Shown here in pieces: positions 1 through 64,000 of a stretch of DNA of 64,000 nucleotides. Source of the DNA: Streptomyces sp. Ru71 (GTDB lineage: Bacteria; Actinomycetota; Actinomycetes; Streptomycetales; Streptomycetaceae); contig NZ_PQSS01000011.1 in the NCBI RefSeq assembly GCF_002920535.1, forward strand, positions 1 to 64,000, read 5' to 3'. The first letter of the stretch is position 1, and every line of letters starts with the position of its first letter. The notes under the pieces are model-generated. The model was not told the origin of the DNA. It did not search any database and saw nothing but the letters and a program-made list of their open reading frames with translations. A program made the translations under genes and the position numbers.

Positions 1-1380
1 CGCACGGCTGCGCTCGCGCTCGCGGTCGCGGTCGGCGGAGCGGGACTCGTCACGGCGGCCACCACGGTCACCGCGCCCGCGGCCACCGCGGCCGCCCGGC
101 TCGCCCAGGTCCTCCAGGACCTCGGCGTCCAGACCGGCGCGGGTGCGCTCGGAGCGCGGCAGGGTGCCCTTCGTGCCCTCCGGGATGGAGAGGTCGCTGA
201 ACAGGTGCGGGGAGCTGGAGTACGTCTCCACCGGGTCGTTGAAGTCCAGCTCCAGCGCCTTGTTGATCAGCTGCCAGCGCGGGATGTCGTCCCAGTCGAC
301 CAGGGTGATCGCCGTACCCTTGGCGCCCGCGCGGCCGGTACGGCCCACCCGGTGCAGGTACGTCTTCTCGTCCTCGGGGGACTGGTAGTTGATGACGTGC
401 GTGACGCCCTCGACGTCGATGCCGCGCGCGGCGACGTCGGTGCACACGAGCACGTCGACCTTGCCGTTGCGGAAGGCGCGCAGCGCCTGCTCGCGGGCGC
501 CCTGGCCGAGGTCGCCGTGGACCGCGCCGGCCGCGAAGCCGCGGCGCTGGAGCTGCTCGGCGATGTCGGCGGCGGTGCGCTTGGTCCGGCAGAAGATCAT
601 TGCCAGCCCGCGGCCGTCGGCCTGCAGGATGCGGGCGACCATCTCCGGCTTGTCCATCGAGTGCGCGCGGTAGACGAACTGCTTGATGTTCGCGACCGTC
701 ACGCCCTCGTCGTCCGGCGCGGTGGCGCGGATGTGCGTGGGCCGGGACATGTAGCGGCGCGCGAGACCGATGACCGCGCCCGGCATGGTGGCCGAGAACA
801 GCATGGTCTGGCGCTTGGCCGGAAGCAGGTTGATGATCTTCTCGACGTCGGGCAGGAAGCCCAGGTCGAGCATCTCGTCGGCCTCGTCGAGGACCAGGGA
901 CTTGATGTGCTTCAGGTCCAGCTTCTTCTGGCCCGCCAGGTCGAGCAGGCGGCCCGGGGTGCCGACGACCACGTCGACGCCCTTCTTGAGGGCCTCGACC
1001 TGCGGCTCGTAGGCGCGGCCGCCGTAGATCGCCAGCACGCGCACGTTACGGACCTTGCCCGCCGTCAGCAGGTCGTTGGTGACCTGCGTGCACAGCTCAC
1101 GCGTGGGGACGACGACGAGCGCCTGGGGGGCGTCGGTGAGGGCCTCGGGGGCGGCCCGGCCGGCCTCGACGTCGGCGGGGACGGTGACACGCTCAAGGAG
1201 CGGAAGGCCGAAGCCGAGCGTCTTGCCGGTGCCGGTCTTGGCCTGGCCGATGACATCCGTGCCGGAGAGGGCGACGGGGAGGGTCATCTCCTGGATGGGG
1301 AAGGGGGTGATGATGCCGACGGCCTCCAGGGCCTCGGCGGTCTCGGGAAGGATTCCGAGCTCTCGGAACGTCGTAGTCAG
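1..1380 (-). CDS. DEAD-box ATP-dependent RNA helicase (C-terminus runs off the window)
   Basis: This is the first 460 codons of a DEAD-box RNA helicase, which unwinds RNA duplexes using ATP. Visible motifs are the Q motif (Q30), Walker A AKTGTGKT (residues 47-54), PTREL (92-96), DEAD near residue 163, SAT, and HRVGRTGRAG of the second RecA domain. The end seen here is a basic, RGG/RD-rich tail, as in RhlE/CsdA-type cold-shock helicases. The only plausible start for the conserved TTTFRELGIL N-terminus is CTG at 1380, preceded by a GA-rich RBS; no ATG or GTG lies in frame nearby. The gene is divergent from the ferritin-like gene across a 444-nt spacer. The family call is secure; the exact physiological role is not. 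Confidence 0.93.
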   Translation of the reverse strand, partial: MTTTFRELGILPETAEALEAVGIITPFPIQEMTLPVALSGTDVIGQAKTGTGKTLGFGLPLLERVTVPADVEAGRAAPEALTDAPQALVVVPTRELCTQVTNDLLTAGKVRNVRVLAIYGGRAYEPQVEALKKGVDVVVGTPGRLLDLAGQKKLDLKHIKSLVLDEADEMLDLGFLPDVEKIINLLPAKRQTMLFSATMPGAVIGLARRYMSRPTHIRATAPDDEGVTVANIKQFVYRAHSMDKPEMVARILQADGRGLAMIFCRTKRTAADIAEQLQRRGFAAGAVHGDLGQGAREQALRAFRNGKVDVLVCTDVAARGIDVEGVTHVINYQSPEDEKTYLHRVGRTGRAGAKGTAITLVDWDDIPRWQLINKALELDFNDPVETYSSSPHLFSDLSIPEGTKGTLPRSERTRAGLDAEVLEDLGEPGGRGGRGRGDRGGRRDESRSADRDRERERSRA

Positions 1381-1824
1381 GGTGCTGCCTCTTCTGTGTG
1401 CGCGGTGCGAGGCGAGCGCGGGGGTCGTGTCGGACCGTGCCGGGGACGTCGGCCGCCTTACGGAGAACCGCTCGGGCAAGCCGTAGGCACGGGACCTCTG
1501 CCGACGCTCGAAGCGCTCGTACCGCTGAGGGTGTCCCCCTCCGGGGCCGTACGCGTCCTGCCGTACGGTCGGGGAGGGCTGTCGGGTCGGAGCCGATCGG
1601 GCCACCGACCGGGCATCCTCATACGTGCGGCCCGTCGAGACACGTCGGAATGCAACCGAGTATTCGGCAGGCGCATTACCACCATACCCCGGATCGACGC
1701 ACACGCGATGGCCGATTCGGTCACGTTGTGGTCGTCACACTGGCCGGGCGGCTCTCGGCGGCGCCGCCGCCACAGTGGTGACCAGGGCCTTCCCTCGTGC
1801 GGCGAGCGGGCTATTGTGCGCTGC
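1381..1824. other. Intergenic spacer between divergent genes
   Basis: I find no convincing gene in these 444 nt. The region must hold the promoter and 5' leader of the helicase (minus strand) and the promoter of the ferritin-like gene (plus strand). TATTGT at 1812-1817 lies 7 nt before that gene's ATG, as expected for a leaderless transcript. Several GC-rich inverted segments around 1525-1580 could fold in a long helicase leader, which would fit the leader-based control known for some cold-shock helicases. That last point is inference. Confidence 0.5.
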
Positions 1825-2562
1825 ATGACGAGCTCTGACAAGCCTGACCACGCCTCCGACGCACCCACCGGGGTCGCCGCCCAGGACTGGGCGACGGCCT
1901 CCGCCGAACCGCAGTACCGGGCCGCCGTCGTGGACCTGCTCGGCGCGCTCGCCTACGGCGAGCTGGCGGCGTTCGAGCGGCTGGCGGAGGACGCCAAGCT
2001 GGCGCCCACGCTGGCGGACAAGGCGGAGCTGGCCAAGATGGCGTCGGCCGAGTTCCACCACTTCGAGCGGCTGCGCGACCGGCTCACCGAGATCGGTGCC
2101 GACCCGACGCAGGCCATGGAGCCGTTCGTCGCCGCGCTCGACGGCTTCCACAAGCAGACGGCACCCTCGGACTGGCTGGAGGGCCTGGTGAAGGCGTACG
2201 TCGGCGACTCCATCGCCAGCGACTTCTACCGGGAGGTCGCCGCCCGCCTCGACTCCGACACGCGCTCGCTGGTGCTGGCCGTGCTGGACGACACCGGGCA
2301 CGCCGGCTTCGCCGTCGACCGGGTGCGCGCCGCGATCGAGGCCGACCCGCGTGTCGGCGGGCGCCTGGCGCTGTGGGCGCGGCGTCTGATGGGCGAGGCG
2401 CTGTCGCAGTCCCAGCGCGTGGTCGCCGACCGGGACGCGCTGTCGACGATGCTCGTGGGCGGGGTCGCGGACGGGTTCGACCTCGCGGAGGTCGGGAAGA
2501 TGTTCTCTCGGATCACCGAGGCGCACACCAAGCGGATGGCTGCGCTGGGCCTCGCGGCCTGA
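1825..2562 (+). CDS. Ferritin-like fold protein, MiaE-like family
   Basis: This 245-residue protein resembles the actinobacterial family related to tRNA-(ms2io6A)-hydroxylase (MiaE_2), which has a ferritin-like di-iron four-helix fold. Candidate metal ligands are the glutamates in the ELAAFERLAED helix, the EFHHFER segment (ExxH pattern), and a later acidic/His helix (YREV, then DDTGHAGF). The start is ATG 1825 because TATTGT (1812-1817) lies 7 nt upstream, as in leaderless genes, and the conserved protein begins there. The same frame stays open upstream, but that part is antisense to the helicase. The substrate is unknown; a tRNA-modifying role is only a family-level guess. Confidence 0.85.
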   Translation: MTSSDKPDHASDAPTGVAAQDWATASAEPQYRAAVVDLLGALAYGELAAFERLAEDAKLAPTLADKAELAKMASAEFHHFERLRDRLTEIGADPTQAMEPFVAALDGFHKQTAPSDWLEGLVKAYVGDSIASDFYREVAARLDSDTRSLVLAVLDDTGHAGFAVDRVRAAIEADPRVGGRLALWARRLMGEALSQSQRVVADRDALSTMLVGGVADGFDLAEVGKMFSRITEAHTKRMAALGLAA

Positions 2563-2619
2563 CCCCGGGTTCGCTTCGTGGGGGGTGGTTGCGGGGAGTT
2601 GTGCGGCTGCGGGTGTGTT

Positions 2620-2698
2620 GTGGCTGGCCGCGCAGTTCCCCGCGCCCCTTGGACTCCGGCTTCGCCGTCGTCCTGCGGCTTCGGCTTCGCCGTCGTCC
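2620..2698. repeat. Streptomyces-type dispersed repeat plus a 17-bp direct repeat
   Basis: The segment 2620-2650 contains the motif CGCGCAGTTCCCCGCGCCCC, which from memory recurs between genes in many Streptomyces genomes. Just downstream, CGGCTTCGCCGTCGTCC occurs twice (2657-2673 and 2682-2698, 25-bp period). The element lies between convergent gene ends and may act in termination or simply be a mobile-like repeat. No coding content is seen. Confidence 0.55.
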
Positions 2699-2705
2699 CG
2701 TCGGC

Positions 2706-2975
2706 TTACGCCGTTGCTGATCGTCGACGGAGGCGGCCTGCGGGGCGCAGGAGGAGGGACAGGGACGCCGCCGAGACGATCGCAGCGCCGATCAGGCTCG
2801 GCAGGACGCTGCCGGGGCCGAGGGCGCTGTGGGTGACGAAGTCGCCGAAGAGGCCCCCGGCGACGCCCGTCGCGAGGACCAGCGCGCGGGCCGGCAGCCG
2901 GTGGGACAGGCGGTGCAACGCCGCCCACGCCATGACGAGACCGAGCACGGCCGAGCCGAGTGCTTCGAAGATCAT
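2706..2975 (-). CDS. Small integral membrane protein
   Basis: An 89-residue hydrophobic protein with about three membrane segments (roughly residues 4-20, 30-48 and 58-78) and a basic RLRRRS C-terminus, likely cytoplasmic. The start is ATG 2975, preceded by a strong GGGAGGGA ribosome-binding site. A longer frame continues upstream but lacks coding character. It is convergent with the ferritin-like gene and upstream of the DUF3107 gene on the same strand. I do not recognise a functional family; it looks like a conserved hypothetical Streptomyces membrane protein. Confidence 0.7.
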   Translation of the reverse strand: MIFEALGSAVLGLVMAWAALHRLSHRLPARALVLATGVAGGLFGDFVTHSALGPGSVLPSLIGAAIVSAASLSLLLRPAGRLRRRSATA

Positions 2976-3118
2976 CGCGGGTCCCTCCCAGACGGCCGGA
3001 CACTGCACCAGGGTCATGCCCACCTGGTACCAAGGTCGTAGCCCGTCATACCCGTGACCTGCGGAATCCAATCCTCGACTGTGGAGTCGCTGTGCTCCGT
3101 CCGTGAAGAGGGAACACG

Positions 3119-3155
3119 GGAGGGGGCCGGCGGTTCGACACCGCCGGCCCCCTCC
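3119..3155. terminator. GC-rich stem-loop terminator
   Basis: A perfect 16-bp stem with a TCGAC loop sits just beyond the stop of the DUF3107 gene (minus strand). There is no U-tract, which is common for Streptomyces terminators. Confidence 0.7.
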
Positions 3156-3180
3156 GGTACACATCCGCTGCGCGGCGCCT

Positions 3181-3408
3181 CTACAGCGCGCCGAAGCCCA
3201 CCTTGCGCGGGGCCGGCTCACCGATCTCCACATAGGCGAGGCGGTCGGCCGGGACCAGGATCCTGCGGCCGTGCTCGTCCACGAGGCTCAGCAGCTGTGC
3301 CTTGCCGGCCAGCGCCTCGGACACCGCCCGCTCGACCTCCTCGGCACTCTGACCGCTCTCCAGAACGATCTCGCGGGGCGCGTGCTGCACGCCGATCTTG
3401 ACCTCCAC
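3181..3408 (-). CDS. DUF3107 family protein
   Basis: A 75-residue cytoplasmic protein of the actinobacterial DUF3107 family, recognised from the N-terminal VEVKIGVQ..PREIVLESGQSAEE and the C-terminal LAYVEIG..VGFGAL pattern. The start is GTG 3408, with a GGAGGG ribosome-binding site about 8 nt upstream. An upstream in-frame extension (to 3465) has no RBS and is not conserved in the family as I remember it. It lies between two stem-loops and is transcribed in the same direction as the TetR gene upstream. Function is unknown. Confidence 0.88.
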   Translation of the reverse strand: MEVKIGVQHAPREIVLESGQSAEEVERAVSEALAGKAQLLSLVDEHGRRILVPADRLAYVEIGEPAPRKVGFGAL

Positions 3409-3519
3409 GGCTATGTCCCTCCGACGGTCAGTGAAGTGCGCGACCTTCCGCGCCGTACCCAGCACACATTAGCCCGGTGAGGGGACCCGCACGCTCCGCG
3501 CCGGGCACGCCAACAGCGA

Positions 3520-3551
3520 ACAGCCGACGGGAACAAACTCCCGTCGGCTGT
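3520..3551. terminator. Stem-loop between TetR and DUF3107 genes
   Basis: A 12-bp perfect stem (ACAGCCGACGGG and its complement) with an 8-nt A-rich loop lies just downstream of the TetR stop codon. It probably ends the TetR transcript. Confidence 0.7.
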
Positions 3552-3575
3552 CACACGGCCCCAGGCCGGGGTGGA

Positions 3576-4220
3576 TCAGTGGTGCTGCTCGGTGCCGTGC
3601 AGCGGGAAGCCGGCGATGCCGCGCCAGGCGAGCGAGGTCAGCAGCTGCACCGCCTGCTCGCGCGGCACGCTGCGGTCGCTGTGCAGCCAGGAGCGGGCCA
3701 CCACCTGGGCGAGGCCGCCGAGGCCGCTGGCCAGCAGCATCGACTCCGCGCGCGAGAGACCGGTGTCCTCGGCGATGACGTCGCAGATCGCCTCGGCGCA
3801 CTCGTTGGTGACCTTGTCGACGCGCTCGCGCACCGCGGGCTCGTTCGTCAGGTCCGACTCGAAGACCAGACGGAACGCGCCGCCGTCGTCCTCGACGTAG
3901 GCGAAGTAGGCGTCCATGGTCGCCCGTACGCGCTGCTTGTTGTCGGTGGTCGACGCGAGCGCGCCCCGCACGGACTGGATCAGCGACTCGCAGTGCTGGT
4001 CCAGCAGGGCGAGGTAGAGGTCGAGCTTGCCCGGGAAGTGCTGGTAGAGCACCGGCTTGCTGACGCCGGCGCGCTCGGCGATGTCGTCCATCGCGGCGGC
4101 GTGGTAGCCCTGCGCCACGAAGACTTCCTGGGCGGCGCCCAGCAGCTGGTTCCGTCGGGCACGGCGCGGCAGGCGCGTACCTCGCGGGCGTGCCGCCTCT
4201 GTCTGCTCGATGGCTGTCAC
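3576..4220 (-). CDS. TetR/AcrR family transcriptional regulator
   Basis: A 214-residue TetR-family repressor. The N-terminal helix-turn-helix is clear: AAQEVFVAQGYHAAAMDDIAERAGVS followed by the recognition-helix hallmark KPVLYQHFPGKLDLY, at about residues 30-75. The ligand-binding C-domain is all-helical. The start is GTG 4220 with GGGAGGC just upstream; an upstream ATG (4244) is in frame but less well placed. TACGAT at 4264-4269 (minus-strand sense) is a likely -10, and the nearby GGTTACCGAAAAGTA could be an operator. Its target is unknown; the neighbours on this strand are small conserved genes, so it may regulate itself. Confidence 0.9.
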   Translation of the reverse strand: MTAIEQTEAARPRGTRLPRRARRNQLLGAAQEVFVAQGYHAAAMDDIAERAGVSKPVLYQHFPGKLDLYLALLDQHCESLIQSVRGALASTTDNKQRVRATMDAYFAYVEDDGGAFRLVFESDLTNEPAVRERVDKVTNECAEAICDVIAEDTGLSRAESMLLASGLGGLAQVVARSWLHSDRSVPREQAVQLLTSLAWRGIAGFPLHGTEQHH

Positions 4221-4408
4221 GCCGCCTCCCAAAGTCGTCCACATGCGGTGTGCGCCGCGCCGCCATCGTACTTTTCGGTAACCCGGGTGTGCGCGGTGCG
4301 AGCGCAGAATTTCACGGACCGGACGGTGACGAAAGTCGGGGAAAGGGTTTCAAAACGGTCCCGAGCGGGCAAAAAACGGCCTCTCTCCAGCTCAGCGCGG
4401 TGCCGGGG

Positions 4409-4633
4409 TCAGCGGTAGTCGTCCTCGTCGAGCGAGACGACGCGCGCCTGCTCGATCAGGTCGGCCTCGTTCGCCCGCGCCGGGTCCACGCCGGTCAGGG
4501 GGTCGTCGCGGTCGGGCGCGACGGCCGCCTGCTGCTCGGCGGCGTCCGCGTCGGGCGCCTCGACGTCGTGCTCCGCGGCACCCTCTTCCTCGATCTCCTC
4601 GAACGTCTCGGGGTCGGTGGGGTCGAAGGCCAT
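4409..4633 (-). CDS. Small acidic conserved protein
   Basis: A 74-residue, very acidic protein (many Glu and Asp, about 19 Ala) with no membrane segment and no cysteine. The start is ATG 4633 after a good AGGGAGGG-type ribosome-binding site (complement of ccctcc at 4636-4645). It ends with the motif LIEQARVVSLDEDDYR, which I recall from short actinobacterial proteins of unknown function. It is divergent from the alpha/beta hydrolase. No function is proposed. Confidence 0.75.
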   Translation of the reverse strand: MAFDPTDPETFEEIEEEGAAEHDVEAPDADAAEQQAAVAPDRDDPLTGVDPARANEADLIEQARVVSLDEDDYR

Positions 4634-4888
4634 GGAGGGCTCCCTTCCTAAGAACGTCCCTGGAAAGAACGGGGGTCACACCCGGGTGCCCACTCCCTGA
4701 GCGTAGGAGACACCCGATCCGGACGCCATGCCATACGCGCGGGTGCGTGACGGAGCCCGCACGCGCGCGTGCGGAACGGATCCGGGTCCGGCTCACCCTT
4801 GAGGGGCCGTGTGCCCCTTGGGTTCCCGGTGACCCCTGTGATGCCGAACACGTGAACCAACTGCGTGATCGTCTCGTAACATTGCCGC

Positions 4889-5899
4889 ATGTCTTCGACC
4901 GAGCTGCCGTCCGTGCCGCCCACCGACCTTTCCCCGAAGGCGGCATCCGTCAGGGTCGCGGAGGGCGAGCGGCTGAAGTCGGTCGGACTGCCCGGCATCA
5001 CGCTCACGGTGCGCTCACGGCCCCCCGCCGAGGAGGGGCTGCCGCCCGCGCTGTACGTCCACGGGCTCGCCGGTTCCTCGCAGAACTGGTCCTCGCTCAT
5101 GGCCGAGCTGGACGGCGTCGTGGACAGCGAGGCCCTGGACCTGCCGGGCTTCGGCGACTCGCCGCCACCGGACGACGGCGACTACTCCGTCACCGGGCAC
5201 GCGCGCGCCGTGATCCGTTACCTCGACGCCTCCGGACGCGGACCCGTCCACCTGTTCGGCAACTCCCTCGGCGGCGCCGTCTCCACGCGCGTAGCCGCGC
5301 TGCGCCCCGACCTGGTCCGCACGCTCACCCTCGTCTCGCCCGCGCTGCCGGAGCTGCGCGTCCAGCGCACCGCCGTGCCGACGGCCCTGCTGGCCGTGCC
5401 CGGCATGGCCGCGCTGTTCACCCGGCTGACCCGGGAGTGGACGGCCGAGCAGCGGGTCCGCGGCTCGATGGCCCTGTGCTACGGCGACCCCGCGCGCGTG
5501 TCGCCGCAGGCGTTCCGGGACGCGGTCGACGAGCTGGAGCGGCGCATGCGGCTGCCGTACTTCTGGGACGCGATGGCCCGCTCCGCGCGCGGGATCGTCG
5601 ACGCCTACACGCTGGGCGGCCAGCACGGGCTGTGGCGCCAGGCCGCCCGGGTCCTCGCGCCCACGCTGCTCGTCTACGGCGGCCGGGACAAGCTCGTCGG
5701 CTTCCGCATGGCTCACAAGGCGGCGCGCACCTTCCGCGACGCGCGGCTGGTGACGCTGCCGGACGCCGGGCACGTGGCGATGATGGAGTATCCGGAGGCG
5801 GTGGCCGCCGCGTTCCGCGAGCTGCTGACCGACGTGACCGGTCCGGGTGCCGGTACCGTCGCCGAGTCCGAGTCCGAATCCGCGAGCCAGGGGAGCTGA
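4889..5899 (+). CDS. Alpha/beta hydrolase
   Basis: A 336-residue cytoplasmic alpha/beta-hydrolase fold protein. It has the oxyanion-hole motif YVHGLAGSSQNW (residues 56-67), the nucleophile elbow GNSLGG with Ser126, an acid residue in LLVYGGRDKLVG and the catalytic His in DAGHVAMMEYP. The substrate cannot be told from sequence. The start is ATG 4889; TAACAT at 4877-4882 stands 6 nt before it, suggesting leaderless transcription. The stop is 8 nt before the DUF3152 gene, so the two are probably co-transcribed. The C-terminus is a short Glu/Ser-rich tail. Confidence 0.92.
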   Translation: MSSTELPSVPPTDLSPKAASVRVAEGERLKSVGLPGITLTVRSRPPAEEGLPPALYVHGLAGSSQNWSSLMAELDGVVDSEALDLPGFGDSPPPDDGDYSVTGHARAVIRYLDASGRGPVHLFGNSLGGAVSTRVAALRPDLVRTLTLVSPALPELRVQRTAVPTALLAVPGMAALFTRLTREWTAEQRVRGSMALCYGDPARVSPQAFRDAVDELERRMRLPYFWDAMARSARGIVDAYTLGGQHGLWRQAARVLAPTLLVYGGRDKLVGFRMAHKAARTFRDARLVTLPDAGHVAMMEYPEAVAAAFRELLTDVTGPGAGTVAESESESASQGS

Positions 5900-5907
5900 G
5901 GCGCGAC

Positions 5908-7557
5908 GTGGGACGCCACAGCAGGCGGGGGCCCGCGCCGAAGAAGGCGCCTGGCGATACCAACGGGACGGCGGGGGCGGGACGCCCGTCGGCGCCGGTT
6001 CCGCAGCCACCGATGCCACAGCTTCCGGACGATCCGGCGGGGTGGGGTGGCGAAGGGGTGCCTGGGCCTGGCGGGTTCGGGTATCCGCAGGGGGCGCCGG
6101 GGGCGGCCTTCCCCCAGGGGGCGCCGACGCGGGGCATGCCCCGGCGGCCGGACGGCACTCCGGCCCACGGTGTGCCCCGGTTCCCGGACGGCACACCGGC
6201 GCGTGGAGTGCCGAGGTTCTCCGACGGCACGCCTGCTCATGGTGTGCCGAGGTTCCCTGACGGCACGCCCGCTCATGGCGTCCCGAGGTTCCCCGACGGC
6301 ACCCCCGCTCACGGTGTCCCCCGGGTGCGGGGCGGGCATCCGGAGCAGCGGGAAGCAGGCGGTGGCTGGGGCGACGTGAGCGCAGCGCCCGGCGCGGCAG
6401 GATCCGCGCGGCCCGCGGGGCAGCAGACCGCCGGCGTTCCCATTCCGCGGCAGCGGCGGGCACCGCAGGGCGGGCCGCGTCAGGAGTACCTGGACGCCTT
6501 CGAGGGCCTCGACGGCGCCCGTCGCGACCGCGACGACGTCTTCACCCCGTTCCGCCCCGGTACCGGACCCGATCCGTCCACCGACCCGGACACCGGCACA
6601 GCCACCGGCAGCGGCACGGGTGCCGGCAACAGAGCCGCGCCGCCCCACGCCGCGAGCGCCCATCCCGGCACCACCGTCCCCCGGCCCGCCGCCGCCCCGC
6701 CCGGCACCGGCGCCGACGGGGCCGGCCTCGCGGGCGACGACCTGCCCGCGCGCCCCAAGAGCGGCAAGGGCCGCACCTTCACCGGCATCGCGGCCGCCGC
6801 CGTGACCACCGTGCTCGCCGTCGTCGTGGCCGGCCAGGTCACCGGCGACCACGACGGCGGCGTACACGCGCAGTCGGCCTCCGACCAGGCGCGCGACGCC
6901 CGGGACTCCGCCTCGCGCGGCGAGGGCAGGCCCAGCCAGTCCACGCCGGCCGCGCCGCTGACGTACGAGCAGAAGATGGCGCGGAAGTACCCGCTCAGCG
7001 CCACCCTCAAGGGCCCGGGGGCCTTCGACGCGGTGCCCGGCGTCGCGAAGGCGCCGGGGCACGGCCAGAAGTACACCTACCGCGTGGACGTCGAGCAGGG
7101 CCTCGGCCTCGACGGTGCGCTGTTCGCGGAGGCCGTGCAGAAGACGCTCAACGACCCCCGCAGCTGGGCCCACGGCGGCGCCCGCACCTTCGAGCGCGTC
7201 TACTCCGGCAAGCCCGACTTCGTCATCACGCTCGCCAGCCCCGGCACCACCGCCGCCTGGTGCGCCAAGTCCGGCCTGGACACCACGGAGGACAACGTCT
7301 CCTGCGACTCGGCCGCCACCGAGCGCGTGATGATCAACGCCTACCGGTGGGCGCAGGGTTCCCCGACCTACGGCGACCAGATCCACGCCTACCGGCAGAT
7401 GCTGATCAACCACGAGGTCGGCCACCGTCTCGGCCACGGTCACGTCACCTGCGACAAGGACGGCGAACTGGCCCCGGTCATGCAGCAGCAGACCAAGTTC
7501 CTGGACCACGACGGAATCCACTGCCGGCCCAACCCCTGGCCGTACCCCGCCACCTGA
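5908..7557 (+). CDS. Membrane-anchored DUF3152 zincin-like protein
   Basis: A 549-residue protein. The N-terminal 280 residues are a Pro/Gly-rich cytoplasmic segment containing five 12-residue repeats (about residues 76-135); a single membrane segment follows (about 291-310, TFTGIAAAAVTTVLAVVVAG); then an extracytoplasmic DUF3152 domain. That domain carries H502-E503-V-G-H506-R-L-G509-H-G-H512, a full metzincin HExxHxxGxxH zinc motif, plus cysteines likely paired outside the cell. This predicts a surface metalloprotease, though proteolysis by DUF3152 is not established to my knowledge. The start is GTG 5908, 8 nt after the hydrolase stop. The frame is open far upstream, but that region overlaps the hydrolase. 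Confidence 0.88.
   Translation: MGRHSRRGPAPKKAPGDTNGTAGAGRPSAPVPQPPMPQLPDDPAGWGGEGVPGPGGFGYPQGAPGAAFPQGAPTRGMPRRPDGTPAHGVPRFPDGTPARGVPRFSDGTPAHGVPRFPDGTPAHGVPRFPDGTPAHGVPRVRGGHPEQREAGGGWGDVSAAPGAAGSARPAGQQTAGVPIPRQRRAPQGGPRQEYLDAFEGLDGARRDRDDVFTPFRPGTGPDPSTDPDTGTATGSGTGAGNRAAPPHAASAHPGTTVPRPAAAPPGTGADGAGLAGDDLPARPKSGKGRTFTGIAAAAVTTVLAVVVAGQVTGDHDGGVHAQSASDQARDARDSASRGEGRPSQSTPAAPLTYEQKMARKYPLSATLKGPGAFDAVPGVAKAPGHGQKYTYRVDVEQGLGLDGALFAEAVQKTLNDPRSWAHGGARTFERVYSGKPDFVITLASPGTTAAWCAKSGLDTTEDNVSCDSAATERVMINAYRWAQGSPTYGDQIHAYRQMLINHEVGHRLGHGHVTCDKDGELAPVMQQQTKFLDHDGIHCRPNPWPYPAT
6133..6324 (+). repeat. Tandem 36-bp coding repeats (12-residue units)
   Basis: Five consecutive 36-bp units encode GVPRFPDGTPAH and close variants (GMPRRPDGTPAH, GVPRFPDGTPAR, GVPRFSDGTPAH, then two identical copies), followed by a partial GVPR unit. 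They lie in the disordered cytoplasmic part of the DUF3152 protein. The last copies are nearly identical at the DNA level, so copy number probably varies between strains. Confidence 0.9.
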
Positions 7558-7669
7558 CCCGGGCAGGCATCGTCGTACCGGCGCGACGCATGACGTTTCG
7601 CAACCGCGTGATCTCCTAGCGCGACCGAACGCGACCCGCGCGGGAAAGTTACGACCGTTCACCCCTTTT

Positions 7670-7703
7670 GGTGGTGCGACGGACAACCGTCCGTCGCACC
7701 ACC
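7670..7703. terminator. Strong stem-loop upstream of the polysaccharide operon
   Basis: A 14-bp perfect stem (GGTGGTGCGACGGA and its complement, 6-nt loop) lies 112 nt after the DUF3152 stop and 80 nt before the glycosyltransferase start. It most likely ends the upstream transcript. No other gene is seen in 7558-7783. Confidence 0.65.
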
Positions 7704-7783
7704 GCCTTGTCCGCATACGTTCGTCCCGCTGCGAGCCGCCGGACAGGCGGCGGCTCCCCACCTGGGAGATCGGGGGTGTACGC

Positions 7784-9511
7784 GTGCGCATCGGATTGAT
7801 TACGGAGGGTGGCTACCCGTTTCTGAGCGGTGACGCCGGGCCGTGGTGCGACCGGCTCGTGCGCGGGCTCGGGCAGCACGAGTTCGACGTCTACGCGCTC
7901 AGCCGCGGCCGGGACCAGGAGGACGACGGCTGGGTGCCGCTGCCGCCGCAGGTCAGCGGGGTGCGCGTGGCGCCGCTGTGGACCGCGCGGGAGGACGGCG
8001 TGGCGTACGGCAGGCGTGCGCGCCGGCGGTTCGCGGAGTGCTACGGCGAACTGCTGGCCGCGATCTGCGCGGACCCCGCGGGCGGCGCTGCGGAGGACGG
8101 GTCCACCCCCGAGGCGGACCGTTTCAGCAACGCGCTGTACGGCCTCGCCGAACTCGCCCGCGACGAGGGCGGGCTGGTGGGCGCGCTCCGTTCGGAAGGG
8201 GCGGTGCGCGCCCTGGAACGCGCCTGTCGTGCGCCCGGCGCGCTGCGCACCGCACGCGAGGCCCGGGTGCCGGACCTCCTCGCCGTCACCGAGCACCTGG
8301 AAAGCGCCCTGCGCCCCCTCTCGCTCGACTGGTACGACGACGCCGGGCTCGGCTCGGCCGACCTGTGCCACGCCGCCTCGGGTGGCCCGGCGGCCCTGTC
8401 CGGCCTGCTCGCCGGCCACTTCTTCGGCGTACCGCTGCTGGTGACCGAGTACGGCGTACGGCTGCGCAGCCACTATCTGGCCCAGGGCGCCGGCCCGGCC
8501 ACCGCGCCCGCCGTCCGCGCGCTGCTCGCCGCCTTCCACGGGCGGCTCGCCACCGAGGTCTACCGCCGGGCCGCCTGCGTCACGCCCGGCAACGCGCACG
8601 CCCGCCGCTGGCAGGAACGCTGCGGCGCCGACCGGGCCAAGCTGCGCACGGTCTACCCGGGCATGGACGCCGGTCGCTTCACCGAGGTCGGTGAGGCGCC
8701 GGACACCGCCGACCCGGACACCCTCGTGTGGGTCGGCCGGATCGAACCGGCCAAGGACCTGGTGTCGCTGCTGCACGCCTTCGCCGAGGTCCGCCGGGAG
8801 GAGCCGGGCGCCCGTCTGCGGATCGTCGGGCCGCCCGCCGGAGCCGAGGGCGAGGCGTACCTCGCCCACTGCAAGGCGCTCGCCGCCCAGCTCTTCCCGG
8901 ACGAGGCCGCAGGGCTGCACGCCGTCGGCGACAACCCCGTCTCCTTCGAGGAGATCGGCGGTCCGGAACTGCCCACGCTCGCCGACGCCTACGCCGCCGG
9001 CGCGGTCGTCGTGCTGTCCAGCGTCGTCGAGGGCTTTCCCCTCGGTCTGGTCGAGGCGATGTTCTGCGCTCGCGCGACCGTCTCCACGGACGTCGGCGCG
9101 GTCGTCGAGGTCATCGGCGGCACCGGACTCGTCGTACCGCCGCGCAATCCACGGGCGCTCGCGGAGGCGTGCGTGGCGATGCTGCGCGACCCCGAGCGTC
9201 GTGCGCGCCTGGGCGCCGCCGCACGCGCGCGTGCGCTGGAGCTGTTCACCGTCGAGCAGAACGTCGCGGCATTTCACGGCATTTACCTGGAGATCGTCTC
9301 CCGCTGCCCGGTCACCCGCGTCGTCCTCGACGAGGCCGGCGAGCCCCTGCCCTTCGGTGTCCCGGCGGAGGCACACGTCCCCGGCAGCTGGACCGACTCG
9401 GGCACCCCAGTCGTCGCCCGTGGCGGCCCGGGGTGGGCCGAGGCGGCACCCGTACGGGCCACGGCCCGGCCAGGCGTGCGGCCCGTGGCGGCGGCGGAAG
9501 GAGCGCGATGA
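7784..9511 (+). CDS. PelF-like glycosyltransferase (DUF3492 + GT4)
   Basis: A 575-residue cytoplasmic retaining glycosyltransferase. The N-terminus MRIGLITEGGYPF...GPWCDRLVRGL matches the DUF3492 region of PelF, the enzyme that polymerises Pel polysaccharide from UDP-GalNAc in Pseudomonas. The C-terminal half is a GT4 domain: LVWVGRIEPAKDL for nucleotide-sugar binding, then SSVVEGFPLGLVEAM containing the E-x7-E motif, then GLVVPPRNP. The last 70 residues are low complexity. The start is ATG/GTG near 7784 (GTGCGCATC). Its stop overlaps the start of the next gene (ATGA at 9508), so the two are translationally coupled. The sugar donor is inferred from the family only. Confidence 0.88.
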   Translation: MRIGLITEGGYPFLSGDAGPWCDRLVRGLGQHEFDVYALSRGRDQEDDGWVPLPPQVSGVRVAPLWTAREDGVAYGRRARRRFAECYGELLAAICADPAGGAAEDGSTPEADRFSNALYGLAELARDEGGLVGALRSEGAVRALERACRAPGALRTAREARVPDLLAVTEHLESALRPLSLDWYDDAGLGSADLCHAASGGPAALSGLLAGHFFGVPLLVTEYGVRLRSHYLAQGAGPATAPAVRALLAAFHGRLATEVYRRAACVTPGNAHARRWQERCGADRAKLRTVYPGMDAGRFTEVGEAPDTADPDTLVWVGRIEPAKDLVSLLHAFAEVRREEPGARLRIVGPPAGAEGEAYLAHCKALAAQLFPDEAAGLHAVGDNPVSFEEIGGPELPTLADAYAAGAVVVLSSVVEGFPLGLVEAMFCARATVSTDVGAVVEVIGGTGLVVPPRNPRALAEACVAMLRDPERRARLGAAARARALELFTVEQNVAAFHGIYLEIVSRCPVTRVVLDEAGEPLPFGVPAEAHVPGSWTDSGTPVVARGGPGWAEAAPVRATARPGVRPVAAAEGAR

Positions 9512-10795
9512 GCGGCACGGCGGACCAGGACCGCCCGGGGACACCGAGCAGCCCCGGGGCGTGGGACACGCGGTCGGCACAGCTCCTGGACGGCAGCGGG
9601 GCGGGGGCGCCACCCACGGAGGCGCCGGACGGTGCCTCCGAGGCGCCGCGTGGCCCCCGGAGACCCCACGCCCCCCGGCGCGGCACCGCCGACCCCGTGA
9701 AGGCGCTGATGCACCGGCACCGGGAGCTGTGCGAGAGCGCCGTCGACCCGTTGGAGATCGCCGCCGGTCTGGAGGCGCACGGCGTCACCGACCGCACCGC
9801 CGCCCGCTTCCGCCACCGGGACGTCTTCTCCCTCGCGGAGGAGATGTACGCGCGCGTGCCCCGCACCGGCGACCTCACTCCACCGCGGGGCGCGGGGGAC
9901 GCCCCCGGCCGCTCACGCCCCGGACCGGCCGCGCGCGACCTGGCTGCCGCTGTCCCTGCTGCCCGGGGCCCTGTGTGCCGCCGCCGTGGCAGGCCTGCGG
10001 CTCACCGACGGCCGGGCGCGCGGGTTCGTCGCCCTGGCCGGCGTCCTCGCCGTGGCTGCCGCACTGCGGGCCGTTCTGCGCCGGGGCCCCCTGAGCGCGG
10101 CGCACCGCCCCCGGCCCGCCGCCCGCCCCGCCGGTGCCCGCGCCGCCGTCTGGTGGCTGCTCGCCTACGCCGCGCTGGGCGACGCCCTGCTCGACGCGGC
10201 CGTCACCGGAGGCCCCGACGGCCTGCCCGACGGCACCCCGGCCGGCGCCTGGCCGCTCGCCGCGGCCCCCCTCCTGGCGCTCACCCTCGCCTGCGCCCCC
10301 GCCGCCTGGTGCGCCCACCTCCTCGCCGCCGGCGCCCGCCGCAAACTCGCCGCCAGCGGCGGTCTGGAGGAGTTCGCCGCAGCCGTACGGCCCCTGCTGC
10401 TCGGCACGTTCGCCCTGTTCCTGGCCGCGCTCACCGCGCTGCTCGCCCTGTGCGCGACCCTCCTCGGCGAGCCCGCCGGCTACGCCCGCACGCTCACCCT
10501 GGGCGCCCTCCTGCTGCTCGCCCGCCTGCTGGCCCTGCACGGAGCGACCCGCGCACCCGGGCTCGTCCTGGCCGCCACGGCCGCCTGCGAGGCCGTCGTC
10601 GTGGCCGCGGTCCTCGCCGCCCGCCTGCCCGGCTGCGGCTTCCTGAGCGTCCCCGTGGAGGCCGTCGTCGGCGCCCTGGGCCCGGGCGGCGTGCCCGCCC
10701 TGCTGTGCGGGGCGGCGGCCCTGACCCTGCTGATCCACGCGACCCGCACCCTCACCCGGGCCTCGGCCCACGCGCGAGCGGACCACCCCCGGTGA
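9508..10795 (+). pseudogene. Polytopic membrane protein of the Pel-like operon, split by a +1 frameshift
   Basis: Reading begins at ATG 9508 (overlapping the glycosyltransferase stop) and gives a hydrophilic N-terminus including HRELCESAVDPLEIAAGLEAHG and RHRDVFSLAEEMYARVP. After about 9890 this frame turns into Arg/Pro-rich nonsense, while the +1 frame opens with PAAHAPDRPRATWLPLSLLPG and runs through seven to nine membrane segments to a TGA at 10793-10795. Deleting one base in the G5 (9894-9898) or C5 (9902-9906) run restores one protein of about 428 residues. By position it could be the partner membrane protein (a PelG-like role), but I see no clear sequence match to PelG. It is either a real mutation or a sequencing error. 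Confidence 0.78.
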
Positions 10796-10860
10796 GCCGC
10801 CGGCAGCCCACCCCCCACCGGGCCGCACGCAACCGCGACACCCTTGAAGGAGAACACCAG

Positions 10861-10908
10861 ATGATCACCTCCCGACCCGAGGACTCGGCCCCGGGAGCCG
10901 CCCGATGA
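10861..10908 (+). CDS. 15-residue leader ORF coupled to the epimerase
   Basis: ATG 10861 follows a very good ribosome-binding site (GAAGGAGAACACCAG) and encodes a 15-residue peptide (MITSRPEDSAPGAAR) whose TGA overlaps the ATG of the epimerase in ATGA (10905-10908). The epimerase has no other good ribosome-binding site, so ribosomes probably load here and re-initiate. It may be only a coupling device. The peptide has no recognisable domain. Confidence 0.5.
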   Translation: MITSRPEDSAPGAAR

Positions 10909-11867
10909 GGGTCCTGCTGATCGGAGCCAACGGCTTCCTCGGCCGCTTCGTCGCCGACCGTCTGCTCGCCGACCCGGCCGTCCAGCTCACCGCGCTCGGC
11001 CGCGGGGACGACGCCGACGTCCGCTTCGACCTCGCCACCGGCAGCCCGGGCGCGCTCACCCGCTTCCTCGACGCCGTCCACCCGCAGGTCGTCGTCAACT
11101 GCGCCGGCGCCACCCGCGGCGGCGCCCGCGAACTGACCCGGCACAACACCGTCGCCGTCGCCACCATCTGCGAGGCGCTGCGCCGCAGCGGCTGCGGAGC
11201 CCGGCTGGTGCAGCTCGGCTGCGGCGCCGAGTACGGCCCGAGCCAGCCCGGCTCCTCCACGGCCGAGGACGCGGTGCCGCGCCCCGGCGGCCCGTACGGC
11301 GTCAGCAAGCTCGCCGCCACCGAACTCGTCCTCGGTTCCGGCTTGGACGCCGTCGTCCTGCGCGTCTTCTCGCCCGCCGGACCCGGCACCCCGGCCGGCT
11401 CCCCGCTCGGGCGGCTCGCCGAGGCCATGCGGCGTGCCATGCAGTCCGGCGACGGCGAACTCAAGCTCGGCGGCCTCGGCGCCCAGCGCGACTTCGTCGA
11501 CGTCCGCGACGTGGCCCGCGCCGTCCACGCCGCCTCCCTGTCGGCCGCGCAAGGCGTGATCAACATCGGCTCGGGCCGCGCCGTGCGGCTGCGCGACGCC
11601 GCCGCGATCCTCGCCCGGGTCGCCGGCTACGGCGGTGCCCTGCACGAGCTCGACGGCCCGCCCGGCCCGCCGCTCAGGTCGCCCATCGGCCACCCGCGTG
11701 CCGACTCCGACCATGTCGCACCGGTCGCCTACCCCTACCCCGACGGCTGCGGCAGCTGGCAGCAGGCCGATGTGCGCACCGCACGCGACCGGCTCGGCTG
11801 GCGGCCCCGGATCAACCTCGAAGAGTCCCTCGCCGACATCTGGATGGAGGCGGCATGCCGCATCTGA
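10905..11867 (+). CDS. NAD-dependent epimerase/dehydratase
   Basis: A 320-residue extended SDR enzyme. The N-terminal Rossmann motif is GANGFLG (residues 7-13), the catalytic pair is Y-G-V-S-K (PYGVSKLAATE, about residues 129-139) with an upstream QLGCGAEYG Ser/Cys region, and the substrate-domain motif QRDFVDVRDVARA is present. These enzymes interconvert nucleotide sugars; between a PelF-like transferase and a GH135-like hydrolase, a UDP-HexNAc 4-epimerase supplying the polymer is plausible but not proven. It starts in the ATGA overlap with the leader ORF and overlaps the next gene by 13 nt. Confidence 0.87.
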   Translation: MRVLLIGANGFLGRFVADRLLADPAVQLTALGRGDDADVRFDLATGSPGALTRFLDAVHPQVVVNCAGATRGGARELTRHNTVAVATICEALRRSGCGARLVQLGCGAEYGPSQPGSSTAEDAVPRPGGPYGVSKLAATELVLGSGLDAVVLRVFSPAGPGTPAGSPLGRLAEAMRRAMQSGDGELKLGGLGAQRDFVDVRDVARAVHAASLSAAQGVINIGSGRAVRLRDAAAILARVAGYGGALHELDGPPGPPLRSPIGHPRADSDHVAPVAYPYPDGCGSWQQADVRTARDRLGWRPRINLEESLADIWMEAACRI

Positions 11868-12607
11868 CCAGTACCAAAGCCAGCACCTCCAGCACCGATC
11901 TGCGCACCGGCCTCGGCATCCCGGGCCTCGCGCACCCCCTCGTGGCACCGGCCGAGTGGGGCGAGCTCGCCCGGCCCGGCAGGCCGCTGCACTGGGTCGT
12001 CCTCGACGTCGCCGACGGCGCCGGCGCCCGCCCCGACCCGCACTGCCTGGAGGCGGCCGGCCGGCTCCGCAACGCCGGTGTGCGCGTGCTGGGGCGGCTG
12101 AACGCCTCCTCGGCCGCCGGTGACGTGCTCGGCGACGCCCAGCACTACGTCGACTGGTACCAGGTCGACGGCTTCCTGCTGGACCGCTGCCCCGCCGACG
12201 GCGACGCCCTGCCGGCGGTGCGCCGCACGGTCTCCGCGCTGCGCTCCCGGCGTGACGATGCCCACATCGTCCTGGGCCACGGCACCCACCCGCACCCCGG
12301 CTACGCCGAGACCGCCGAGCAGTTGGTGACCTTCCGCGGCGCCTGGAGCGACTACCGCTGGTCGCAGGCGGCCGAGTGGACCGCGGACCACCCGCCGGAG
12401 CGCTTCTGCCACCTCGTGCACGGCGTGCCCCGCCCGCACCTGGAGGAGGCACTGCGCATCGCCCGCTGGCAGGGCGCGGCGACGATCTGGTTCACCGACC
12501 GGGTGGGAAGCGGCCACCACAGGGACGAGGGCGTGGACCCGTGGACCACGATGCCCGGCTACTGGGACGAAATCGTCTCGCGTATCGGAACGGGTGTCTC
12601 GGAATGA
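11855..12607 (+). CDS. Spherulation-specific family 4 (GH135-like) protein
   Basis: A 250-residue protein with a predicted TIM-barrel-like pattern typical of the spherulin-4 family: GLGIPGLAHPLVAP, HWVVLDVADGAG, LGRLNASSAAGD, HYVDWYQVDGFLLDRCPAD and IVLGHGTHPHPGY. Fungal members (GH135, Sph3) cleave alpha-1,4-linked GalNAc in galactosaminogalactan. There is no signal peptide, so it would act inside the cell or leave by another route. The acidic residues in VDGFLLD would be the catalytic candidates. It is the last gene of the operon and overlaps the epimerase by 13 nt. Family call fairly secure; substrate inferred. Confidence 0.8.
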   Translation: MPHLTSTKASTSSTDLRTGLGIPGLAHPLVAPAEWGELARPGRPLHWVVLDVADGAGARPDPHCLEAAGRLRNAGVRVLGRLNASSAAGDVLGDAQHYVDWYQVDGFLLDRCPADGDALPAVRRTVSALRSRRDDAHIVLGHGTHPHPGYAETAEQLVTFRGAWSDYRWSQAAEWTADHPPERFCHLVHGVPRPHLEEALRIARWQGAATIWFTDRVGSGHHRDEGVDPWTTMPGYWDEIVSRIGTGVSE

Positions 12608-12670
12608 AAAAGCCCATGGCAGTGTTACGGGGAGAACAACCGTACTGTTTGACCGACCAACGGAGTCCCC

Positions 12671-13849
12671 GTGTCGTTGCCACCCCTGGTCGAGCCAGCT
12701 GCTGAGCTCACCGTAGACGAGGTCCGCCGGTACTCCCGCCACCTGATCATCCCCGACGTGGGGATGGACGGGCAGAAGCGGCTGAAGAACGCCAAGGTGC
12801 TCTGTGTGGGCGCCGGCGGCCTGGGCTCGCCGGCGCTGATGTACCTGGCCGCCGCGGGCGTGGGCACGCTCGGCATCGTGGAGTTCGACGAGGTCGACGA
12901 GTCGAACCTGCAGCGTCAGATCATCCACAGCCAGTCCGACATCGGCCGCTCGAAGGCGGAGTCGGCCCGCGACACCGTCAAGGGCATCAACCCGTACGTG
13001 AACGTGGTCCTTCACGAGGAGCGGCTCGAAGCCGACAACGTGATGGACATCTTCAGCCAGTACGACCTGATCATCGACGGCACGGACAACTTCGCGACCC
13101 GCTACCTGGTCAACGACGCGTGCGTGCTGCTGAACAAGCCGTACGTGTGGGGCTCGATCTACCGCTTCGACGGCCAGGCGTCCGTCTTCTGGTCCGAGCA
13201 CGGCCCCTGCTACCGCTGCCTCTACCCGGAGCCCCCGCCCCCCGGCATGGTCCCCTCCTGCGCCGAGGGCGGCGTCCTGGGCGTGCTGTGCGCGTCCATC
13301 GGCTCCATCCAGGTCAACGAGGCCATCAAGCTCCTCGCGGGCATCGGCGAGCCGCTGGTCGGCCGTCTGATGATCTACGACGCCCTGGAGATGACCTACC
13401 GCCAGGTCAAGGTCCGCAAGGACCCGAACTGCGCGGTCTGCGGCGACAACCCGACGGTCACCGAGCTCATCGACTACGAGGCCTTCTGCGGCGTCGTCTC
13501 CGAGGAGGCCCAGGAGGCGGCCGCCAGCGCGACGATCACTCCCAAGCAGCTCAAGGAGTGGATCGACGACGGCGAGAACATCGACATCATCGACGTCCGC
13601 GAGCCGAACGAGTACGAGATCGTCTCCATCCCGGGCGCCCGCCTGATCCCGAAGAACGAGTTCCTCATGGGCACCGCCCTGGAGGGCCTCCCGCAGGACA
13701 AGAAGATCGTCTTGCACTGCAAGACGGGTGTCCGCAGTGCGGAAGTCCTCGCGGTCCTGAAGTCCGCGGGCTTCGCCGACGCGGTCCACGTGGGCGGCGG
13801 CGTCATCGGCTGGGTCAACCAGATCGAACCGCACAAGCCGGTCTACTGA
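12671..13849 (+). CDS. moeZ: MoeZ: ThiF-type adenylyltransferase fused to rhodanese
   Basis: A 392-residue cytosolic enzyme that adenylates and then thiolates the C-terminus of sulfur carrier proteins (MoaD, ThiS, CysO and those of secondary metabolism). The E1-like domain shows GAGGLGSP (residues 47-54), DEVDESNLQRQ, DGTDNFATRY and two zinc CxxC pairs (CYRC, CAVC). The rhodanese domain (from about 285) has DVREPNEYEI and the active loop HCKTGVRS with Cys350. The start is GTG 12671 after a GGAGT ribosome-binding site. It is followed by a strong terminator. It relates to the MoaE gene at 47042. Confidence 0.95.
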   Translation: MSLPPLVEPAAELTVDEVRRYSRHLIIPDVGMDGQKRLKNAKVLCVGAGGLGSPALMYLAAAGVGTLGIVEFDEVDESNLQRQIIHSQSDIGRSKAESARDTVKGINPYVNVVLHEERLEADNVMDIFSQYDLIIDGTDNFATRYLVNDACVLLNKPYVWGSIYRFDGQASVFWSEHGPCYRCLYPEPPPPGMVPSCAEGGVLGVLCASIGSIQVNEAIKLLAGIGEPLVGRLMIYDALEMTYRQVKVRKDPNCAVCGDNPTVTELIDYEAFCGVVSEEAQEAAASATITPKQLKEWIDDGENIDIIDVREPNEYEIVSIPGARLIPKNEFLMGTALEGLPQDKKIVLHCKTGVRSAEVLAVLKSAGFADAVHVGGGVIGWVNQIEPHKPVY

Positions 13850-13880
13850 TCACGGCTCTCGCCGACCGGCGAGGCTGACG

Positions 13881-13920
13881 AAGCCCACGGCATCCGAGCA
13901 GCTCGGGTGCCGTGGGCTTT
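13881..13920. terminator. Bidirectional intrinsic terminator
   Basis: A near-perfect 17-18-bp stem from AAGCCCACGGCA to its complement TGCCGTGGGCTTT, with A- and T-rich flanks on the two sides, sits between convergent moeZ and the serine hydrolase gene. Confidence 0.9.
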
Positions 13921-13937
13921 CGCGTCCGGTGGGGGTC

Positions 13938-15572
13938 TCAGCGGGTGAAGGTGCCCAGGCCGTTGGCGTCGAGGTGTTCGATCGTGACGCTCGTGGCCTG
14001 GCCGGAGCGGGTGTGGAAGGTGACGCCGGACAGGCCGACGGCGTTCTCGCCCTGGGTCTGATAGCTGAAGGTGTCACCCGTGTAGTGCTTCAGGGGGAAC
14101 GTCATCTTCTTCGGGCCCAGTGTCATGCTCAGGTTGCCTTTGCCGTCGCTGGTGACGACGACCGGGCCGTAGTAGTCGTTGGCGTAGGTGCCCGTGTAGA
14201 CGTCGTCGGCCTTGGCCGGTGTCGCGTTGGCGGGCGGCTTGGCGTAGTTCGTGGGGGAGGCGCCCGTGTAGACGGCTGCCTCGACCGCCTTCCTGAAGAA
14301 GGGCAGCCAGTCGACCGTCTGCTTTCCGTTCTGGGCGATGTCGAAGAACGCGGCGCTGATCGCCTCGGGAACGCCGATGGGCTGCCCGTTCGACAGCACG
14401 ACCACGCCGAGCTGCTCGCCGGGGAGCAGGGACACCGTGGTCGCGGCGCCCAACTCGAAGCCGCCGGAATGGCTCAGGCGCAGCCGTCCGCGCTGGTCGT
14501 AGCCGACGTCCCAGCCGAGCCCGTAGAAGCCCGGCTCGCCGGCCGGGGCGTGTGGCGGATTGGCGACGGAGTGGGGTACGTGGGTCTGGTCCAGGGCGGC
14601 TGGGTCGATCAGTTTTCTCCCCTCGAACTCCCCGTTGCCCAGTTGCAGGCGCATCCACTTGGTGAGGTCGTCGACGGACGAACTCGCACCACCCGCGGGC
14701 GCCTGCCGGTCGGCGTTCTCGGTGGTGGAGGGCTTCCAGTGACCGTTGACCAGCACATGGGCCGACGCCTTGTCGGCGGCCTTGTCGTAGTCGGCACGCT
14801 CGTAGCTGGAGTGATCCATCCCCAGGGGTTTGAACAGGGTGTCCGTCGCCAGCCGCGGCCAGCTGGTCTTCGCCGCGTGGGCCACCGCCTCGCCCGCTGC
14901 CGTGAGGCCGAAGTTGGTGTAGGCGTAACTTGCGCGGAAGGGGGTCAGGGGCTCCAGCCGCAGGTGCCGCAGGATGTAGTCGAGCGGGTATCCCAGGTCC
15001 TGGAGCAGGTCGCCCGCGTGGTCGGGCAGGCCGCTGCGGTGCGAGAACAGGTCCGCGACGGTCGCGTTCGCGCTCACGTACGGGTCCTTCAGCGCGAAGT
15101 CCGGCTCGTGGGGACGGACCGGATCGTCCCAGCCGATGACCTTGCGTCCCACGGCCCCGGCCACGACGGTGGACGACAGCGGCTTGGACACGGACGCCAG
15201 CTGGAAGACGGTCGCGGGGTCGACCTTGGCGCTCTTGCCCAGCTCGCGGACGCCGAAGCCCTTGCGGTAGATGACCTTGTCCTGGTAGACGACGGCCACC
15301 GCCACGCCCGGCACTCCGGTCTGCCGCATCGCGTTCTCCACCAGGCCGTCGAGCCGGCTCACCGCGGTCTTCACCTGGTCCTGGGTCAACTGGGGCGGCG
15401 GTTGCTTCGGCGGCGTGGGCGCGAGCGACGCGGTGGCCGACGGCCCGCCGGTAGCCGCGTCCGTCCTGTCGCTGCACCCCGACACGGCGAGCCCCAGCAC
15501 GCCCAGCGGCACCACTGCCGCGCCCACCCGGCTCTGCCACGACAGCCTTCTCCTGCGACTTCGATTCACCAT
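13938..15572 (-). CDS. Serine hydrolase lipoprotein (beta-lactamase/class C fold)
   Basis: A 544-residue exported lipoprotein. The signal sequence has an RSRRRR n-region and lipobox LAVSGC with Cys33. The penicillin-binding/beta-lactamase class C signature is complete: S127-V-S-K130, Y218-T-N220 and a later HSGG in place of KTG. The final 100 residues (VYTGTYANDYYGP...) resemble the DUF3471 domain common in these hydrolases. Likely roles are D-amino-acid peptidase, esterase or DD-peptidase-like at the cell surface; sequence does not decide. The start is ATG 15572, with GTG 15569 next to it. It lies downstream of two other exported hydrolases on the same strand. Confidence 0.9.
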   Translation of the reverse strand: MVNRSRRRRLSWQSRVGAAVVPLGVLGLAVSGCSDRTDAATGGPSATASLAPTPPKQPPPQLTQDQVKTAVSRLDGLVENAMRQTGVPGVAVAVVYQDKVIYRKGFGVRELGKSAKVDPATVFQLASVSKPLSSTVVAGAVGRKVIGWDDPVRPHEPDFALKDPYVSANATVADLFSHRSGLPDHAGDLLQDLGYPLDYILRHLRLEPLTPFRASYAYTNFGLTAAGEAVAHAAKTSWPRLATDTLFKPLGMDHSSYERADYDKAADKASAHVLVNGHWKPSTTENADRQAPAGGASSSVDDLTKWMRLQLGNGEFEGRKLIDPAALDQTHVPHSVANPPHAPAGEPGFYGLGWDVGYDQRGRLRLSHSGGFELGAATTVSLLPGEQLGVVVLSNGQPIGVPEAISAAFFDIAQNGKQTVDWLPFFRKAVEAAVYTGASPTNYAKPPANATPAKADDVYTGTYANDYYGPVVVTSDGKGNLSMTLGPKKMTFPLKHYTGDTFSYQTQGENAVGLSGVTFHTRSGQATSVTIEHLDANGLGTFTR

Positions 15573-15699
15573 GATCCGGTTTCCTCGCGTTCAAGGCCCC
15601 TGGCGCGTGTCCGGCGCCCGCTCCATCCTCGTCACGGCGGTGGAGCACGGCACTCGGACATCGCCAAGTGGGTGAGGGACCGGCAGCGGGGCGCCGGGC

Positions 15700-17181
15700 T
15701 CAGCGGCAGGTCGTGCCGTCCTTCGGGACCGTGCCCCGGAGCAGGTAGGCGTTCACCGTGGAGTCCACGCAGGTGCTGCCGCTGCCGTACGCTCCGTGGC
15801 CCTCGCCCTGCCAGGTGAGGACCACGCCGACGTTCCTGCCGAGTTCGTCGGCCATGCGGCGCGCGCCCTCGTAGGGGGTGGCCGGGTCGCCGGTGTTGCC
15901 CACGACGAGGATCGGCGCCGCGCCCGGCGCGCTCACCTGCGGGGTGTCGTACTGGCCCGGTACCGGCCAGTCGTGGCACCAGCCGGCCGCGTCCCAGGCG
16001 AGGAAGGGGCCGAAGACCGGCGAGACGCGTTCGAAGTCCGCCAGCCGTGCCCGGGTGTCCTGCGGGGTCGGGCGCTGCTTGTCGTCCAGGCAGGATATGA
16101 GCCGCTGGGAGTGGGACGAGGTGCCGTAGTGGCCCGAGGGATCGCGTTCGTTGTAGACGTCGGCCAGGGCCAGCAGTTCGGTGCCGTCGCCGCGTTCGGC
16201 CGAGGCGAGCGCGCTGGTCAGGCTGGGCCAGCTCTGTTCGCTGTAGAGGGGAAGGACGATGCCGGTCACGGCCAGGGTCTGGGTGAGCTTGCGTCCCGAC
16301 GAGGTGGGCAGCGGGTTCGCGTCGATCCGGCGCAGCAGGTCGGCGATCTCCCGGGTGCCCTGTTTCGGGTCCCGGCCGGTGGACTTCAGGTAGTCGTCCA
16401 GCGCGCGCTGGAAACCGCGGGCCTGGTTCTCGGCGTGGCCCACCGCGTCACCCGTGGGGTCGACGACCGCGTCGAGCACCAGCCGGCCCACGTTGCGCGG
16501 GAACAGGTGGGCGTAGACACCGCCCAGTTCGGTGCCGTAGGAGATGCCGAAGTAGTGCATCTTGGCGTCGCCGAGGACCTGGCGCATGAGGTCCATGTCG
16601 CGCGCGGTGTCGGTCGTGGAGACGTGGGCCATCAGCTCCCCTGCCGCCTTCTGGCACCCCTTGCCGAAGGCCGTGGAGTCCGCGAGGAACGCGCGCTCCT
16701 CGGCCGGCGTGTCCGGTGTGGCGTCGATCGCCTCGGCGGCCTGGATCTCGCGGTCGCCTCGGCAGCGCACGCCCTCGCTGGCGGCCACTCCGCGCGGGTC
16801 GAAGCTGACCAGGTCGTAGTGCTCGCGCAGCCGGGAGACGAGCGGTGCGTATCCCGGCATGCCGGACACGCCGGAGCCACCGGGCCCGCCGAAGTTGAAC
16901 AGCAGCGAGCCGATGCGGTCGCCGCCGTCGGCCTTGGCGCGGATCATGGCCAGGCCGATCGTGCGGCCGTCCGGTTTCGACCAGTCCAGCGGTGCCTTCA
17001 GCGTGGCGCACTGCCAGTCGTCGCCCGGCGCGGGGGAGTCGTCGGTCGCCTCGCAGCGGCCCCAGTCGAGCTTCTGTTCCGTGAGCGAGGCCGGCGACGA
17101 GCCCGACGAGCCCCCGCCGCAGCCGGCCGCCAGCAGTGCCCCAGCGGTCGCGAGCGCCGCCCACCGGATCGAACGTGCCAT
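15700..17181 (-). CDS. TAP-like alpha/beta hydrolase lipoprotein (SlpD/SlpE family), copy 1
   Basis: A 493-residue exported lipoprotein (lipobox LLAAGC, Cys21) of the Streptomyces tripeptidyl-aminopeptidase-like family. It has FNFGGPGGSG (oxyanion region), SFDPRGVA, nucleophile GISYG with Ser214, the acid residue in VVGNTGDPATPYEGA and the catalytic His in GEGHGAYGSGSTC. The C-terminal TAP-like domain ends VNAYLLRGTVPKDGTTC. Such enzymes remove tripeptides from secreted proteins. The start is ATG 17181 after a GAGGGGG ribosome-binding site. It is a close paralogue of the next gene upstream, with the same motif order. Confidence 0.92.
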   Translation of the reverse strand: MARSIRWAALATAGALLAAGCGGGSSGSSPASLTEQKLDWGRCEATDDSPAPGDDWQCATLKAPLDWSKPDGRTIGLAMIRAKADGGDRIGSLLFNFGGPGGSGVSGMPGYAPLVSRLREHYDLVSFDPRGVAASEGVRCRGDREIQAAEAIDATPDTPAEERAFLADSTAFGKGCQKAAGELMAHVSTTDTARDMDLMRQVLGDAKMHYFGISYGTELGGVYAHLFPRNVGRLVLDAVVDPTGDAVGHAENQARGFQRALDDYLKSTGRDPKQGTREIADLLRRIDANPLPTSSGRKLTQTLAVTGIVLPLYSEQSWPSLTSALASAERGDGTELLALADVYNERDPSGHYGTSSHSQRLISCLDDKQRPTPQDTRARLADFERVSPVFGPFLAWDAAGWCHDWPVPGQYDTPQVSAPGAAPILVVGNTGDPATPYEGARRMADELGRNVGVVLTWQGEGHGAYGSGSTCVDSTVNAYLLRGTVPKDGTTCR

Positions 17182-17316
17182 GCCCCTGCCCCCTCGTGAG
17201 CCGTCCGCACCGGGGTGGCGAACAGCGGTCAGGCCATCGTAGGCGGACCGACGAGCCTCCGTCGGAGCCTGTGGATAACTCTCTGACCTGGGGGTTTGTC
17301 GAATAAAGGGTGAGGG

Positions 17317-18861
17317 TCAGGCGCAGACGGTCCCGGCCGGCGGGACCTTGCCCTCCAGCAGATAGCCGTTCACCGCCGACTGCACGCACTTGTTCTTGCT
17401 GTCGTACGCGCCGTGCCCCTGCCCCTTGTACGTCAGCTCGACCCCGACGCCCTTGCCCAGGGCGTCCACCATCTTCCGCGCGCCCTCGTACGGCGTTGCC
17501 GGGTCGCCGGTGTTGCCCACGACGAGGATCGGCGCCGCCCCGGGCGCGCTGACGTCGGGGTGGTCGGCGGCGCCGGGCACGGCCCAGTCGGTGCAGCTGA
17601 CCATGCCCCAGGCCATGAAGTCGCCGAACAGCGGCGAGGCGGCGCGGAAGGAGGGCAGCTTGCTCTGCACGTAGTCGGCGGTGTAGCGGGGCTTGTCGTC
17701 GGCGCAGTTGATGGAGATGTTGGCGGCGGTGATGTTGCTGTACTCGCCGTTTTCGTTGCGCCCGTTCATCGAGTCGGACAGGGCCATGAGAATCCTGCCG
17801 TTGCCGCTGTAGGCCTCCTGCAGGCCCTCGGTCAGGTACTCCCAGAAGTCCTTGGAGTACAGGGCCTGCGCGATGCCGTTGGTGGCGGCGGTCTGGGTCA
17901 GCTGGCGCGGGAAGATGCCGGGGATCGGCTTGCGGTCGAGGTCGGCGAGCAGCTTGGCGATGCGGTTCTTGACGTCTTGCGCGGTGTCGCCGATCGGGCA
18001 GTCCTCGACCTTGGACGTGCAGCCCTCGGCGAAGTTGTCCAGGGCGAGCTGGAATCCCTTGGCCTGGCCGAGCGCGCCCTGCTCGGCGTTCTGCGTCGGG
18101 TCGACGACCGCGTCGAACACCGCCCGCCCGACCCGCCGTGGGAACAGGTGGGCGTAGACGCCGCCGAGCTCGGTGCCGTAGGAGATGCCGAAGTAGTACA
18201 GCTTGTCGTCGCCGAGGACCTGGCGCATCAGGTCCATGTCGCGGGCGGCGTCGGTGGTGCGCACATGCGGCAGGATCCGCTTGGAGTGGTGCTCGCAGGC
18301 CCCGTTGAAGTCCTTGGTGTTGTCGAGGTACGTCGTGCGCTCGGCGGCGTCGTCGGGGGTGGCGTCCTGCTGGAAGTAGGCGTCCAGCTGTGCGTCGTCC
18401 TCGCACTTGACGGGTGCGCTGCGGCCGACGCCGCGCGGGTCGAAGCTGACCAGGTCGTAGCGCGTGCGCAGGGTGGCGTAGTCCTCGCCGAAGGCGGGCA
18501 GCGTGGTCACGCCGGAGCCGCCGGGGCCGCCGAAGTTGAAGATCAGCGAACCGATGCGGCGGCTCGCCTGGCCGCTGGACTTCGCCCGGATCAGCGCGAT
18601 GCCGATCGTGTCGCCCTTGGGCTTGGCCCAGTCCAGCGGCGCCTTCATGGTGGCGCACTGCCACTGCGCGCCGCCCGGCAGCGGTGAGGGCGCGTTGCCG
18701 CCGCCCTCCGCCTGCGACGGGGCGGGACAGTCCTTCCAGCTCAGCTTCTGCTCCGTCAGGTCCTCGTCCTTGGAGTCGTCACCGCAGCCCGTCAGGGCTG
18801 CCGACAGCAGCAGGGCGGTGACGGTCAGAGCGGCGGCGCGCAGCCGGGAGGGGTTGGGCAT
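17317..18861 (-). CDS. TAP-like alpha/beta hydrolase lipoprotein, copy 2
   Basis: A 514-residue exported lipoprotein (lipobox about LTGC near residue 25) and a tandem paralogue of the downstream copy. It shares FNFGGPGGSG, SFDPRGVG, GISYGTELGGVYAHLFPR with the nucleophile Ser, GNTGDPATPYEGARKM and GQGHGAYDS with the catalytic His, and ends VNGYLLEGKVPPAGTVC. The mid-region insert differs (KVEDCPIGDTAQDV), so substrate preference may differ. The pair matches the tandem arrangement known for mycelium-associated SlpD/SlpE proteases of S. lividans. The start is ATG 18861. Confidence 0.92.
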   Translation of the reverse strand: MPNPSRLRAAALTVTALLLSAALTGCGDDSKDEDLTEQKLSWKDCPAPSQAEGGGNAPSPLPGGAQWQCATMKAPLDWAKPKGDTIGIALIRAKSSGQASRRIGSLIFNFGGPGGSGVTTLPAFGEDYATLRTRYDLVSFDPRGVGRSAPVKCEDDAQLDAYFQQDATPDDAAERTTYLDNTKDFNGACEHHSKRILPHVRTTDAARDMDLMRQVLGDDKLYYFGISYGTELGGVYAHLFPRRVGRAVFDAVVDPTQNAEQGALGQAKGFQLALDNFAEGCTSKVEDCPIGDTAQDVKNRIAKLLADLDRKPIPGIFPRQLTQTAATNGIAQALYSKDFWEYLTEGLQEAYSGNGRILMALSDSMNGRNENGEYSNITAANISINCADDKPRYTADYVQSKLPSFRAASPLFGDFMAWGMVSCTDWAVPGAADHPDVSAPGAAPILVVGNTGDPATPYEGARKMVDALGKGVGVELTYKGQGHGAYDSKNKCVQSAVNGYLLEGKVPPAGTVCA

Positions 18862-18937
18862 GATCCCATCGTGCGGCGCGGCAGGCCCGCGCGCGCGGGG
18901 CGCGGGCCCGTTGGGGGGACGAGGGCGCCGGGAGTGA

Positions 18938-21664
18938 CTACAGCGCTCCCTTGCGGGTGAGGTGGTTGAACGCCAGCCAGCCCGGCAGCACCGGCAGCCA
19001 CAGCGTGAGCAGCCGGAACAGCAGCACCGCCGGCGCGGCGACCTCCTTGGGCAGCCCGACGGCGATCAGGCCGAGCGTCAGGGACGCCTCGACGGCGCCG
19101 ACACCGCCCGGCGTGGGCGCGGCCGAGCCGAGCGCGTTGCCGGCCAGGAAGACGACGGCGACGCTGGCGATGCTCAGCGAGGCCGAGCCGTCGCCGAAGG
19201 CGCGGATGGAGGCGTCCAGGCACATCACGAAGCAGGCGGTGAGCAGCAGCATGCCGCCGATGCCCGTGACGAGCTTCTGCGGCCGCTGCAGCACGTCCAG
19301 CATGCGCGGGATGACGCCCGCGAACAGCGACCGCACGCGCGTGACGATGAACTTGCGCAGGAACGGCACGGAGGTCACCACGAGGACGAGGACCGCGACG
19401 GTCAGCAGACCGGCGATGACCGTGCGGGACGGCGACAGCGACGGGGTCTTCTCGGTGCCGGTCAGATAGCCGAACGACAGCAGCATCAGGATGTGCGCGC
19501 CGAGCCCGAACAGCTGCGAGGCGCCCACACTGGCCACCGCGAGCCCCGGCCGCACTCCCTGGCGCTGCAGGAACCGTGTGTTCAGCGCGACGCCGCCGAC
19601 CGCGGCGGGCGCCACGATCTTCACGAAGGACCCGGCGACCTGCGCGGCCACCGTCCGCGGGAACGGCACCCGCTCGGGCACGAAGCCCAGCAGGCTCATC
19701 GCCGCGGCCACATAGCTCAGCGCGGAGAACAGCACGGCCGCGGCCACCCAGCCCCACTGGGCGTTCGCCACGAGCGGCCCGAACTCGATGTGGGTGAGCT
19801 GCGTCAGCAGGAAGTACGCGCCGATCGCGCCGGCGATGAAGCTGATCAGCGTCCGCGGCCGCACCCGCTCAAGCCGGGCCGGCTCGACCGGGGCCTGCGG
19901 CCTGATCCGGAGCACCTCGTGCCGGATCTGGCTGAGCAGATCCTCCTCGCGTGCCTCCTCACGGGCCTCCTCCAGCGCCTCGTCGACAGCCCGCTTCTCG
20001 GCCCGTGCCTGCGCCCGTGCGGCCTTCTTGTCGGCCTTCTCGGGTACGGCGGCGGTGTCCTGGTGGGCCTCGGCGCGGGCCTCCTTGGCGTGCCGGGCCG
20101 CCTCCAGGACCGCGTCGCGTTCGCGCTGGGCACGCTCGCGTGCCAGTCGGCGCAGCGTCGCGCGCGTGGAGCGGGTCAGCGCGATCGGCTGGAGCATCGG
20201 CAGGCAGTCGGCCACGGCGTCGGGGCCGAGGACGCTCACCGCGGAGGCCACCGCCCGCTCGGCGCCGGCCCGCAGGCCCAGCGTGGTCACCAGCTGGGCG
20301 ACGTCCATGCGCAGCAGCAGATCACCGGCCGCGATCTCGCCGCCCCGCAGGTCGGTGAGGATCACCCTGCCGGAACGATCCACCAGAATCGCGTCGCCGG
20401 CCAGCCTGCGGTGCGCGATCCGCCGCGACTGCAGGGCGCGCACCTGGTGCCAGGCGTTGCGCAGCAGCTCGTCGGTGATCTCCTCGTCGGCCAGCGAGTC
20501 CAGGGTGCGTCCGCCGGTGTGCTCGTAGACGAGCATGACGGCGTCGGGGCCGAGCTCGGAGGTGGCGATCAGCTTGGGCGCGTTGGCGCCGGCGGCGATC
20601 GCGGCGTAGGCGAGCAGCGCCTCCTGCTCCAGGGCCTGACGCAGCGACTGCAGGCTGCTGCGGGTGGCGAAGCCGCGCAGGGTGAGGTTGCGCCAGGCGC
20701 GGTAGAAGAAGCCCTGGGCCTGTTGTTCGCGGTCGACGACGGTGACGTCGAGCGGCGGGCCGTCCTCCAGGGTGACGAAGTAGCGCCGGCCGCGGTCGCT
20801 CATGTCGGCGCTGTCGGGTGCTTCCTCGCGGGAGGCGCTGACCGGGTGGAAGCCGACGGTCTGCAGGCCGGCCATGAGGGTGCGGCCGGTGGGGCGGACG
20901 TTGGGGGAGCCGACGGCGTACAGGGTGCCGTAGGCCACGGTCCAGCCGATGAGCACCGTCAGGATGATCGAGAACGGTGTCGTGTAGCCCGTGACCAGCA
21001 TGGAGAACGCGTCGAGGAGCAGCACGATCCACAGCACCGACCGCCAGCGCGGTCTGCGGGACATGCCGACGGCGGTCATGTACGCGATGACCGGGGCCAG
21101 ATAGCCGTGCACCGGGTCGGTCAGCGCGTGGATGTCGCCAGGGGAGGGCTGGGTGAGCGCCTCCTGGATGGAGTCGGGGGCGGCCTTGGCGACCCACAGG
21201 TCGGTGGCGAGCGTCACTCCGTGCGCGAGGACCGCGGCGAGGACGCCGTCGGCGATGCGCAGTCCGTCCCGCTTGATCAGCCGTTCGATCGCGAAGGCGA
21301 CCGGCACCAGCAGGATCGCGATGCTGGAGGCCAGGCCGGCGATCTTGATGAGCAGGTCGGGTGCCTGCCCGGTGCCCTTGTTGATGTCCTGTTCCAGGCC
21401 GGAGGTCGTGCCGTGCGCGAACGCGGCGATCCCCAGCAGCACGACGATCGCGAGCAGACCCACCAGCAGCCGCATCAGGTCCGAGGGGCGGTGCACGCGC
21501 GCGGGGAGCAGCGGTTCGTCGCCCTCCACCTCGTCGATGTGCGTCACGTCACGCGCGTCGTCGGGGGAAGTGTCGCTCTTGGTGCCCTTGTCGCCGGTGC
21601 CCGGGCGCGACGCAGCGTCAGAGGTGCCCTCCGCGTCTCCGGGGTGCACACCCTGCTGCTTCAT
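18938..21664 (-). CDS. Flippase/LPG-synthase-like membrane protein fused to a kinase-like domain
   Basis: A 908-residue protein in three parts. Residues about 60-260 hold six to seven membrane segments. Residues about 270-530 look like a degenerate protein-kinase/APH fold: VMLVYEHTGGRTLDSL hinge, HRRLAGDAILVD in place of the catalytic loop, and LTDLRGG in place of DFG. A charged Ala/Glu/Lys coiled region follows, then a C-terminal UPF0104 domain of eight membrane segments (TLISFIAGAIGAYFLL to GWLAFNHL) with the LPG-synthase TM motif GSAAPTPGGVGAVE. The start is ATG 21664, with AAGAAGAGG just upstream; GTG 21688 is possible. The role may be lipid or envelope related, unproven. Confidence 0.88.
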   Translation of the reverse strand: MKQQGVHPGDAEGTSDAASRPGTGDKGTKSDTSPDDARDVTHIDEVEGDEPLLPARVHRPSDLMRLLVGLLAIVVLLGIAAFAHGTTSGLEQDINKGTGQAPDLLIKIAGLASSIAILLVPVAFAIERLIKRDGLRIADGVLAAVLAHGVTLATDLWVAKAAPDSIQEALTQPSPGDIHALTDPVHGYLAPVIAYMTAVGMSRRPRWRSVLWIVLLLDAFSMLVTGYTTPFSIILTVLIGWTVAYGTLYAVGSPNVRPTGRTLMAGLQTVGFHPVSASREEAPDSADMSDRGRRYFVTLEDGPPLDVTVVDREQQAQGFFYRAWRNLTLRGFATRSSLQSLRQALEQEALLAYAAIAAGANAPKLIATSELGPDAVMLVYEHTGGRTLDSLADEEITDELLRNAWHQVRALQSRRIAHRRLAGDAILVDRSGRVILTDLRGGEIAAGDLLLRMDVAQLVTTLGLRAGAERAVASAVSVLGPDAVADCLPMLQPIALTRSTRATLRRLARERAQRERDAVLEAARHAKEARAEAHQDTAAVPEKADKKAARAQARAEKRAVDEALEEAREEAREEDLLSQIRHEVLRIRPQAPVEPARLERVRPRTLISFIAGAIGAYFLLTQLTHIEFGPLVANAQWGWVAAAVLFSALSYVAAAMSLLGFVPERVPFPRTVAAQVAGSFVKIVAPAAVGGVALNTRFLQRQGVRPGLAVASVGASQLFGLGAHILMLLSFGYLTGTEKTPSLSPSRTVIAGLLTVAVLVLVVTSVPFLRKFIVTRVRSLFAGVIPRMLDVLQRPQKLVTGIGGMLLLTACFVMCLDASIRAFGDGSASLSIASVAVVFLAGNALGSAAPTPGGVGAVEASLTLGLIAVGLPKEVAAPAVLLFRLLTLWLPVLPGWLAFNHLTRKGAL

Positions 21665-21849
21665 CGCCTCTTCTTGATCTCGTATCACCGGTCACCGCCC
21701 GCACGATGGTGGCATGCCCCACCGACACACGGGGGCATCAGGGTGCACATGCGGGGCCGACAGTCTGCCGGAAGCGCCGTGCCGGGGCGAGGGTCACGCA
21801 CCGTCGAGAACCGGTCACCCTGTCGGTGGGGTGGTGCAGGATGGGTCGA

Positions 21850-22275
21850 ATGAGCGAGCAGAGCCTTCCGGACGACGCGGGCCCGGAGCGGGCCGGGGCG
21901 CTCCCCGAGGACGACGCCGGCCCCGGCCGGCCCGAGGCGCTCCCCGAGTACGCCGAGCGGGTCCTTGAGGTCGCCGAGCTGATCCCGCCGGGGCGGGTCA
22001 TGACGTACGGGGACGTCGCCGAATGGCTGGAGGAGGGCGGGCCCCGCCAGGTCGGGCGCGTGATGTCGCTGTACGGCGGTGCCGTCCCGTGGTGGCGTGT
22101 CGTGCGGGCCGACGGGGTGCTGCTGCCGGGGCACGAGCAGCGCGCGCTGGCGCACTACCGGGCGGAGGGCACGCCGCTGAAGTCGGCGAGCCGGGCCGCG
22201 CAGGGCCATGTGCCGCGCCTCGACATGAGTCGTGCGCGGTGGGACGGCGGCGGACGCGCTGACGCTCACACCTGA
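21850..22275 (+). CDS. Alkyltransferase-like protein (MGMT/ATL family, active Cys replaced by Trp)
   Basis: A 141-residue DNA-binding protein of the O6-alkylguanine methyltransferase family. Residues 35-135 match the domain: VAELIPPGRVMTYGDVAEWL, then RQVGRVMSLYGGAVP, and the active-site segment W81-W82-R83-V-V where true MGMTs have PCHRV. The alkyl-accepting Cys is Trp and the adjacent His is Trp. ATL proteins bind O6-alkylguanine and flag it for nucleotide excision repair without removing it. The start is ATG 21850 (ATG 21841 is also in frame). CAGGAT sits 7 nt before it. It lies beside the AdnAB genes, in a repair-gene neighbourhood. Confidence 0.87.
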   Translation: MSEQSLPDDAGPERAGALPEDDAGPGRPEALPEYAERVLEVAELIPPGRVMTYGDVAEWLEEGGPRQVGRVMSLYGGAVPWWRVVRADGVLLPGHEQRALAHYRAEGTPLKSASRAAQGHVPRLDMSRARWDGGGRADAHT

Positions 22276-22530
22276 CAGCTTCCGCCATGCGTCAGGCCGG
22301 AGTGTGACCTGTGACCCGAAGGGATGAACAAGGGCACATCCGTGGCATGACGTACGTTCGTGAGGCGAGGGACTCGCGTGGCGCGAGCGCCGGACGGGAA
22401 GAAGCGGAAGTCCTGCTTCCACCCGGCCCGGCGGCGTAGCGTCGCCTGCGCGCGTCCCCGACCCACGGCCACCGGCCCGCAGGCGCGGCCGGCCGCGCAC
22501 CCAGCACACCCACCAGGACCGGCGAACCAC

Positions 22531-25500
22531 GTGAGCTCCTCTTCCTCCACCCGGCGCCTGCCGCACCCCCAGGTGCGGCAGGGGAGCCGTGGCGCCTACC
22601 GATTGGTGCGTACCCCGCCACACCGTCCGGATCCCCCTCGTCTGGACGCCGCGCAGCGCGCCGTGGTTGACCATGACAGCGGCCCGCTGCTCGTCCTCGC
22701 CGGTCCGGGCACCGGGAAGACCACCACCCTCGTCGAGTCCGTGGCCGCCCGTGTCGCCCGCGGAGGTGACCCCGCGCGCGTGCTCGTGCTGACGTTCAGC
22801 CGCAAGGCGGCCGTCGAGCTGCGCGACCGCATGGCCCTGCGCATGGGGGCGGCCCGCGCGCCCCAGGCGACCACCTTCCACTCGTTCTGCTACGCCCTCG
22901 TACGCGCCCACCAGGACAGCGAGCTGTTCGCCGAACCACTGCGGCTGCTGTCCGGCCCCGAGCAGGACGTCACCGTGCGCGGACTGCTCGCCGGCCAGAT
23001 CGACCTGGAGAAGCTCGGCCTCGCGCACGTGCGCTGGCCGGACGAGCTGCGCGCCTGCCTGACCACCCGCGGCTTCGCCGACGAGGTCCGCGCCGTCCTC
23101 GCCCGCACCCGCGAACTGGGACTCGGGCCCGACGCCCTGGACGCCTTCGCCCGCCGTATCGGCCGCCCCGACTGGCGGGCGGCCGCCGCCTTCCTCGCCG
23201 AGTACCTGGACGTCCTCGACCTGCAGGGAGTGCTCGACTACGCCGAACTCGTCCACCGCGCGGTGCTCCTCGCCCGCCGCCCGGACGTCGCCCGGCAGCT
23301 CGCCGACCGGTACGACGCCGTGTACGTCGACGAGTACCAGGACACCGACCCGGCGCAGGTACGGCTGCTGCACGCGCTCTTCGGCCACGGACGCACCCTC
23401 GTCGCCTTCGGCGACCCCGACCAGTCGATCTACGCCTTCCGGGGCGCCGACGTGAACGGCATCCTCGACTTCCCGGCCGCCTTCCCGCGCGCGGACGGCC
23501 GCCCCGCCCCCGTCGCGGTGCTGCGCACCTCCCGCCGCTCCGGCGCCGCCCTGCTCGCCGCCACCCGGCTGATCACCCAGCGCATGCCGCTGACCCGGCT
23601 GCCCGCCGACAAGGTGCGCGCCCACCGCGACCTCACGCCCGTACGCGACGGCGGCCGCGTGGAGGTGTACACCTACCCGACGCCCGGCACCGAGCTGGAC
23701 AACATCGCCGACATCCTGCGCCGCGCCCACCTGGAGGACGGCGTCCCCTGGCGCGACATGGCCGTCCTCGTGCGCGCGGGCGCCCGGACCATCCCGGCGG
23801 TCCGCCGCGCCCTCACCGCCGCCGGCGTCCCGCTGGACATCGACGGTGACGACCTGCCCCTGCGTCACGAACCGGCCGTGGCACCCCTGCTGACGGCCCT
23901 GCGGGCGGTGGCCACGGCGGAGGCCGGCGGCGCGTCCACCGAGCCGGCCGGGGAGGCCGGGGAGGCCGGGGAGGCCACGGAGACTCGCGAGGCCCCGGTC
24001 ACCGAGGAGACCGACGCTCCGGAAGCCGACGCCGACGCACCCCAGGACGCAGAGAACCCCGCCGCCACGGCCCCCTGCTGGCTCGACACCGAGACCGCCC
24101 TCACCCTCCTCGCCTCCCCGCTCGCCGGCATGGACGCCGCCGATCTGCGCCGCCTCGGCCGCGCCCTGCGCGAGGAGGAGCGCGCCGCAGGCAACCCGCT
24201 GCCCCCGCCCTCGGACGAACTCCTCGCCCGCGCCCTGGCCGAACCGGAACGCCTGGCCGTGCACGACCCGACGTACGCGCGCGGCGCCCAGCGCCTGGGC
24301 GCACTGCTGCGCACGGCACGCGAGCGCCTGGCCGCCGGCGGGACGGCCGAGGAGGCGCTGTGGGACCTGTGGGAGGGCACCCCCTGGCCCGGGCGACTGG
24401 AGCGGGCCGCCCGGCGCGGCGGCGCGGCCGGCCGCAACGCCGACCGCGACCTGGACGCCGTGTGCGCGCTGTTCGCGACCGCCGCGCGCGCGGAGGAGCG
24501 CACCGGCGGCCGGGGCGCGCTGAACTTCCTGGAGCAGATCGAGGCGGAGGACATAGCCGCCGACACCCTCACCCGGCGCGCGGTGCGCACGGACGCCGTC
24601 CGGCTGATGACCGCGCACCGCTCCAAGGGCCTTGAGTGGCGCCTGGTCGTCGTCGCCGGTGTCCAGGAGGGCCTGTGGCCGGACCTGCGCCGGCGCGGCT
24701 CGCTGCTGGAGGCCGACCGCATCGGCCGCGACGGCCTCGCCCAGCCCCTCACCCCCGGCGCCCTGCTCGCCGAGGAACGCCGCCTGTTCTACGTCGCCGC
24801 CACACGCGCGCGTGAACGGCTCGTCGTCACCGCGGTGAAGGCCCCCGCCGACGACGGCGACCAGCCCTCCCGCTTCCTGGCCGAACTCGGCGTCGAACCG
24901 AAGGACGTCACGGGCCGCCCGCGCCGCCCCCTGTCGGTCGCCGCCCTGGTCGCCGAACTGCGCGCCACCACCGTCGACCCGCGCGCCTCGGACGCCCTCA
25001 GAAAGGCCGCCGCACACCGGCTGGCCCGGCTCGCCGCGCTGGCCGACGAGGACGGCCGGCCCCTGGTGCCGGCCGCGCACCCCTACCGCTGGTGGGGCAT
25101 GTGGGACCCCACCGAGTCCAAGGTGCCGCTGCGCGACCGCGACCAGCCCGTCGTGCTGTCCGGCAGCGCCCTGGACCAGCTCGCCAACACCTGCGCCCTG
25201 CAGTGGTTCCTCGGCCGTGAGGTCAAGGCCGACGCCCCCGCGACCGCCGCCCAGGGCTTCGGCAACGTCGTCCACGTCCTGGCCGACGAGGTGGCCTCCG
25301 GGCACACCCCCGCCGACCTCGCCGTGCTCATGGAACGCCTGGAGACGGTGTGGAACGCGCTCGCCTTCGACGCGCCCTGGAAGTCGCAGCAGGAGAAGGA
25401 CAACGCGCGTGTGGCGCTGGAGCGCTTCCTGCAGTGGCACGTCATGGACCGCGCCGGCCGCACCCCGGTGGCCAGCGAGCACGACTTCGACGTCACGCTG

Positions 25501-25950
25501 GGGGCGGGCGAGTACCAGGTGCGCATCCGCGGCCAGATGGACCGCGTGGAGGCCGACGGGGAGGGCCGCGCGTACGTCGTCGACTTCAAGACCGGCAAGC
25601 AGGCGCCCAGCTCCGCCGAGGTGGCCCGCCACCCGCAGCTCGCCGTGTACCAGCTCGCCGTGCGTGAGGGCGCCGTCGACGAGGCCTTCGACGGGGTGCG
25701 GCCCGAGCCGGGCGGCGCGGAGCTGGTCCAGCTGCGGCAGGGCGCCGCCAAGCGGGACGGCGGTGAGACGCTGCCCAAGGTGCAGGCGCAGGAGCCGCTG
25801 GAGGGGGAGTGGGTCGGCGAGCTGCTGGCCACGGCGGCCGGAAAGGTGCTCGACGAGCGGTTCACGCCGAGTGCCGGCCAGCACTGCACGCACTGCTCGT
25901 TCCGGGCCTCGTGCACCGCGCGGCCGGAGGGGCGGCACGTGGTCGAGTGA
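22531..25950 (+). CDS. adnB: AdnB-type UvrD-like helicase-nuclease with Fe-S cysteines
   Basis: About 1139 residues, one subunit of the AdnAB end-resection motor of actinobacteria. The UvrD-like motor has Q motif LDAAQRAVV, Walker A GPGTGKT (58-64), VDEYQDTD (motif II) and MTAHRSKGLEW (motif V region). The C-terminus is a RecB-type nuclease with VVDFKTGK and a Q-x3-Y helix (HPQLAVYQLAV), plus four cysteines (CALQWF upstream and CTHCSFRASC at the end) expected to bind a 4Fe-4S cluster. The start GTG 22531 is chosen because upstream sequence is Arg/Pro-rich and unlike the family. The AdnB assignment follows gene order and Walker A type in mycobacteria. Confidence 0.88.
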   Translation: MSSSSSTRRLPHPQVRQGSRGAYRLVRTPPHRPDPPRLDAAQRAVVDHDSGPLLVLAGPGTGKTTTLVESVAARVARGGDPARVLVLTFSRKAAVELRDRMALRMGAARAPQATTFHSFCYALVRAHQDSELFAEPLRLLSGPEQDVTVRGLLAGQIDLEKLGLAHVRWPDELRACLTTRGFADEVRAVLARTRELGLGPDALDAFARRIGRPDWRAAAAFLAEYLDVLDLQGVLDYAELVHRAVLLARRPDVARQLADRYDAVYVDEYQDTDPAQVRLLHALFGHGRTLVAFGDPDQSIYAFRGADVNGILDFPAAFPRADGRPAPVAVLRTSRRSGAALLAATRLITQRMPLTRLPADKVRAHRDLTPVRDGGRVEVYTYPTPGTELDNIADILRRAHLEDGVPWRDMAVLVRAGARTIPAVRRALTAAGVPLDIDGDDLPLRHEPAVAPLLTALRAVATAEAGGASTEPAGEAGEAGEATETREAPVTEETDAPEADADAPQDAENPAATAPCWLDTETALTLLASPLAGMDAADLRRLGRALREEERAAGNPLPPPSDELLARALAEPERLAVHDPTYARGAQRLGALLRTARERLAAGGTAEEALWDLWEGTPWPGRLERAARRGGAAGRNADRDLDAVCALFATAARAEERTGGRGALNFLEQIEAEDIAADTLTRRAVRTDAVRLMTAHRSKGLEWRLVVVAGVQEGLWPDLRRRGSLLEADRIGRDGLAQPLTPGALLAEERRLFYVAATRARERLVVTAVKAPADDGDQPSRFLAELGVEPKDVTGRPRRPLSVAALVAELRATTVDPRASDALRKAAAHRLARLAALADEDGRPLVPAAHPYRWWGMWDPTESKVPLRDRDQPVVLSGSALDQLANTCALQWFLGREVKADAPATAAQGFGNVVHVLADEVASGHTPADLAVLMERLETVWNALAFDAPWKSQQEKDNARVALERFLQWHVMDRAGRTPVASEHDFDVTLGAGEYQVRIRGQMDRVEADGEGRAYVVDFKTGKQAPSSAEVARHPQLAVYQLAVREGAVDEAFDGVRPEPGGAELVQLRQGAAKRDGGETLPKVQAQEPLEGEWVGELLATAAGKVLDERFTPSAGQHCTHCSFRASCTARPEGRHVVE

Positions 25951-26072
25951 ACAACCTGATGCGAGGGGAGTCGCCGTGATGCACGGCACCTCACGTGCTG
26001 ACCTGCGCTTCTTCCCCCTCTGAACGCTCACCCGGCCACTGTTGTCAGTGCCCGCCGCTAGCCTCTTTCGAT

Positions 26073-29000
26073 GTGTCCGCACGCATCACCGACCCCGAGC
26101 AGCTCAAGGAGCTCCTCGGCATCCCGTTCACCCCGGAGCAGACGGCCTGCATCACCGCGCCGCCCGCCCCGCAGGTGATCGTGGCCGGCGCCGGCTCCGG
26201 CAAGACCACGGTGATGGCGGCGCGTGTGGTGTGGCTGGTCGGCACGGGCCAGGTCGCCCCCGAACAGGTCCTCGGTCTGACCTTCACCAACAAGGCCGCC
26301 GGCGAACTCGCCGAACGCGTCCGCAAGGCGCTGGTCAAGGCCGGCGTCACCGACCCCGACGTCATCGACCCGGACAACCCGCCCGGCGAGCCGGTGATCT
26401 CCACCTACCACGCCTTCGCCGGCCGCCTGCTGACCGACCACGGCCTGCGCATCGGCCTGGAGCCCAGCTCCCGCCTGCTCGCCGACGCCAGCCGCTTCCA
26501 GCTCGCCGCGCGGGTGCTGCGCGAGGCCCCCGGCCCCTACCCGGCGCTCACCCGCTCCTTCCCCGACCTGGTCAGCGACCTGCTCGCCCTCGACGCGGAG
26601 CTGGCCGAACACCTGGTACGCCCCGAGGCGCTGCGCGCCCACGACGCCGAACTGCTGCTCACCCTCCAGGGCGCCAAGCTCTCCAACGCCGACCTGCGCA
26701 AGGTCCCCGAGACCGCCGCCGCCCGCCGGGAACTGACCGATCTGGTGCTGCGCTACCGGGCCGCCAAGCGCGAACGCGACCTGCTCGACTTCGGCGACCA
26801 GATCGCGCTCGCCGCGCAGCTCGGCGGGCTCCCCGAGGTGGGCCGCCAGCTGCGCGAGGAGTTCCGGGTGGTGCTCCTCGACGAGTACCAGGACACCTCC
26901 GTCGCCCAGCGCGTGATGCTCGCCGGCCTCTTCGGCGAGGGCACCGGCCACCCGGTCACCGCCGTCGGCGACCCCTGCCAGGCCATCTACGGCTGGCGCG
27001 GCGCCTCCGTCGCCAACCTCGACGACTTCCCCCAGCACTTCTCCCGCGCCGACGGCCGGCCCGCCACCCGGCAGGCGCTGAGCGAGAACCGCCGCAGCGG
27101 AGGCCGCCTCCTCGACCTGGCCAACGGCCTCGCCGAGCCGCTGCGCGCGATGCACGCGGGCGTGGAGGCCCTGCGCCCCGCGCCGGGAGCCGAACGCGAC
27201 GGCCTGGTCCGCTGCGCCCTGCTGGACACCCACGCCGAGGAGATCGACTGGATCGCCGACTCCATCGCCCACCTGGTGCGCACCGGCACGGCGCCGGGCG
27301 AGATCGCCGTCCTGTGCCGTACGGCGAACGACTTCGCCGAGATCCAGGGCGCCCTCGTCGCCCGTGACGTCCCCGTCGAGGTCGTCGGCCTGTCCGGGCT
27401 GCTGCACCTGCCCGAGGTCGCCGACCTGGTCGCCGTCTGCGAGGTCCTCCAGGACCCGGGCGCCAACGCCGCGCTGGTGCGTCTGCTGACCGGCCCGCGC
27501 TGGCGCATCGGCCCCCGCGACCTGGCCCTCCTCGGCCGCCGCGCCCGCCTGCTGGTTGCGCACACGCGCGTGGCCGACGGCGACGACCCGGACCGCCGCC
27601 TCGCCGAAGCCGTCGAGGGAGTCGACCCGTCGGAGGTGATATCGCTCGCCGACGCCCTGGACACCTTCCTGGAAACCCCCATGGAGGCCGGCGACGACGG
27701 GCTGCCCTTCTCGCCGGACGCGCGCGTGCGGTTCGCCCGGCTCGCCGCTGAACTGCGCGACCTGCGCCGCTCGCTGTCCGACCCGCTGATGGACGTCCTG
27801 CACCGGGTGCTCGCCGTCACCGGCCTGGAGGTGGAGCTGTCGGCGTCCCCGCACGCGCTGGCCGCCCGCCGCCGCGAGACGCTGTCCAACTTCCTCGACG
27901 TCGCCGCGTCCTTCGCCGCCCACGACAGCGAGGCCACCCTGCTGGCCTTCCTCGGCTTCCTGCGCACCGCCGCCCAGTACGAGAAGGGCCTGGACAACGC
28001 CCTGCCCGGCGGCGAGAACACGGTCAAGGTGCTCACCGCGCACCGGTCCAAGGGCCTGGAGTGGGACGTCGTCGCCGTCCCCGGCCTGGTCACCGGCACC
28101 TTCCCCAGCGGGCAGGGCCGCGAGAAGTGGACCGCGCAGGCCAAGGTGCTGCCGCACGCCCTGCGCGGCGACGCCGACACGCTGCCCGACGTCGAGGCGT
28201 GGGACGCGCGCGGCATGAAGGCCTTCCACGAGGCCATGAAGGACCACCAGCACACCGAGGAGCTCCGCCTCGGCTACGTCACCTTCACCCGCCCCCGCTC
28301 CCTGCTGCTCGGCTCCGGCCACTGGTGGGGCCCCACCCAGAAGAAGCCGCGCGGCCCGTCCGACTTCCTGCTCGCCCTGTACGAGCACTGCGCCGCCGGG
28401 TACGGCGAGATCGAGGCGTGGGCGGACGAACCGGAGGAGGGCGCGGAGAACCCCGCGCTGCAGCAGGCCGGGGCCGAGCAGGCATGGCCGCTGCCGCTGG
28501 ACGAGGCCGCCCTCGCCCGCCGCCGGGCCGCCGCCGAGACGGTCCTCGCCCACCTCGACGCCCTCGCCGCGGGCGAGGCCACGGCCACGCACGACGCCGA
28601 CTCGTACACCGACCCGGACTGGCCGCCGCCCCCCGAGGACCCGGCCGACGGTGAGCCGCCGTACGACGAACCGCCCCTCGACGAGCCGCCGTACGACGAG
28701 GACCCGTTCGCGCAGGACACCGACTGGGACACCTGGCCCGCCGAACGCCCGACGGTGCCCCACCAGGCCACGGCGCCCGAGCCTCCCGCCGCCCGGCCCC
28801 GGGCCGGCGAGCCGCACACGCACGCCGGTGAGGAGCCCCTCACCCCCGAGGAGGCCCGGGTCGTCGCCTCCTGGGACCGGGACCTGGAGGCGCTGTCCGG
28901 CGAGCTGCTGCGCGCCCGCGAGGCCGTCACCGACGTCCCCCTGCCCGCGTCGCTCACCGCCTCGCAGCTGCTGCGCCTGGCCGCCGACCCCGACGGCTTC

Positions 29001-29558
29001 GCGCGGGAGCTGGCGCGTCCCATGCCGCGGCCGCCGCAGCCGGCCGCCCGCCGGGGCACGCGCTTCCACGCGTGGGTGGAGTCACGGTTCGAGGCGCTGA
29101 CGCTGCCCCTGCTGGAACCGGACGAGCTGCCCGGCGGCGACGCCGAGATCGCCGACGAAGAGGACCTGCAGGCTCTCAAGGAGGCCTTCGAGCGCACCGA
29201 GTACGCCCACCGCACCCCCTACCGGGTGGAGGCGCCCTTCCAGCTGTCGCTCGCCGGACGCGTGATCCGCGGCCGGATCGACGCCGTCTACAAGGACGGC
29301 GACGGCGACGGCGCGGGCGCGACATACGAGATCGTCGACTGGAAGACCAACCGTCACCGCGACGCCGACCCGCTCCAGCTCGCCGTCTACCGGCTGGCGT
29401 GGGCCGAGCAGCAGGGCGTCGATGTGGAATCGGTCACGGCCGCCTTCCTGTACGTGCGTACCGGTCAGGTCGTACGGCCGGACGATCTGCCGGACCGTGC
29501 CGCGCTGGAGCGGCTGCTCACGGCGGAACCCGCCGCCGAGGCCGGAACGCGTTCGTGA
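26073..29558 (+). CDS. adnA: AdnA-type UvrD-like helicase-nuclease
   Basis: About 1161 residues, the second AdnAB subunit. The motor domain has FTPEQTACITAP, Walker A GAGSGKT (39-45), TFTNKAAGEL, LLDEYQDTS and LTAHRSKGLEWDVV. A long acidic/Pro insert (about residues 835-920, repeats of PPYDEPPLDEPPYDE) separates it from the C-terminal nuclease (EIVDWKTNR and a LQLAVYRLAW helix). Unlike its partner it has no terminal Cys cluster. The start is GTG 26073: no ribosome-binding site, but TAGCCT at 26059-26064 suggests a leaderless transcript separate from the upstream gene. In Streptomyces the adnAB locus has been reported essential. Subunit naming is by analogy. Confidence 0.87.
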   Translation: MSARITDPEQLKELLGIPFTPEQTACITAPPAPQVIVAGAGSGKTTVMAARVVWLVGTGQVAPEQVLGLTFTNKAAGELAERVRKALVKAGVTDPDVIDPDNPPGEPVISTYHAFAGRLLTDHGLRIGLEPSSRLLADASRFQLAARVLREAPGPYPALTRSFPDLVSDLLALDAELAEHLVRPEALRAHDAELLLTLQGAKLSNADLRKVPETAAARRELTDLVLRYRAAKRERDLLDFGDQIALAAQLGGLPEVGRQLREEFRVVLLDEYQDTSVAQRVMLAGLFGEGTGHPVTAVGDPCQAIYGWRGASVANLDDFPQHFSRADGRPATRQALSENRRSGGRLLDLANGLAEPLRAMHAGVEALRPAPGAERDGLVRCALLDTHAEEIDWIADSIAHLVRTGTAPGEIAVLCRTANDFAEIQGALVARDVPVEVVGLSGLLHLPEVADLVAVCEVLQDPGANAALVRLLTGPRWRIGPRDLALLGRRARLLVAHTRVADGDDPDRRLAEAVEGVDPSEVISLADALDTFLETPMEAGDDGLPFSPDARVRFARLAAELRDLRRSLSDPLMDVLHRVLAVTGLEVELSASPHALAARRRETLSNFLDVAASFAAHDSEATLLAFLGFLRTAAQYEKGLDNALPGGENTVKVLTAHRSKGLEWDVVAVPGLVTGTFPSGQGREKWTAQAKVLPHALRGDADTLPDVEAWDARGMKAFHEAMKDHQHTEELRLGYVTFTRPRSLLLGSGHWWGPTQKKPRGPSDFLLALYEHCAAGYGEIEAWADEPEEGAENPALQQAGAEQAWPLPLDEAALARRRAAAETVLAHLDALAAGEATATHDADSYTDPDWPPPPEDPADGEPPYDEPPLDEPPYDEDPFAQDTDWDTWPAERPTVPHQATAPEPPAARPRAGEPHTHAGEEPLTPEEARVVASWDRDLEALSGELLRAREAVTDVPLPASLTASQLLRLAADPDGFARELARPMPRPPQPAARRGTRFHAWVESRFEALTLPLLEPDELPGGDAEIADEEDLQALKEAFERTEYAHRTPYRVEAPFQLSLAGRVIRGRIDAVYKDGDGDGAGATYEIVDWKTNRHRDADPLQLAVYRLAWAEQQGVDVESVTAAFLYVRTGQVVRPDDLPDRAALERLLTAEPAAEAGTRS

Positions 29559-29613
29559 AGGTGTGACGAACCGCCCAGCCAGGATGTCACTGAGTGCCGA
29601 TAGGCTCGTGACC

Positions 29614-31017
29614 ATGAGCCAGACCCCGGACAGCGCCGTCCGTCAGTACATCGAGCAGCACCGTGCCGCCTTCCTCGACGACCTCGCCGCGTGGCTGCGC
29701 ATCCCGTCCGTCTCGGCTCAGCCCGACCACGCCCCCGATGTACGCCGCAGCGCCGACTGGCTCGCCGCCAAGCTGACGGAGACCGGCTTCCCGACCGCCG
29801 AGGTCTGGCCGACCCCGGGCGCACCCGCCGTCTTCGCCGAGTGGCCCTCCGACGACCCCGACGCACCCACCGTCCTCGTCTACGGCCACCACGACGTGCA
29901 GCCCGCCGCCCGCGAGGACGGCTGGGACAGCGAGCCGTTCGAGCCCGTCGTCCGCGACGGGCGCCTGTACGCGCGCGGCGCGGCCGACGACAAGGGCCAG
30001 GTGTTCTTCCACACCCTCGGGGTGCGCGCCCACCTCGCCGCGACCGGCCGCACCGCCCCGGCCGTGCATCTGAAGCTGCTGATCGAGGGCGAGGAGGAGT
30101 CCGGCTCCCCGCACTTCCGCGACCTGGTCGAGGAGCGGGCCGGCCGGCTCGCCGCCGACGCCGTGATCGTCTCCGACACGGGCATGTGGGCCGAGGACAC
30201 CCCCACGGTGTGCACCGGCATGCGCGGCCTCGCCGAGTGCGAGGTCCGGCTGTACGGCCCGGACCAGGACATCCACTCCGGCTCCTTCGGCGGCGCCGTG
30301 CCCAATCCGGCCACCGCCGCCGCCCGCCTGGTCGCCGCCCTGCACGACGAGCACGCACGCGTCGCGATCCCCGGCTTCTACGACGGTGTCGTCGCTCTGA
30401 CCGACCGCGAGCGCGAGCTGTTCGCCGAGCTGCCCTTCGACGAGCAGCGCTGGCTGGGCACGGCCAAGTCCTACGCCGCCCACGGCGAGGCCGGCTACTC
30501 CACCCTGGAGCGTGTCTGGGCCCGCCCCACCGCCGAGGTCAACGGCATCGGGGGCGGCTACCAGGGGCCCGGCAGCAAGACGATCATCCCGTCCTCGGCG
30601 ATGGTGAAGCTGTCCTTCCGGATGGTCGCGGGACAGGATCCCGCGCACATCGAGAAGGTGGTCCGCGCCTGGGCCGCCGACCAGGTGCCCGCCGGCATCC
30701 GCCACGAGATCGCCTTCGGCGCCGCCACCCGCCCCTGCCTGACCCCGCTGGACCACCCGGCGCTGCAGTCCGTCGTACGCGCCATGAGCCGCGCCTTCGA
30801 GCAGCCCGTCCGCTTCACGCGCGAGGGCGGCTCCGGACCGGCCGCCGACCTCCAGGAGGTCCTCGGCGCCCCCGTGCTGTTCCTCGGCATCTCCGTCCCG
30901 TCCGACGGCTGGCACGCCCCCAACGAGAAGGTCGAGCTGGACCTGCTCCTCAAAGGCGTCGAGACCAGCGCGTACCTGTGGGGCGAGCTCGCGGCCGGCC
31001 GGACCGATGTGCCCTGA
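29614..31017 (+). CDS. M20 family metallopeptidase (dipeptidase)
   Basis: A 467-residue cytosolic zinc peptidase of the M20 family (ArgE/DapE/carnosinase-like dipeptidases). Zinc and catalytic motifs are present: VLVYGHHDVQP, RGAADDKGQ, IEGEEESGSPHF with the Glu general base, SDTGMW, and a C-terminal WHAPNEKV His. The inserted lid domain carries the PGSKTIIP motif of the CNDP-like branch. The start is ATG 29614; TAGGCT at 29601-29606, 7 nt upstream, indicates a leaderless mRNA. It has its own promoter although it follows adnA closely. Confidence 0.93.
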   Translation: MSQTPDSAVRQYIEQHRAAFLDDLAAWLRIPSVSAQPDHAPDVRRSADWLAAKLTETGFPTAEVWPTPGAPAVFAEWPSDDPDAPTVLVYGHHDVQPAAREDGWDSEPFEPVVRDGRLYARGAADDKGQVFFHTLGVRAHLAATGRTAPAVHLKLLIEGEEESGSPHFRDLVEERAGRLAADAVIVSDTGMWAEDTPTVCTGMRGLAECEVRLYGPDQDIHSGSFGGAVPNPATAAARLVAALHDEHARVAIPGFYDGVVALTDRERELFAELPFDEQRWLGTAKSYAAHGEAGYSTLERVWARPTAEVNGIGGGYQGPGSKTIIPSSAMVKLSFRMVAGQDPAHIEKVVRAWAADQVPAGIRHEIAFGAATRPCLTPLDHPALQSVVRAMSRAFEQPVRFTREGGSGPAADLQEVLGAPVLFLGISVPSDGWHAPNEKVELDLLLKGVETSAYLWGELAAGRTDVP

Positions 31018-31167
31018 ACCCGGTGCACCCCGCCGGGCACCCGCCCCGCCGGGGCACACTGTAAGGACCGCCCGCCGCGCCCGTCCGGACCCGGTCGCCG
31101 CCTGCCGTACGAACCGCTGAACCGCCCGCCGACCCAAACCGTTCCACCGGGGGAGTTGGAAGCACCC

Positions 31168-32109
31168 GTGACCACCTGGACCGACCGCACCGACGACCGA
31201 CCCATCTCGCTGACCGCGCCCAGCGGCATCGACCGGGCCGCCCACCACCGGCTCGACGAGGCCTGGCTCGCGGCGGCGTGGAGCCACCCCTCGACGCGCT
31301 GCTTCGTGGTGTCCGGCGGCCAGGTCCTCATCGACGAGACGCCCGACGGCCGGACCGAGCTCGTCATGACGCCGTCCTTCGAGGCCCCTCTCACCGAGGC
31401 GCACCGCTACTTCCTCGGCATCGACGAGGACGGCGTCAGCTACTTCGCCCTGCAGAAGGACGCGCTGCCCGGCCGGATCGACCAGTCCGCGCGCCCCGCC
31501 GGGCTGCGCGAGGCCGGTCTGCTGCTCTCCCCGCGCGACGCGGGCCTGATGGTGCACGCCGTCGGCCTGGAGAACTGGCAGCGCACCCACCGCTTCTGCT
31601 CCCGCTGCGGCGAGCGCACGGTGATCGCCGCCGCCGGGCACATCCGGCGCTGCCCGGCCTGCGGCGCCGAGCACTACCCGCGCACCGACCCGGCCGTGAT
31701 CATGACGGTCACCGACGAGGACGACCGCATCCTGCTCGGCCGCCAGGTGCACTGGCCCGAGGGCCGCTTCTCGACGCTGGCCGGTTTCGTCGAGCCCGGC
31801 GAGTCCATCGAGCAGGCCGTGCGCCGCGAGGTCCACGAGGAGGTCGGGGTCAGCGTCGGGCAGGTCGAGTACGTCGCCAGCCAGCCCTGGCCGTTCCCGT
31901 CCAGCCTGATGCTCGGCTTCATGGCCCGCGCCACCTCCACGGACATCGACGTCGACGGCGACGAGATCCACGAGGCCCGCTGGTTCTCCCGCGACGAGCT
32001 GACCGCCGCCTTCGAGGCGGGCGAGGTCATGCCGCCGTACGGCATCTCGATCGCCGCCCGCCTGATCGAGCTGTGGTACGGCAAGCCGCTGCCGACGCGG
32101 AGCGTGTGA
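31168..32109 (+). CDS. nudC: NAD(H) pyrophosphatase / deNADding NUDIX hydrolase NudC
   Basis: A 313-residue NUDIX enzyme that splits NADH to NMNH and AMP and can decap NAD-RNA in other bacteria. It has an N-terminal domain, a four-cysteine zinc ribbon (FCSRCGERT ... RCPACGAEHYPRTDP), the NUDIX box GFVEPGESIEQAVRREVHEEVGV split over residues about 210-232, and the NudC hallmark SQPWPFPSS. The start is GTG 31168, about 12 nt after GGGGGAG. A TTG at 31156 is in frame but sits directly on that ribosome-binding site. It is followed by a strong terminator shared with the convergent glutaredoxin gene. Confidence 0.94.
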   Translation: MTTWTDRTDDRPISLTAPSGIDRAAHHRLDEAWLAAAWSHPSTRCFVVSGGQVLIDETPDGRTELVMTPSFEAPLTEAHRYFLGIDEDGVSYFALQKDALPGRIDQSARPAGLREAGLLLSPRDAGLMVHAVGLENWQRTHRFCSRCGERTVIAAAGHIRRCPACGAEHYPRTDPAVIMTVTDEDDRILLGRQVHWPEGRFSTLAGFVEPGESIEQAVRREVHEEVGVSVGQVEYVASQPWPFPSSLMLGFMARATSTDIDVDGDEIHEARWFSRDELTAAFEAGEVMPPYGISIAARLIELWYGKPLPTRSV

Positions 32110-32115
32110 CGCGCG

Positions 32116-32152
32116 AAGGGCGGCCCCTGAGCTCTCTCAGGGGCCGCCCTTT
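32116..32152. terminator. Bidirectional terminator between nudC and glutaredoxin
   Basis: A long stem (AAGGGCGGCCCCTGAG and its complement) with a short loop, flanked by A and T runs, separates two convergent genes. Confidence 0.9.
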
Positions 32153-32192
32153 CGTCTCTACGGCTGTGCGAGCCGCGCGGTGATCGCGGTGC

Positions 32193-32435
32193 TCAGACGC
32201 CGATCTTCTGCTTCACCTGCGCCAGCGACGGGTTCGTCAGCGTCGAACCGTCCGGGAACAGCACGGTCGGCACCGTCTGGTTTCCGCCATTCGCCTTCTC
32301 GACGAAGGCCGCGGACTCCGGGTCCTGCTCGATGTTGATCTCGGTGTACGCGATGCCCTCGCGGTCCAGCTGGCTCTTCAGCCGGCGGCAGTAGCCACAC
32401 CACGTGGTGCTGTACATCGTCACAGTGCCCAGCAT
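32193..32435 (-). CDS. mrx1: Mycoredoxin-like glutaredoxin
   Basis: An 80-residue thioredoxin-fold protein with active site C13-G-Y-C16 (STTWCGYCRRLKSQL), cis-Pro in TVPTVLFPDG, and the short compact form of actinobacterial mycoredoxin-1, which reduces mycothiol mixed disulfides. The start is ATG 32435 (MLGTVTMYS), preceded by AAGGAG; the frame runs further upstream to 32468 but the family begins here. It is divergent from uvrD2. The symbol is assigned by similarity. Confidence 0.9.
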   Translation of the reverse strand: MLGTVTMYSTTWCGYCRRLKSQLDREGIAYTEINIEQDPESAAFVEKANGGNQTVPTVLFPDGSTLTNPSLAQVKQKIGV

Positions 32436-32642
32436 GTCTTCGCGCTCCTTCAGCGGCTCGGGGATCACGCTCGCTAGGGGGAGAACGTACTTGAAAGCGC
32501 CACCATTCCCGCCGCGGGTGCCGGACCGGGGGTGACGCCGGTCGCAGGGGCCGGCGTGAGACCCGTCGCATTAATACGACTGCGAGCCCTGCCTGTGGAC
32601 AACCCGCCGCACCCGTCTCCGGCGGCCTGGCAGCATGGTCCT

Positions 32643-34862
32643 GTGACAGCAGCAACGCACTCCACCCTCTTCCCGCAGGTACCGGACTCCCCGGACGCGG
32701 TGCTCGAAGGGCTCGACCCCGAGCAGCGCGAGGTGGCGACCGCCCTGCACGGACCGGTGTGCGTGCTGGCGGGCGCCGGCACCGGTAAGACCCGCGCGAT
32801 CACCCATCGCATCGCCTACGGGGTACGCGCCGGCATCCTGCAGCCCTCCAGCGTGCTCGCCGTCACCTTCACCAACCGCGCCGCGGGCGAGATGCGCGGC
32901 CGGCTCCGCCAGCTCGGCGCGCAGGGGGTGCAGGCCCGCACCTTCCACTCCGCGGCCCTGCGGCAGCTCCAGTACTTCTGGCCGAAAGCGATCGGTGGCT
33001 CCCTGCCCCGGCTCGTCGACCGCAAGATCCAGCTCGTCGCCGACGCGGCGGCCGCCTGCCGCATCCGCCTGGACCGGGGCGAGCTGCGGGACGTCACCGC
33101 CGAGATCGAGTGGTCCAAGGTCACCCAGACCGTCCCCGCCGACTACGCGCTCGCCGCCGCCAAGGCCGGCCGGGAGACCCCACGCGACCCGGCCGAGATC
33201 GCCCAGCTGTACTCCGCCTACGAGGACCTCAAGCGGCAGCGCGCCGTCATCGACTTCGAGGACGTGCTGCTGCTGACCGTCGCCGTCCTGCAGGACCGGC
33301 ACGACATCGCCGAGCAGGTCCGCGCCCAGTACCAGCACTTCGTCGTCGACGAGTACCAGGACGTCAGCCCCCTGCAGCAGCGGCTGCTGGAGCTGTGGCT
33401 CGGCGACCGGGACGACCTGTGCGTCGTCGGCGACGCCAGCCAGACCATCTACTCCTTCACCGGCGCCACCCCCGACCATCTGCTCGACTTCCGGCTGCGC
33501 CACCCCGGCGCCACGGTCGTCAAGCTGGTCCGCGACTACCGCTCCACCCCGCAGGTCGTCCACCTCGCCAACGGGCTGCTCGCCCAGGCCCGCGGCCGCG
33601 CCGCCGACCACCGCCTGGAGCTGATCTCCCAGCGGCCCCCGGGGCCCGAGCCGGTCTTCACCGAGTACACCGACGAGCCCGCCGAGGCCGAGGGCTGCGC
33701 GCGCCGCATCCGCGAGCTGCTCGACGCGGGCGTGCCGGCGAGCGAGATCGCCGTCCTGTTCCGCACCAACGCCCAGTCCGAGACCTACGAGCAGGCCCTC
33801 GCCGACGCCGGCGTGCCCTACCAGCTGCGCGGCGCCGAGCGGTTCTTCGACCGGCCCGAGGTGCGCAAGGCCGGCATGGCGCTGCGCGGCGCGGCCCGCT
33901 TCGGCGGCAACGACTCCGCCCTCGACGAGGCCGTGGACCTGCCCTCCCAGGTGCGGGCCGTGCTCTCCGGCGAGGGCTGGACCCCGCAGCCGCCGGCCGG
34001 CTCCGGTGCCGTGCGCGAACGCTGGGAGTCGCTGGCCGCGCTGGTGAACCTCGCCCAGGACTTCGCCGCCGCCCGGCCCGGCGCCACCCTCGCCGACCTC
34101 GTCGCCGAACTCGACGAGCGGGCGGGCGCCCAGCACGCCCCGACCGTGCAGGGCGTCACCCTCGCCTCCCTGCACTCGGCCAAGGGCCTGGAGTGGGACG
34201 TCGTCTTCCTGGTGGGCGTCGCCGAGGGCATGATGCCGATCACCTACGCCCGCACCGACGAGCAGATCGAGGAGGAGCGCCGGCTGCTGTACGTCGGCAT
34301 CACCCGCGCCCGCGAGCGGCTGCACGTGTCCTGGTCGCTCTCCCGCTCGCCCGGAGGCCGTCCCAGCCGCCGCCCCAGCCGGTTCCTGGAGGGGCTGCGC
34401 CCCGGCTCGTCCGGCGCCGTCGGCCGGGGCGGTGCGGGCGGTGCCGGGGGCGTGGAGCGGGGCTTCGGCAGCGGCGGCCGTGCGCCGGCGGAGGCCGCGC
34501 CCCGGCGCAGAGTGCGCACCCCGGCCCGCTGCCGGGTGTGCGGGCGCACCCTCACCGACGCCGGTGAGATGAAGCTGATGCGCTGCGAGGACTGCCCCTC
34601 CGACATGGACGAGGGCCTGTACGAGCGGCTGCGGGAGTGGCGGGCGGAGCAGGCCCGGCTCAGCGGCCAGCCCGCCTTCTGCGTCTTCACCGACCGCACC
34701 CTGATGGCGATCGCCGAGGCCGTCCCCGACGACGAGCGGGAACTGTCCCGCATCCCCGGTGTGGGCGCCCGCAAGCTGGGCCGCTTCGGCGCCGACGTCC
34801 TGGCCATCTGCGCAGGCCGCGACCCGGTCGAGAGCCCTGCGGAAGACGAGATCGACGACTGA
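32643..34862 (+). CDS. uvrD2: UvrD2-type DNA helicase with tetracysteine and HRDC domains
   Basis: A 739-residue superfamily 1 helicase. The motor is complete: LDPEQREVA, Walker A GAGTGKT (44-50), FTNRAAGEMRGRL, VVDEYQDVSPLQQ, SLHSAKGLEWDVV and YVGITRARERLHVS. After it come a four-cysteine zinc module (RCRVCGRTL ... MRCEDCP) and a C-terminal HRDC domain (LRTLMAIAEAVPDDERELSRIPGVGARKL region). This architecture is diagnostic of mycobacterial UvrD2, which is essential in mycobacteria. The start is GTG 32643, with CAGCAT 6 nt upstream and no ribosome-binding site, again leaderless-like. It ends just before the wblC promoter. Confidence 0.94.
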   Translation: MTAATHSTLFPQVPDSPDAVLEGLDPEQREVATALHGPVCVLAGAGTGKTRAITHRIAYGVRAGILQPSSVLAVTFTNRAAGEMRGRLRQLGAQGVQARTFHSAALRQLQYFWPKAIGGSLPRLVDRKIQLVADAAAACRIRLDRGELRDVTAEIEWSKVTQTVPADYALAAAKAGRETPRDPAEIAQLYSAYEDLKRQRAVIDFEDVLLLTVAVLQDRHDIAEQVRAQYQHFVVDEYQDVSPLQQRLLELWLGDRDDLCVVGDASQTIYSFTGATPDHLLDFRLRHPGATVVKLVRDYRSTPQVVHLANGLLAQARGRAADHRLELISQRPPGPEPVFTEYTDEPAEAEGCARRIRELLDAGVPASEIAVLFRTNAQSETYEQALADAGVPYQLRGAERFFDRPEVRKAGMALRGAARFGGNDSALDEAVDLPSQVRAVLSGEGWTPQPPAGSGAVRERWESLAALVNLAQDFAAARPGATLADLVAELDERAGAQHAPTVQGVTLASLHSAKGLEWDVVFLVGVAEGMMPITYARTDEQIEEERRLLYVGITRARERLHVSWSLSRSPGGRPSRRPSRFLEGLRPGSSGAVGRGGAGGAGGVERGFGSGGRAPAEAAPRRRVRTPARCRVCGRTLTDAGEMKLMRCEDCPSDMDEGLYERLREWRAEQARLSGQPAFCVFTDRTLMAIAEAVPDDERELSRIPGVGARKLGRFGADVLAICAGRDPVESPAEDEIDD

Positions 34863-34875
34863 TGCCAACTCGTCG

Positions 34876-34915
34876 AAAAAATAGTTTGCGCATGCCCCAG
34901 CAATCCCCATAGGTT
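34876..34915 (+). promoter_or_regulatory. wblC promoter with AT-rich WhiB7-type activator site
   Basis: AAAAAATAGT (34876-34885) directly abuts a -35 TTGCGC (34886-34891), and TAGGTT (34910-34915) follows after 18 nt. WhiB7/WblC activates promoters that carry an AT-rich block immediately upstream of -35, bound by its AT-hook, and it regulates itself. Transcription would begin near 34922, giving a leader of about 600 nt. Spacing and composition fit; not tested. Confidence 0.75.
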
Positions 34916-35026
34916 CTTAGGCACGAGAGCAGCGGCCTTCTCGGAGGCGCTGATTCCGTGTTGTACTTGCATATCCGCCGGACCGGTGCACATCGGTCCA
35001 CGAGACGCCGAGAGGAGGCGAGTCCA

Positions 35027-35353
35027 GTGATCAGCATCAACGCCAACAACACCAGCACCACGGCCAAAATGACCGATCTCGCGGCCGTCTCCCTGTGCAT
35101 GCTCGGCGCCTCGATCCCGGGCACCGGTCTGTCCGGCATCCGTGCCGTGCGTCCGGCGTCCGCCGTTGCCCTCGCGGGTCTCCCTGTCCGCGAGCGCGAT
35201 GAGCGACCGACCAAGGCACTGGAAGCGGCAGTAGTGGCGCAGGCTCAGGCCTATGCCTTTACGGCGACCGGTGCCGGTGTCCGGAAGCAGACGACGCACC
35301 ACCACCAGATGTGGGCCTTCCGTGGGCCAGAACCCTGGAGTGATCCAGCCTGA
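35027..35353 (+). CDS. Upstream ORF in the wblC leader (108 residues)
   Basis: GTG 35027 is preceded by GGAGG at 8 nt and encodes a 108-residue basic protein with no known domain. It starts with a Thr/Asn-rich stretch, has an Ala/Val-rich middle and ends HHHQMWAFRGPEPWSDPA. The stop lies 23 nt before an intrinsic terminator, which is the geometry expected of a sensing upstream ORF whose translation decides whether transcription reaches wblC. A GTG at 34958 (GGAGG at 10 nt) is in frame and could extend it. It may be a regulatory peptide rather than a stable protein. Confidence 0.6.
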   Translation: MISINANNTSTTAKMTDLAAVSLCMLGASIPGTGLSGIRAVRPASAVALAGLPVRERDERPTKALEAAVVAQAQAYAFTATGAGVRKQTTHHHQMWAFRGPEPWSDPA

Positions 35354-35376
35354 TCTTCGATCAGGCCGGCGCCTTC

Positions 35377-35419
35377 AGGGCCGCGGAACCCCATCCGGGA
35401 TCCGCGGCCCTTCTGTTTT
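35377..35419 (+). terminator. Intrinsic attenuator in the wblC leader
   Basis: An 11-bp stem (AGGGCCGCGGA and its complement TCCGCGGCCCT) followed by TCTGTTTT lies 108 nt before the wblC start and after the upstream ORF. Two smaller hairpins just upstream (CTGGA-gtga-TCCAG at 35334-35347 and CCTGATC-ttc-GATCAGG near 35349-35365) overlap the end of that ORF and could switch with it. WhiB7 genes are known to be controlled by ribosome-dependent attenuation. Confidence 0.8.
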
Positions 35420-35526
35420 CCCCGAACGGGGACGGCGGAGCGAAGGGGCCTCGGGACAAGAAAAGAACCCGGTACCAGCCGCCCCCCGGCCAACAGGCCG
35501 GAACGACCAGACGAGGAAGACGATCC

Positions 35527-35895
35527 GTGCAACTCGAAGCGCACGCCCCGTCCGTACCGCCTTCCGACACGATCCCCAAGCCCGGCTCCACGGAGGACTC
35601 CACCTTGACCCCGCTCACCGCGCTCACCGCGCTCGACGACGCCATCGAGAACCTCGGCGTACCCGTCCCGTGCCGCTCCTACGACCCGGAGGTCTTCTTC
35701 GCCGAGTCGCCCGCGGACGTCGAGTACGCCAAGTCCCTGTGCCGCACCTGCCCGCTGATCGAGGCCTGCCTCGCCGGCGCCAAGGAGCGGCGTGAGCCCT
35801 GGGGCGTCTGGGGTGGCGAGCTGTTCGTGCAGGGTGTCGTCGTCGCCCGGAAGCGGCCGCGTGGCCGCCCGCGCAAGAACCCGGTCACGGCATGA
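35527..35895 (+). CDS. wblC: WhiB7-family regulator WblC
   Basis: A 122-residue iron-sulfur transcription factor that activates intrinsic resistance to ribosome-targeting antibiotics. The four cluster ligands are Cys49, Cys72, Cys75 and Cys81 (C-x22-C-x2-C-x5-C). The GVWGG turn is at residues 93-97, and the C-terminal AT-hook KRPRGRPRK (about 109-117) separates WhiB7/WblC from other WhiB proteins. It works with the principal sigma factor at promoters with AT-rich upstream sequence. The start is GTG 35527. It is preceded by a long leader with an upstream ORF and attenuator, and its stop overlaps the next gene (ATGA), so they are co-translated. Confidence 0.95.
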   Translation: MQLEAHAPSVPPSDTIPKPGSTEDSTLTPLTALTALDDAIENLGVPVPCRSYDPEVFFAESPADVEYAKSLCRTCPLIEACLAGAKERREPWGVWGGELFVQGVVVARKRPRGRPRKNPVTA

Positions 35896-36215
35896 ACACC
35901 GCAGGAACGATCGACCGCCCCCTCACGCACGACCCCAAGAAGCAGGCCCCGATGAAGCCGTCCACCAGCGAGCTCACCAGCTCCGTGATCGAAGACGTCA
36001 CCACCACCGGCGCGACCGACTCGCGCCAGAACAGGACCCGTGAGATGCAACTCATCCCAGAAGCCCTGGCACGTGCGCATATGCATGAGCGCCTGCGGGA
36101 GGCCGAGCGGGACCGCCTGGCCGTGCGCCTGGCGGCCGCCCGCCGGATGCAGCGCAGGGCGGAGCGCGCCTCGCTGCGTGCCCGCCGCGCGCTCGCCATG
36201 GCGGTCATGCACTGA
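35892..36215 (+). CDS. Small basic protein coupled to wblC
   Basis: A 107-residue protein starting in the ATGA overlap with wblC. The N-terminal half is Thr/Ser-rich; the C-terminal half (from MQLIPEALARAHMHERLREAERDRLAVRLAAARRMQRRAERASLRARRA, described here by its pattern of Arg/Ala/Glu heptads) is a very basic amphipathic helix, perhaps a coiled coil or nucleic-acid-binding helix. I recall similar conserved small proteins near Streptomyces wbl genes, but no function. It is followed by a very strong terminator. Confidence 0.72.
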   Translation: MNTAGTIDRPLTHDPKKQAPMKPSTSELTSSVIEDVTTTGATDSRQNRTREMQLIPEALARAHMHERLREAERDRLAVRLAAARRMQRRAERASLRARRALAMAVMH

Positions 36216-36300
36216 CCTGGTGCCGCTGAGGCACACCGCCACCGACACCGCCGAGCCAGTGGCACTCCCGGCAGCAGCGGCCTCCCGTTCCGGGAGGCTT

Positions 36301-36350
36301 CCCGCGGGGGCCGGTCCGTTCCGCACGGACCGGCCCCCGCGGGCGTTTGC
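36301..36350 (+). terminator. Strong intrinsic terminator after the wblC operon
   Basis: A 19-bp perfect GC-rich stem (36301-36319 paired with 36325-36343, loop TCCGC) followed by CGTTTGC lies 85 nt after the second gene's stop. Confidence 0.9.
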
Positions 36351-36386
36351 CCGGCGATCATCCGGCCAGGGGGTTATCGTCGCCGG

Positions 36387-36608
36387 ATGACGAGCCTTCC
36401 CGGCAGCGGGGACATCGGCGACAACGGCGGCCCACCGGACCGGCCCGGGCCGCCCGTGTGTGCCCGGTGCGGTGTCACCGCCACCGAGCCGCAGCCCGCG
36501 ACCTGGACCTTCTCGGTGGAGAACGGCGTCCGCCGCTACTTCTGCGACGCCTGCTCCCGGGAGAACCTGCGGGCGATCGAGGGCCGCCTGGACTCCGGCT
36601 GGTGGTGA
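36387..36608 (+). CDS. Small zinc-ribbon-like protein
   Basis: A 73-residue protein with two Cys pairs, CARCG (about residue 25) and FCDACSRENLRAIEG (about residue 53), forming a likely treble-clef or zinc-ribbon knuckle around a short beta region (TWTFSVENGVRRYF). The start is ATG 36387; TATCGT ends 6 nt before it, so it is probably leaderless. It is conserved in Streptomyces as I recall, with no known function. It converges on the ABC1 kinase gene. Confidence 0.78.
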   Translation: MTSLPGSGDIGDNGGPPDRPGPPVCARCGVTATEPQPATWTFSVENGVRRYFCDACSRENLRAIEGRLDSGWW

Positions 36609-36651
36609 CCAGGGCGAGCCCGGGAGCCCACGCCCGCCCCCGCCCCCGCCC

Positions 36652-38022
36652 CTACGCCTGAGCCGCCGACGCCTCCTCGTCCGCGGGGTCCTCGGGCTCG
36701 AACCCCGGCAGCCACTCCTGAAGCTCCTCGCGCATCCGCACGGTGGCCCCCAGCTGGCACAGCACCCCGATGGTGCTCAGCGTCACCCGGTGGATCAGCA
36801 GATAGGCCGGCGGCAGGTTGAGCTGCTTGCCCAGCTGGTAGGCGGGGGAGCGGGGATCGGCGACCCGGGCGGCCTGGCTGCGCATCCAGCCGCGGGTGAA
36901 GGTGAACTCCTCGACCCGGGCGGGCTCGATGATCGGCAGCAGATAGTCCAGGACCGCGTCCGGGTCCAGCTCGATCGACTCCTTGACGAAGCCTTCCGCG
37001 CACAGCAGCTCGTAGACCGACTCGGCGTCGCCGTCGAGGGTCATCCGCAGCGAGTTGCCGATCGGGGTGGGCAGTCCGCCCGGCAGCCGGTCGACCGTGC
37101 CGAAGTCCAGCACGCCCAGCCGCCAGTCGTCCTCGCCGTCCGGACCGCCGGGCAGCAGACGGAAGTTGCCCGGGTGCGGGTCGGCGTGCAGTAGGCCGGT
37201 GCGGGCGGGACCGGAGAACAGGAAGCGGGCCAGCAGCTGCCCGGCGCGGTCGCGCTGCTCCTGGGTGCCGTCGGAGATCACCTCCGACAGCGGGATGCCG
37301 TCCATCCACTCGGTGACGAGGACCTGCTCGCGCTGGTGGACCACGGCCGGGACGACCACGTCGGGATCGCCCGCGAACTCCTCCGCGTGCGCCTGCTGGG
37401 CCTGCGCCTCCAGCCCGTAGTCCAGCTCCTCCGACACCCGGTCCTTCAGCTCCGCGATCAGCGGCTTGATGTCCATGCCGGGGATCAGCGGACCCAACAA
37501 CCGGGCGAAGCGGCTCAGTTGGTTGAGGTCGGAGAGCAGCGCCTCACCGGCGCCCGGGTACTGCACCTTGACGGCGACCTCGCGGCCGTCGTGCCACACG
37601 GCCCGGTGGACCTGGCCGATCGAGGCCGCCGCCGCCGGCTTGTCCTCGAACTCCTCGAACAGCTCGCGCCAGTCCTCCCCGAGCCGCTCGGACAGCACGG
37701 CGTGCACCGTGCGGGTCGGCATCGGCGGCGCCGCGTCCTGCAGCTTGGTCAGGGCGGCACGGTAGGGGCCGGCGATCTCCTCGGGCAGCGCCGACTCGAA
37801 GACGGACAGCGCCTGCCCGAACTTCATCGCGCCGCCCTTCAGCTCGCCGAGCACCTTGAACAGCTGCTCCGCCGTGCGCTGCTGCAGCTCGCGGCCGACG
37901 ATCTCCGCGGACTCGCCCACGATCCGCTTGCCCAGCCCCCAGGTCGCCCGGCCGGCGAAGCCGAGCGGGAGCGCGGCGAGCTTGGCGGTCCGGGTGACCG
38001 CCTTCCGAGGAAGATCAGACAT
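36652..38022 (-). CDS. ABC1/UbiB (AarF) family atypical kinase
   Basis: A 456-residue member of the ABC1/AarF/UbiB kinase-like family. Signature motifs are KGGAMKFGQ (KxGQ, about residue 62), the Ala-rich nucleotide loop AAAASIGQVH (about 131), VAVKVQYPG with the conserved Lys, EELDYGLEAQ, LHADPHPGNF (catalytic loop), and VLDFGTVDRL (DFG). In other organisms these proteins act in quinone or isoprenoid lipid metabolism; the Streptomyces role is not known. The start is ATG 38022 after TTGGAGGG; it overlaps the end of the ThiF-like gene by 8 nt, so they form an operon. Confidence 0.92.
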   Translation of the reverse strand: MSDLPRKAVTRTAKLAALPLGFAGRATWGLGKRIVGESAEIVGRELQQRTAEQLFKVLGELKGGAMKFGQALSVFESALPEEIAGPYRAALTKLQDAAPPMPTRTVHAVLSERLGEDWRELFEEFEDKPAAAASIGQVHRAVWHDGREVAVKVQYPGAGEALLSDLNQLSRFARLLGPLIPGMDIKPLIAELKDRVSEELDYGLEAQAQQAHAEEFAGDPDVVVPAVVHQREQVLVTEWMDGIPLSEVISDGTQEQRDRAGQLLARFLFSGPARTGLLHADPHPGNFRLLPGGPDGEDDWRLGVLDFGTVDRLPGGLPTPIGNSLRMTLDGDAESVYELLCAEGFVKESIELDPDAVLDYLLPIIEPARVEEFTFTRGWMRSQAARVADPRSPAYQLGKQLNLPPAYLLIHRVTLSTIGVLCQLGATVRMREELQEWLPGFEPEDPADEEASAAQA

Positions 38023-39238
38023 GCGCCCTCCAAGTCCCAGCCGGCCGCGCCGCCCGTGCCCGACGGCGTACCTGAGTCGACGACCGTTGCACAGACATTG
38101 TCTCGTGCCCTCCCCCGTCCTCTAAGGCGTGTTCCCCCTCGTCTTTCCCCGAGCTGCTGCGCGCCGCCGCGCACGGGCAGTCCGAGTGTGGCCACAATGG
38201 TCGCGCATGCCACTGGAGCCCCGGCAGAGACACCTCCCAGCGAGCGCCCGCCGCGGCGGCGAGGCCGCGGTCGAGGAAGGCGAGCGCATGGGCGGCGGCC
38301 AGCCCGGCGACCGTGGTGGCCAGGGTGAGGTCGCAGGGCCGCACCGGGCGCCGCCGTCCGGACCGCCACTGGGCGACCATGCGGTTCCAGGCCGGGTCCC
38401 GGTCGGCGCGGTCCAGGTGCAGACAGCCCGCGCAGGCGCTCTCGCCGGGCAGGACGAGCGGGCCGACGACACCGGTCGCTTCGACCACGCCCGCGTACAG
38501 GTGCGGGATGCCCGAGGAGACGAGGCCGTCCGCCGCCGACGGCGCGGGCGCGTGCACATCGACGTCGTCGCGCGGGGCGATGATCACCAGGGACAGCGGT
38601 GGCCCGCCGTCCTCGCCGGGGGAGCGGGTGCGGCGCGGCGGCCGGTCGGGGGCGGCCCGGCGTGCGGCGCGGCGGGCCGCCTCGTCCCGGCGCTCGCCGA
38701 CCGTGTCCACGGGCAGCCCGGCGGGGGCGACGTCCCACGGCTCGACCCGGCCCGTGTCGCGGACGTCGACCTCGCCGACGCCCGCGGCGGACAGCAGCGC
38801 GGCCACCGCCGACCCCACTCGCCCGGCGCCGCGCACCTGCACCCGCAGATCGCGGCGGGCGGCCAGCAGCGCGAGCGCCTCGCCCGGTGCGGACGTCGTC
38901 AGCGACAGCGACTCCAGGTCCGGGCGCAGCCGGTCGAGGACGTCCTTCTTGGCGCGCAACGCCTGCGCGGCCTCTCCTCCACCGCGCGCGTCGTCGAGCA
39001 GGCCGGCCCGGGCGAGCCGCTCCACCAGCCGGTCGACATGGCCGTCGGGCAGATCCATGCGGGGCGCCTGCTCGCGCAGCAGGGGCAGCCCGCGGGTGCC
39101 GTCGAGCAGTTCGAGGAAGCTGCCCGTCGCCGTGTCCACCGGGCCGAGCGTCATGGCGTGCGCCGGTGTCATCCCGAACTGCACGGTGTTCAGATCGCGC
39201 CAGCCGCGCCGCAGCGCGGGTTTCACCACTGGATGCAT
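38015..39238 (-). CDS. ThiF-like (E1-type) protein, possibly degenerate
   Basis: A 407-residue protein. The first 100 residues form a helical segment (MHPVVKPALRRGWRDLNTVQFGMTPAHAM) of the kind seen before ThiF domains in actinobacteria. The Rossmann motif is GAGRVGS (about residue 136), less canonical than GxGxxG of active E1 enzymes, and no clear adenylation Arg/Asp set is visible. Late cysteines CAGCLH and DCPC could bind zinc. The start is ATG 39238; a TTG at 39271 is in frame. Its end overlaps the ABC1 kinase start. Substrate unknown; a role in peptide or cofactor modification is only possible. Confidence 0.8.
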   Translation of the reverse strand: MHPVVKPALRRGWRDLNTVQFGMTPAHAMTLGPVDTATGSFLELLDGTRGLPLLREQAPRMDLPDGHVDRLVERLARAGLLDDARGGGEAAQALRAKKDVLDRLRPDLESLSLTTSAPGEALALLAARRDLRVQVRGAGRVGSAVAALLSAAGVGEVDVRDTGRVEPWDVAPAGLPVDTVGERRDEAARRAARRAAPDRPPRRTRSPGEDGGPPLSLVIIAPRDDVDVHAPAPSAADGLVSSGIPHLYAGVVEATGVVGPLVLPGESACAGCLHLDRADRDPAWNRMVAQWRSGRRRPVRPCDLTLATTVAGLAAAHALAFLDRGLAAAAGARWEVSLPGLQWHARPLWPHSDCPCAAARSSSGKDEGEHALEDGGGHETMSVQRSSTQVRRRARAARPAGTWRAHV

Positions 39239-39283
39239 CGCAGGCCCCCGTAGCCCGAGAAGGGTCGACAAATGGAAGGAATG

Positions 39284-39299
39284 TCCGTGATGTCACGGA
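39284..39299. promoter_or_regulatory. Perfect 7-2-7 palindrome upstream of the ThiF-like gene
   Basis: TCCGTGA-TG-TCACGGA is a perfect inverted repeat centred 53 nt upstream of the ThiF-like ATG, in the divergent spacer with the metallopeptidase gene. Its size suits a dimeric repressor. The regulator is unknown. Confidence 0.45.
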
Positions 39300-39415
39300 T
39301 AGTCCGCCGGTGCCGATGGGGCAGGGGCGTGGGGGTGTCCTCGCCCCACCGGCGCTTGCCAGCATGCCGGTCTGCGCGGCCCGGCGCCGACGGTTATCCA
39401 CAGGCGACCGGATTC

Positions 39416-39444
39416 GTCGTACTTGTCGTACACATCGGTCGTAC
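39416..39444. repeat. Three GTCGTAC direct repeats in a divergent promoter region
   Basis: GTCGTAC occurs at 39416-39422, 39425-39431 and 39438-39444 in an AT-richer patch, about 80 nt upstream of the metallopeptidase start. Such clustering looks like an operator or activator array. Chance cannot be excluded. Confidence 0.4.
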
Positions 39445-39526
39445 AAATCCAGCGCACGGTGGGGCACCGGAACAGAAGCGTTCGGGAGGCGGGACTTCCG
39501 CCGTGTGCAACGGGTAACGTCGGGGC

Positions 39527-40123
39527 GTGTCCGCCGACCCCCTGCACCGCGCCGCAGCCCCACAGCGCAGTACGACGAGCCCGCCGACCGGCGGCTCGGG
39601 GACGAGCGCGATCGAGGTGCGCAGAAGCAACCGACGACGCCGGACGGTCTCCGCCTACCGGGAGGGCGACCGCACCATCGTGCTCATCCCCGCCCGCATG
39701 TCCGAGGCCGAGGAGCGCCGCTGGGTCGACGTCATGCTGGACAAACTGGCCGCGCAGGAGAGCAAGCGGAAACTGGGCGACGGTGAACTGGCCGAGCGCG
39801 CCGAGCGCCTGTCGGAGCAGTACTTCGACGGCCGCGCCCGCCCCACCTCCGTGCGCTGGGTCACCAACCAGAACACCCGCTGGGGCTCCTGCACCCCGGC
39901 CGAGGGCAGCATCCGCCTGTCGCACCGGCTGCAGGGCATGCCCGAGTACGTCGTCGACTACGTCCTGCTGCACGAGCTCGCCCATCTGCTGGTGCCGGGT
40001 CACGGGCCGCGGTTCTGGCGGCTGCTGGAGGCCTACCCGCGCACCGAGCGGGCCCGCGGCTACCTGGAGGGCGTCGTCGCGGCCGAACGGCTGCCGCACG
40101 TGCCCGGCGCGCGCGGAGAGTGA
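39527..40123 (+). CDS. YgjP/DUF45-type metallopeptidase
   Basis: A 198-residue SprT/WSS1-like zinc peptidase of the M48-related YgjP family. It has the family core TRWGSCTPAEGSIRLSHRL (about residues 117-135), the zinc motif H149-E-L-A-H153 and the downstream PGHGPRFW with a third ligand. These short proteases are cytosolic and poorly characterised. The start is GTG 39527; TAACGT at 39515-39520, 6 nt before, indicates leaderless transcription. It is divergent from the ThiF-like gene. Confidence 0.9.
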   Translation: MSADPLHRAAAPQRSTTSPPTGGSGTSAIEVRRSNRRRRTVSAYREGDRTIVLIPARMSEAEERRWVDVMLDKLAAQESKRKLGDGELAERAERLSEQYFDGRARPTSVRWVTNQNTRWGSCTPAEGSIRLSHRLQGMPEYVVDYVLLHELAHLLVPGHGPRFWRLLEAYPRTERARGYLEGVVAAERLPHVPGARGE

Positions 40124-40255
40124 TCGCGCGCGCCGCCTGCGCAGCAGCCCGGCGACCGTTGTGTAGCGGGTCTGTACCGGCTTCATCCGATGTCGGCGTT
40201 TGCCGTTAGCCTGGCGCGACGCACTCACATTCGGGATGGGGGACGGTCGTAACGC

Positions 40256-41978
40256 ATGCCCAGGGAATTCCAACGCGGCCACAAGGCCAGGATCAGTGAC
40301 CTCACAGCGGGCACGGATCTGTACGTCGGCGTGCAGATCTCGGCCCCCGGGCTGACCTTCGACATCAGCTGCTTCGGGCTCGACGCCGCCGAACGGCTCT
40401 CCGACGACCGGTACTTCGTCTTCTTCAACCAGCCGAAGTCCCCCGAGGAGGCCATCCAGCTGCTGGGTCCCCAGGCGGGCGACACGGAGTCCTTCCGCGT
40501 CACGCTCGACAAGATCCCCCCGAACATCCACAAGCTGTCCTTCACGGCGACCATCGACGGCGCCGGACAGATGTCGCAGATCAGCCCCGGCTATCTGCGC
40601 ATCGTCGCCGGCGGCGAGGAGGTGGCCCGGTACGCCTTCAGCGGCGCGGAGTTCTCCACCGAACGGGCCGTGATGCTGGGCGACATCTACCTGAAGGACA
40701 TCTGGCGGTTCGCCGCGGTCGGACAGGGCTTCGACGGCGGACTGGACGCGCTGCTGAAGAACTTCGGCGGCGAAGTGCTGGAGGAGGAGGCGCCCGCCGC
40801 GCCGCAGCAGCCGCAGACCGGCGCCGCTCCGGGTTTCGCGCCGCCCGCACAGAGCTCCGCCCCGCCCGCGTTCGGCGTCCCGGCGGCACCCGCTCCGGCC
40901 CAGACGCCCGCTCCCGCGCCGCAGCCGGCCGCGCAGGGATTCGCGCCCCCGCCGGGCGCCACTCCGCCCCCGGCGCCCCGCGCCGTCCGTGCACGCCCAG
41001 CCCACCATCGTCGCGCCCATGACGCCGCCCGGCGGCACCCAGGTGCCGCCGCCCGCACCGCCGCCCGCGCCCTACGCGGGACCGAACGCCCCGCACGGCC
41101 CGCACCCGGGGCAGTCGACCATGCCGCTGCCCCCCGGCTACGGCCAGCCCCCGGCCCCGCAGGCCCCCGCCCCGCCGCCGGGTTACGGCCAGCAGCCGCC
41201 CGCGCCGCCGGGATACGGACAGCAGCCGTCCGCGCCCCCCGGCTACGGCCAGCAGCCGTCCTACGGCCAGGTCCCGGGCCAGCAGGCGTACGGCGCCCCG
41301 CAGAGCGCGCCCCAGGGCCCCGGTGTCGCCGCCGCGCTCCAGCAGTTCAAGGAGACGCCCACCGGGCAGCGCTGGACGCAGCAGAACAAGAAGCTGATCC
41401 GCGTCGACCTCGGCATCGGCGGCCAGCCGGTGCTCGCCCGGCAGGGCAGCATGGTGCTCTACCAGGGCAAGGTGGACTTCAGCTACAAGGGCGCCGGTTT
41501 CGCCGGCCGGATCGTCGGCAACGCCACCGGCCAGGAGATGCAGTTGATGCGCTGCACCGGCCAGGGCCAGGTGTTCCTCGCCGAGAACTCCACGATGCTG
41601 CACCCCATCGAGCTGCAGGGCGACGCCGTCTGCGTCTCCGCGGAGAACGTCCTCGCCTTCGACGAGAGTCTGCAGTACGAGGTCCGCCGCATCGAGGGCC
41701 ACGGCATCCCCGGCGGCGCCCTGTTCACCATGCAGTTCCAGGGCACCGGCACGATCGTGGTGAAGACGCACGGCACGCCCGTCGTCCTGCCGGTCACGCC
41801 GACCACGTTCGCCGACTGCAACGCCGTCGTCGCCTGGTCGGCCGCCTCCCAGGTCGTCGTCTCCAGCCAGGTGCGCATGCGCCGCAACGCCTACCCCGGC
41901 GACACCGGTGAGAGCGTCAACCTCCAGTTCCGGGGCGCCCCCGGCAACTTCATCGTCGTCCAGCCGTACGAGGTCTAG
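40256..41978 (+). pseudogene. TerD-AIM24 fusion protein, split by a +1 frameshift
   Basis: From ATG 40256 the first 180 codons are a TerD stress domain (DLTAGTDLYVGVQISAPG, FDISCFGLDA, DDRYFVFFNQ, FRVTLDKIPPNIHKLSFTATIDG). A Pro/Ala/Gly linker follows. Near 40975 that frame becomes Arg-rich nonsense, while the +1 frame continues the linker (APSVHAQPTIVAPMTPPGG, PPGYGQQP repeats) and ends in an AIM24 domain to TAG 41976-41978. Removing one C from the C4 run 40976-40979 (or C5 at 40967-40971) restores a protein of about 573 residues. TerD domains bind calcium in stress and tellurite-resistance systems. TAGCCT at 40207-40212 is a likely -10. Confidence 0.85.
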
Positions 41979-41990
41979 AGGGAGCCCGTC

Positions 41991-42671
41991 ATGAACCAGC
42001 CGCTCGCGGGCTTCGCTCCCGCACCCGTCACCGCGCGCATGGAGAACCACGGCAACCACATGCTGAAGGTCGCCATGCAGTCCGGGCACGACCTCCTCGC
42101 GCGCGTGGGCTCGATGGTCGCCTACGAGGGCTTCATCCAGTACGAGCCCAACCCGCCGGCCGTACGGCAGATCGCCCGGGACTGGATCACCGGCGAGGGC
42201 GCCCCGCTGATGAAGTGCTCCGGCGACGGCCTGCTCTACCTCGCCGACTACGGCGCGAACGTCGTCGTCATCCAGCTCAACGGCGACGGCATCTCCGTCA
42301 ACGCCACCAACCTGCTCGCCTTCGACGCCCATCTGACCTGGGGCGTGGAGCGGGTGAAGGGGCTGGCGAAGTTCGCCGGGCAGGGCCTGTGGAACACGAA
42401 GATCTCCGGGCAGGGCTGGGTCGCGCTGACCTCCCGGGGCAAGCCCATCGTCGTCGACTGCGGCGGCGGCGAGGACGAGACGTACGTCGACCCGGACGCG
42501 CTGGTCGCCTGGTCGCCGAACCTGAAGGTGAAGGGCAAGCGCAGCTTCAAGGCGCAGTCGCTCATCGGCCGGGGCAGCGGCGAGGCCTACCAGATGGCCT
42601 TCTCCGGCCAGGGCATCGTCGTCGTCCAGCCCAGCGAGGACAGCACCGACCGCCTCCGGATCCGGGGCTGA
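41991..42671 (+). CDS. AIM24 family protein, second of the operon
   Basis: A 226-residue beta-rich AIM24 domain protein (name from the mitochondrial inner-membrane protein AIM24). Characteristic segments are LLARVGSMVAYEGFIQYEP, GEGAPLMKCSGDGLLYLADYGANVVVIQL and GQGWVALTSRGKPIVVDC. It starts 12 nt after the TerD-AIM24 stop with a GAGGGAG ribosome-binding site. There is no signal peptide or membrane segment. The biochemical role of bacterial AIM24 proteins is unknown; linkage to TerD suggests a stress or envelope function. Confidence 0.9.
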   Translation: MNQPLAGFAPAPVTARMENHGNHMLKVAMQSGHDLLARVGSMVAYEGFIQYEPNPPAVRQIARDWITGEGAPLMKCSGDGLLYLADYGANVVVIQLNGDGISVNATNLLAFDAHLTWGVERVKGLAKFAGQGLWNTKISGQGWVALTSRGKPIVVDCGGGEDETYVDPDALVAWSPNLKVKGKRSFKAQSLIGRGSGEAYQMAFSGQGIVVVQPSEDSTDRLRIRG

Positions 42672-42688
42672 GGGGGAGCCAGAAAGCC

Positions 42689-43444
42689 ATGCAGAGCCCG
42701 CTTTTCGCCCACAACGACGCGCAGACCCAGGAGCGCTGGAGCCTGCAGAACAAGCAGATGCTGCGCGTCGCCCTGGAGGGACACGACGACATCCTGGCCC
42801 GCAAGGGCACGATGGTCGCCTACCAGGGGCTCGTCGAGTTCGACGCCGAGTACAGCAGCAACAACCAGGCACGCGCGCGTGCGTACACCGGCGAGGGCCT
42901 GGACCTGATGCGCTGCCACGGGCAGGGCACGGTCTACCTCGCCAACCTCGCCCAGCACATCCACGTCATGGACGTCGAGCAGGACGGGCTGACCGTCGAC
43001 AGCTCCTACGTCCTCGCCATGGACTCCTCGCTGCACCACGAGGTCATCGCCGTCGACAGCCTCTACGGCATCTCCGGGTCGGGGAAGTACCAGCTCAACA
43101 TCACCGGGCGCGGCAAGGTCGCCCTGATGACGTCCGGGGCGCCGCTGCTGATGCAGGTCACCCCCGACAAGTACGTCAACTGCGACGCCGACGCCATCGT
43201 CGCCTGGTCCACCGGGCTGCGCGTGCAGATGCAGGCCCAGACGCACTCCTCGGGTGTGTGGCGGCGGCGCGGGAGCACCGGCGAGGGCTGGGAGCTCAGC
43301 TTCATGGGCTCCGGTTTCGCGCTGGTGCAGCCCAGCGAGCTGCTGCCGCCGCAGAACGCGCAGATCGGGCAGGGCCTCGCGGCCCAGTTCGGCATGGGGC
43401 AGCACGGAGCGCGGGGGCAGAACCAGGGCAACGTCTGGAGCTGA
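42689..43444 (+). CDS. AIM24 family protein, third of the operon
   Basis: A 251-residue AIM24 domain protein and paralogue of the preceding one: ILARKGTMVAYQGLVEFDAEY, GEGLDLMRCHGQGTVYLANLAQHIHVMDV, GRGKVALMTSGAPLLMQVTP and a final GQGL...QGNVWS tail. The ATG 42689 start has GGGGGAG about 10 nt upstream, 17 nt after the previous stop. The three consecutive AIM24 domains share the 'ar.GsMv.Y.G.v.f' strand and may form a hetero-oligomer. The operon ends in a strong terminator. Confidence 0.9.
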   Translation: MQSPLFAHNDAQTQERWSLQNKQMLRVALEGHDDILARKGTMVAYQGLVEFDAEYSSNNQARARAYTGEGLDLMRCHGQGTVYLANLAQHIHVMDVEQDGLTVDSSYVLAMDSSLHHEVIAVDSLYGISGSGKYQLNITGRGKVALMTSGAPLLMQVTPDKYVNCDADAIVAWSTGLRVQMQAQTHSSGVWRRRGSTGEGWELSFMGSGFALVQPSELLPPQNAQIGQGLAAQFGMGQHGARGQNQGNVWS

Positions 43445-43460
43445 CCTCCGGTGAGCAGAC

Positions 43461-43495
43461 GTAAGGGGCGGTCGCCTAAAGCGGCCGCCCCTTAC
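43461..43495. terminator. Bidirectional terminator after the AIM24 operon
   Basis: A stem of about 15 bp with one mismatch (GTAAGGGGCGG...CCGCCCCTTAC, loop CTAAA) lies between the AIM24 operon and the convergent NUDIX gene. Confidence 0.88.
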
Positions 43496-43518
43496 ATGTC
43501 GTAGCCCGGCTCAGACGG

Positions 43519-44040
43519 TCACAGCCGGGCCCGGGTCGCCTCCAGCAGGCGTACGACCGAGGCGTCCGCCACGTCCGCCACCTCGTCGTAGGCGAACCAG
43601 CGCAGGTCGAGGGACTCTTCGCTGATCTGCTGCACGGATCCCGCCGGGGCCAGGACCGCGTACTGCACGTCGAAGTGCCAGTGGCACGGTGCCGGGATCG
43701 GATGCCGGTCCAGGCGCACCGGGCCGCCCGGCAGCAGCGTCAGGCCGGCGATGCCGGACTCCTCCGCCGCCTCACGCAGGGCGGCCGCCGCCAGCGAGGC
43801 GTCCTGCGGCTCGCAGTGGCCGCCCATCTGCAGCCACATGCGCAGCTTCCGGTGCAGGGTGAGCAGGACCCGCCCGTGTTCCGGGTCGATCACCAGCGCG
43901 CTCGCCGTGATGTGTCCCGCCTCACAGGCCTTCCACATGCTGTCCGGGTGGGCGGCGAGATGGTCCAGGTAAGCCTGGCGCAGCTCTTCCTGGTCCTCGT
44001 ATCCCTTCAGGACGAGGACCGCGTCGTCGTACAGGCTCAC
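43519..44040 (-). CDS. NUDIX hydrolase
   Basis: A 173-residue NUDIX-fold protein. The box region reads GGHCEPQDASLAAAALREAAEESGI (about residues 77-101), with REAAEES matching the catalytic helix; GHxE replaces the usual GG.vE start, as in some mRNA-decapping-like or hypothetical NUDIX proteins. The later segment HFDVQYAVLA and EESLDLRWF are typical. The start is GTG 44040, overlapping the upstream zincin gene's stop (GTGA), so the two are translationally coupled. Substrate unknown. Confidence 0.9.
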   Translation of the reverse strand: MSLYDDAVLVLKGYEDQEELRQAYLDHLAAHPDSMWKACEAGHITASALVIDPEHGRVLLTLHRKLRMWLQMGGHCEPQDASLAAAALREAAEESGIAGLTLLPGGPVRLDRHPIPAPCHWHFDVQYAVLAPAGSVQQISEESLDLRWFAYDEVADVADASVVRLLEATRARL

Positions 44041-45485
44041 TCGGTCTCGTCGCCGCCCTCGGGCTTGCCGTCCTCGGCGCTCTCGTCCTTCTTGCGCAGG
44101 TCCGGCTTGTGGCCGCCGGCCGCCTCGCCGAGCATCTTGTCCAGCTCGGAGAAGTCGATCTGCTCGCGGTGCACGAAGCCGTCCGGGTCGTCCAGGTCGG
44201 TGGCCGTGGGCAGCATGTCCGGGTGCGCCCACAGGGCGTCCCGGCCGTCGACCCCGCGCGCGTCCGTGAGCGAGGCCCACAGGCGGGAGGCGTCCCGCAG
44301 CCGGCGCGGGCGCAGCTCCAGGCCGATCAGCGTGGCGAACGTCTGTTCGGCCGGGCCGCCCGTGGCGCGGCGGCGGCGCAGCGTCTCGCGCAGCGCGTCG
44401 GCGGACGCCAGACGCGGCTTGGCGGCCGCGTGGACCACCGCGTCCACCCAGCCCTCCACGAGCGCCAGAGCGGTCTCCAGACGAGCCAGAGCGGCCTTCT
44501 GCTCGGGAGTGTCCTCCGGCTGGAACATGCCCTGCTGAAGGGCCTGCTGCAGCTCCTCGGGGTTCTGCGGGTCGAACTGGCCGACCACGTCCTCCAGCTT
44601 GGCCGTGTCGACCTTGATCCCGCGCGCGTAGCCCTCGACCGCGCCGAACAGGTGCGAGCGCAGCCACGGCACGTGCGCGAAGAGGCGCTGGTGGGCGGCC
44701 TCGCGCAGGGCCAGGTACAGCCGCACCTCCTCCTGCGGGACGCTCAGGTCCTTGCCGAAGGCCTCCACGTTCAGCGGCAGCAGGGCGGACTTCCCGGCCG
44801 GGCCCAGCGGCAGGCCGACGTCCGTGGAGCCCACCACCTCGCCGGCGAGGACGCCGACGGCCTGCCCGATCTGCGTGCCGAACATGGCGCCGCCCATGGA
44901 GCGCATCATGCCGATCAGCGGGCCGGCCATGGCCTGCATCTCCTCCGGCAGGATGTCGCCCATGGCGCCGCCGACGCGCTCGGCGACCGGGTCGACCAGC
45001 TCCTTCCACGCGGGCAGGGTCGCCTCGACCCACTCCGCGCGGCTCCACGCCACCGCGGAGGCTGAGCCGGACGGCAGCGACGTCGCGTCGTCCAGCCACA
45101 GGTCGGCCAGGCGGACGGCCTCCTCCACGGCCTTGCGCTCGGTGGGGCCCACGCTGGCGTCCTTGGTGCCGTCCGGGGTGCCCTGGGAGACCGTCTGGCG
45201 GGCGATCTGCTTGGCCATGTCCCAGTTCACCGGGCCGCCCTCGTAGGAGAGCATCTGGCCCAGCTGCTGGAACGCGGCGCCCAGGTCGGTGGGGTTCAGA
45301 GAACCGAACATGGCAGCGAGCGGATTGTCCGCGCCGCCTCCCAGGCCTCCGGCACCGGGCAGCCCGAAACCGAAGGGGTTGGACGGTCCCTGACCACCAC
45401 CGCTCTGCTGGTCCTTCTTCTTGCCCTCGTCGCCGTCTTCCGGCTCCTCCGGCGGAAGGCCGAATCCGAATGGGGTGTCACTCAC
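44037..45485 (-). CDS. Zincin_2 (DUF2342) family putative hydrolase
   Basis: A 482-residue protein of the actinobacterial family annotated as zinc-dependent metalloprotease (Zincin_2). N-terminal Gly/Pro-rich segment (FGFGLP occurs twice), then an all-helical domain with REAAHQRLFAHVPWLRSHL, in which E-x-x-H replaces a full HExxH, so zinc catalysis is uncertain. A Met/Gly-rich patch (GPLIGMMRSMGGAMFGTQIG) follows the ILPEEM segment. The C-terminus is Lys/Glu-rich. The start is GTG 45485; upstream codons to 45563 do not resemble the family. It is co-transcribed with the downstream NUDIX gene. Function unknown. Confidence 0.87.
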   Translation of the reverse strand: MSDTPFGFGLPPEEPEDGDEGKKKDQQSGGGQGPSNPFGFGLPGAGGLGGGADNPLAAMFGSLNPTDLGAAFQQLGQMLSYEGGPVNWDMAKQIARQTVSQGTPDGTKDASVGPTERKAVEEAVRLADLWLDDATSLPSGSASAVAWSRAEWVEATLPAWKELVDPVAERVGGAMGDILPEEMQAMAGPLIGMMRSMGGAMFGTQIGQAVGVLAGEVVGSTDVGLPLGPAGKSALLPLNVEAFGKDLSVPQEEVRLYLALREAAHQRLFAHVPWLRSHLFGAVEGYARGIKVDTAKLEDVVGQFDPQNPEELQQALQQGMFQPEDTPEQKAALARLETALALVEGWVDAVVHAAAKPRLASADALRETLRRRRATGGPAEQTFATLIGLELRPRRLRDASRLWASLTDARGVDGRDALWAHPDMLPTATDLDDPDGFVHREQIDFSELDKMLGEAAGGHKPDLRKKDESAEDGKPEGGDETE

Positions 45486-45678
45486 GGGATTCCTCGGCTG
45501 GTAAGGCCACCGGTTCTCTCCCCGGCGGCACGACTGCCCGACAACACCACCCAGCGTAGACACCGCGAGCCGTTCGGGCCTCGGTGCTTCGCCGAGAGAA
45601 CGCCTGCGGCAGGATGGATGCCACCTGGTACGTACGCGTCATTTGCGCTCGTATGAAGACAACCGCTGGAGACGCCCG

Positions 45679-46791
45679 GTGAGTTCCCCAGATCCGCAGG
45701 TTCGCGCAGCGCGAAACCACTCAACCACACCCGCCGCGCGCGGGCCCGTCGTCGCGGTCACCGGTGCCGCGTCCGGCGTCGGCGCGCTGCTCACCGAGCG
45801 GCTCGCCGCCTCGGAGGAGATCAAGCAGGTCATCGCCATCGACGAACGGCGCGGCGAGTGCGAGGCGGCGCAGTGGCACATCCTGGACGTCCGGGACCCC
45901 GCCATCGCCGACAAGCTGCGCGGCGCGGACGTCGTCGTCCATCTGGCGCTCGACCTCGATCTGGGGTCCGACGCCGCCGCCCGGACGGCGTACAACGTCC
46001 GGGGGACCCAGACCGTGCTGACCGCGGCGGCTGCGGCCGGCGTGCACCGGGTGGTGCTGTGCACCTCCGCGATGGTCTACGGGGCGCTGCCGGACAACGA
46101 GCTGCCGCTGTCGGAGGACGCGGAGCTGCGGGCCACGGCCGAGGCCACGGGGGTCGGGGACCTGCTGGAGATCGAGCGGCTCGCGCGGCGCGCGCCCCGG
46201 GCGCATCCCGGGCTGAACGTCACCGTGGTGCGGCCCGCGGTGCTGGTCGGGGGCACGGACACCGCGCTGACCAGGTACTTCGAGTCGCCGCGGCTGCTGG
46301 TGGTGGCCGGGTCGCGGCCGGCGTGGCAGTTCTGCCACGTGGAGGACCTGTGCAGCGCGCTGGAGTACGCCGTGCTGGAGAAGGCCGACGGGGAGCTGGC
46401 CGTCGGCTGTGACGGGTGGCTGGAGCAGGAGGAGGTCGAGGAGCTCAGCGGGATCCGGCGGATGGAGCTGCCGTCGGCGGTCGCGCTGGGCGCGGCGGCG
46501 CGGCTGCACCGGATCGGGCTGACGCCGTCGCCGGCCGGGGACCTGGCCTACACGATGTACCCGTGGGTGGTCAGCGGGAGCCGGCTGCACGACGCCGGGT
46601 GGCGGCCCAAGTGGACGAACGAGGAGGTGCTGGCCGAGCTGCTGGAGGAGGTGGCCGGGCGGCACACGGTGGCCGGGCGGCGCCTGGGGCGCAAGGACGC
46701 GACGGCGGCGGGGGCGGCCGGGGCGACGGTCGCGCTGCTGGGTGCGGCGGCTGTGGTGCGGCGGGCTCGGAAGGCGCGGCGCCGGGTTTAG
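45679..46791 (+). CDS. SDR family NAD-dependent epimerase-like protein
   Basis: A 370-residue extended SDR protein with Rossmann motif TGAASGVG (about residues 27-34), DVRDPAIADKL, VVVHLALDLDLG and a CTSAMVYGALPDNELPLSED region where VYG stands before the usual catalytic YxxxK, which is not clearly present. It may be a non-catalytic or divergent member. The C-terminus has a short hydrophobic Ala/Gly segment then ARKARRRV, suggesting membrane association. The start is GTG 45679 with GGAG at 8 nt. It is divergent from the zincin_2 gene. Confidence 0.87.
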   Translation: MSSPDPQVRAARNHSTTPAARGPVVAVTGAASGVGALLTERLAASEEIKQVIAIDERRGECEAAQWHILDVRDPAIADKLRGADVVVHLALDLDLGSDAAARTAYNVRGTQTVLTAAAAAGVHRVVLCTSAMVYGALPDNELPLSEDAELRATAEATGVGDLLEIERLARRAPRAHPGLNVTVVRPAVLVGGTDTALTRYFESPRLLVVAGSRPAWQFCHVEDLCSALEYAVLEKADGELAVGCDGWLEQEEVEELSGIRRMELPSAVALGAAARLHRIGLTPSPAGDLAYTMYPWVVSGSRLHDAGWRPKWTNEEVLAELLEEVAGRHTVAGRRLGRKDATAAGAAGATVALLGAAAVVRRARKARRRV

Positions 46792-46843
46792 CGGCGCCCG
46801 GTGCCGCAGCTGGCCGGAGGTGGGTTGCGCAGCCCGGCGCGAC

Positions 46844-46883
46844 GGGGTGCCTCCCCCAAGCTCTTCGAGCAGGGGGGGACCCC
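46844..46883. repeat. Streptomyces dispersed hairpin repeat
   Basis: GGGGTGCCTCCCCCAAGCTC pairs with the downstream GAGCAGGGGGGGACCCC around a TTC loop. I recall this sequence (or its complement) between genes in many Streptomyces. It follows the SDR gene and may also act as a terminator. Confidence 0.65.
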
Positions 46884-46907
46884 GGCGCCCACCCGTGCCG
46901 CCCCAGC

Positions 46908-46960
46908 GGCACGAGTGCCCGCAGCTACGCGCGTGTGCGGCACGACTGCCCGCAGCTACG
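46908..46960. repeat. Two copies of a 22-bp GGCACGANTGCCCGCAGCTACG repeat
   Basis: The 22-bp unit occurs at 46908-46929 (N=G) and 46939-46960 (N=C), with a 31-bp period. The core GGCACGANTGCC is a partial inverted repeat. A 19-bp copy lies at 58584 and a 14-bp core at 45527. No gene is seen in 46792-47041. Confidence 0.6.
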
Positions 46961-47041
46961 TAGGTAGCTCCAAGCCCCCACGCGCGTGTGCATGGTGAAA
47001 CGTCTATTTCGGATGGGCGTGCGGTACGGCACGATGGGGGC

Positions 47042-47503
47042 ATGGCACCCACGTACGACCATCCCGGTGAGCAGGCCGCGGTGGATCCCATCAGGTTGAT
47101 CGGCATCAGGGACACCGCGCTGTCCGTGGACGAGGTGTTCCGGGCCGTCGGGGACGACGCCGCCGGCGGGACCGCGCTGTTCGTGGGGACCGTGCGCAAC
47201 CACGACGGGGGCGCCGACGTCGACGCCCTCGGGTACTCCTGCCACCCCTCCGCCGAGGCCGAGATGCGGCGGATCGCGGAGAAGGTCTGCGCCGAGTACC
47301 CCGTCCGGGCGCTGGCCGCGGTCCACCGTGTGGGGGATCTGGCGGTCGGCGATCTGGCCGTCGTCGTGGCCGTGTCCTGCCCGCACCGCGGCGAGGCCTT
47401 CGAGGCCTGCCGCAAGCTGATCGACGACCTCAAGCACGAGGTCCCCATCTGGAAGCACCAGAGGTTCTCCGACGGTACGGAGGAATGGGTCGGGGCCTGC
47501 TGA
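47042..47503 (+). CDS. moaE: Molybdopterin synthase catalytic subunit MoaE
   Basis: A 153-residue MoaE-fold protein, which transfers sulfur from MoaD thiocarboxylate to precursor Z in molybdopterin synthesis. Motifs are GGTALFVGTVRNHDGG (about residues 42-57), LGYSCHPSAEAEMRRIAEKV, VHRVGDLAVGDLAVVVAVSCPHRGEAFEACRKLIDDLKHEVPIWK (quoted by its elements: HRxG, SxHR, VPIWK) with the catalytic Lys in VPIWKHQ. The start is ATG 47042. It would act with a MoaD charged by MoeZ at 12671. No moaD lies nearby. Confidence 0.9.
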   Translation: MAPTYDHPGEQAAVDPIRLIGIRDTALSVDEVFRAVGDDAAGGTALFVGTVRNHDGGADVDALGYSCHPSAEAEMRRIAEKVCAEYPVRALAAVHRVGDLAVGDLAVVVAVSCPHRGEAFEACRKLIDDLKHEVPIWKHQRFSDGTEEWVGAC

Positions 47504-47622
47504 GCAGCGTCACCCGGATGTCCGGTTGCGTAACCGACCCCCTCGCGTGAGCGTTGTCACGGCGGATGGTTAATCTGCTGATCAGTCAGTAGCGGTCGCT
47601 CAGTTGGGGTCGGGAGGTCGCC

Positions 47623-47787
47623 ATGGGGGCGCTCGTCTGGTTGCTCATTCCGCTCGTGGCCGCGGTCGTGGCCGGTCTGTGGGGCAGTTGGGCGAACCGG
47701 ACCCGCCGGGTCCGCAGCGATGGCCCCGAGCTGGACGGGTATGCCCGCTTCCGTGAGGCGATGGAGAAGTCGCACTCGGGCACGTGA
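47623..47787 (+). CDS. Small single-pass membrane protein (54 residues)
   Basis: ATG 47623 follows an excellent ribosome-binding site (GGGAGGTCGCC). The 54-residue product begins MGALVWLLIPLVAAVVAGLW, one membrane helix, followed by a basic NRTRRVRS stop-transfer and an acidic/Arg-rich tail DGYARFREAMEKSHSGT. It ends 71 nt before the PDZ protease gene in the same direction. Function unknown. The topology (short outside, C-terminus inside) fits a regulatory or assembly peptide. Confidence 0.8.
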   Translation: MGALVWLLIPLVAAVVAGLWGSWANRTRRVRSDGPELDGYARFREAMEKSHSGT

Positions 47788-47858
47788 GGCGGCCACGGCG
47801 GTGATCACGGGAGCAGCCCTGACGGTGCTCCGACAGACACGTCCCGTACTGTCGTGCC

Positions 47859-48953
47859 ATGCCACGCCGCACCGCGACGATGCTCGCCTCCACCCTGATG
47901 CTGATCGCACTCCTGTGCGCGGGAGTGCTGATCCACGTGCCGTACTCGGAGATGTCCCCGGGGCCGACGGTGAACACCCTCGGCGAGCACGACGGCGAGC
48001 CGGTGCTGCAGATCTCCGGACACCGGACGTATCCCACGGACGGCCACCTGAACATGACCACCGTGCGGGTCACCAGCGCCGACTACCGGATGAACCTCGT
48101 GGAGGCCGTGTACGGCTGGCTCGCGCACGACAGCAAGGTCGTGCCGCACGACACGCTCTACCCGGACGGCAAGACGGAGGAGCAGTCCACGCAGGAGAAC
48201 GCCGAGGAGTTCAGCCAGTCCCAGGAGAGCGCCAAGGTCGCCGCCCTGAAGGAGCTGAACATCCCGGTCCAGTCGTGGGTGATCGTCTCCACGGTGATCA
48301 AGGACTCCCCGGCGGAGGGCAGGCTGCACGCCGGTGACGTGATCAAGGCCGTCGACGGTACGGCGGTCAAGCAGCCCACCGACGTCGCCAAGCTGGTCAC
48401 GAAGCACAAGCCCGGCCAGGACGTCGTCTTCACGATCGTGCCCGCGAAGGAGCAGGCGGCCGCCGAGAAGGAGCACCGGCAGGCGACCGCCACCAAGGAC
48501 GTGACGATCACCACCAAGGCCTCCGACGACTCCGGCTCCAAGCGGGCCATCGTCGGGATCTCGGCCGGCACCGACCACACGTTCCCGTTCACCGTCGACA
48601 TCAAGCTCGCCGACGTGGGCGGCCCGAGCGCCGGCCTGATGTTCGCGCTCGGGATCTACGACAAGCTCACGCCGGGCAGCCTGACCGGCGGAAAGTTCGT
48701 CGCGGGCACCGGCACCATCGACGACGACGGCAAGGTCGGCCCGATCGGCGGCGTGGAGATGAAGACCGTCGGCGCCCGCAACAAGGGCGCCCAGTACTTC
48801 CTCACGCCCGCCGACAACTGCGCGTCCGCCGCCAAGGACACCCCCGACGGCCTCACCCTGGTCAAGGTGAGGACCATCGACGACGCCGTGAAGGCCCTGG
48901 AGGACATCCGCAGCGGCAGGACGGACGACCTGCCCAGCTGCGCCGCCCAGTAG
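47859..48953 (+). CDS. PDZ and Lon-like serine protease (YlbL family)
   Basis: A 364-residue membrane-anchored protein exported by an N-terminal hydrophobic helix (residues 9-27). It has a PDZ domain at about 145-200 (IKDSPAEGRLHAGDVIKAVDGTAV) and a Lon-like proteolytic domain with the catalytic Ser in VGGPSAGLMFALGIYD and the Lys in TVGARNKGAQYF. It probably degrades or processes envelope proteins. The start is ATG 47859, with TACTGT 6 nt before, so leaderless. It is convergent with the PPA1309 gene. Confidence 0.93.
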   Translation: MPRRTATMLASTLMLIALLCAGVLIHVPYSEMSPGPTVNTLGEHDGEPVLQISGHRTYPTDGHLNMTTVRVTSADYRMNLVEAVYGWLAHDSKVVPHDTLYPDGKTEEQSTQENAEEFSQSQESAKVAALKELNIPVQSWVIVSTVIKDSPAEGRLHAGDVIKAVDGTAVKQPTDVAKLVTKHKPGQDVVFTIVPAKEQAAAEKEHRQATATKDVTITTKASDDSGSKRAIVGISAGTDHTFPFTVDIKLADVGGPSAGLMFALGIYDKLTPGSLTGGKFVAGTGTIDDDGKVGPIGGVEMKTVGARNKGAQYFLTPADNCASAAKDTPDGLTLVKVRTIDDAVKALEDIRSGRTDDLPSCAAQ

Positions 48954-48959
48954 CCGGGA

Positions 48960-49499
48960 CTACTCCTCGAACGTCGCCGCCAGCGCGTCCGCCAGGCCCG
49001 GCACCAGGTCCGGGCCGGTGAGGACCTCCGTCGGGGAGTCCTTCTCGCGCAGCCGCAGCGCGGACTCGCGCGCGCCGTCACGCAGCACCGCGACCGTCAT
49101 CCGCACCTCCTGGCGCTCGGGGTGCTCGGCGACCCACTTGGCCAGCTTCGCCTCGCTCAGGCCCTCGGGGACCTGGGCCTCGGCGGACGGCGGCAGCATC
49201 AGCCGCTCCACGGTCAGCGCGCAGCCGGCCACCGCGCCGGGCCAGGCGATGGTGGCCAGGAACTCATCGAGCGGCCGGTCCGTTGCCACTTCGTCCTGCT
49301 CGATCGGGGTGAGGCCGGTGGTCTCGTCGTCACCCAGGCCGAGCTGGTCGGCGAGCGCGGGTTCCTGGGCGCGCAGCTGGGCGGTGTCGACGAGGGCGAA
49401 GAGGCGGGCGGGCTGGTCCCAGCCCAGGCCGGAGGCGTACTCGTCGATTTCGAGCACGGCCCGGGTGAGGGGGTTCGCCGCCATGGGAGTGTTGGACAT
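48960..49499 (-). CDS. PPA1309 family protein
   Basis: A 179-residue cytoplasmic protein of the actinobacterial PPA1309 family. It starts MSNTPMAANPLTRAVLEIDEYASGLGWDQPARLFALVDT and contains GCALTVERLMLPPSAE and MTVAVLRDGARESALRLR. The start is ATG 49499; an upstream frame to 49610 is not coding. It is divergent from the UPF0182 gene and converges on the PDZ protease (7-nt gap). Function unknown. Confidence 0.88.
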   Translation of the reverse strand: MSNTPMAANPLTRAVLEIDEYASGLGWDQPARLFALVDTAQLRAQEPALADQLGLGDDETTGLTPIEQDEVATDRPLDEFLATIAWPGAVAGCALTVERLMLPPSAEAQVPEGLSEAKLAKWVAEHPERQEVRMTVAVLRDGARESALRLREKDSPTEVLTGPDLVPGLADALAATFEE

Positions 49500-49651
49500 G
49501 GTCACAATCCTGCCTCGTTCCCGGCCGAAATCGGGAACCGAGTAAACGGTGAGTAAGTTGCATAGGTGTGGGCCCGCGATCACGGGGGGCCACGGAGGGC
49601 CGGCGAACACGCGGGCCTGACGAGACGACAGCGAACTTCGAGGTGCGCACC

Positions 49652-52624
49652 TTGGCTTTCCAGATGCCGGACCGCGGCGGAGGCCCTACGGGGCCGCGGA
49701 TCAGAGTGGGCCGCCCGTCCCGGCGTGTCCGGACCCTGCTCGCGACGCTGGGCGTCCTTGCCGTCCTCGGCATGGCGTTCACGATGTTCGCGGGCTTCTG
49801 GACGGACTGGCTGTGGTACCGGTCGGTGAAGTACTCCTCGGTCTTCACCACCACCCTGTGGACCAAGATCGGGCTGTTCTTCGTCTTCGGCCTGCTGATG
49901 GCCCTCGCCGTCGGTCTGAACATCTGGCTGGCCCACCGGCTGCGCCCGCCGCTGAGCGCGATGTCGATGGAGCAGCAGAGCCTCGACCGCTACCGGATGG
50001 GCATCGCGCCCTACAAGAAGTGGCTGCTGCTCGGGATCACCGCCCTGGTCGGCCTGATCGCCGGCGCCTCGGCCGCCGGCCAGTGGCGCACCTGGCTGAT
50101 GTGGGTCAACGGGGTGCCCTTCCACCAGAAGGACCCGCAGTTCCACCTCGACGTCGCCTTCTACGCCTTCGACCTGCCCTGGTACCGCTTCCTGCTCGGC
50201 TTCGGCTTCGCCGCCACGATCCTGTCGCTGATCGCCGCCGCGCTCACCCATTACCTGTACGGCGGGCTGCGCGTCACCAGCCCCGGAGCGCGCGCCACGG
50301 CCGCGGCCACCGGCCACCTGTCGGTGCTGCTCGGCGTGTTCGTCACGCTGAAGGCGGTCGCCTACTGGCTCGACCGGTACGGACTGGCAGTGAAGTCGAG
50401 CGACTTCAAGGCGACCGACAACTGGACCGGTCTGCGGTACGTCGACGCCAACGCGTACCTGCCCGCGAAGACGATCCTGTTCTGCATCGCCGTGATCTGC
50501 GCGCTGCTGTTCTTCGCCACCCTGTGGCGGCGCACCTGGCAGCTGCCGGTGATCGGTTTCGGCCTGATGGTGCTCTCCGCGATCCTCATCGGCGGGCTCT
50601 ACCCGGCGATCGTGCAGAAGTTCCAGGTCCAGCCCAACGAGCAGGCCAAGGAAGCCCCGTACGTCCAGAAGAACCTCAAGGCGACGCGTGAGGCGTACGG
50701 CATCGACGACACGCAGGTCAGCGAGTACTCGGGCACCAGCACCACCGGCGACAAGACGAAACTGCGTGACGACGCGGAGAGTGTCGCGAGCATCCGGCTG
50801 ATGGACCCCAACGTCGTCGGTCCGACGTTCCAGCAGCTCCAGCAGGTGCGCAACTACTACGGCTTCCCGTCCAACCTGGCCGTCGACCGGTACAAGACCA
50901 AGGACGGCAAGGTCCAGGACACGGTCATCGGTCTGCGGGAGCTGAACCTCAACGGCGTTCCGAAGCACAACTGGATCAACGACCACTTCCGTTACACGCA
51001 CGGCTTCGGCGTCGTCGCGGCCAAGGGCACCGAGGCCGACTCCGAGGGCCGGCCGGTCTTCACCGAGTACGACCTCCCCTCCAAGGGCGACCTGGGCACC
51101 TACCAGCAGCGCGTCTACTACGGCGAGAAGACCACCACGTACTCGATCGTCGGCGGTCCCCAGGAGGAGATCGACTACTCCGACGACAGCGGGGAGAAGA
51201 CCACCCGCTACCAGGGCAAGAGCGGTGTGAACCTGGCCAACCCGCTCAACCGCGCCGCGTACGCGGTGGCGTTCGGCGAGCCGCAGATCCTGTACTCGGG
51301 CGCGATCGGCGACGGTTCGCGCATCCTGTACAACCGCACGCCCAAGGAGCGCGTCGAGGCGGTCGCCCCGTGGCTGACCATCGACGGCGTGACGTATCCG
51401 GCGGTGGTCGACGGCCGGATCCAGTGGATCGTCGACGCGTACACGACCACCAACGGCTACCCGTACGCCTCGCGCACCACCCTCGGCGACACCACGACCG
51501 ACTCGCTGACGGCCGCGAACAACCAGCGGGTGGTGGCCCAGCAGAACCAGGTCAACTACATCCGCAACTCGGTGAAGGCGACCGTCGACGCGTACACCGG
51601 CGAGGTCAAGCTCTACCAGTGGGACACCAAGGACCCGGTCCTGAAGACGTGGATGAAGGCGTTCCCGGGCACGGTCCAGCCCAAGAGCGACATCTCCGCC
51701 TCCCTGATGGAGCACCTGCGCTACCCGCAGGACCTGTTCAAGGTCCAGCGCGAGCTGCTCACCCGCTACCACGTGGAGGACGCGACGACCTTCCTCAGCG
51801 GCAGCGAGGTGTGGCAGATCCCGGACGACCCGACGAACAAGTCGGGAGACGCGGTGCCGCCGTACTACCTGAGCATGAAGCTGCCGGGGCAGAAGGCGCA
51901 GGCGTTCTCGCTGACGACGACGATGACGCCGAACGGCCGCGACAACCTCAGCGCGTTCATGTCCGTCAACGCCGAACCGCAGTCGGGCGACTACGGCAGG
52001 ATCAGCATCCTGAAGCTGCCGACGGGCAAGACGATCGACGGACCGAAACGGGTGCAGAGCCAGTTCAACTCCGAACCGGCCATCGCCGAGTCGATCAGCC
52101 TGCTGCAACGCGGCGACTCCAAGGTGGAGTACGGCAATCTGCTGACCGTCCCGCTGGACGGGGGACTGCTCTACGTGGAGCCCGTCTACGTCCGCGGCGG
52201 TGACCTCAAGTACCCGCTGCTGCGCAAGGTACTGGTCACCTACGGCGGCAGCACGGCCTTCGAGAACACCCTCGACGAGGCCCTGAACAAGGTGTTCGGA
52301 GCCAACGGTTCCACTCAGCCACCGGACCAGGGCACCGGCACCAAGCCGCCGACGACGGGCAACCCGACGGTCCAGCAGGCGCTGGACGACGCGCAGAAGG
52401 CGTTCGACGCGGGTCAGGAGGCCCTGAAGAAGGGCGACTGGCAGGCGTACGGCCAGGCGCAGAAGGACCTGGAGGCCGCGCTGAAGCGGGCCGAGGAGGC
52501 CCAGTCCAAGGCGAGCCAGGGGGCGCGGGGCGGCAGCGGCGCCGGCGCTCCGAGCGCGAGTCCCAAGCCCGGGGCCACCGGCAGTGCGCCCCCGAAGCCG
52601 ACGGCCTCGCCGAGCAGCGGCTGA
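49652..52624 (+). CDS. UPF0182 family membrane protein
   Basis: A 990-residue protein of the UPF0182 family (COG1615). The N-terminal 300 residues hold seven membrane segments ([40 protein letters not shown]; and others to [15 protein letters not shown]), and the large remainder is an extracytoplasmic beta-rich domain. The C-terminus is a Thr/Pro-rich and Ala/Lys coiled tail. The start TTG 49652 gives [12 protein letters not shown] with GAGG 8 nt upstream; ATG 49664 is the alternative. The family has no assigned function. It is followed by an initiator tRNA gene. Confidence 0.92.
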
Positions 52625-52666
52625 TCATGGCCGCCCCGCGCCGTGGTACGGTTGTACACACAACGG

Positions 52667-52740
52667 CGCGGGGTGGAGCAGCTCGGTAGCTCGCTGGGCT
52701 CATAACCCAGAGGTCGCAGGTTCAAATCCTGTCCCCGCTA
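52667..52740 (+). tRNA. Initiator tRNA-Met (CAT), copy 1
   Basis: A 74-nt cloverleaf with CGCGGGG acceptor arm, anticodon CAT at 52701-52703 in loop CTCATAA, and TTCAAAT T-loop. Initiator marks are the unpaired C1 against T72 and three G-C pairs (GGG/CCC) at the base of the anticodon stem. CCA is not encoded. It is identical to the copy at 54880. An inverted repeat GTTGT-acac-ACAAC lies just upstream (52651-52664). Confidence 0.97.
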
Positions 52741-52771
52741 CTGGAGTCGACGACGTGGTCGTACGACGGTG

Positions 52772-52803
52772 AAGGCCCGGATCCTCACAGGGATCCGGGC
52801 CTT
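52772..52803 (+). terminator. Terminator after initiator tRNA copy 1
   Basis: AAGGCCCGGATCC-tcaca-GGGATCCGGGCCTT forms a 13-14-bp stem 31 nt after the tRNA. Confidence 0.9.
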
Positions 52804-52967
52804 CGTGTGTGCGAACGCATGTGCCGACGTGCAGGACCGCCGTGCCGCCGTGGGGAGTTGGGAGAACTGTGTTTGACTTGTCTCTCTGTGGGCATGTCGA
52901 CAAAACGCTGAAGTGACCTCACGGACTGCGGTATACCGGGTGTACCCAGGTTGCAGGTGGTGCGACG

Positions 52968-54770
52968 ATGGACGTTATGGGGGACAAGGCAACTCTGTTC
53001 GAGACAGGGCGATTTGTTCAGCCTTCGGGCGATGAGGACGACGGCGAGGCCGCTGAGGAACTGCGCCAGCGGCTCGCCGCCGAGGCCGGCGACGTCGAGG
53101 CGATGAGCATCCTCGGGGCCATGCTGCTGCGTCGCGGCGATCTCGACGGAGCCGAACCCCATCTGCGTGCCGCCACCGCGGCCGGCGACCGCGCCGCCGC
53201 GAACAACCTGGGCGTCCTGCTGCACCAGCGCGGATACGCCGACGAGGCCGCCGGATGGTGGCGGATCGCGGCCGTCGCCGGCTCCGCGCCCGCCGCGCAC
53301 GCGCTCGGCCGGCACCACCGCGAGCGCGGCGACGAGCCCGCCGCCGAGTACTGGCTGCGCCAGTCCGCCGAGCAGGGGCACGTCCTGGGCGCCTACGCGC
53401 TCGCCGACCTGCTGGACCACCGGGCGGACCCCGAGTCCGAGCGGTGGATGCGGGCCGCGGCCGAACGCGGGCACCGGGAGGCGGCGTACCGGCTGGCGCG
53501 GGCACTGGACCGCAGGGCCGCGCGGGAGTCCGGCGACGACGACCGCGACGACCCCTGCGCCGAGGCCGAGCAGTGGTACCGGCAGGCCGCCGCGCGCGGG
53601 CACCGGCGGGCCGCGCTGCACCTCGGGGCCATCCTGGAGAAGCGCGGCGAGCTGAAGGAGGCCGGGCGCTGGTACCTGACGTCCGCCAAGGACGGCGAGC
53701 CGCGTGCCGCGTGCGCGCTCGGCTTCCTGCTGCGCGACGCCGGCGACCCCGACAGCGCCGCCGCCTGGTGGCTCAAGGCCGCGCAGGAGGGCGACGGCAA
53801 CGCCGCCAACGCGCTGGGCGCGCTGCACGCCGAGCGCGGGGAGACCCAGACCGCGGAGCGCTGGTACCGGGCGGCGATGGACGCCGGGGACGTCAACGGC
53901 GCGTACAACCTCGGCCTGCTCTGCGCCGAGCAGGGCCGGACCGCGCAGGCCGAGCAGTGGTACCGGCGCGCGGCCTACGCCGGGCACCGGGAGGCGGCGA
54001 ACGCGCTGGCCATCCTGCTGCTGCGGGGCGGGGACCAGACCGGGGCCGAGCCGTGGTTCTCCAAGGCGGCGGAGGCCGGGAGCGTGGACGCCGCGTTCAA
54101 CCTGGGGATCCTGTACGCCGGGCGGGGCGAGGAGAAGGCCGCGCTCGGATGGTACGAGCGGGCGGCGGCCGCCGGGCACACCGAGGCGGCGCTGCAGGTC
54201 GGGATGGCCCGGCTGAGGGAGGGCGACGAGCTGGAGGCCGAGCGGCACCTGCGGTGCGCGGCGGGCGGCGGCAGCGCGGAGGCGGCGTACCGGCTGGCCA
54301 CCGTGCTGGACGCGCGCCGGCCCCCGGCGTCGCAGCACGAGCTGGGTGAGTCGCTGCAGTCGCTGCACGAGAAGACCGAGTGCGAGGAGTGGTACGAGCG
54401 GGCGGCGTCCCAGGGGCACCGGCGGGCGCAGGTGCGGGTGGGGATGCTGGCCGCGGCGCGGGGTGACGTCGTCGAGGCGGCGCGCTGGTACCGGGAGGCG
54501 GCCGAGGCCGGGTCGCGCAACGGGGCGTTCAACCTGGGGCTGCTGCTGGCGCGGGAGGGGAGCGAGCCGGAGGCGGCGATGTGGTGGACGCGGGCCGCCG
54601 ACGCCGGGCACGGGCGGGCGGCGTTGCGGCTGGCCCTGGTCTACGCGCGTCGGGGTGAGCTGGTGGAGTCGCAGCGGTGGGCCGACCGGGCGGTGTCCCT
54701 GGGGCCGGGGGAGGTCTCGGAGCGGGCGGCGAGGCTGCGGGACGCGCTGCGGGAGGAACTGTCGGCGTGA
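52968..54770 (+). CDS. Sel1-like repeat (tetratricopeptide-type) protein
   Basis: A 600-residue soluble protein made almost wholly of Sel1-like repeats of about 36 residues with the pattern A..LG.l...rGd...A..W...AA..Gh..A. About 13-14 units can be counted (for example NNLGVLLHQRGYADEAAGWWRIAAVAG and YNLGLLCAEQGRTAQAEQWYRRAAYAG). Such solenoids are protein-interaction scaffolds. No signal peptide or catalytic domain is seen. The start is ATG 52968, 7 nt after AGGTGG. It sits alone between two identical initiator tRNA genes. Partner unknown. Confidence 0.92.
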   Translation: MDVMGDKATLFETGRFVQPSGDEDDGEAAEELRQRLAAEAGDVEAMSILGAMLLRRGDLDGAEPHLRAATAAGDRAAANNLGVLLHQRGYADEAAGWWRIAAVAGSAPAAHALGRHHRERGDEPAAEYWLRQSAEQGHVLGAYALADLLDHRADPESERWMRAAAERGHREAAYRLARALDRRAARESGDDDRDDPCAEAEQWYRQAAARGHRRAALHLGAILEKRGELKEAGRWYLTSAKDGEPRAACALGFLLRDAGDPDSAAAWWLKAAQEGDGNAANALGALHAERGETQTAERWYRAAMDAGDVNGAYNLGLLCAEQGRTAQAEQWYRRAAYAGHREAANALAILLLRGGDQTGAEPWFSKAAEAGSVDAAFNLGILYAGRGEEKAALGWYERAAAAGHTEAALQVGMARLREGDELEAERHLRCAAGGGSAEAAYRLATVLDARRPPASQHELGESLQSLHEKTECEEWYERAASQGHRRAQVRVGMLAAARGDVVEAARWYREAAEAGSRNGAFNLGLLLAREGSEPEAAMWWTRAADAGHGRAALRLALVYARRGELVESQRWADRAVSLGPGEVSERAARLRDALREELSA

Positions 54771-54837
54771 GCTTCGGCGTGAGCTGTCGGCGTGGAGGCG
54801 CGGACTGACCGCGGCCGCGGCGGCTGAAGGAAGCGAT

Positions 54838-54867
54838 TTGCTTCCGTCGGCTTCCTTGACGTAATGT
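54838..54867 (+). promoter_or_regulatory. Promoter of initiator tRNA copy 2
   Basis: TTGCTT (54838-54843) and TAATGT (54862-54867) are spaced by 18 nt, with the tRNA beginning 13 nt after the -10. This fits a vegetative sigma promoter with a very short 5' leader. Confidence 0.65.
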
Positions 54868-54879
54868 TCCATTCATCGC

Positions 54880-54953
54880 CGCGGGGTGGAGCAGCTCGGT
54901 AGCTCGCTGGGCTCATAACCCAGAGGTCGCAGGTTCAAATCCTGTCCCCGCTA
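54880..54953 (+). tRNA. Initiator tRNA-Met (CAT), copy 2
   Basis: Identical over all 74 nt to the copy at 52667, including C1-T72, the GGG/CCC anticodon stem and the lack of encoded CCA. Flanks differ, so the duplication covers little more than the tRNA itself. A strong terminator follows immediately. Confidence 0.97.
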
Positions 54954-54960
54954 CTGAAGG

Positions 54961-55002
54961 CCGAGGGCCGGAAGCCGAAAGGTTTCCGGCCCTCGGTGTT
55001 TT
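54961..55002 (+). terminator. Intrinsic terminator after initiator tRNA copy 2
   Basis: A perfect 13-bp stem (CCGAGGGCCGGAA and its complement) followed by TGTTTTCCC lies 7 nt after the tRNA. Confidence 0.92.
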
Positions 55003-55076
55003 CCCAGGTGAGAGCGCCCACGGCGGATACGGAAAACCCCGGTACGGCGTCCGTACCGGGGTTCCCTGCGTCGGTG

Positions 55077-55493
55077 TTACGCGCTCGCGCAGTTCGGGCA
55101 CAGGCCCCGGTACGTCACCTCGACGTCCGAGACGGTGAAGCCGAAGCGCTCCGTGGCCGGGAGGTCGGCCAGCGGGTTGCCCGTGGGGTGCACGTCCTTG
55201 ATCGCTCCGCAGTTGGCGCAGACCAGGTGGTGGTGCGGCCGGTGCGCGTTCGGGTCGTACCGCTTGGCGCGCTTGTCCGTGCTGACCTCAAGCACCTCGC
55301 CCAGGGAGACCAGCTCGCCGAGCGTGTTGTAGACGGTCGCCCGGGAGATCTCCGGCAGCTTGGCGACGGCCCTGGCGTGCACCTCGTCGGCCGTGAGGTG
55401 GACGTGCTCGCCGTCCAGGACCTCGGCCACGACGCGTCGCTGTGCGGTCATCCGCCATCCGCGTCCGCGCAGCCGTTCCAGAAGGTCGCTCAT
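55077..55493 (-). CDS. catR: Fur-family peroxide regulator CatR
   Basis: A 138-residue PerR/Fur-family repressor. The winged helix (RMTAQRRVVAEVLDGEHVHLTADEVHARA ... SRATVYNTLGEL) has the Fur TVYNTL recognition helix. Metal motifs are HRPHHHLVCANCG and LCPNCA (structural zinc CxxC pairs). In S. coelicolor CatR senses peroxide by metal-catalysed oxidation and represses catA. The start is ATG 55493; TACGCT (55506-55501 on the minus strand) is 7 nt upstream, so it is probably leaderless. It is divergent from catalase, with the shared spacer holding a palindromic operator. Confidence 0.92.
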   Translation of the reverse strand: MSDLLERLRGRGWRMTAQRRVVAEVLDGEHVHLTADEVHARAVAKLPEISRATVYNTLGELVSLGEVLEVSTDKRAKRYDPNAHRPHHHLVCANCGAIKDVHPTGNPLADLPATERFGFTVSDVEVTYRGLCPNCASA

Positions 55494-55553
55494 GGAGACC
55501 AGCGTAACAGCAAGGGGACCAGGTTCCGAATAGGTGTGAAGTTGGAGCCTTGC

Positions 55554-55581
55554 TTGACTTAGACATTGTCCAATGTAGGAT
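55554..55581 (+). promoter_or_regulatory. Catalase promoter with embedded CatR-type operator
   Basis: TTGACT (55554-55559) and TAGGAT (55576-55581) are 16 nt apart, with a start point near 55588. The spacer contains ACATTG-TC-CAATGT (55563-55576), a perfect 6-2-6 palindrome overlapping the -10, well placed for repression by the divergent CatR. Confidence 0.82.
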
Positions 55582-55637
55582 CGGAAACGGCTTTGGCCAC
55601 GGGACAGGAATAGATGGAAGCAATGCAGGAGGCAGGC

Positions 55638-57092
55638 GTGACCACGGGACCGCTCACGACGGAGGCCGGGGCTCCGGTAGCCGACAACAACAACAGCGAG
55701 ACCGCGGGCGTCGGCGGCCCGGTGCTCGTCCAGGACCAGCTCCTGCTGGAGAAGCTGGCCCACTTCAACCGTGAGCGCATCCCGGAGCGTGTGGTGCACG
55801 CCCGCGGTGCCGGCGCCTACGGCACCTTCACGGTGACCGCCGACGTCACGCCGTACACGCGGGCGAAGTTCCTCTCCGAGGTGGGCAAGCAGACCGAGGT
55901 CTTCCTGCGCTTCTCCACCGTGGCCGGCAACCTCGGTGCCGCCGACGCGGTCCGCGACCCGCGTGGTTTCGCGCTGAAGTTCTACACCGAGGAGGGCAAC
56001 TACGACCTCGTCGGCAACAACACCCCGGTGTTCTTCATCCGCGACGCGATCAAGTTCCCGGACTTCATCCACACCCAGAAGCGCGACCCGTACACCGGCT
56101 CCACCGAAGCCGACAACGTCTGGGACTTCTGGAGCCTGAGCCCGGAGAGCACGCACCAGGTGACCTGGCTCTTCGGCGACCGCGGCATCCCCGCCTCCTA
56201 CCGCCACATGGACGGCTTCGGCTCGCACACCTTCCAGTGGAACAACGAGGCCGGCGAGGTCTTCTGGGTCAAGTACCACTTCAAGACCGACCAGGGGATC
56301 AAGAACCTCACGGCCGAGGAGGCCGAGGTGCTCGCGGGCAAGGACCCCGACTCCCACCAGCGCGACCTGCGCGAGGCGATCGAGCGCGGGGACTTCCCGA
56401 GCTGGACCGTGGGCGTGCAGATCATGCCGGCGGCCGAGGCGGCGACGTACCGCTTCAACCCGTTCGACCTGACCAAGGTGTGGCCGCACGCGGACTACCC
56501 GGTCATCGAGATCGGCAAGCTGGAGCTCAACCGCAACCCGCGCAACATCTTCGCCGAGGTCGAGCAGTCGATCTTCAGCCCCGCGCACTTCGTGCCGGGC
56601 ATCGGCCCCTCGCCCGACAAGATGCTCCAGGGCCGCCTCTTCGCGTACGGCGACGCCCACCGCTACCGCGTCGGCATCAACGCCGACCACCTGCCGGTGA
56701 ACCGCCCGCACGCCACCGAGGCGCGCACCAACTCCCGCGACGGCTACCTGTACGACGGCCGTCACGGCGGGGCGAAGAACTACGAGCCGAACAGCTTCGG
56801 CGGCCCGGAGCAGACCGGACGCCCGCTGTGGCAGCCGCTGGACTCCTTCACCGGCGGCACGGGCAACCACCCCACCCCGCGCCACGCCGAGGACGACGAC
56901 TTCGTACAGGCCGGCAACCTCTACCGGCTGATGAGCGAGGACGAGAAGGAGCGCCTGGTCGCCAACCTGGCCGGGGCCATCTCGCAGGTCTCGCGCGAGG
57001 ACATCGTCGAGCGCGCGATCGACAACTTCCGGCAGGCCGACGCCGACTTCGGCAAGCGGCTGGAGGTCGCCGTGCAGGCGCTGCGCGGCTGA
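55638..57092 (+). CDS. katA: Monofunctional haem catalase
   Basis: A 484-residue catalase that dismutates hydrogen peroxide. It has [10 protein letters not shown] with the active-site His (about residue 54), [28 protein letters not shown] with the active Asn, and [14 protein letters not shown] with the proximal Tyr haem ligand. Length and sequence match small-subunit clade catalases of Streptomyces (CatA/KatA). The start GTG 55638 is chosen because AGGAGG lies 5-6 nt upstream and the family begins [14 protein letters not shown] 55614 is in frame. It is controlled by CatR. Confidence 0.95.
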
Positions 57093-57111
57093 CACGCCGG
57101 TCCTGAGCGGC

Positions 57112-57150
57112 CGACGGGCCGGGTCCCCGGGAGCGGGGCCCGGCCCGTCG
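57112..57150. terminator. Stem-loop terminator after catalase
   Basis: A 16-bp GC-rich stem (CGACGGGCCGGGTCCC and its complement with one shift) lies 20 nt after the catalase stop and just before the convergent CBS gene. Confidence 0.85.
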
Positions 57151-57156
57151 CCGTGT

Positions 57157-57549
57157 TCACGCGGGGATGCGCTCGCGGGCGGGTGCCCAGCAGCGGATGA
57201 TGTCGCGGACCGAGACGATGCCGGCCGGCTCGCCGTTGTCCAGGACGATCAGATGCCGGAAACCGCCGTGCGCCATGGCGCGGGCCGCCTCTTCCAGGGT
57301 CCAGACGGGGGCCGCGAACACGACGTCCGTGGTGGTGTGGGCGTGGGCCTGCTCGGTGTCCGGGTCCTGGCCCAGGCCGACCGAGATCAGGATGTCGCGT
57401 TCGGTGAGGATGCCGATGCCGCCGGCGTCGGGGTCGTACACGACGGCCGCGCCGACCCGGCGGGCGGACATCAGGGCTGCTGCCTGGCGGAGGGTGTGTT
57501 GCGGGCCGATGGTGAGGACCACCGTGCTCATGGCGTCGCGGACGAGCAT
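57157..57549 (-). CDS. CBS-domain pair protein
   Basis: A 130-residue stand-alone pair of CBS domains (Bateman module). Repeat 1 is VRDAMSTVVLTIGPQHTLRQAAALMSARRVGAAVVYD and repeat 2 VWTLEEAARAMAHGGFRHLIVLDNGEPAGIVSVRDIIR; both end in the GI(L/V)(T/S)xRD strand. Such modules bind adenosyl ligands. The start is ATG 57549, after a GGAGGTGG ribosome-binding site. The partner protein is unknown. It is convergent with catalase and upstream of no obvious operon. Confidence 0.9.
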   Translation of the reverse strand: MLVRDAMSTVVLTIGPQHTLRQAAALMSARRVGAAVVYDPDAGGIGILTERDILISVGLGQDPDTEQAHAHTTTDVVFAAPVWTLEEAARAMAHGGFRHLIVLDNGEPAGIVSVRDIIRCWAPARERIPA

Positions 57550-57708
57550 GGTCTTGAGCCACCTCCTTGAGTGCCCCGCTGCATATGCGGCTTGTTCACC
57601 GTTTCACAAATTCACAAGCGGGGGGACTCTCAGGGTGTCAGGTAAAGCGGGGGTCAACAAGAGGGCGCGTGCGGCCCGCCGGGGGCGCGCACGCTCACCT
57701 CGGGTTTC

Positions 57709-58509
57709 TCAGTAGCGCCCGTTGAGGTAGCCCAGCAGCTCGTCGTGCAGCAGGCCGTTGGACGCCGCGGCGTTGCCGCTGTGCGGGCCCGGACGGCCGT
57801 CGAGCCCGGTGAAGGTGCCGCCGGCCTCGGTGACGACGATCGCGTTGGCGGCCATGTCCCACAGCGACAGCTCCGGCTCGGCGCAGAGGTCCACCGCGCC
57901 CTCGGCGACGAGCATGTACGGCCAGAAGTCGCCGTAGGCGCGGGTGCGCCACACGTTGCGGGTCAGGTCGAGGAAACCGTCCAGGCGGCCCTGCTCCTCC
58001 CAGCCGGAGAGCGAGGAGTAGGCGAAGGAGGCGTCCGACAGCTTCGAGACGCGGGAGACCTGAAGGCGGGTCGCGGTCGACAGGCTGCGGCCGGTGTAGG
58101 CGCCGTGGCCCTTCGCGGCCCACCAGCGGCGGCCGAGCGCGGGGGCGGAGACGACGCCCACGACGGGGTGGTAGCCGCCCTCGCCGGCCTCCATCAGGGA
58201 GATGAGCGTGGCCCAGACGGGGACGCCGCGGACGTAGTTCTTGGTGCCGTCGATCGGGTCGACGACCCAGCGGCGCGGGCCGGTGCCCTCGATGCCGTAC
58301 TCCTCGCCGAGGATCGCGTCGCGGGGACGGGAGCGCGAGAGATGGCCTCGGATTATCTCTTCCGCGGCCTTGTCCGCTTCGCTGACCGGGGTCATGTCCG
58401 GCTTCGTCTCCACCTTGAGGTCGAGGGCCTTGAAGCGGTCCATGGTGGTGGCGTCGGCCGCGTCGGCGAGGACGTGGGCGAAGCGGAGGTCGTCGAGGTA
58501 GTCGGGCAT
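57709..58509 (-). CDS. hisN: Histidinol-phosphatase HisN (inositol monophosphatase fold)
   Basis: A 266-residue IMPase-family phosphatase. Metal and catalytic motifs are [23 protein letters not shown] (about residue 72), [15 protein letters not shown] (about 84-98) and [19 protein letters not shown]. In S. coelicolor the IMPase-like protein at the equivalent locus has been shown to be histidinol-phosphatase, the last missing step of histidine synthesis. The start is ATG 58509; TACCGT (58522-58517 on the minus strand) is 7 nt upstream, indicating a leaderless mRNA. An upstream frame to 58626 is not coding. Confidence 0.92.
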
Positions 58510-58583
58510 GTGAGGAACGGTAGTCGTGCCGGGGAGGGTGGGACCAGCGGGGTCCGTCAGCCGGGCACGGCGGAGGGCACGGG

Positions 58584-58602
58584 GGCACGATTGCCCGCAG
58601 CT
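58584..58602. repeat. Third copy of the GGCACGANTGCCCGCAGCT repeat
   Basis: GGCACGATTGCCCGCAGCT matches the repeat at 46908 and 46939 except for the degenerate N position, about 80 nt upstream of hisN. Confidence 0.55.
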
Positions 58603-58614
58603 CGGTACAGACCC

Positions 58615-58643
58615 TTGACAGTGCATACAAGCGCGTCAAACCT
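58615..58643 (+). promoter_or_regulatory. Promoter and possible operator of the TetR gene
   Basis: A consensus -35 TTGACA (58615-58620) is followed after 17 nt by AAACCT (58638-58643). TTGAC and GTCAA around the spacer form a loose inverted repeat that could bind the TetR protein. Confidence 0.5.
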
Positions 58644-58676
58644 GGGCGCAGAGTCGGTCGCGTGAGGGAGGCGATG

Positions 58677-59300
58677 ATGCCTGCAGCGCGGGAATCCCTG
58701 CTGGATGCCGCCTATGCGGCGGTGGCGCGTCGGCCGTGGTCGGATGTGCGGATGGTGGACGTGGCCGCCGCGGCCGGGGTGTCGCGGCAGACGCTCTACA
58801 ACGAGTTCGGCAGCAAGGAGGGGCTCGCGCGGGCGCTCGTCAGAAGGGAGGCGGACGCCTACCTCGCCGGGGTCGAGCGGGCGCTCGCCGGGCACGGTGA
58901 CGCACGCGAGCGGCTGTCGGCGACGGCCGAGTGGACGGCCTCGGCGGCACGGGACAGCGCGCTCGTCCGGGCCCTGCTCACCGGATGCTGGAGCGAGCGG
59001 CTCCCCGCCCCCACCCTCCAGGCGGTGCCGTCGACCTCGGCCGTGCCCGCGCAGCGCCGCGCCGACGGGCCGCTGCCCTCGCCCGGGGAGTTCGTGACGC
59101 AGGTGCGCGACCGGGCCGTCGCCGCGCTGTCCGGGGCCGGGGCCGGTGCTGGATCCGGCACGGCCAAGGCGGACCTCGCGGACCTGGCCCGCTCCTGCGA
59201 GCTCGTCGTCCGGCTCGCCCTGTCCTGCATCGCCGCCCCGCCCGGTGAGGGCGGCGTCAGCGAACTGGTGCACGGCGTCCTGCCCCGCCGGTCCGCGTGA
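58677..59300 (+). CDS. TetR family transcriptional regulator
   Basis: A 207-residue TetR-type regulator: AARESLLDAAYAAVARRPWSDVRMVDVAAAAGVSRQTLYNEFGSKEGLARALVRREADAYL holds the N-terminal helix-turn-helix, with TLYNEFGSKEGL as recognition helix. The ligand domain has an Ala/Gly-rich insert (AGAGAGSG). The start is taken as ATG 58677, with GGAGG 5 nt upstream; ATG 58674 and GTG 58662 are in frame. It converges on a small multidrug resistance gene (3-nt gap between stops), so the two may be functionally linked. Confidence 0.9.
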   Translation: MPAARESLLDAAYAAVARRPWSDVRMVDVAAAAGVSRQTLYNEFGSKEGLARALVRREADAYLAGVERALAGHGDARERLSATAEWTASAARDSALVRALLTGCWSERLPAPTLQAVPSTSAVPAQRRADGPLPSPGEFVTQVRDRAVAALSGAGAGAGSGTAKADLADLARSCELVVRLALSCIAAPPGEGGVSELVHGVLPRRSA

Positions 59301-59303
59301 CGC

Positions 59304-59627
59304 TCAGTGCGCGGAACCCGACAGCTGCAGGCCGATCACACCGAGGATGACCAGGCTGATGGAGACGATCTTCAGCGTGGACACCAGATCGCCGAGGAAG
59401 ACCATGCCGTAGATCGCGGTGCCGGCCGCGCCGATGCCGGTCCAGACCGCGTAGGCGGGGCCCACGTCGAGCTTCTTCAGCGACAGGGTCAGCAGACCGA
59501 AGCTGCCGAGCGCGAAGCACGCGAAGGCGATCGTCGGCCACAGCCGGGTGAACCCGTGCGAGAGCTTCAGGCACACGGCGAAACCGGTCTCCAGAATCCC
59601 GGCCACTATGACCAGCAGCCACGCCAT
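59304..59627 (-). CDS. SMR family transporter (SugE/Gdx-like)
   Basis: A 107-residue four-helix proton-coupled exporter of the small multidrug resistance family, with the essential Glu13 in AGILETGFAVCLKLS, and GxAYAVWTGIGAAGTAIYG in helix 3. The GILETGFAVCLK form is closer to SugE/Gdx guanidinium exporters than to EmrE. The start is ATG 59627 after GGGAGG. It would work as a dual-topology dimer. No clear guanidine riboswitch is visible in its roughly 90-nt leader. Confidence 0.9.
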   Translation of the reverse strand: MAWLLVIVAGILETGFAVCLKLSHGFTRLWPTIAFACFALGSFGLLTLSLKKLDVGPAYAVWTGIGAAGTAIYGMVFLGDLVSTLKIVSISLVILGVIGLQLSGSAH

Positions 59628-59726
59628 GTGCTGTCCTCCCGTTGATCCGGATCTCCGGCTCGGTGCGATTATGCACTTACCGAACCCGGGCCCCGGCAAA
59701 CAACGCGGACGCACCGCGGCAGCGGC

Positions 59727-60737
59727 TCAGTCGCCTTCCTTGCGCTCCCGCGTGGACAGCAGCCGGCGCAGCGAGTACAGGCGGGCCGGGTCCGCGTGGC
59801 CCTCGGCGACCCACGTGTCCAGCGCGCAGTCCGGCTCGTCGTGGCTGCACGCGCGCGGGCAGCCCTCCGTGCCGGCCTCCAGGTCCGGGAACGCGTGGAT
59901 GACCCGGGACGGGTCGATGTGCGCCAGGCCGAAGGAGCGCACGCCCGGGGTGTCGATCACCCAGCCGTCGTCCCCGGCCAGCGGGAGCGCGAGGGCCGAG
60001 GTGGTGGTGTGCCGGCCGCGGCCGGTCACCGCGTTCACATGGCCCGTAAGCCGCCGCCGCTCCTCGGGCACCAGCGCGTTCACCAGCGTCGTCTTGCCTA
60101 CGCCGGAGTGGCCGACGAACGCCGTGATCCGGCCGTCCAGATGCTCGCGCACCCGGTCCGCCGCACCGCCGTTCTCCAGCTCCTCGCGGCTGGTGACGAC
60201 GTAGGGGATGTCCAGGTCGCCGTACAGCTCCAGCAGCTTGTCCGCCGGCGCCAGGTCCGACTTGGTCAGCACCAGCAGCGGCTCCAGACCGCCGTCGAAC
60301 GCCGCCACCAGGCAGCGGTCGATCAGACGCGGACGGGGCTCGGGGTCGGCCAGGGCCGTGACGATGGCCAGCTGGTCGGCGTTGGCGACGACGACCCGCT
60401 CGTACGGATCGTCGTCGTCGGCCGTACGGCGCAGCACCGACGAGCGCTCCTCGATGCGCACGATGCGGGCGAGGGTGTCCTTCTTGCCGGACAGGTCGCC
60501 GACGAGCGCCACCCGGTCGCCGACCACCGCGGCCTTGCGGCCCAGCTCCCGCGCCTTCATCGCCAGGATCGTGCGGTCGTCGACGAGGCAGGTCAGCCGG
60601 CCCCGGTCGACGGTGAGGACCATGCCCTCGGCGGCGTCCTCGTGCTTGGGCCGGATGCTGGTGCGCGGCCGGCTGCCCCGGCGGCCGGGGCGGCTGCGGA
60701 TGTCGTCCTCGTCGGTGTGCTTGCCGTAGCGGCGCAT
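59727..60737 (-). CDS. rsgA: Ribosome small-subunit-dependent GTPase RsgA
   Basis: A 336-residue circularly permuted GTPase that acts in late 30S assembly. An OB domain comes first, then permuted G motifs: TKSD (158-161, G4), GHSGVGKT (209-216, G1), and DTPGVR (G3). A C-terminal zinc knuckle is seen in CPRACSHDEPDC. The start is ATG 60737 (MRRYGKHTDEDD), 10 nt after the aroA stop, so the two are in one operon; the ribosome-binding site is weak (AGGGG). Confidence 0.94.
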   Translation of the reverse strand: MRRYGKHTDEDDIRSRPGRRGSRPRTSIRPKHEDAAEGMVLTVDRGRLTCLVDDRTILAMKARELGRKAAVVGDRVALVGDLSGKKDTLARIVRIEERSSVLRRTADDDDPYERVVVANADQLAIVTALADPEPRPRLIDRCLVAAFDGGLEPLLVLTKSDLAPADKLLELYGDLDIPYVVTSREELENGGAADRVREHLDGRITAFVGHSGVGKTTLVNALVPEERRRLTGHVNAVTGRGRHTTTSALALPLAGDDGWVIDTPGVRSFGLAHIDPSRVIHAFPDLEAGTEGCPRACSHDEPDCALDTWVAEGHADPARLYSLRRLLSTRERKEGD

Positions 60738-60747
60738 GGCAAAACCC

Positions 60748-62064
60748 CTATGCCCCGAGCATCCCGGTCCACAGCTCGGGGAATTCGGGCATGGTCTTCG
60801 CCGTCGTCGCCACGTTCTCGATCTCGACGCCCGGCACGGCCAGGCCGATGATCGCGCCGGCCGTGGCCATGCGGTGGTCCTCGTAGGTGTGGAAGACGCC
60901 GCCGTGCAGCTTGCGCGGGCGGATGTGCAGGCCGTCGGCGGTCTCGGTGACATCACCGCCGAGCTCGTTGATCTCCTTGGTCAGCGCGGCCAGCCGGTCC
61001 GTCTCGTGCAGCCGCAGGTGCGCCACCCCGCGCAGGGTGGAGGGCGAGTCGGCGAGCGCGGCGACGGCGGCGATGCCGGGGGTCAGCTCACCGACCTCGC
61101 CGAGGTCGACGTCGATGCCGTGCACGGTGCCGGAACCGGTGAAGACCAGGCCGTACTCGGTCAGCTCGCAGGTGCCGCCCATCTCGGTGAAGATCTCCCG
61201 CAGCCGGTCACCCGGCTGGGTGGTGCGGGCCGGCCAGTCCGGGATGACGACCCGGCCGCCGGTCACCAGCGCCGCCGCCAGGAACGGCTGCGCGTTGGAC
61301 AGGTCCGGCTCGACGGTCAGGTCCCGGCCGAGCAGCGCGCCCGGCGTCACCCGCCACACGTTCGGCTCGCCGCCCGACTCCGGGGTGTCCACCTGGGCGC
61401 CGACCGCGCGCAGCATGTCCACCGTCATCTGGATGTGCGGCAGCGACGGCAGCGTGGCACCGACGTGCCGGACCTCCACGCCCTGGTTGAACCGCGGTCC
61501 CGACAGCAGCAGCGCGGAGACGAACTGCGAGGAGGAGGACGCGTCGATCTCCACCGGGCCGCCGTCCAGCGCGCCCCCGCCGTGCACCGTCAGCGGCAGC
61601 GCGCCCCGGCCGTCGTCGTCGATGCGGGCGCCCAGCACGCGCAGCGCGTCGATCACGCCGTGCAGGGGGCGCTCGTAGGAGCGCGGGTCGCCGTCGAAGC
61701 GGATCGGGCCGTCGGCCAGCGCGGCCACCGGCGGCAGGAACCGCATCACGGTGCCGGCGTTGCCGACGTCGACGGTGGCCGGGCCGCGCAGGCCGGTGGG
61801 CAGCACCCGCCACGCCTCACCGGTGCCGTCCGGGCCGACGCCCTCCTCGATCTCGATGCCCATCTCGCGCAGGGCCCCCGCCATCAGCAGGGTGTCGCGG
61901 GAGCGCAGCGGCCGGCGCAGCCAGCCCGGCTCGGAGGCGAGGGCGGCGAGCACGAGGGCACGGTTGGTGACCGACTTGGACCCGGGCACGTGGACCGTCG
62001 CGTCGACGGCTCCGCTCGCGTGCGGGGCGGGCCAGAGGGCGGTGTGTGCGGGGTTCGGGGCCAT
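60748..62064 (-). CDS. aroA: 3-phosphoshikimate 1-carboxyvinyltransferase (EPSP synthase)
   Basis: A 438-residue EPSP synthase of the shikimate pathway: shikimate-3-phosphate plus PEP gives EPSP. Motifs are [16 protein letters not shown] (about 27-42), [38 protein letters not shown] and [13 protein letters not shown] near the C-terminus. The start is ATG 62064; TAAAGT (62076-62071 on the minus strand) is 6 nt before it, so aroA has its own leaderless start within the M50-aroA-rsgA cluster. The glyphosate-site region has [11 protein letters not shown], the usual Streptomyces form. Confidence 0.95.
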
Positions 62065-62115
62065 GGGGTCACTTTATAAGGAGCGCGCGCCGCGGGTCGT
62101 CGTCAGCGCCCGCCG

Positions 62116-62838
62116 TCACAGGTCCAGCAGCCACCGGCCGCCCCCGATCAGGGAGCACAGCGACACCGCGTGGAACAGGAACAGCCACAGTCCCGCCGGG
62201 GCGTGGGTGAGCCGGGACAGCTGGTCCGCGTCCGAGTCGCCTGCTCCGCCCCGGGACCGCTTCGACTGCAGCTCGAAGCCCGGGCGCACCCCGCCCAGCA
62301 GCAGGAACCACACCACCGCGTACGCGAACGCCGCCTGCACCTGCGGACCGGCGAGCCAGGAGACGAGCACGAACGTGCCACCCGTAAGGAGGACCGTCAA
62401 CGCGCCGTACGCGTTGCGGATCATCACCAGCATCGCCACCAGCAGGGCCGTCGCCACCCACAGCAGCAGCGTGATCCGGCCCGCGCCGAGCAGGGCCGCG
62501 CCGCCGAGGCCGAGCAGCGGGGGAGCGGTGTAGCCGGCCGCCGCGGTGAGGATCATGCCGAGGCCGTACGGCTTGCCGCGGCTCACCGTCAGGCCGCTGG
62601 TGTCGGAGTGCAGCCGGATGCCGGTCAGCTGCCGGCCGGTCAGCAGCGCGACCAGGCCGTGGCCGCCCTCGTGGGCGATGGTGATGGCGTTGCGGGATAT
62701 CCGCCACAGGGTGTGCGGGACGACCACGGCCAGAGCGGCGACCATGGTGGCGAGCACCACCCAGAGGTCCGGGTCGGGCTGGGTTCCGGTGAGCCGGTCC
62801 CAGAGGTCGGGCAGCGCGGTGGCGGCGAGGTTGTCCAT
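62116..62838 (-). CDS. M50 family membrane metalloprotease
   Basis: A 240-residue integral membrane protein with six or so helices and the zinc motif H56-E-G-G-H60 in the first helices (IAHEGGHGLVALLTG), typical of the M50B-like (site-2 protease-like) group. A later aspartate ligand is not obvious; RNAYGALTVLLTGG could be the partner segment. The start is ATG 62838, with a GAGGAGCC ribosome-binding site. It is divergent from the SRAP gene with only 49 nt between, so promoters overlap. Substrate unknown. Confidence 0.9.
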   Translation of the reverse strand: MDNLAATALPDLWDRLTGTQPDPDLWVVLATMVAALAVVVPHTLWRISRNAITIAHEGGHGLVALLTGRQLTGIRLHSDTSGLTVSRGKPYGLGMILTAAAGYTAPPLLGLGGAALLGAGRITLLLWVATALLVAMLVMIRNAYGALTVLLTGGTFVLVSWLAGPQVQAAFAYAVVWFLLLGGVRPGFELQSKRSRGGAGDSDADQLSRLTHAPAGLWLFLFHAVSLCSLIGGGRWLLDL

Positions 62839-62887
62839 GTGCGGAAGTGGCTCCTCTGCTCCTGGGGAGTCTGGCAGGGTGGCACGT

Positions 62888-63703
62888 ATGTGCGGACGGT
62901 ATGCATCGAGTCGTAGGCCCGAGGATCTCGCAGGAATCTTTGAGGTCGAGAAGTGGGAGCCCGAGGAGACGCTGGCGCCCGACTACAACGTCGCCCCGAC
63001 CAAAGAGGTCTACGCCGTCCTGGACCGCCCCCTCAAAGACGTCCCCGACCCGCGTCCGGTTCGGCAGCTGCGCAAGCTCAAGTGGGGGCTCGTGCCCTCC
63101 TGGGCCAAGACGCCCGAGGGCGGCGCCCGCATGATCAACGCGCGCGCCGAGACGGTGCACGAGAAGCCCGCCTACCGCCGCGCCTTCACCTCACGGCGCT
63201 GCATCCTGCCCGCCGACGGCTACTACGAGTGGGTCACCGGCAAGCAGGAGCGCGACCTGGAGGTCGAGGGGAAGAAGAAGCGGCCGCGCAAGCAGCCGTA
63301 CTTCGTGCTGCCGGCCGACGGCTCGGTGTTCGCGATGGCCGGGCTGTACGAGTTCTGGCGCGACCGCACCCTGCCGGACGACCACCCGCAGGCCTGGTGG
63401 GTGACCTGCTCGGTCATCACCACGGAGGCCGAGAAGACCCCGCTGGCCGTCGCCCCCGCCGAGGGCCCGCACGCGCTGGCCGACATCCACCCGCGGATGC
63501 CGCTGATGCTCACCCCGGACCGCTGGGACGCCTGGCTGGACCCGGCCCGCACCGACCCCGACGACCTGCGCGAACTGCTCGCGCCGCCGCCCGCCGGGCT
63601 GATGCGGGCCTACCCGGTCTCGACGGCCGTGAGCAATGTGCGCAACAACAGCCCGGAGCTGCTCAAGGAGCTTGAGGGGCCGGAAGAGGGCACACTCTTC
63701 TAG
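62888..63703 (+). CDS. SRAP family DNA-protein crosslink sensor (HMCES/YedK)
   Basis: A 271-residue SOS-response-associated peptidase family protein that covalently traps abasic sites in single-stranded DNA through Cys2. The catalytic residues are all present: Cys2 (MCGRYA, exposed after Met removal), Asn34 (YNVAPT), Glu114 (DGYYEW) and His201 (DIHPRMP). The start is ATG 62888; CAGGGT stands 7 nt upstream, so transcription may be leaderless. It fits with the ATL, AdnAB and UvrD2 genes in this window as a repair-rich neighbourhood, although it is 28 kb away. Confidence 0.95.
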   Translation: MCGRYASSRRPEDLAGIFEVEKWEPEETLAPDYNVAPTKEVYAVLDRPLKDVPDPRPVRQLRKLKWGLVPSWAKTPEGGARMINARAETVHEKPAYRRAFTSRRCILPADGYYEWVTGKQERDLEVEGKKKRPRKQPYFVLPADGSVFAMAGLYEFWRDRTLPDDHPQAWWVTCSVITTEAEKTPLAVAPAEGPHALADIHPRMPLMLTPDRWDAWLDPARTDPDDLRELLAPPPAGLMRAYPVSTAVSNVRNNSPELLKELEGPEEGTLF

Positions 63704-63704
63704 C

Positions 63705-64000
63705 GTGATCGAGATTGTCGAGACCGAGGCCGGAACCGCGCGCATCACCTGGCACCGGGCGGAGGACGCACGGCTGGTCCTCGCCGTGAGCCACGGCGCC
63801 GGCGGCGGCATCGAGGCCCGCGACCTGCAGGCCCTCGCCCGGGTCCTGCCCGGGCACGGCGTCACCGTGGCCCTCGTCGAGCAGCCCTGGCGGGTCGCCG
63901 GGAAGAAGGTCGCGGCGGCGCCGAAGACGCTGGACACCGGCTGGCGCGGCATCTGGCCGGCGCTCGCCGGGATGGAGCTGCCCGTGATCTCCGGCGGGCG
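63705..64000 (+). CDS. Alpha/beta hydrolase family protein, cut by the window end
   Basis: GTG 63705, two nt after the SRAP stop, opens a frame of 98 codons that runs off the right edge. The N-terminus VIEIVETEAGTARITWHRAEDARLVLAVSHGAGGG has the HGAGGG oxyanion motif of KANL3/Tex30-like dienelactone-hydrolase relatives. It also has VTVALVEQPWRVAGKKVAAAPKTLDTGW, typical of that group. Coupled to the SRAP gene. The catalytic triad lies beyond the window. Confidence 0.85.
   Translation, partial: MIEIVETEAGTARITWHRAEDARLVLAVSHGAGGGIEARDLQALARVLPGHGVTVALVEQPWRVAGKKVAAAPKTLDTGWRGIWPALAGMELPVISGG

Follow-up and report, generated by a model that had tools for sequence, protein, structure and literature searches.

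A candidate Pel/GAG-like glycan operon of Streptomyces with altered accessory proteins and a putative regulatory leader RNA

The majority of the Streptomyces genomes that we sampled carry a small glycan gene set that is kin to a fungal and bacterial biofilm-polymer pathway. In the 64,000-nucleotide stretch of Streptomyces sp. Ru71 DNA analyzed here (the window), this set consists of a glycosyltransferase (GT), a membrane protein (MP), a member of the epimerase/dehydratase family (SDR) and a spherulin-4/GH135 relative (SPH), preceded by a conserved leader and followed by moeZ (Table 1). We refer to this arrangement, which is linked to moeZ and has no Agd3-like gene, as type I, and to its sister clusters as types II and III.

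Table 1. Features of the type I operon and its neighbours in the window
Feature	Coordinates	Strand	Basis
Conserved 5' leader RNA, candidate translational switch	7634..7786	+	Alignment, RNAalifold, covariance model
PelF-like DUF3492 + GT4 glycosyltransferase (GT)	7784..9511	+	PF11997; NCBIfam PelF; EX7E motif
Polytopic membrane protein (MP), frame broken at about 9868-9930	9508..10795	+	Frame/GC analysis, relatives, fold comparison
Extended SDR, epimerase/dehydratase family	10905..11867	+	PF01370; RMD/RmlD-like by best weak matches
Spherulin-4/GH135 relative (SPH), probable pseudo-glycosidase	11855..12607	+	PF12138; Sph3 profile match
moeZ, adenylyltransferase/sulfurtransferase	12671..13849	+	Constant downstream neighbour
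DUF3152 protein gene, 3' part, upstream neighbour	6850..7557	+	Outside operon

Synteny is well preserved across Streptomyces. The order GT-MP-SDR-SPH-moeZ is kept in 70 of the best 80 loci; nine of the other ten reach a contig end, and one (L089) lacks only a called SPH. moeZ starts 63 nt past the SPH gene in 66 out of 70 loci. In 36 out of 76 loci the distance to the DUF3152 gene exceeds 5 kb, and we therefore placed this gene outside the operon. The first-pass annotation described the genes as having overlapping or coupled starts. This holds for GT and MP, which share 4 nt (ATGA; same junction in 69 out of 74 related loci), and for SDR and SPH, which share 13 nt (69 out of 71), but not for MP and SDR, which are separated by a gap of about 110 nt here and of 99-941 nt (median 186) in 72 loci. 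Since some of the genomes and of the locus records L053-L132 represent identical or closely related species (L065 and G011 are one example), the locus counts are not all independent. The median dN/dS, from the 30 sequences that come first in each set, is 0.242 for GT, 0.466 for MP, 0.074 for SDR, 0.288 for SPH and 0.132 for moeZ, and by these medians the operon genes remain under selection. The corresponding S. coelicolor locus tags are presumably SCO5178-SCO5182; when we searched the literature for these tags, we found mentions for SCO5178 only.

The GT matches PF11997 (DUF3492) with 99.7 bits (cut-off 23.3), and its top NCBIfam model is PelF, with 97.6 bits, just below the equivalog cut-off of NF038011 (100 bits). 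MshA (63.0 bits) and TreT (25.1 bits) score lower, which argues against a trehalose or mycothiol transferase and bears out the initial assignment of a PelF-like DUF3492-GT4 enzyme that groups with PelF. Among the 13 GTs of types I-III, PelF likewise matches every one, and no other family reaches so good an E-value (1.3e-50); the EX7E motif (E416/E424) is invariant across the 13-sequence alignment of the three types. Open or short proteins were excluded from the GT and SDR alignments.

The MP is composed of an N-terminal helical domain and about nine membrane helices. It is polytopic, as first annotated, but its gene is not a single open frame in the window, where both the frame and the third-position GC switch. 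The gene could be called in 74 related loci, and in 72 of them it is a single closed frame of 360 amino acids or more; the exceptions are L082 (132 amino acids) and L123, which reaches the contig end. Because 72 relatives are intact, we attribute the break to an error of the assembly or a frameshift confined to this strain rather than to design, and we rejected a programmed frameshift.

PelG is a member of the MOP superfamily, and a comparison of the MP with it had been suggested. An identity as PelG found no support in any sequence test. None of the 42 type I and five type II/III MPs matches PelG (PF16933) at E ≤ 1, and no genome among 148 of the class has it over the cut-off; the genome of the strain itself has a partial match elsewhere, on contig C94, just below the cut-off (28.9 versus 29 bits). 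The MP profile (alignment A2, 42 of 55 length-filtered proteins) has no match at E ≤ 1 among PDB sequences. When the fold was compared with VIA-align, the five best rows were MurJ/MATE proteins (Z 8.9-10.7 over 141-252 residues; next row 8.0). The top match is the lipid II flippase MurJ, with a Z of 10.7, although values under about 13 can reflect a common arrangement of helical bundles, and the Foldseek E-value for the MOP match is 0.11 or worse. PelG itself is absent among the fold-comparison matches listed, and neither the Pfam nor the PDB profile search gave a sign of a disguised PelG. The modeled fold may resemble that of MurJ/MATE flippases, and in this sense be MOP-like. Type I and type II/III MPs are homologous (hhalign 99%, E 2.6e-18; L024 was excluded from the type II MP alignment).

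The third protein had been called a sugar-nucleotide epimerase. Its membership in the NAD-dependent epimerase/dehydratase family is clear (PF01370, 130.4 bits), but an identity as GalE found no support. It is over the cut-off for neither the galE model (29.0 bits, cut-off 262.3) nor the rmlD model (36.4 bits, cut-off 224.05), and its best solved match is the GDP-4-keto-6-deoxy reductase (RMD) 2pk3 (E 3.9e-21, 79.1 bits, versus 52.7 for a GalE). The Tyr and Lys of the YxxxK motif are kept, and the catalytic Ser is replaced by Cys106. This position is Cys in 73 out of 73 type I SDRs and Ser in 20 out of 20 from type III, where the galE score of one protein (L047) slightly exceeds its rmlD score (53.1 versus 49.2), against the galE cut-off of 262.3. 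Judged from these scores, the type I SDR is not a recognisable GalE. It may be a 4-keto-sugar reductase, a lead that rests on weak matches, and the Cys may partly substitute for Ser.

The SPH belongs to the spherulin-4/GH135 family, as first described (PF12138, 54.3 bits, cut-off 30.2), and matches Sph3 (5c5g) with E = 2.8e-10 when a profile is used (alignment A3, the window protein and 39 of 67 spherulins filtered by length) and 0.011 with the window protein alone. Its description as a hydrolase fared worse, as the acid/base Glu is absent. At the position equivalent to E222, none of the 81 type I SPHs has Glu (S 55, R 13, A 9, Q 2, C 1, H 1; L048, with runs of N, is excluded from the count), and the window protein has Arg161. 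The catalytic Asp and Glu are both present in nine out of nine type II/III SPHs. A later set of 20 type III loci has Glu in all 20; in this set, L165 duplicates the cluster L047. We conclude that the type I SPH is probably a pseudo-glycosidase. Some activity by another route may persist, since the first catalytic Asp is kept in 60 of the 81 proteins and seven have Glu there. Bamford 2015 reportedly gave the Sph3 residues as D166/E167/E222, and in our alignment, counting back from Glu222 gives position 166 for the aligned Asp. PMC12054363 prints the catalytic residues as Asp196/Glu222.

Hydropathy revealed no signal-peptide-like segment in the SPH, which agrees with the first reading of a protein that is not obviously secreted, and the protein seems to be cytosolic. 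Its AlphaFold model is poor (pLDDT 60.7). Foldseek matched this model mostly to generic TIM-barrel enzymes (best E 3e-4), with Sph3 absent among the best 50 rows, and the sequence profile is therefore the better evidence for the relation to Sph3. Family searches undercount type I spherulins: the initial PF12138 search returned only the type II copy in the strain's own genome, and the family was detected in 23 out of 296 genomes. Spherulin went undetected in seven out of 150 genomes, and for six of these seven an SDR copy is still listed.

All nine type II/III loci examined contain an Agd3-like gene, as opposed to none of the best 80 type I loci. The same genome hosts such a sister cluster, of type II, on contig C131. 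The label Agd3-like derives from one Pfam match below the cut-off (Agd3_CE, 19.8 versus 27.6 bits, in one type II/III protein that is the orthologue of the sister-cluster gene) and from the operon context described in PMC7229062; by sequence, the protein has no PDB match at E ≤ 0.01. Streptomyces sister clusters with an Agd3-like gene retain the catalytic residues of both SDR and SPH, and type III clusters have a LegB-like dehydratase, a nucleotidyltransferase and an intact SDR. Given the Agd3-like gene in the sister cluster of the same genome, kinship of the type I operon to GAG-type systems is likely. In the explanation favored below, it is a member of a Pel/GAG-like glycan operon family that is widespread in Streptomyces.

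Comparison with published systems places the type I operon among several relatives. According to Bamford et al. 2020 (PMC7229062), Agd3-containing, GAG-like bacterial operons encode a cytoplasmic GT, a multi-spanning protein and sometimes, in Actinobacteria, a spherulin-4. The type II cluster on C131 appears to be of this sort, whereas the type I operon has no Agd3-like gene, sits in front of moeZ, carries a leader RNA of its own and encodes accessory proteins that both have changed catalytic residues. The locus had been put forward as under-described: operons of the Agd3 type are published, but we found no description of the Agd3-less, moeZ-linked operon in the literature searched. The Gram-positive Pel operon pelDEADAFG (Whitfield et al. 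2020, PMC7112168) similarly has a PelF-like GT beside a polytopic protein. Its epimerase domains with altered catalytic residues, which are fused to PelD, parallel the Cys-substituted type I SDR, which is a free protein. As was first noted, Pel is the more complex system: none of the four type I genes encodes PelD, PelE or a PelA-deacetylase, and the type I MP does not match the PelG model. The Aspergillus GAG cluster (gtb3, agd3, ega3, sph3, uge3; PMC7229062 and PMC12054363) follows the same logic of a synthase with epimerase-family and spherulin-4 proteins. However, its Sph3 is an active hydrolase outside the membrane, while the type I SPH has neither a signal-like segment nor the catalytic Glu.

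The 150-nt leader was detected in 180 out of 181 Streptomyces genomes and in none of 16 others of the order sample (R2 search, among the matches listed, the weakest of which have E near 1e-4 and may represent the hairpin alone). Compared by eye, it abuts the GT start in all 20 type I GT relatives checked, with a partial match in G011. The covariance model R2 found 11 type I sources in one search, four of which are in the model. We folded an alignment of 47 sequences (A6, 43 of 77 leaders, the window and three others) with RNAalifold. The predicted structure has a long hairpin P1 (7670-7703), a second hairpin at about 7733-7756, and a strand (7650-7666) that pairs with the Shine-Dalgarno/start region (7772-7786). 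Pairing is kept in 98.2% of 1,922 cells, compared with 30.0-48.5% when the structure is slid; shuffled columns pair to 97.1% as well, because most pairs hardly vary. Changes on both sides of a pair number 35, compared with 10.7 in shuffles (0/500). In general, related sequences can exceed shuffles even without structure. The Shine-Dalgarno/start pairing has no both-side changes, since these elements are constrained anyway. The fold has a z-score of -5.18, and the lowest-energy fold of the window leader alone contains P1 and the pairing of the 5' strand with the Shine-Dalgarno region, with the second hairpin absent. No Rfam family exceeds its gathering score for the leader (best CC1840, 29.4 bits versus 50), and the Rfam scan of the whole window returned two tRNAs only.

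These features suggest that the leader may be a conserved RNA that controls the operon. We consider it unlikely that the leader is not a translational switch but a DNA operator (a palindrome) or a transcription terminator/antiterminator. P1 is indeed a near-perfect 34-bp inverted repeat matched on both strands, and holds the bulk of the covariation. However, G-U cells outnumber A-C cells in P1 (29 versus 5), which fits RNA and not a DNA palindrome, helices besides P1 are paired at 97-99%, no U-run follows P1, and the leader stays with GT even at loci where the upstream DUF3152 gene is distant. Bacillus exopolysaccharide operons likewise have a structured leader RNA, epsC (PMC2864571); the type I leader differs in its taxon, in having no Rfam match and in the predicted Shine-Dalgarno/start pairing.

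The explanation that we favor, and hold to be about evenly balanced between right and wrong, is that a PelF-like GT, a polytopic partner and two altered accessory proteins make a HexNAc-type glycan under the control of a leader RNA. The 5' strand of the leader would fold onto the Shine-Dalgarno sequence and start codon, silencing GT until a signal opens the RNA. The GT would then build the glycan in the cytosol, and the MP would move it over the membrane like a small transporter of the MOP superfamily. The type I operon would keep SDR and SPH, each without a key catalytic residue, as non-catalytic or altered parts. The SDR, a former NDP-sugar enzyme and probably a 4-keto-reductase, would now work with Cys in place of Ser, or sense nucleotide and sugar, under very strong selection. 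The SPH would no longer cut the polymer; on the cytosolic side of the membrane, it would bind either the polymer or the synthase.

An unlikely alternative is that the product is a lipid-linked or wall-attached glycan, similar to teichoic acid or O-antigen, with the MP as a small lipid-glycan flippase. The best fold match (MurJ) and the lack of an Agd3-like gene in the best 80 loci are in line with it, but the four genes include no priming transferase, polymerase or ligase, and PelF relatives act in synthase-dependent systems (PMC7112168). We also regard as rather improbable a bolder combination, in which the SDR is a pseudo-reductase that senses a nucleotide sugar, the GH135 protein is dead and serves to gate or prime the polymer on the cytosolic side, and the leader is an undescribed riboswitch that sequesters the Shine-Dalgarno/start region. 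In the same combination, the type III dehydratase, nucleotidyltransferase and SDR would supply a 6-deoxy-HexNAc, and the type III polymers would be 6-deoxy analogues of Pel/GAG.

There is little to recommend a canonical small Pel/GAG system, in which the SDR makes UDP-GalNAc, the GT polymerises alpha-1,4-GalNAc, the MP exports it and the SPH trims it. The PelF-like GT, the spherulin-4 relative, the Agd3-like gene of the sister cluster and the one type III SDR that scores highest for galE, far below the cut-off, fit such a system. The type I SDR, with its low GalE score, its reductase as best solved match and its invariant Cys, does not, nor do an SPH without acid/base Glu or signal-like segment and the absence of Agd3-like genes from the best 80 loci. 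For the Pel/GAG variant first proposed, the evidence supports the kinship in part, through the GT and the sister cluster, but not a working GalNAc epimerase and hydrolase. Least probable of all is a decaying paralogue with accessory enzymes, and in this strain also the MP, on their way out: the lost catalytic residues, the broken frame, the undetected spherulins and the fast-evolving MP would fit, but the conserved gene order, the low dN/dS of the SDR and the near-universal leader (among the matches listed) speak against it.

What appears to be new here is the conserved leader of the type I operon, with covariation and no Rfam family. If the favored explanation is true, Streptomyces have a widespread, uncharacterised cell-surface glycan, made by a synthase-dependent polysaccharide system that retains processing enzymes as non-catalytic parts and that may be controlled by a compact candidate regulatory RNA. 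The comparison of types I, II and III makes the roles of the Sph3-like and epimerase-like partners testable.

The operon lies on contig C11 of an 8.2 Mb genome. We considered as relatives the best 80 loci from a search of genome contigs (at least 80 exist), which are Streptomyces records apart from one labelled Kitasatospora. The order of transferase, membrane protein, SDR, spherulin and moeZ is complete in 70 of them; nine of the others reach a contig end and one has no called spherulin gene. Agd3-like genes were found in none of the 80 within the fetched stretch, and we refer to this arrangement as type I. Its gene junctions are fixed: the transferase and membrane-protein genes overlap by 4 nt in 69 of 74 loci, the SDR and spherulin genes by 13 nt in 69 of 71, and moeZ follows the spherulin gene after 63 nt in 66 of 70. 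At the frame break in the membrane-protein gene of the window, third-position GC moves from one frame to the next, and of the 74 related loci where this gene could be called, 72 have it as a single closed frame, 360 aa or longer. Upstream, the distance from a DUF3152 gene to the transferase exceeds 5 kb in 36 of 76 loci, and the leader remains with the transferase; in the one such locus examined (L056:3376-8810), an oligopeptide ABC transporter lies in between. One type I locus (L048, genome G010) has a degraded appearance, which runs of N leave uncertain.

Features of the type I operon in the window
Feature	Position	Strand	Remark
Conserved structured leader of the operon	7634-7786		no Rfam family
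DUF3492-GT4 glycosyltransferase gene	7784-9511	+	
Membrane-protein gene	9508-10795	+	frame breaks ~9868-9930
Extended SDR gene	10905-11867	+	
Spherulin-4 relative gene	11855-12607	+	
moeZ	12671-13849		directly after the four operon genes

A second DUF3492 transferase is encoded in the same genome on contig C131 (locus L052). This cluster, type II, has an Agd3-like gene before the transferase and, after it, genes for a membrane-protein homologue and a spherulin, and it recurs in other Streptomyces. Type III adds a LegB-like 4,6-dehydratase, a sugar-1-phosphate nucleotidyltransferase and an SDR; the LegB-like, nucleotidyltransferase, SDR and spherulin genes stand in a row in all of the best 20 type III loci. 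The two LegB-like dehydratases scanned scored 444.6 and 451.5 bits, below the cut-off of 475. Since the closest LegB-like match in the window genome is only 37% identical, no type III cluster was found there. PMC7229062 describes bacterial Agd3-containing operons with a cytoplasmic transferase, a multi-spanning protein and sometimes a spherulin-4, so that types II and III are of a known kind. The neighbours of one type II-like cluster (L042) encode an M17 aminopeptidase, a lipoamide dehydrogenase-like protein and a 2-oxoacid dehydrogenase acyltransferase.

The first-pass annotation would have been refuted by a transferase that groups with non-Pel GT4 enzymes such as trehalose or mycothiol transferases; by this test the enzyme remains with Pel. 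Among NCBIfam models, PelF scores highest against the window protein (97.6 bits, under the cut-off of 100; MshA 63.0, TreT 25.1), and it matches 13 of 13 type I-III transferases with an E-value of 1.3e-50, the best of any family. Neither residue of the EX7E motif, E416 or E424, varies among these 13. We infer that a glycan is quite probably built by the transferase and moved by the membrane protein; GalNAc is a possible but rather doubtful identity for its sugar.

The membrane proteins of type I and types II/III are homologous (hhalign 99%, E 2.6e-18), most clearly in the N-terminal helical domain, and none of 42 type I and five type II/III proteins matched PelG at E ≤ 1. For fold comparison we took a relative with an unbroken frame, L093, and its AlphaFold model (pLDDT 79.2). 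Foldseek returned no significant match for it (best E 0.11). In VIA-align the five best rows were MurJ and MATE transporters (Z 8.9-10.7 over 141-252 residues); the next row, at Z 8.0, was a designed protein of no relation. Kinship to the MOP transporters is only plausible from this predicted fold, because Z values of that size, as the tool itself warns, may reflect an arrangement common in helical proteins. Away from both transferase clusters, the genome has a partial PelG (PF16933) match of 28.9 bits against a cut-off of 29 (L163, contig C94:4059-4433). Thermotoga maritima, a control genome, gave matches for both DUF3492 and PelG; PMC12054363 names it as the source of one GH191 protein.

A profile of 40 type I spherulins finds Sph3 (5c5g, E=2.8e-10). 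The catalytic pairs of Ega3 (Asp189/Glu247), Sph3 and PelA (Asp160/Glu223) overlap, according to PMC12054363. At the Glu222-equivalent site, Glu occurs in 0 of 81 type I spherulins, and the catalytic Asp site has Asp in 60 and Glu in 7; both residues are kept in all nine type II/III spherulins compared and likewise in all of the best 20 type III loci. Hydropathy revealed no signal-peptide-like segment in the type I protein, which likely lacks hydrolase activity. Selection still acts on this protein (dN/dS 0.288). Of 150 genomes of the genus, 143 hold a match to the window spherulin; for type I this count is a maximum, because in some of them only a type II/III paralogue is matched. As the other seven genomes have no match, the spherulin is not indispensable; six of them still list an SDR copy whose identity to a type III query (48-51%) is that seen for type I copies.

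The solved structures closest to the window SDR are GDP-4-keto-6-deoxy-sugar reductases (2pk3, 79.1 bits; 6x3b, 63.9), ahead of the UDP-glucose 4-epimerase 4zrm (52.7). No NCBIfam model passed its cut-off for this protein (rmlD 36.4 against 224.05, galE 29.0 against 262.3). Of two type III SDRs scanned, one favours galE (53.1 over 49.2 for rmlD) and the other rmlD (55.3 over 49.3). Because these scores disagree, a reductase reading leans mainly on the structural match together with the partner genes in type III clusters: a dehydratase and a nucleotidyltransferase fit a 6-deoxy-sugar route with a final 4-keto reduction. The substrate of LegB is GDP-linked GlcNAc. Twenty-five residues before the catalytic Tyr, which we take to be the position of the catalytic Ser of GalE, type I SDRs have Cys (73 of 73, with Tyr and Lys kept); Ser occupies it in all of the best 20 type III loci. 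The median dN/dS of the type I SDR (0.074) is the lowest of the five genes compared (moeZ, 0.132). A useful parallel comes from several Gram-positives in which, according to PMC7112168, PelD is fused to an epimerase domain whose residues are altered.

Conservation in type I loci is strong over the 150 nt upstream of the transferase start (47 sequences with a mean column identity of 81%). RNAalifold predicts two hairpins, of which the 16-bp one is called P1, and pairing of a 5' strand with the Shine-Dalgarno sequence and start codon. In this structure 98.2% of 1922 cells are paired, compared with 30.0-48.5% for slid partners and 97.1% for letters shuffled within pairs. Both-side changes affect 35 cells versus 10.7 in shuffles (0 of 500); P1 holds most of the covariation, and the Shine-Dalgarno helix has no both-side changes. 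The window leader has a folding energy of -80.6 kcal/mol (z = -5.18), a level that none of 200 shuffles reached, and its lowest-energy fold keeps P1 and the 5'/Shine-Dalgarno pairing and differs in the middle part. P1 cells comprise 29 G-U and 5 A-C, an excess that favours RNA over a DNA palindrome, as a tendency rather than a test because the sequences are related. Searches with a covariance model of the leader (R2) gave a match in 75 of 81 genomes of the genus. In a sample of the order 180 of 197 genomes matched, made up of 180 of 181 members of the genus and none of 16 others (weakest E near 1e-4). Among loci, the model recognises all 11 type I sources and none of 9 from types II/III, and by eye its match ends at the transferase start in 20 type I relatives (partially in G011). 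An Rfam search gave nothing above the gathering score. We somewhat favour a translational switch.

Taken in its main lines rather than in every part, a Pel/GAG-like glycan operon with two accessory proteins of altered active site and a candidate switch has about an even chance of being right. Neither the type I operon nor the leader is described in the titles and abstracts listed for open-licence PMC papers, although others may describe them; the one DUF3492 paper listed concerns Fusobacterium, and Streptomyces is absent from the main text of PMC7112194. The leader is the most novel part of the operon, and type III clusters (L047:11526-14872, L165-L184) may represent a 6-deoxy-HexNAc variant of GAG-like polymers.
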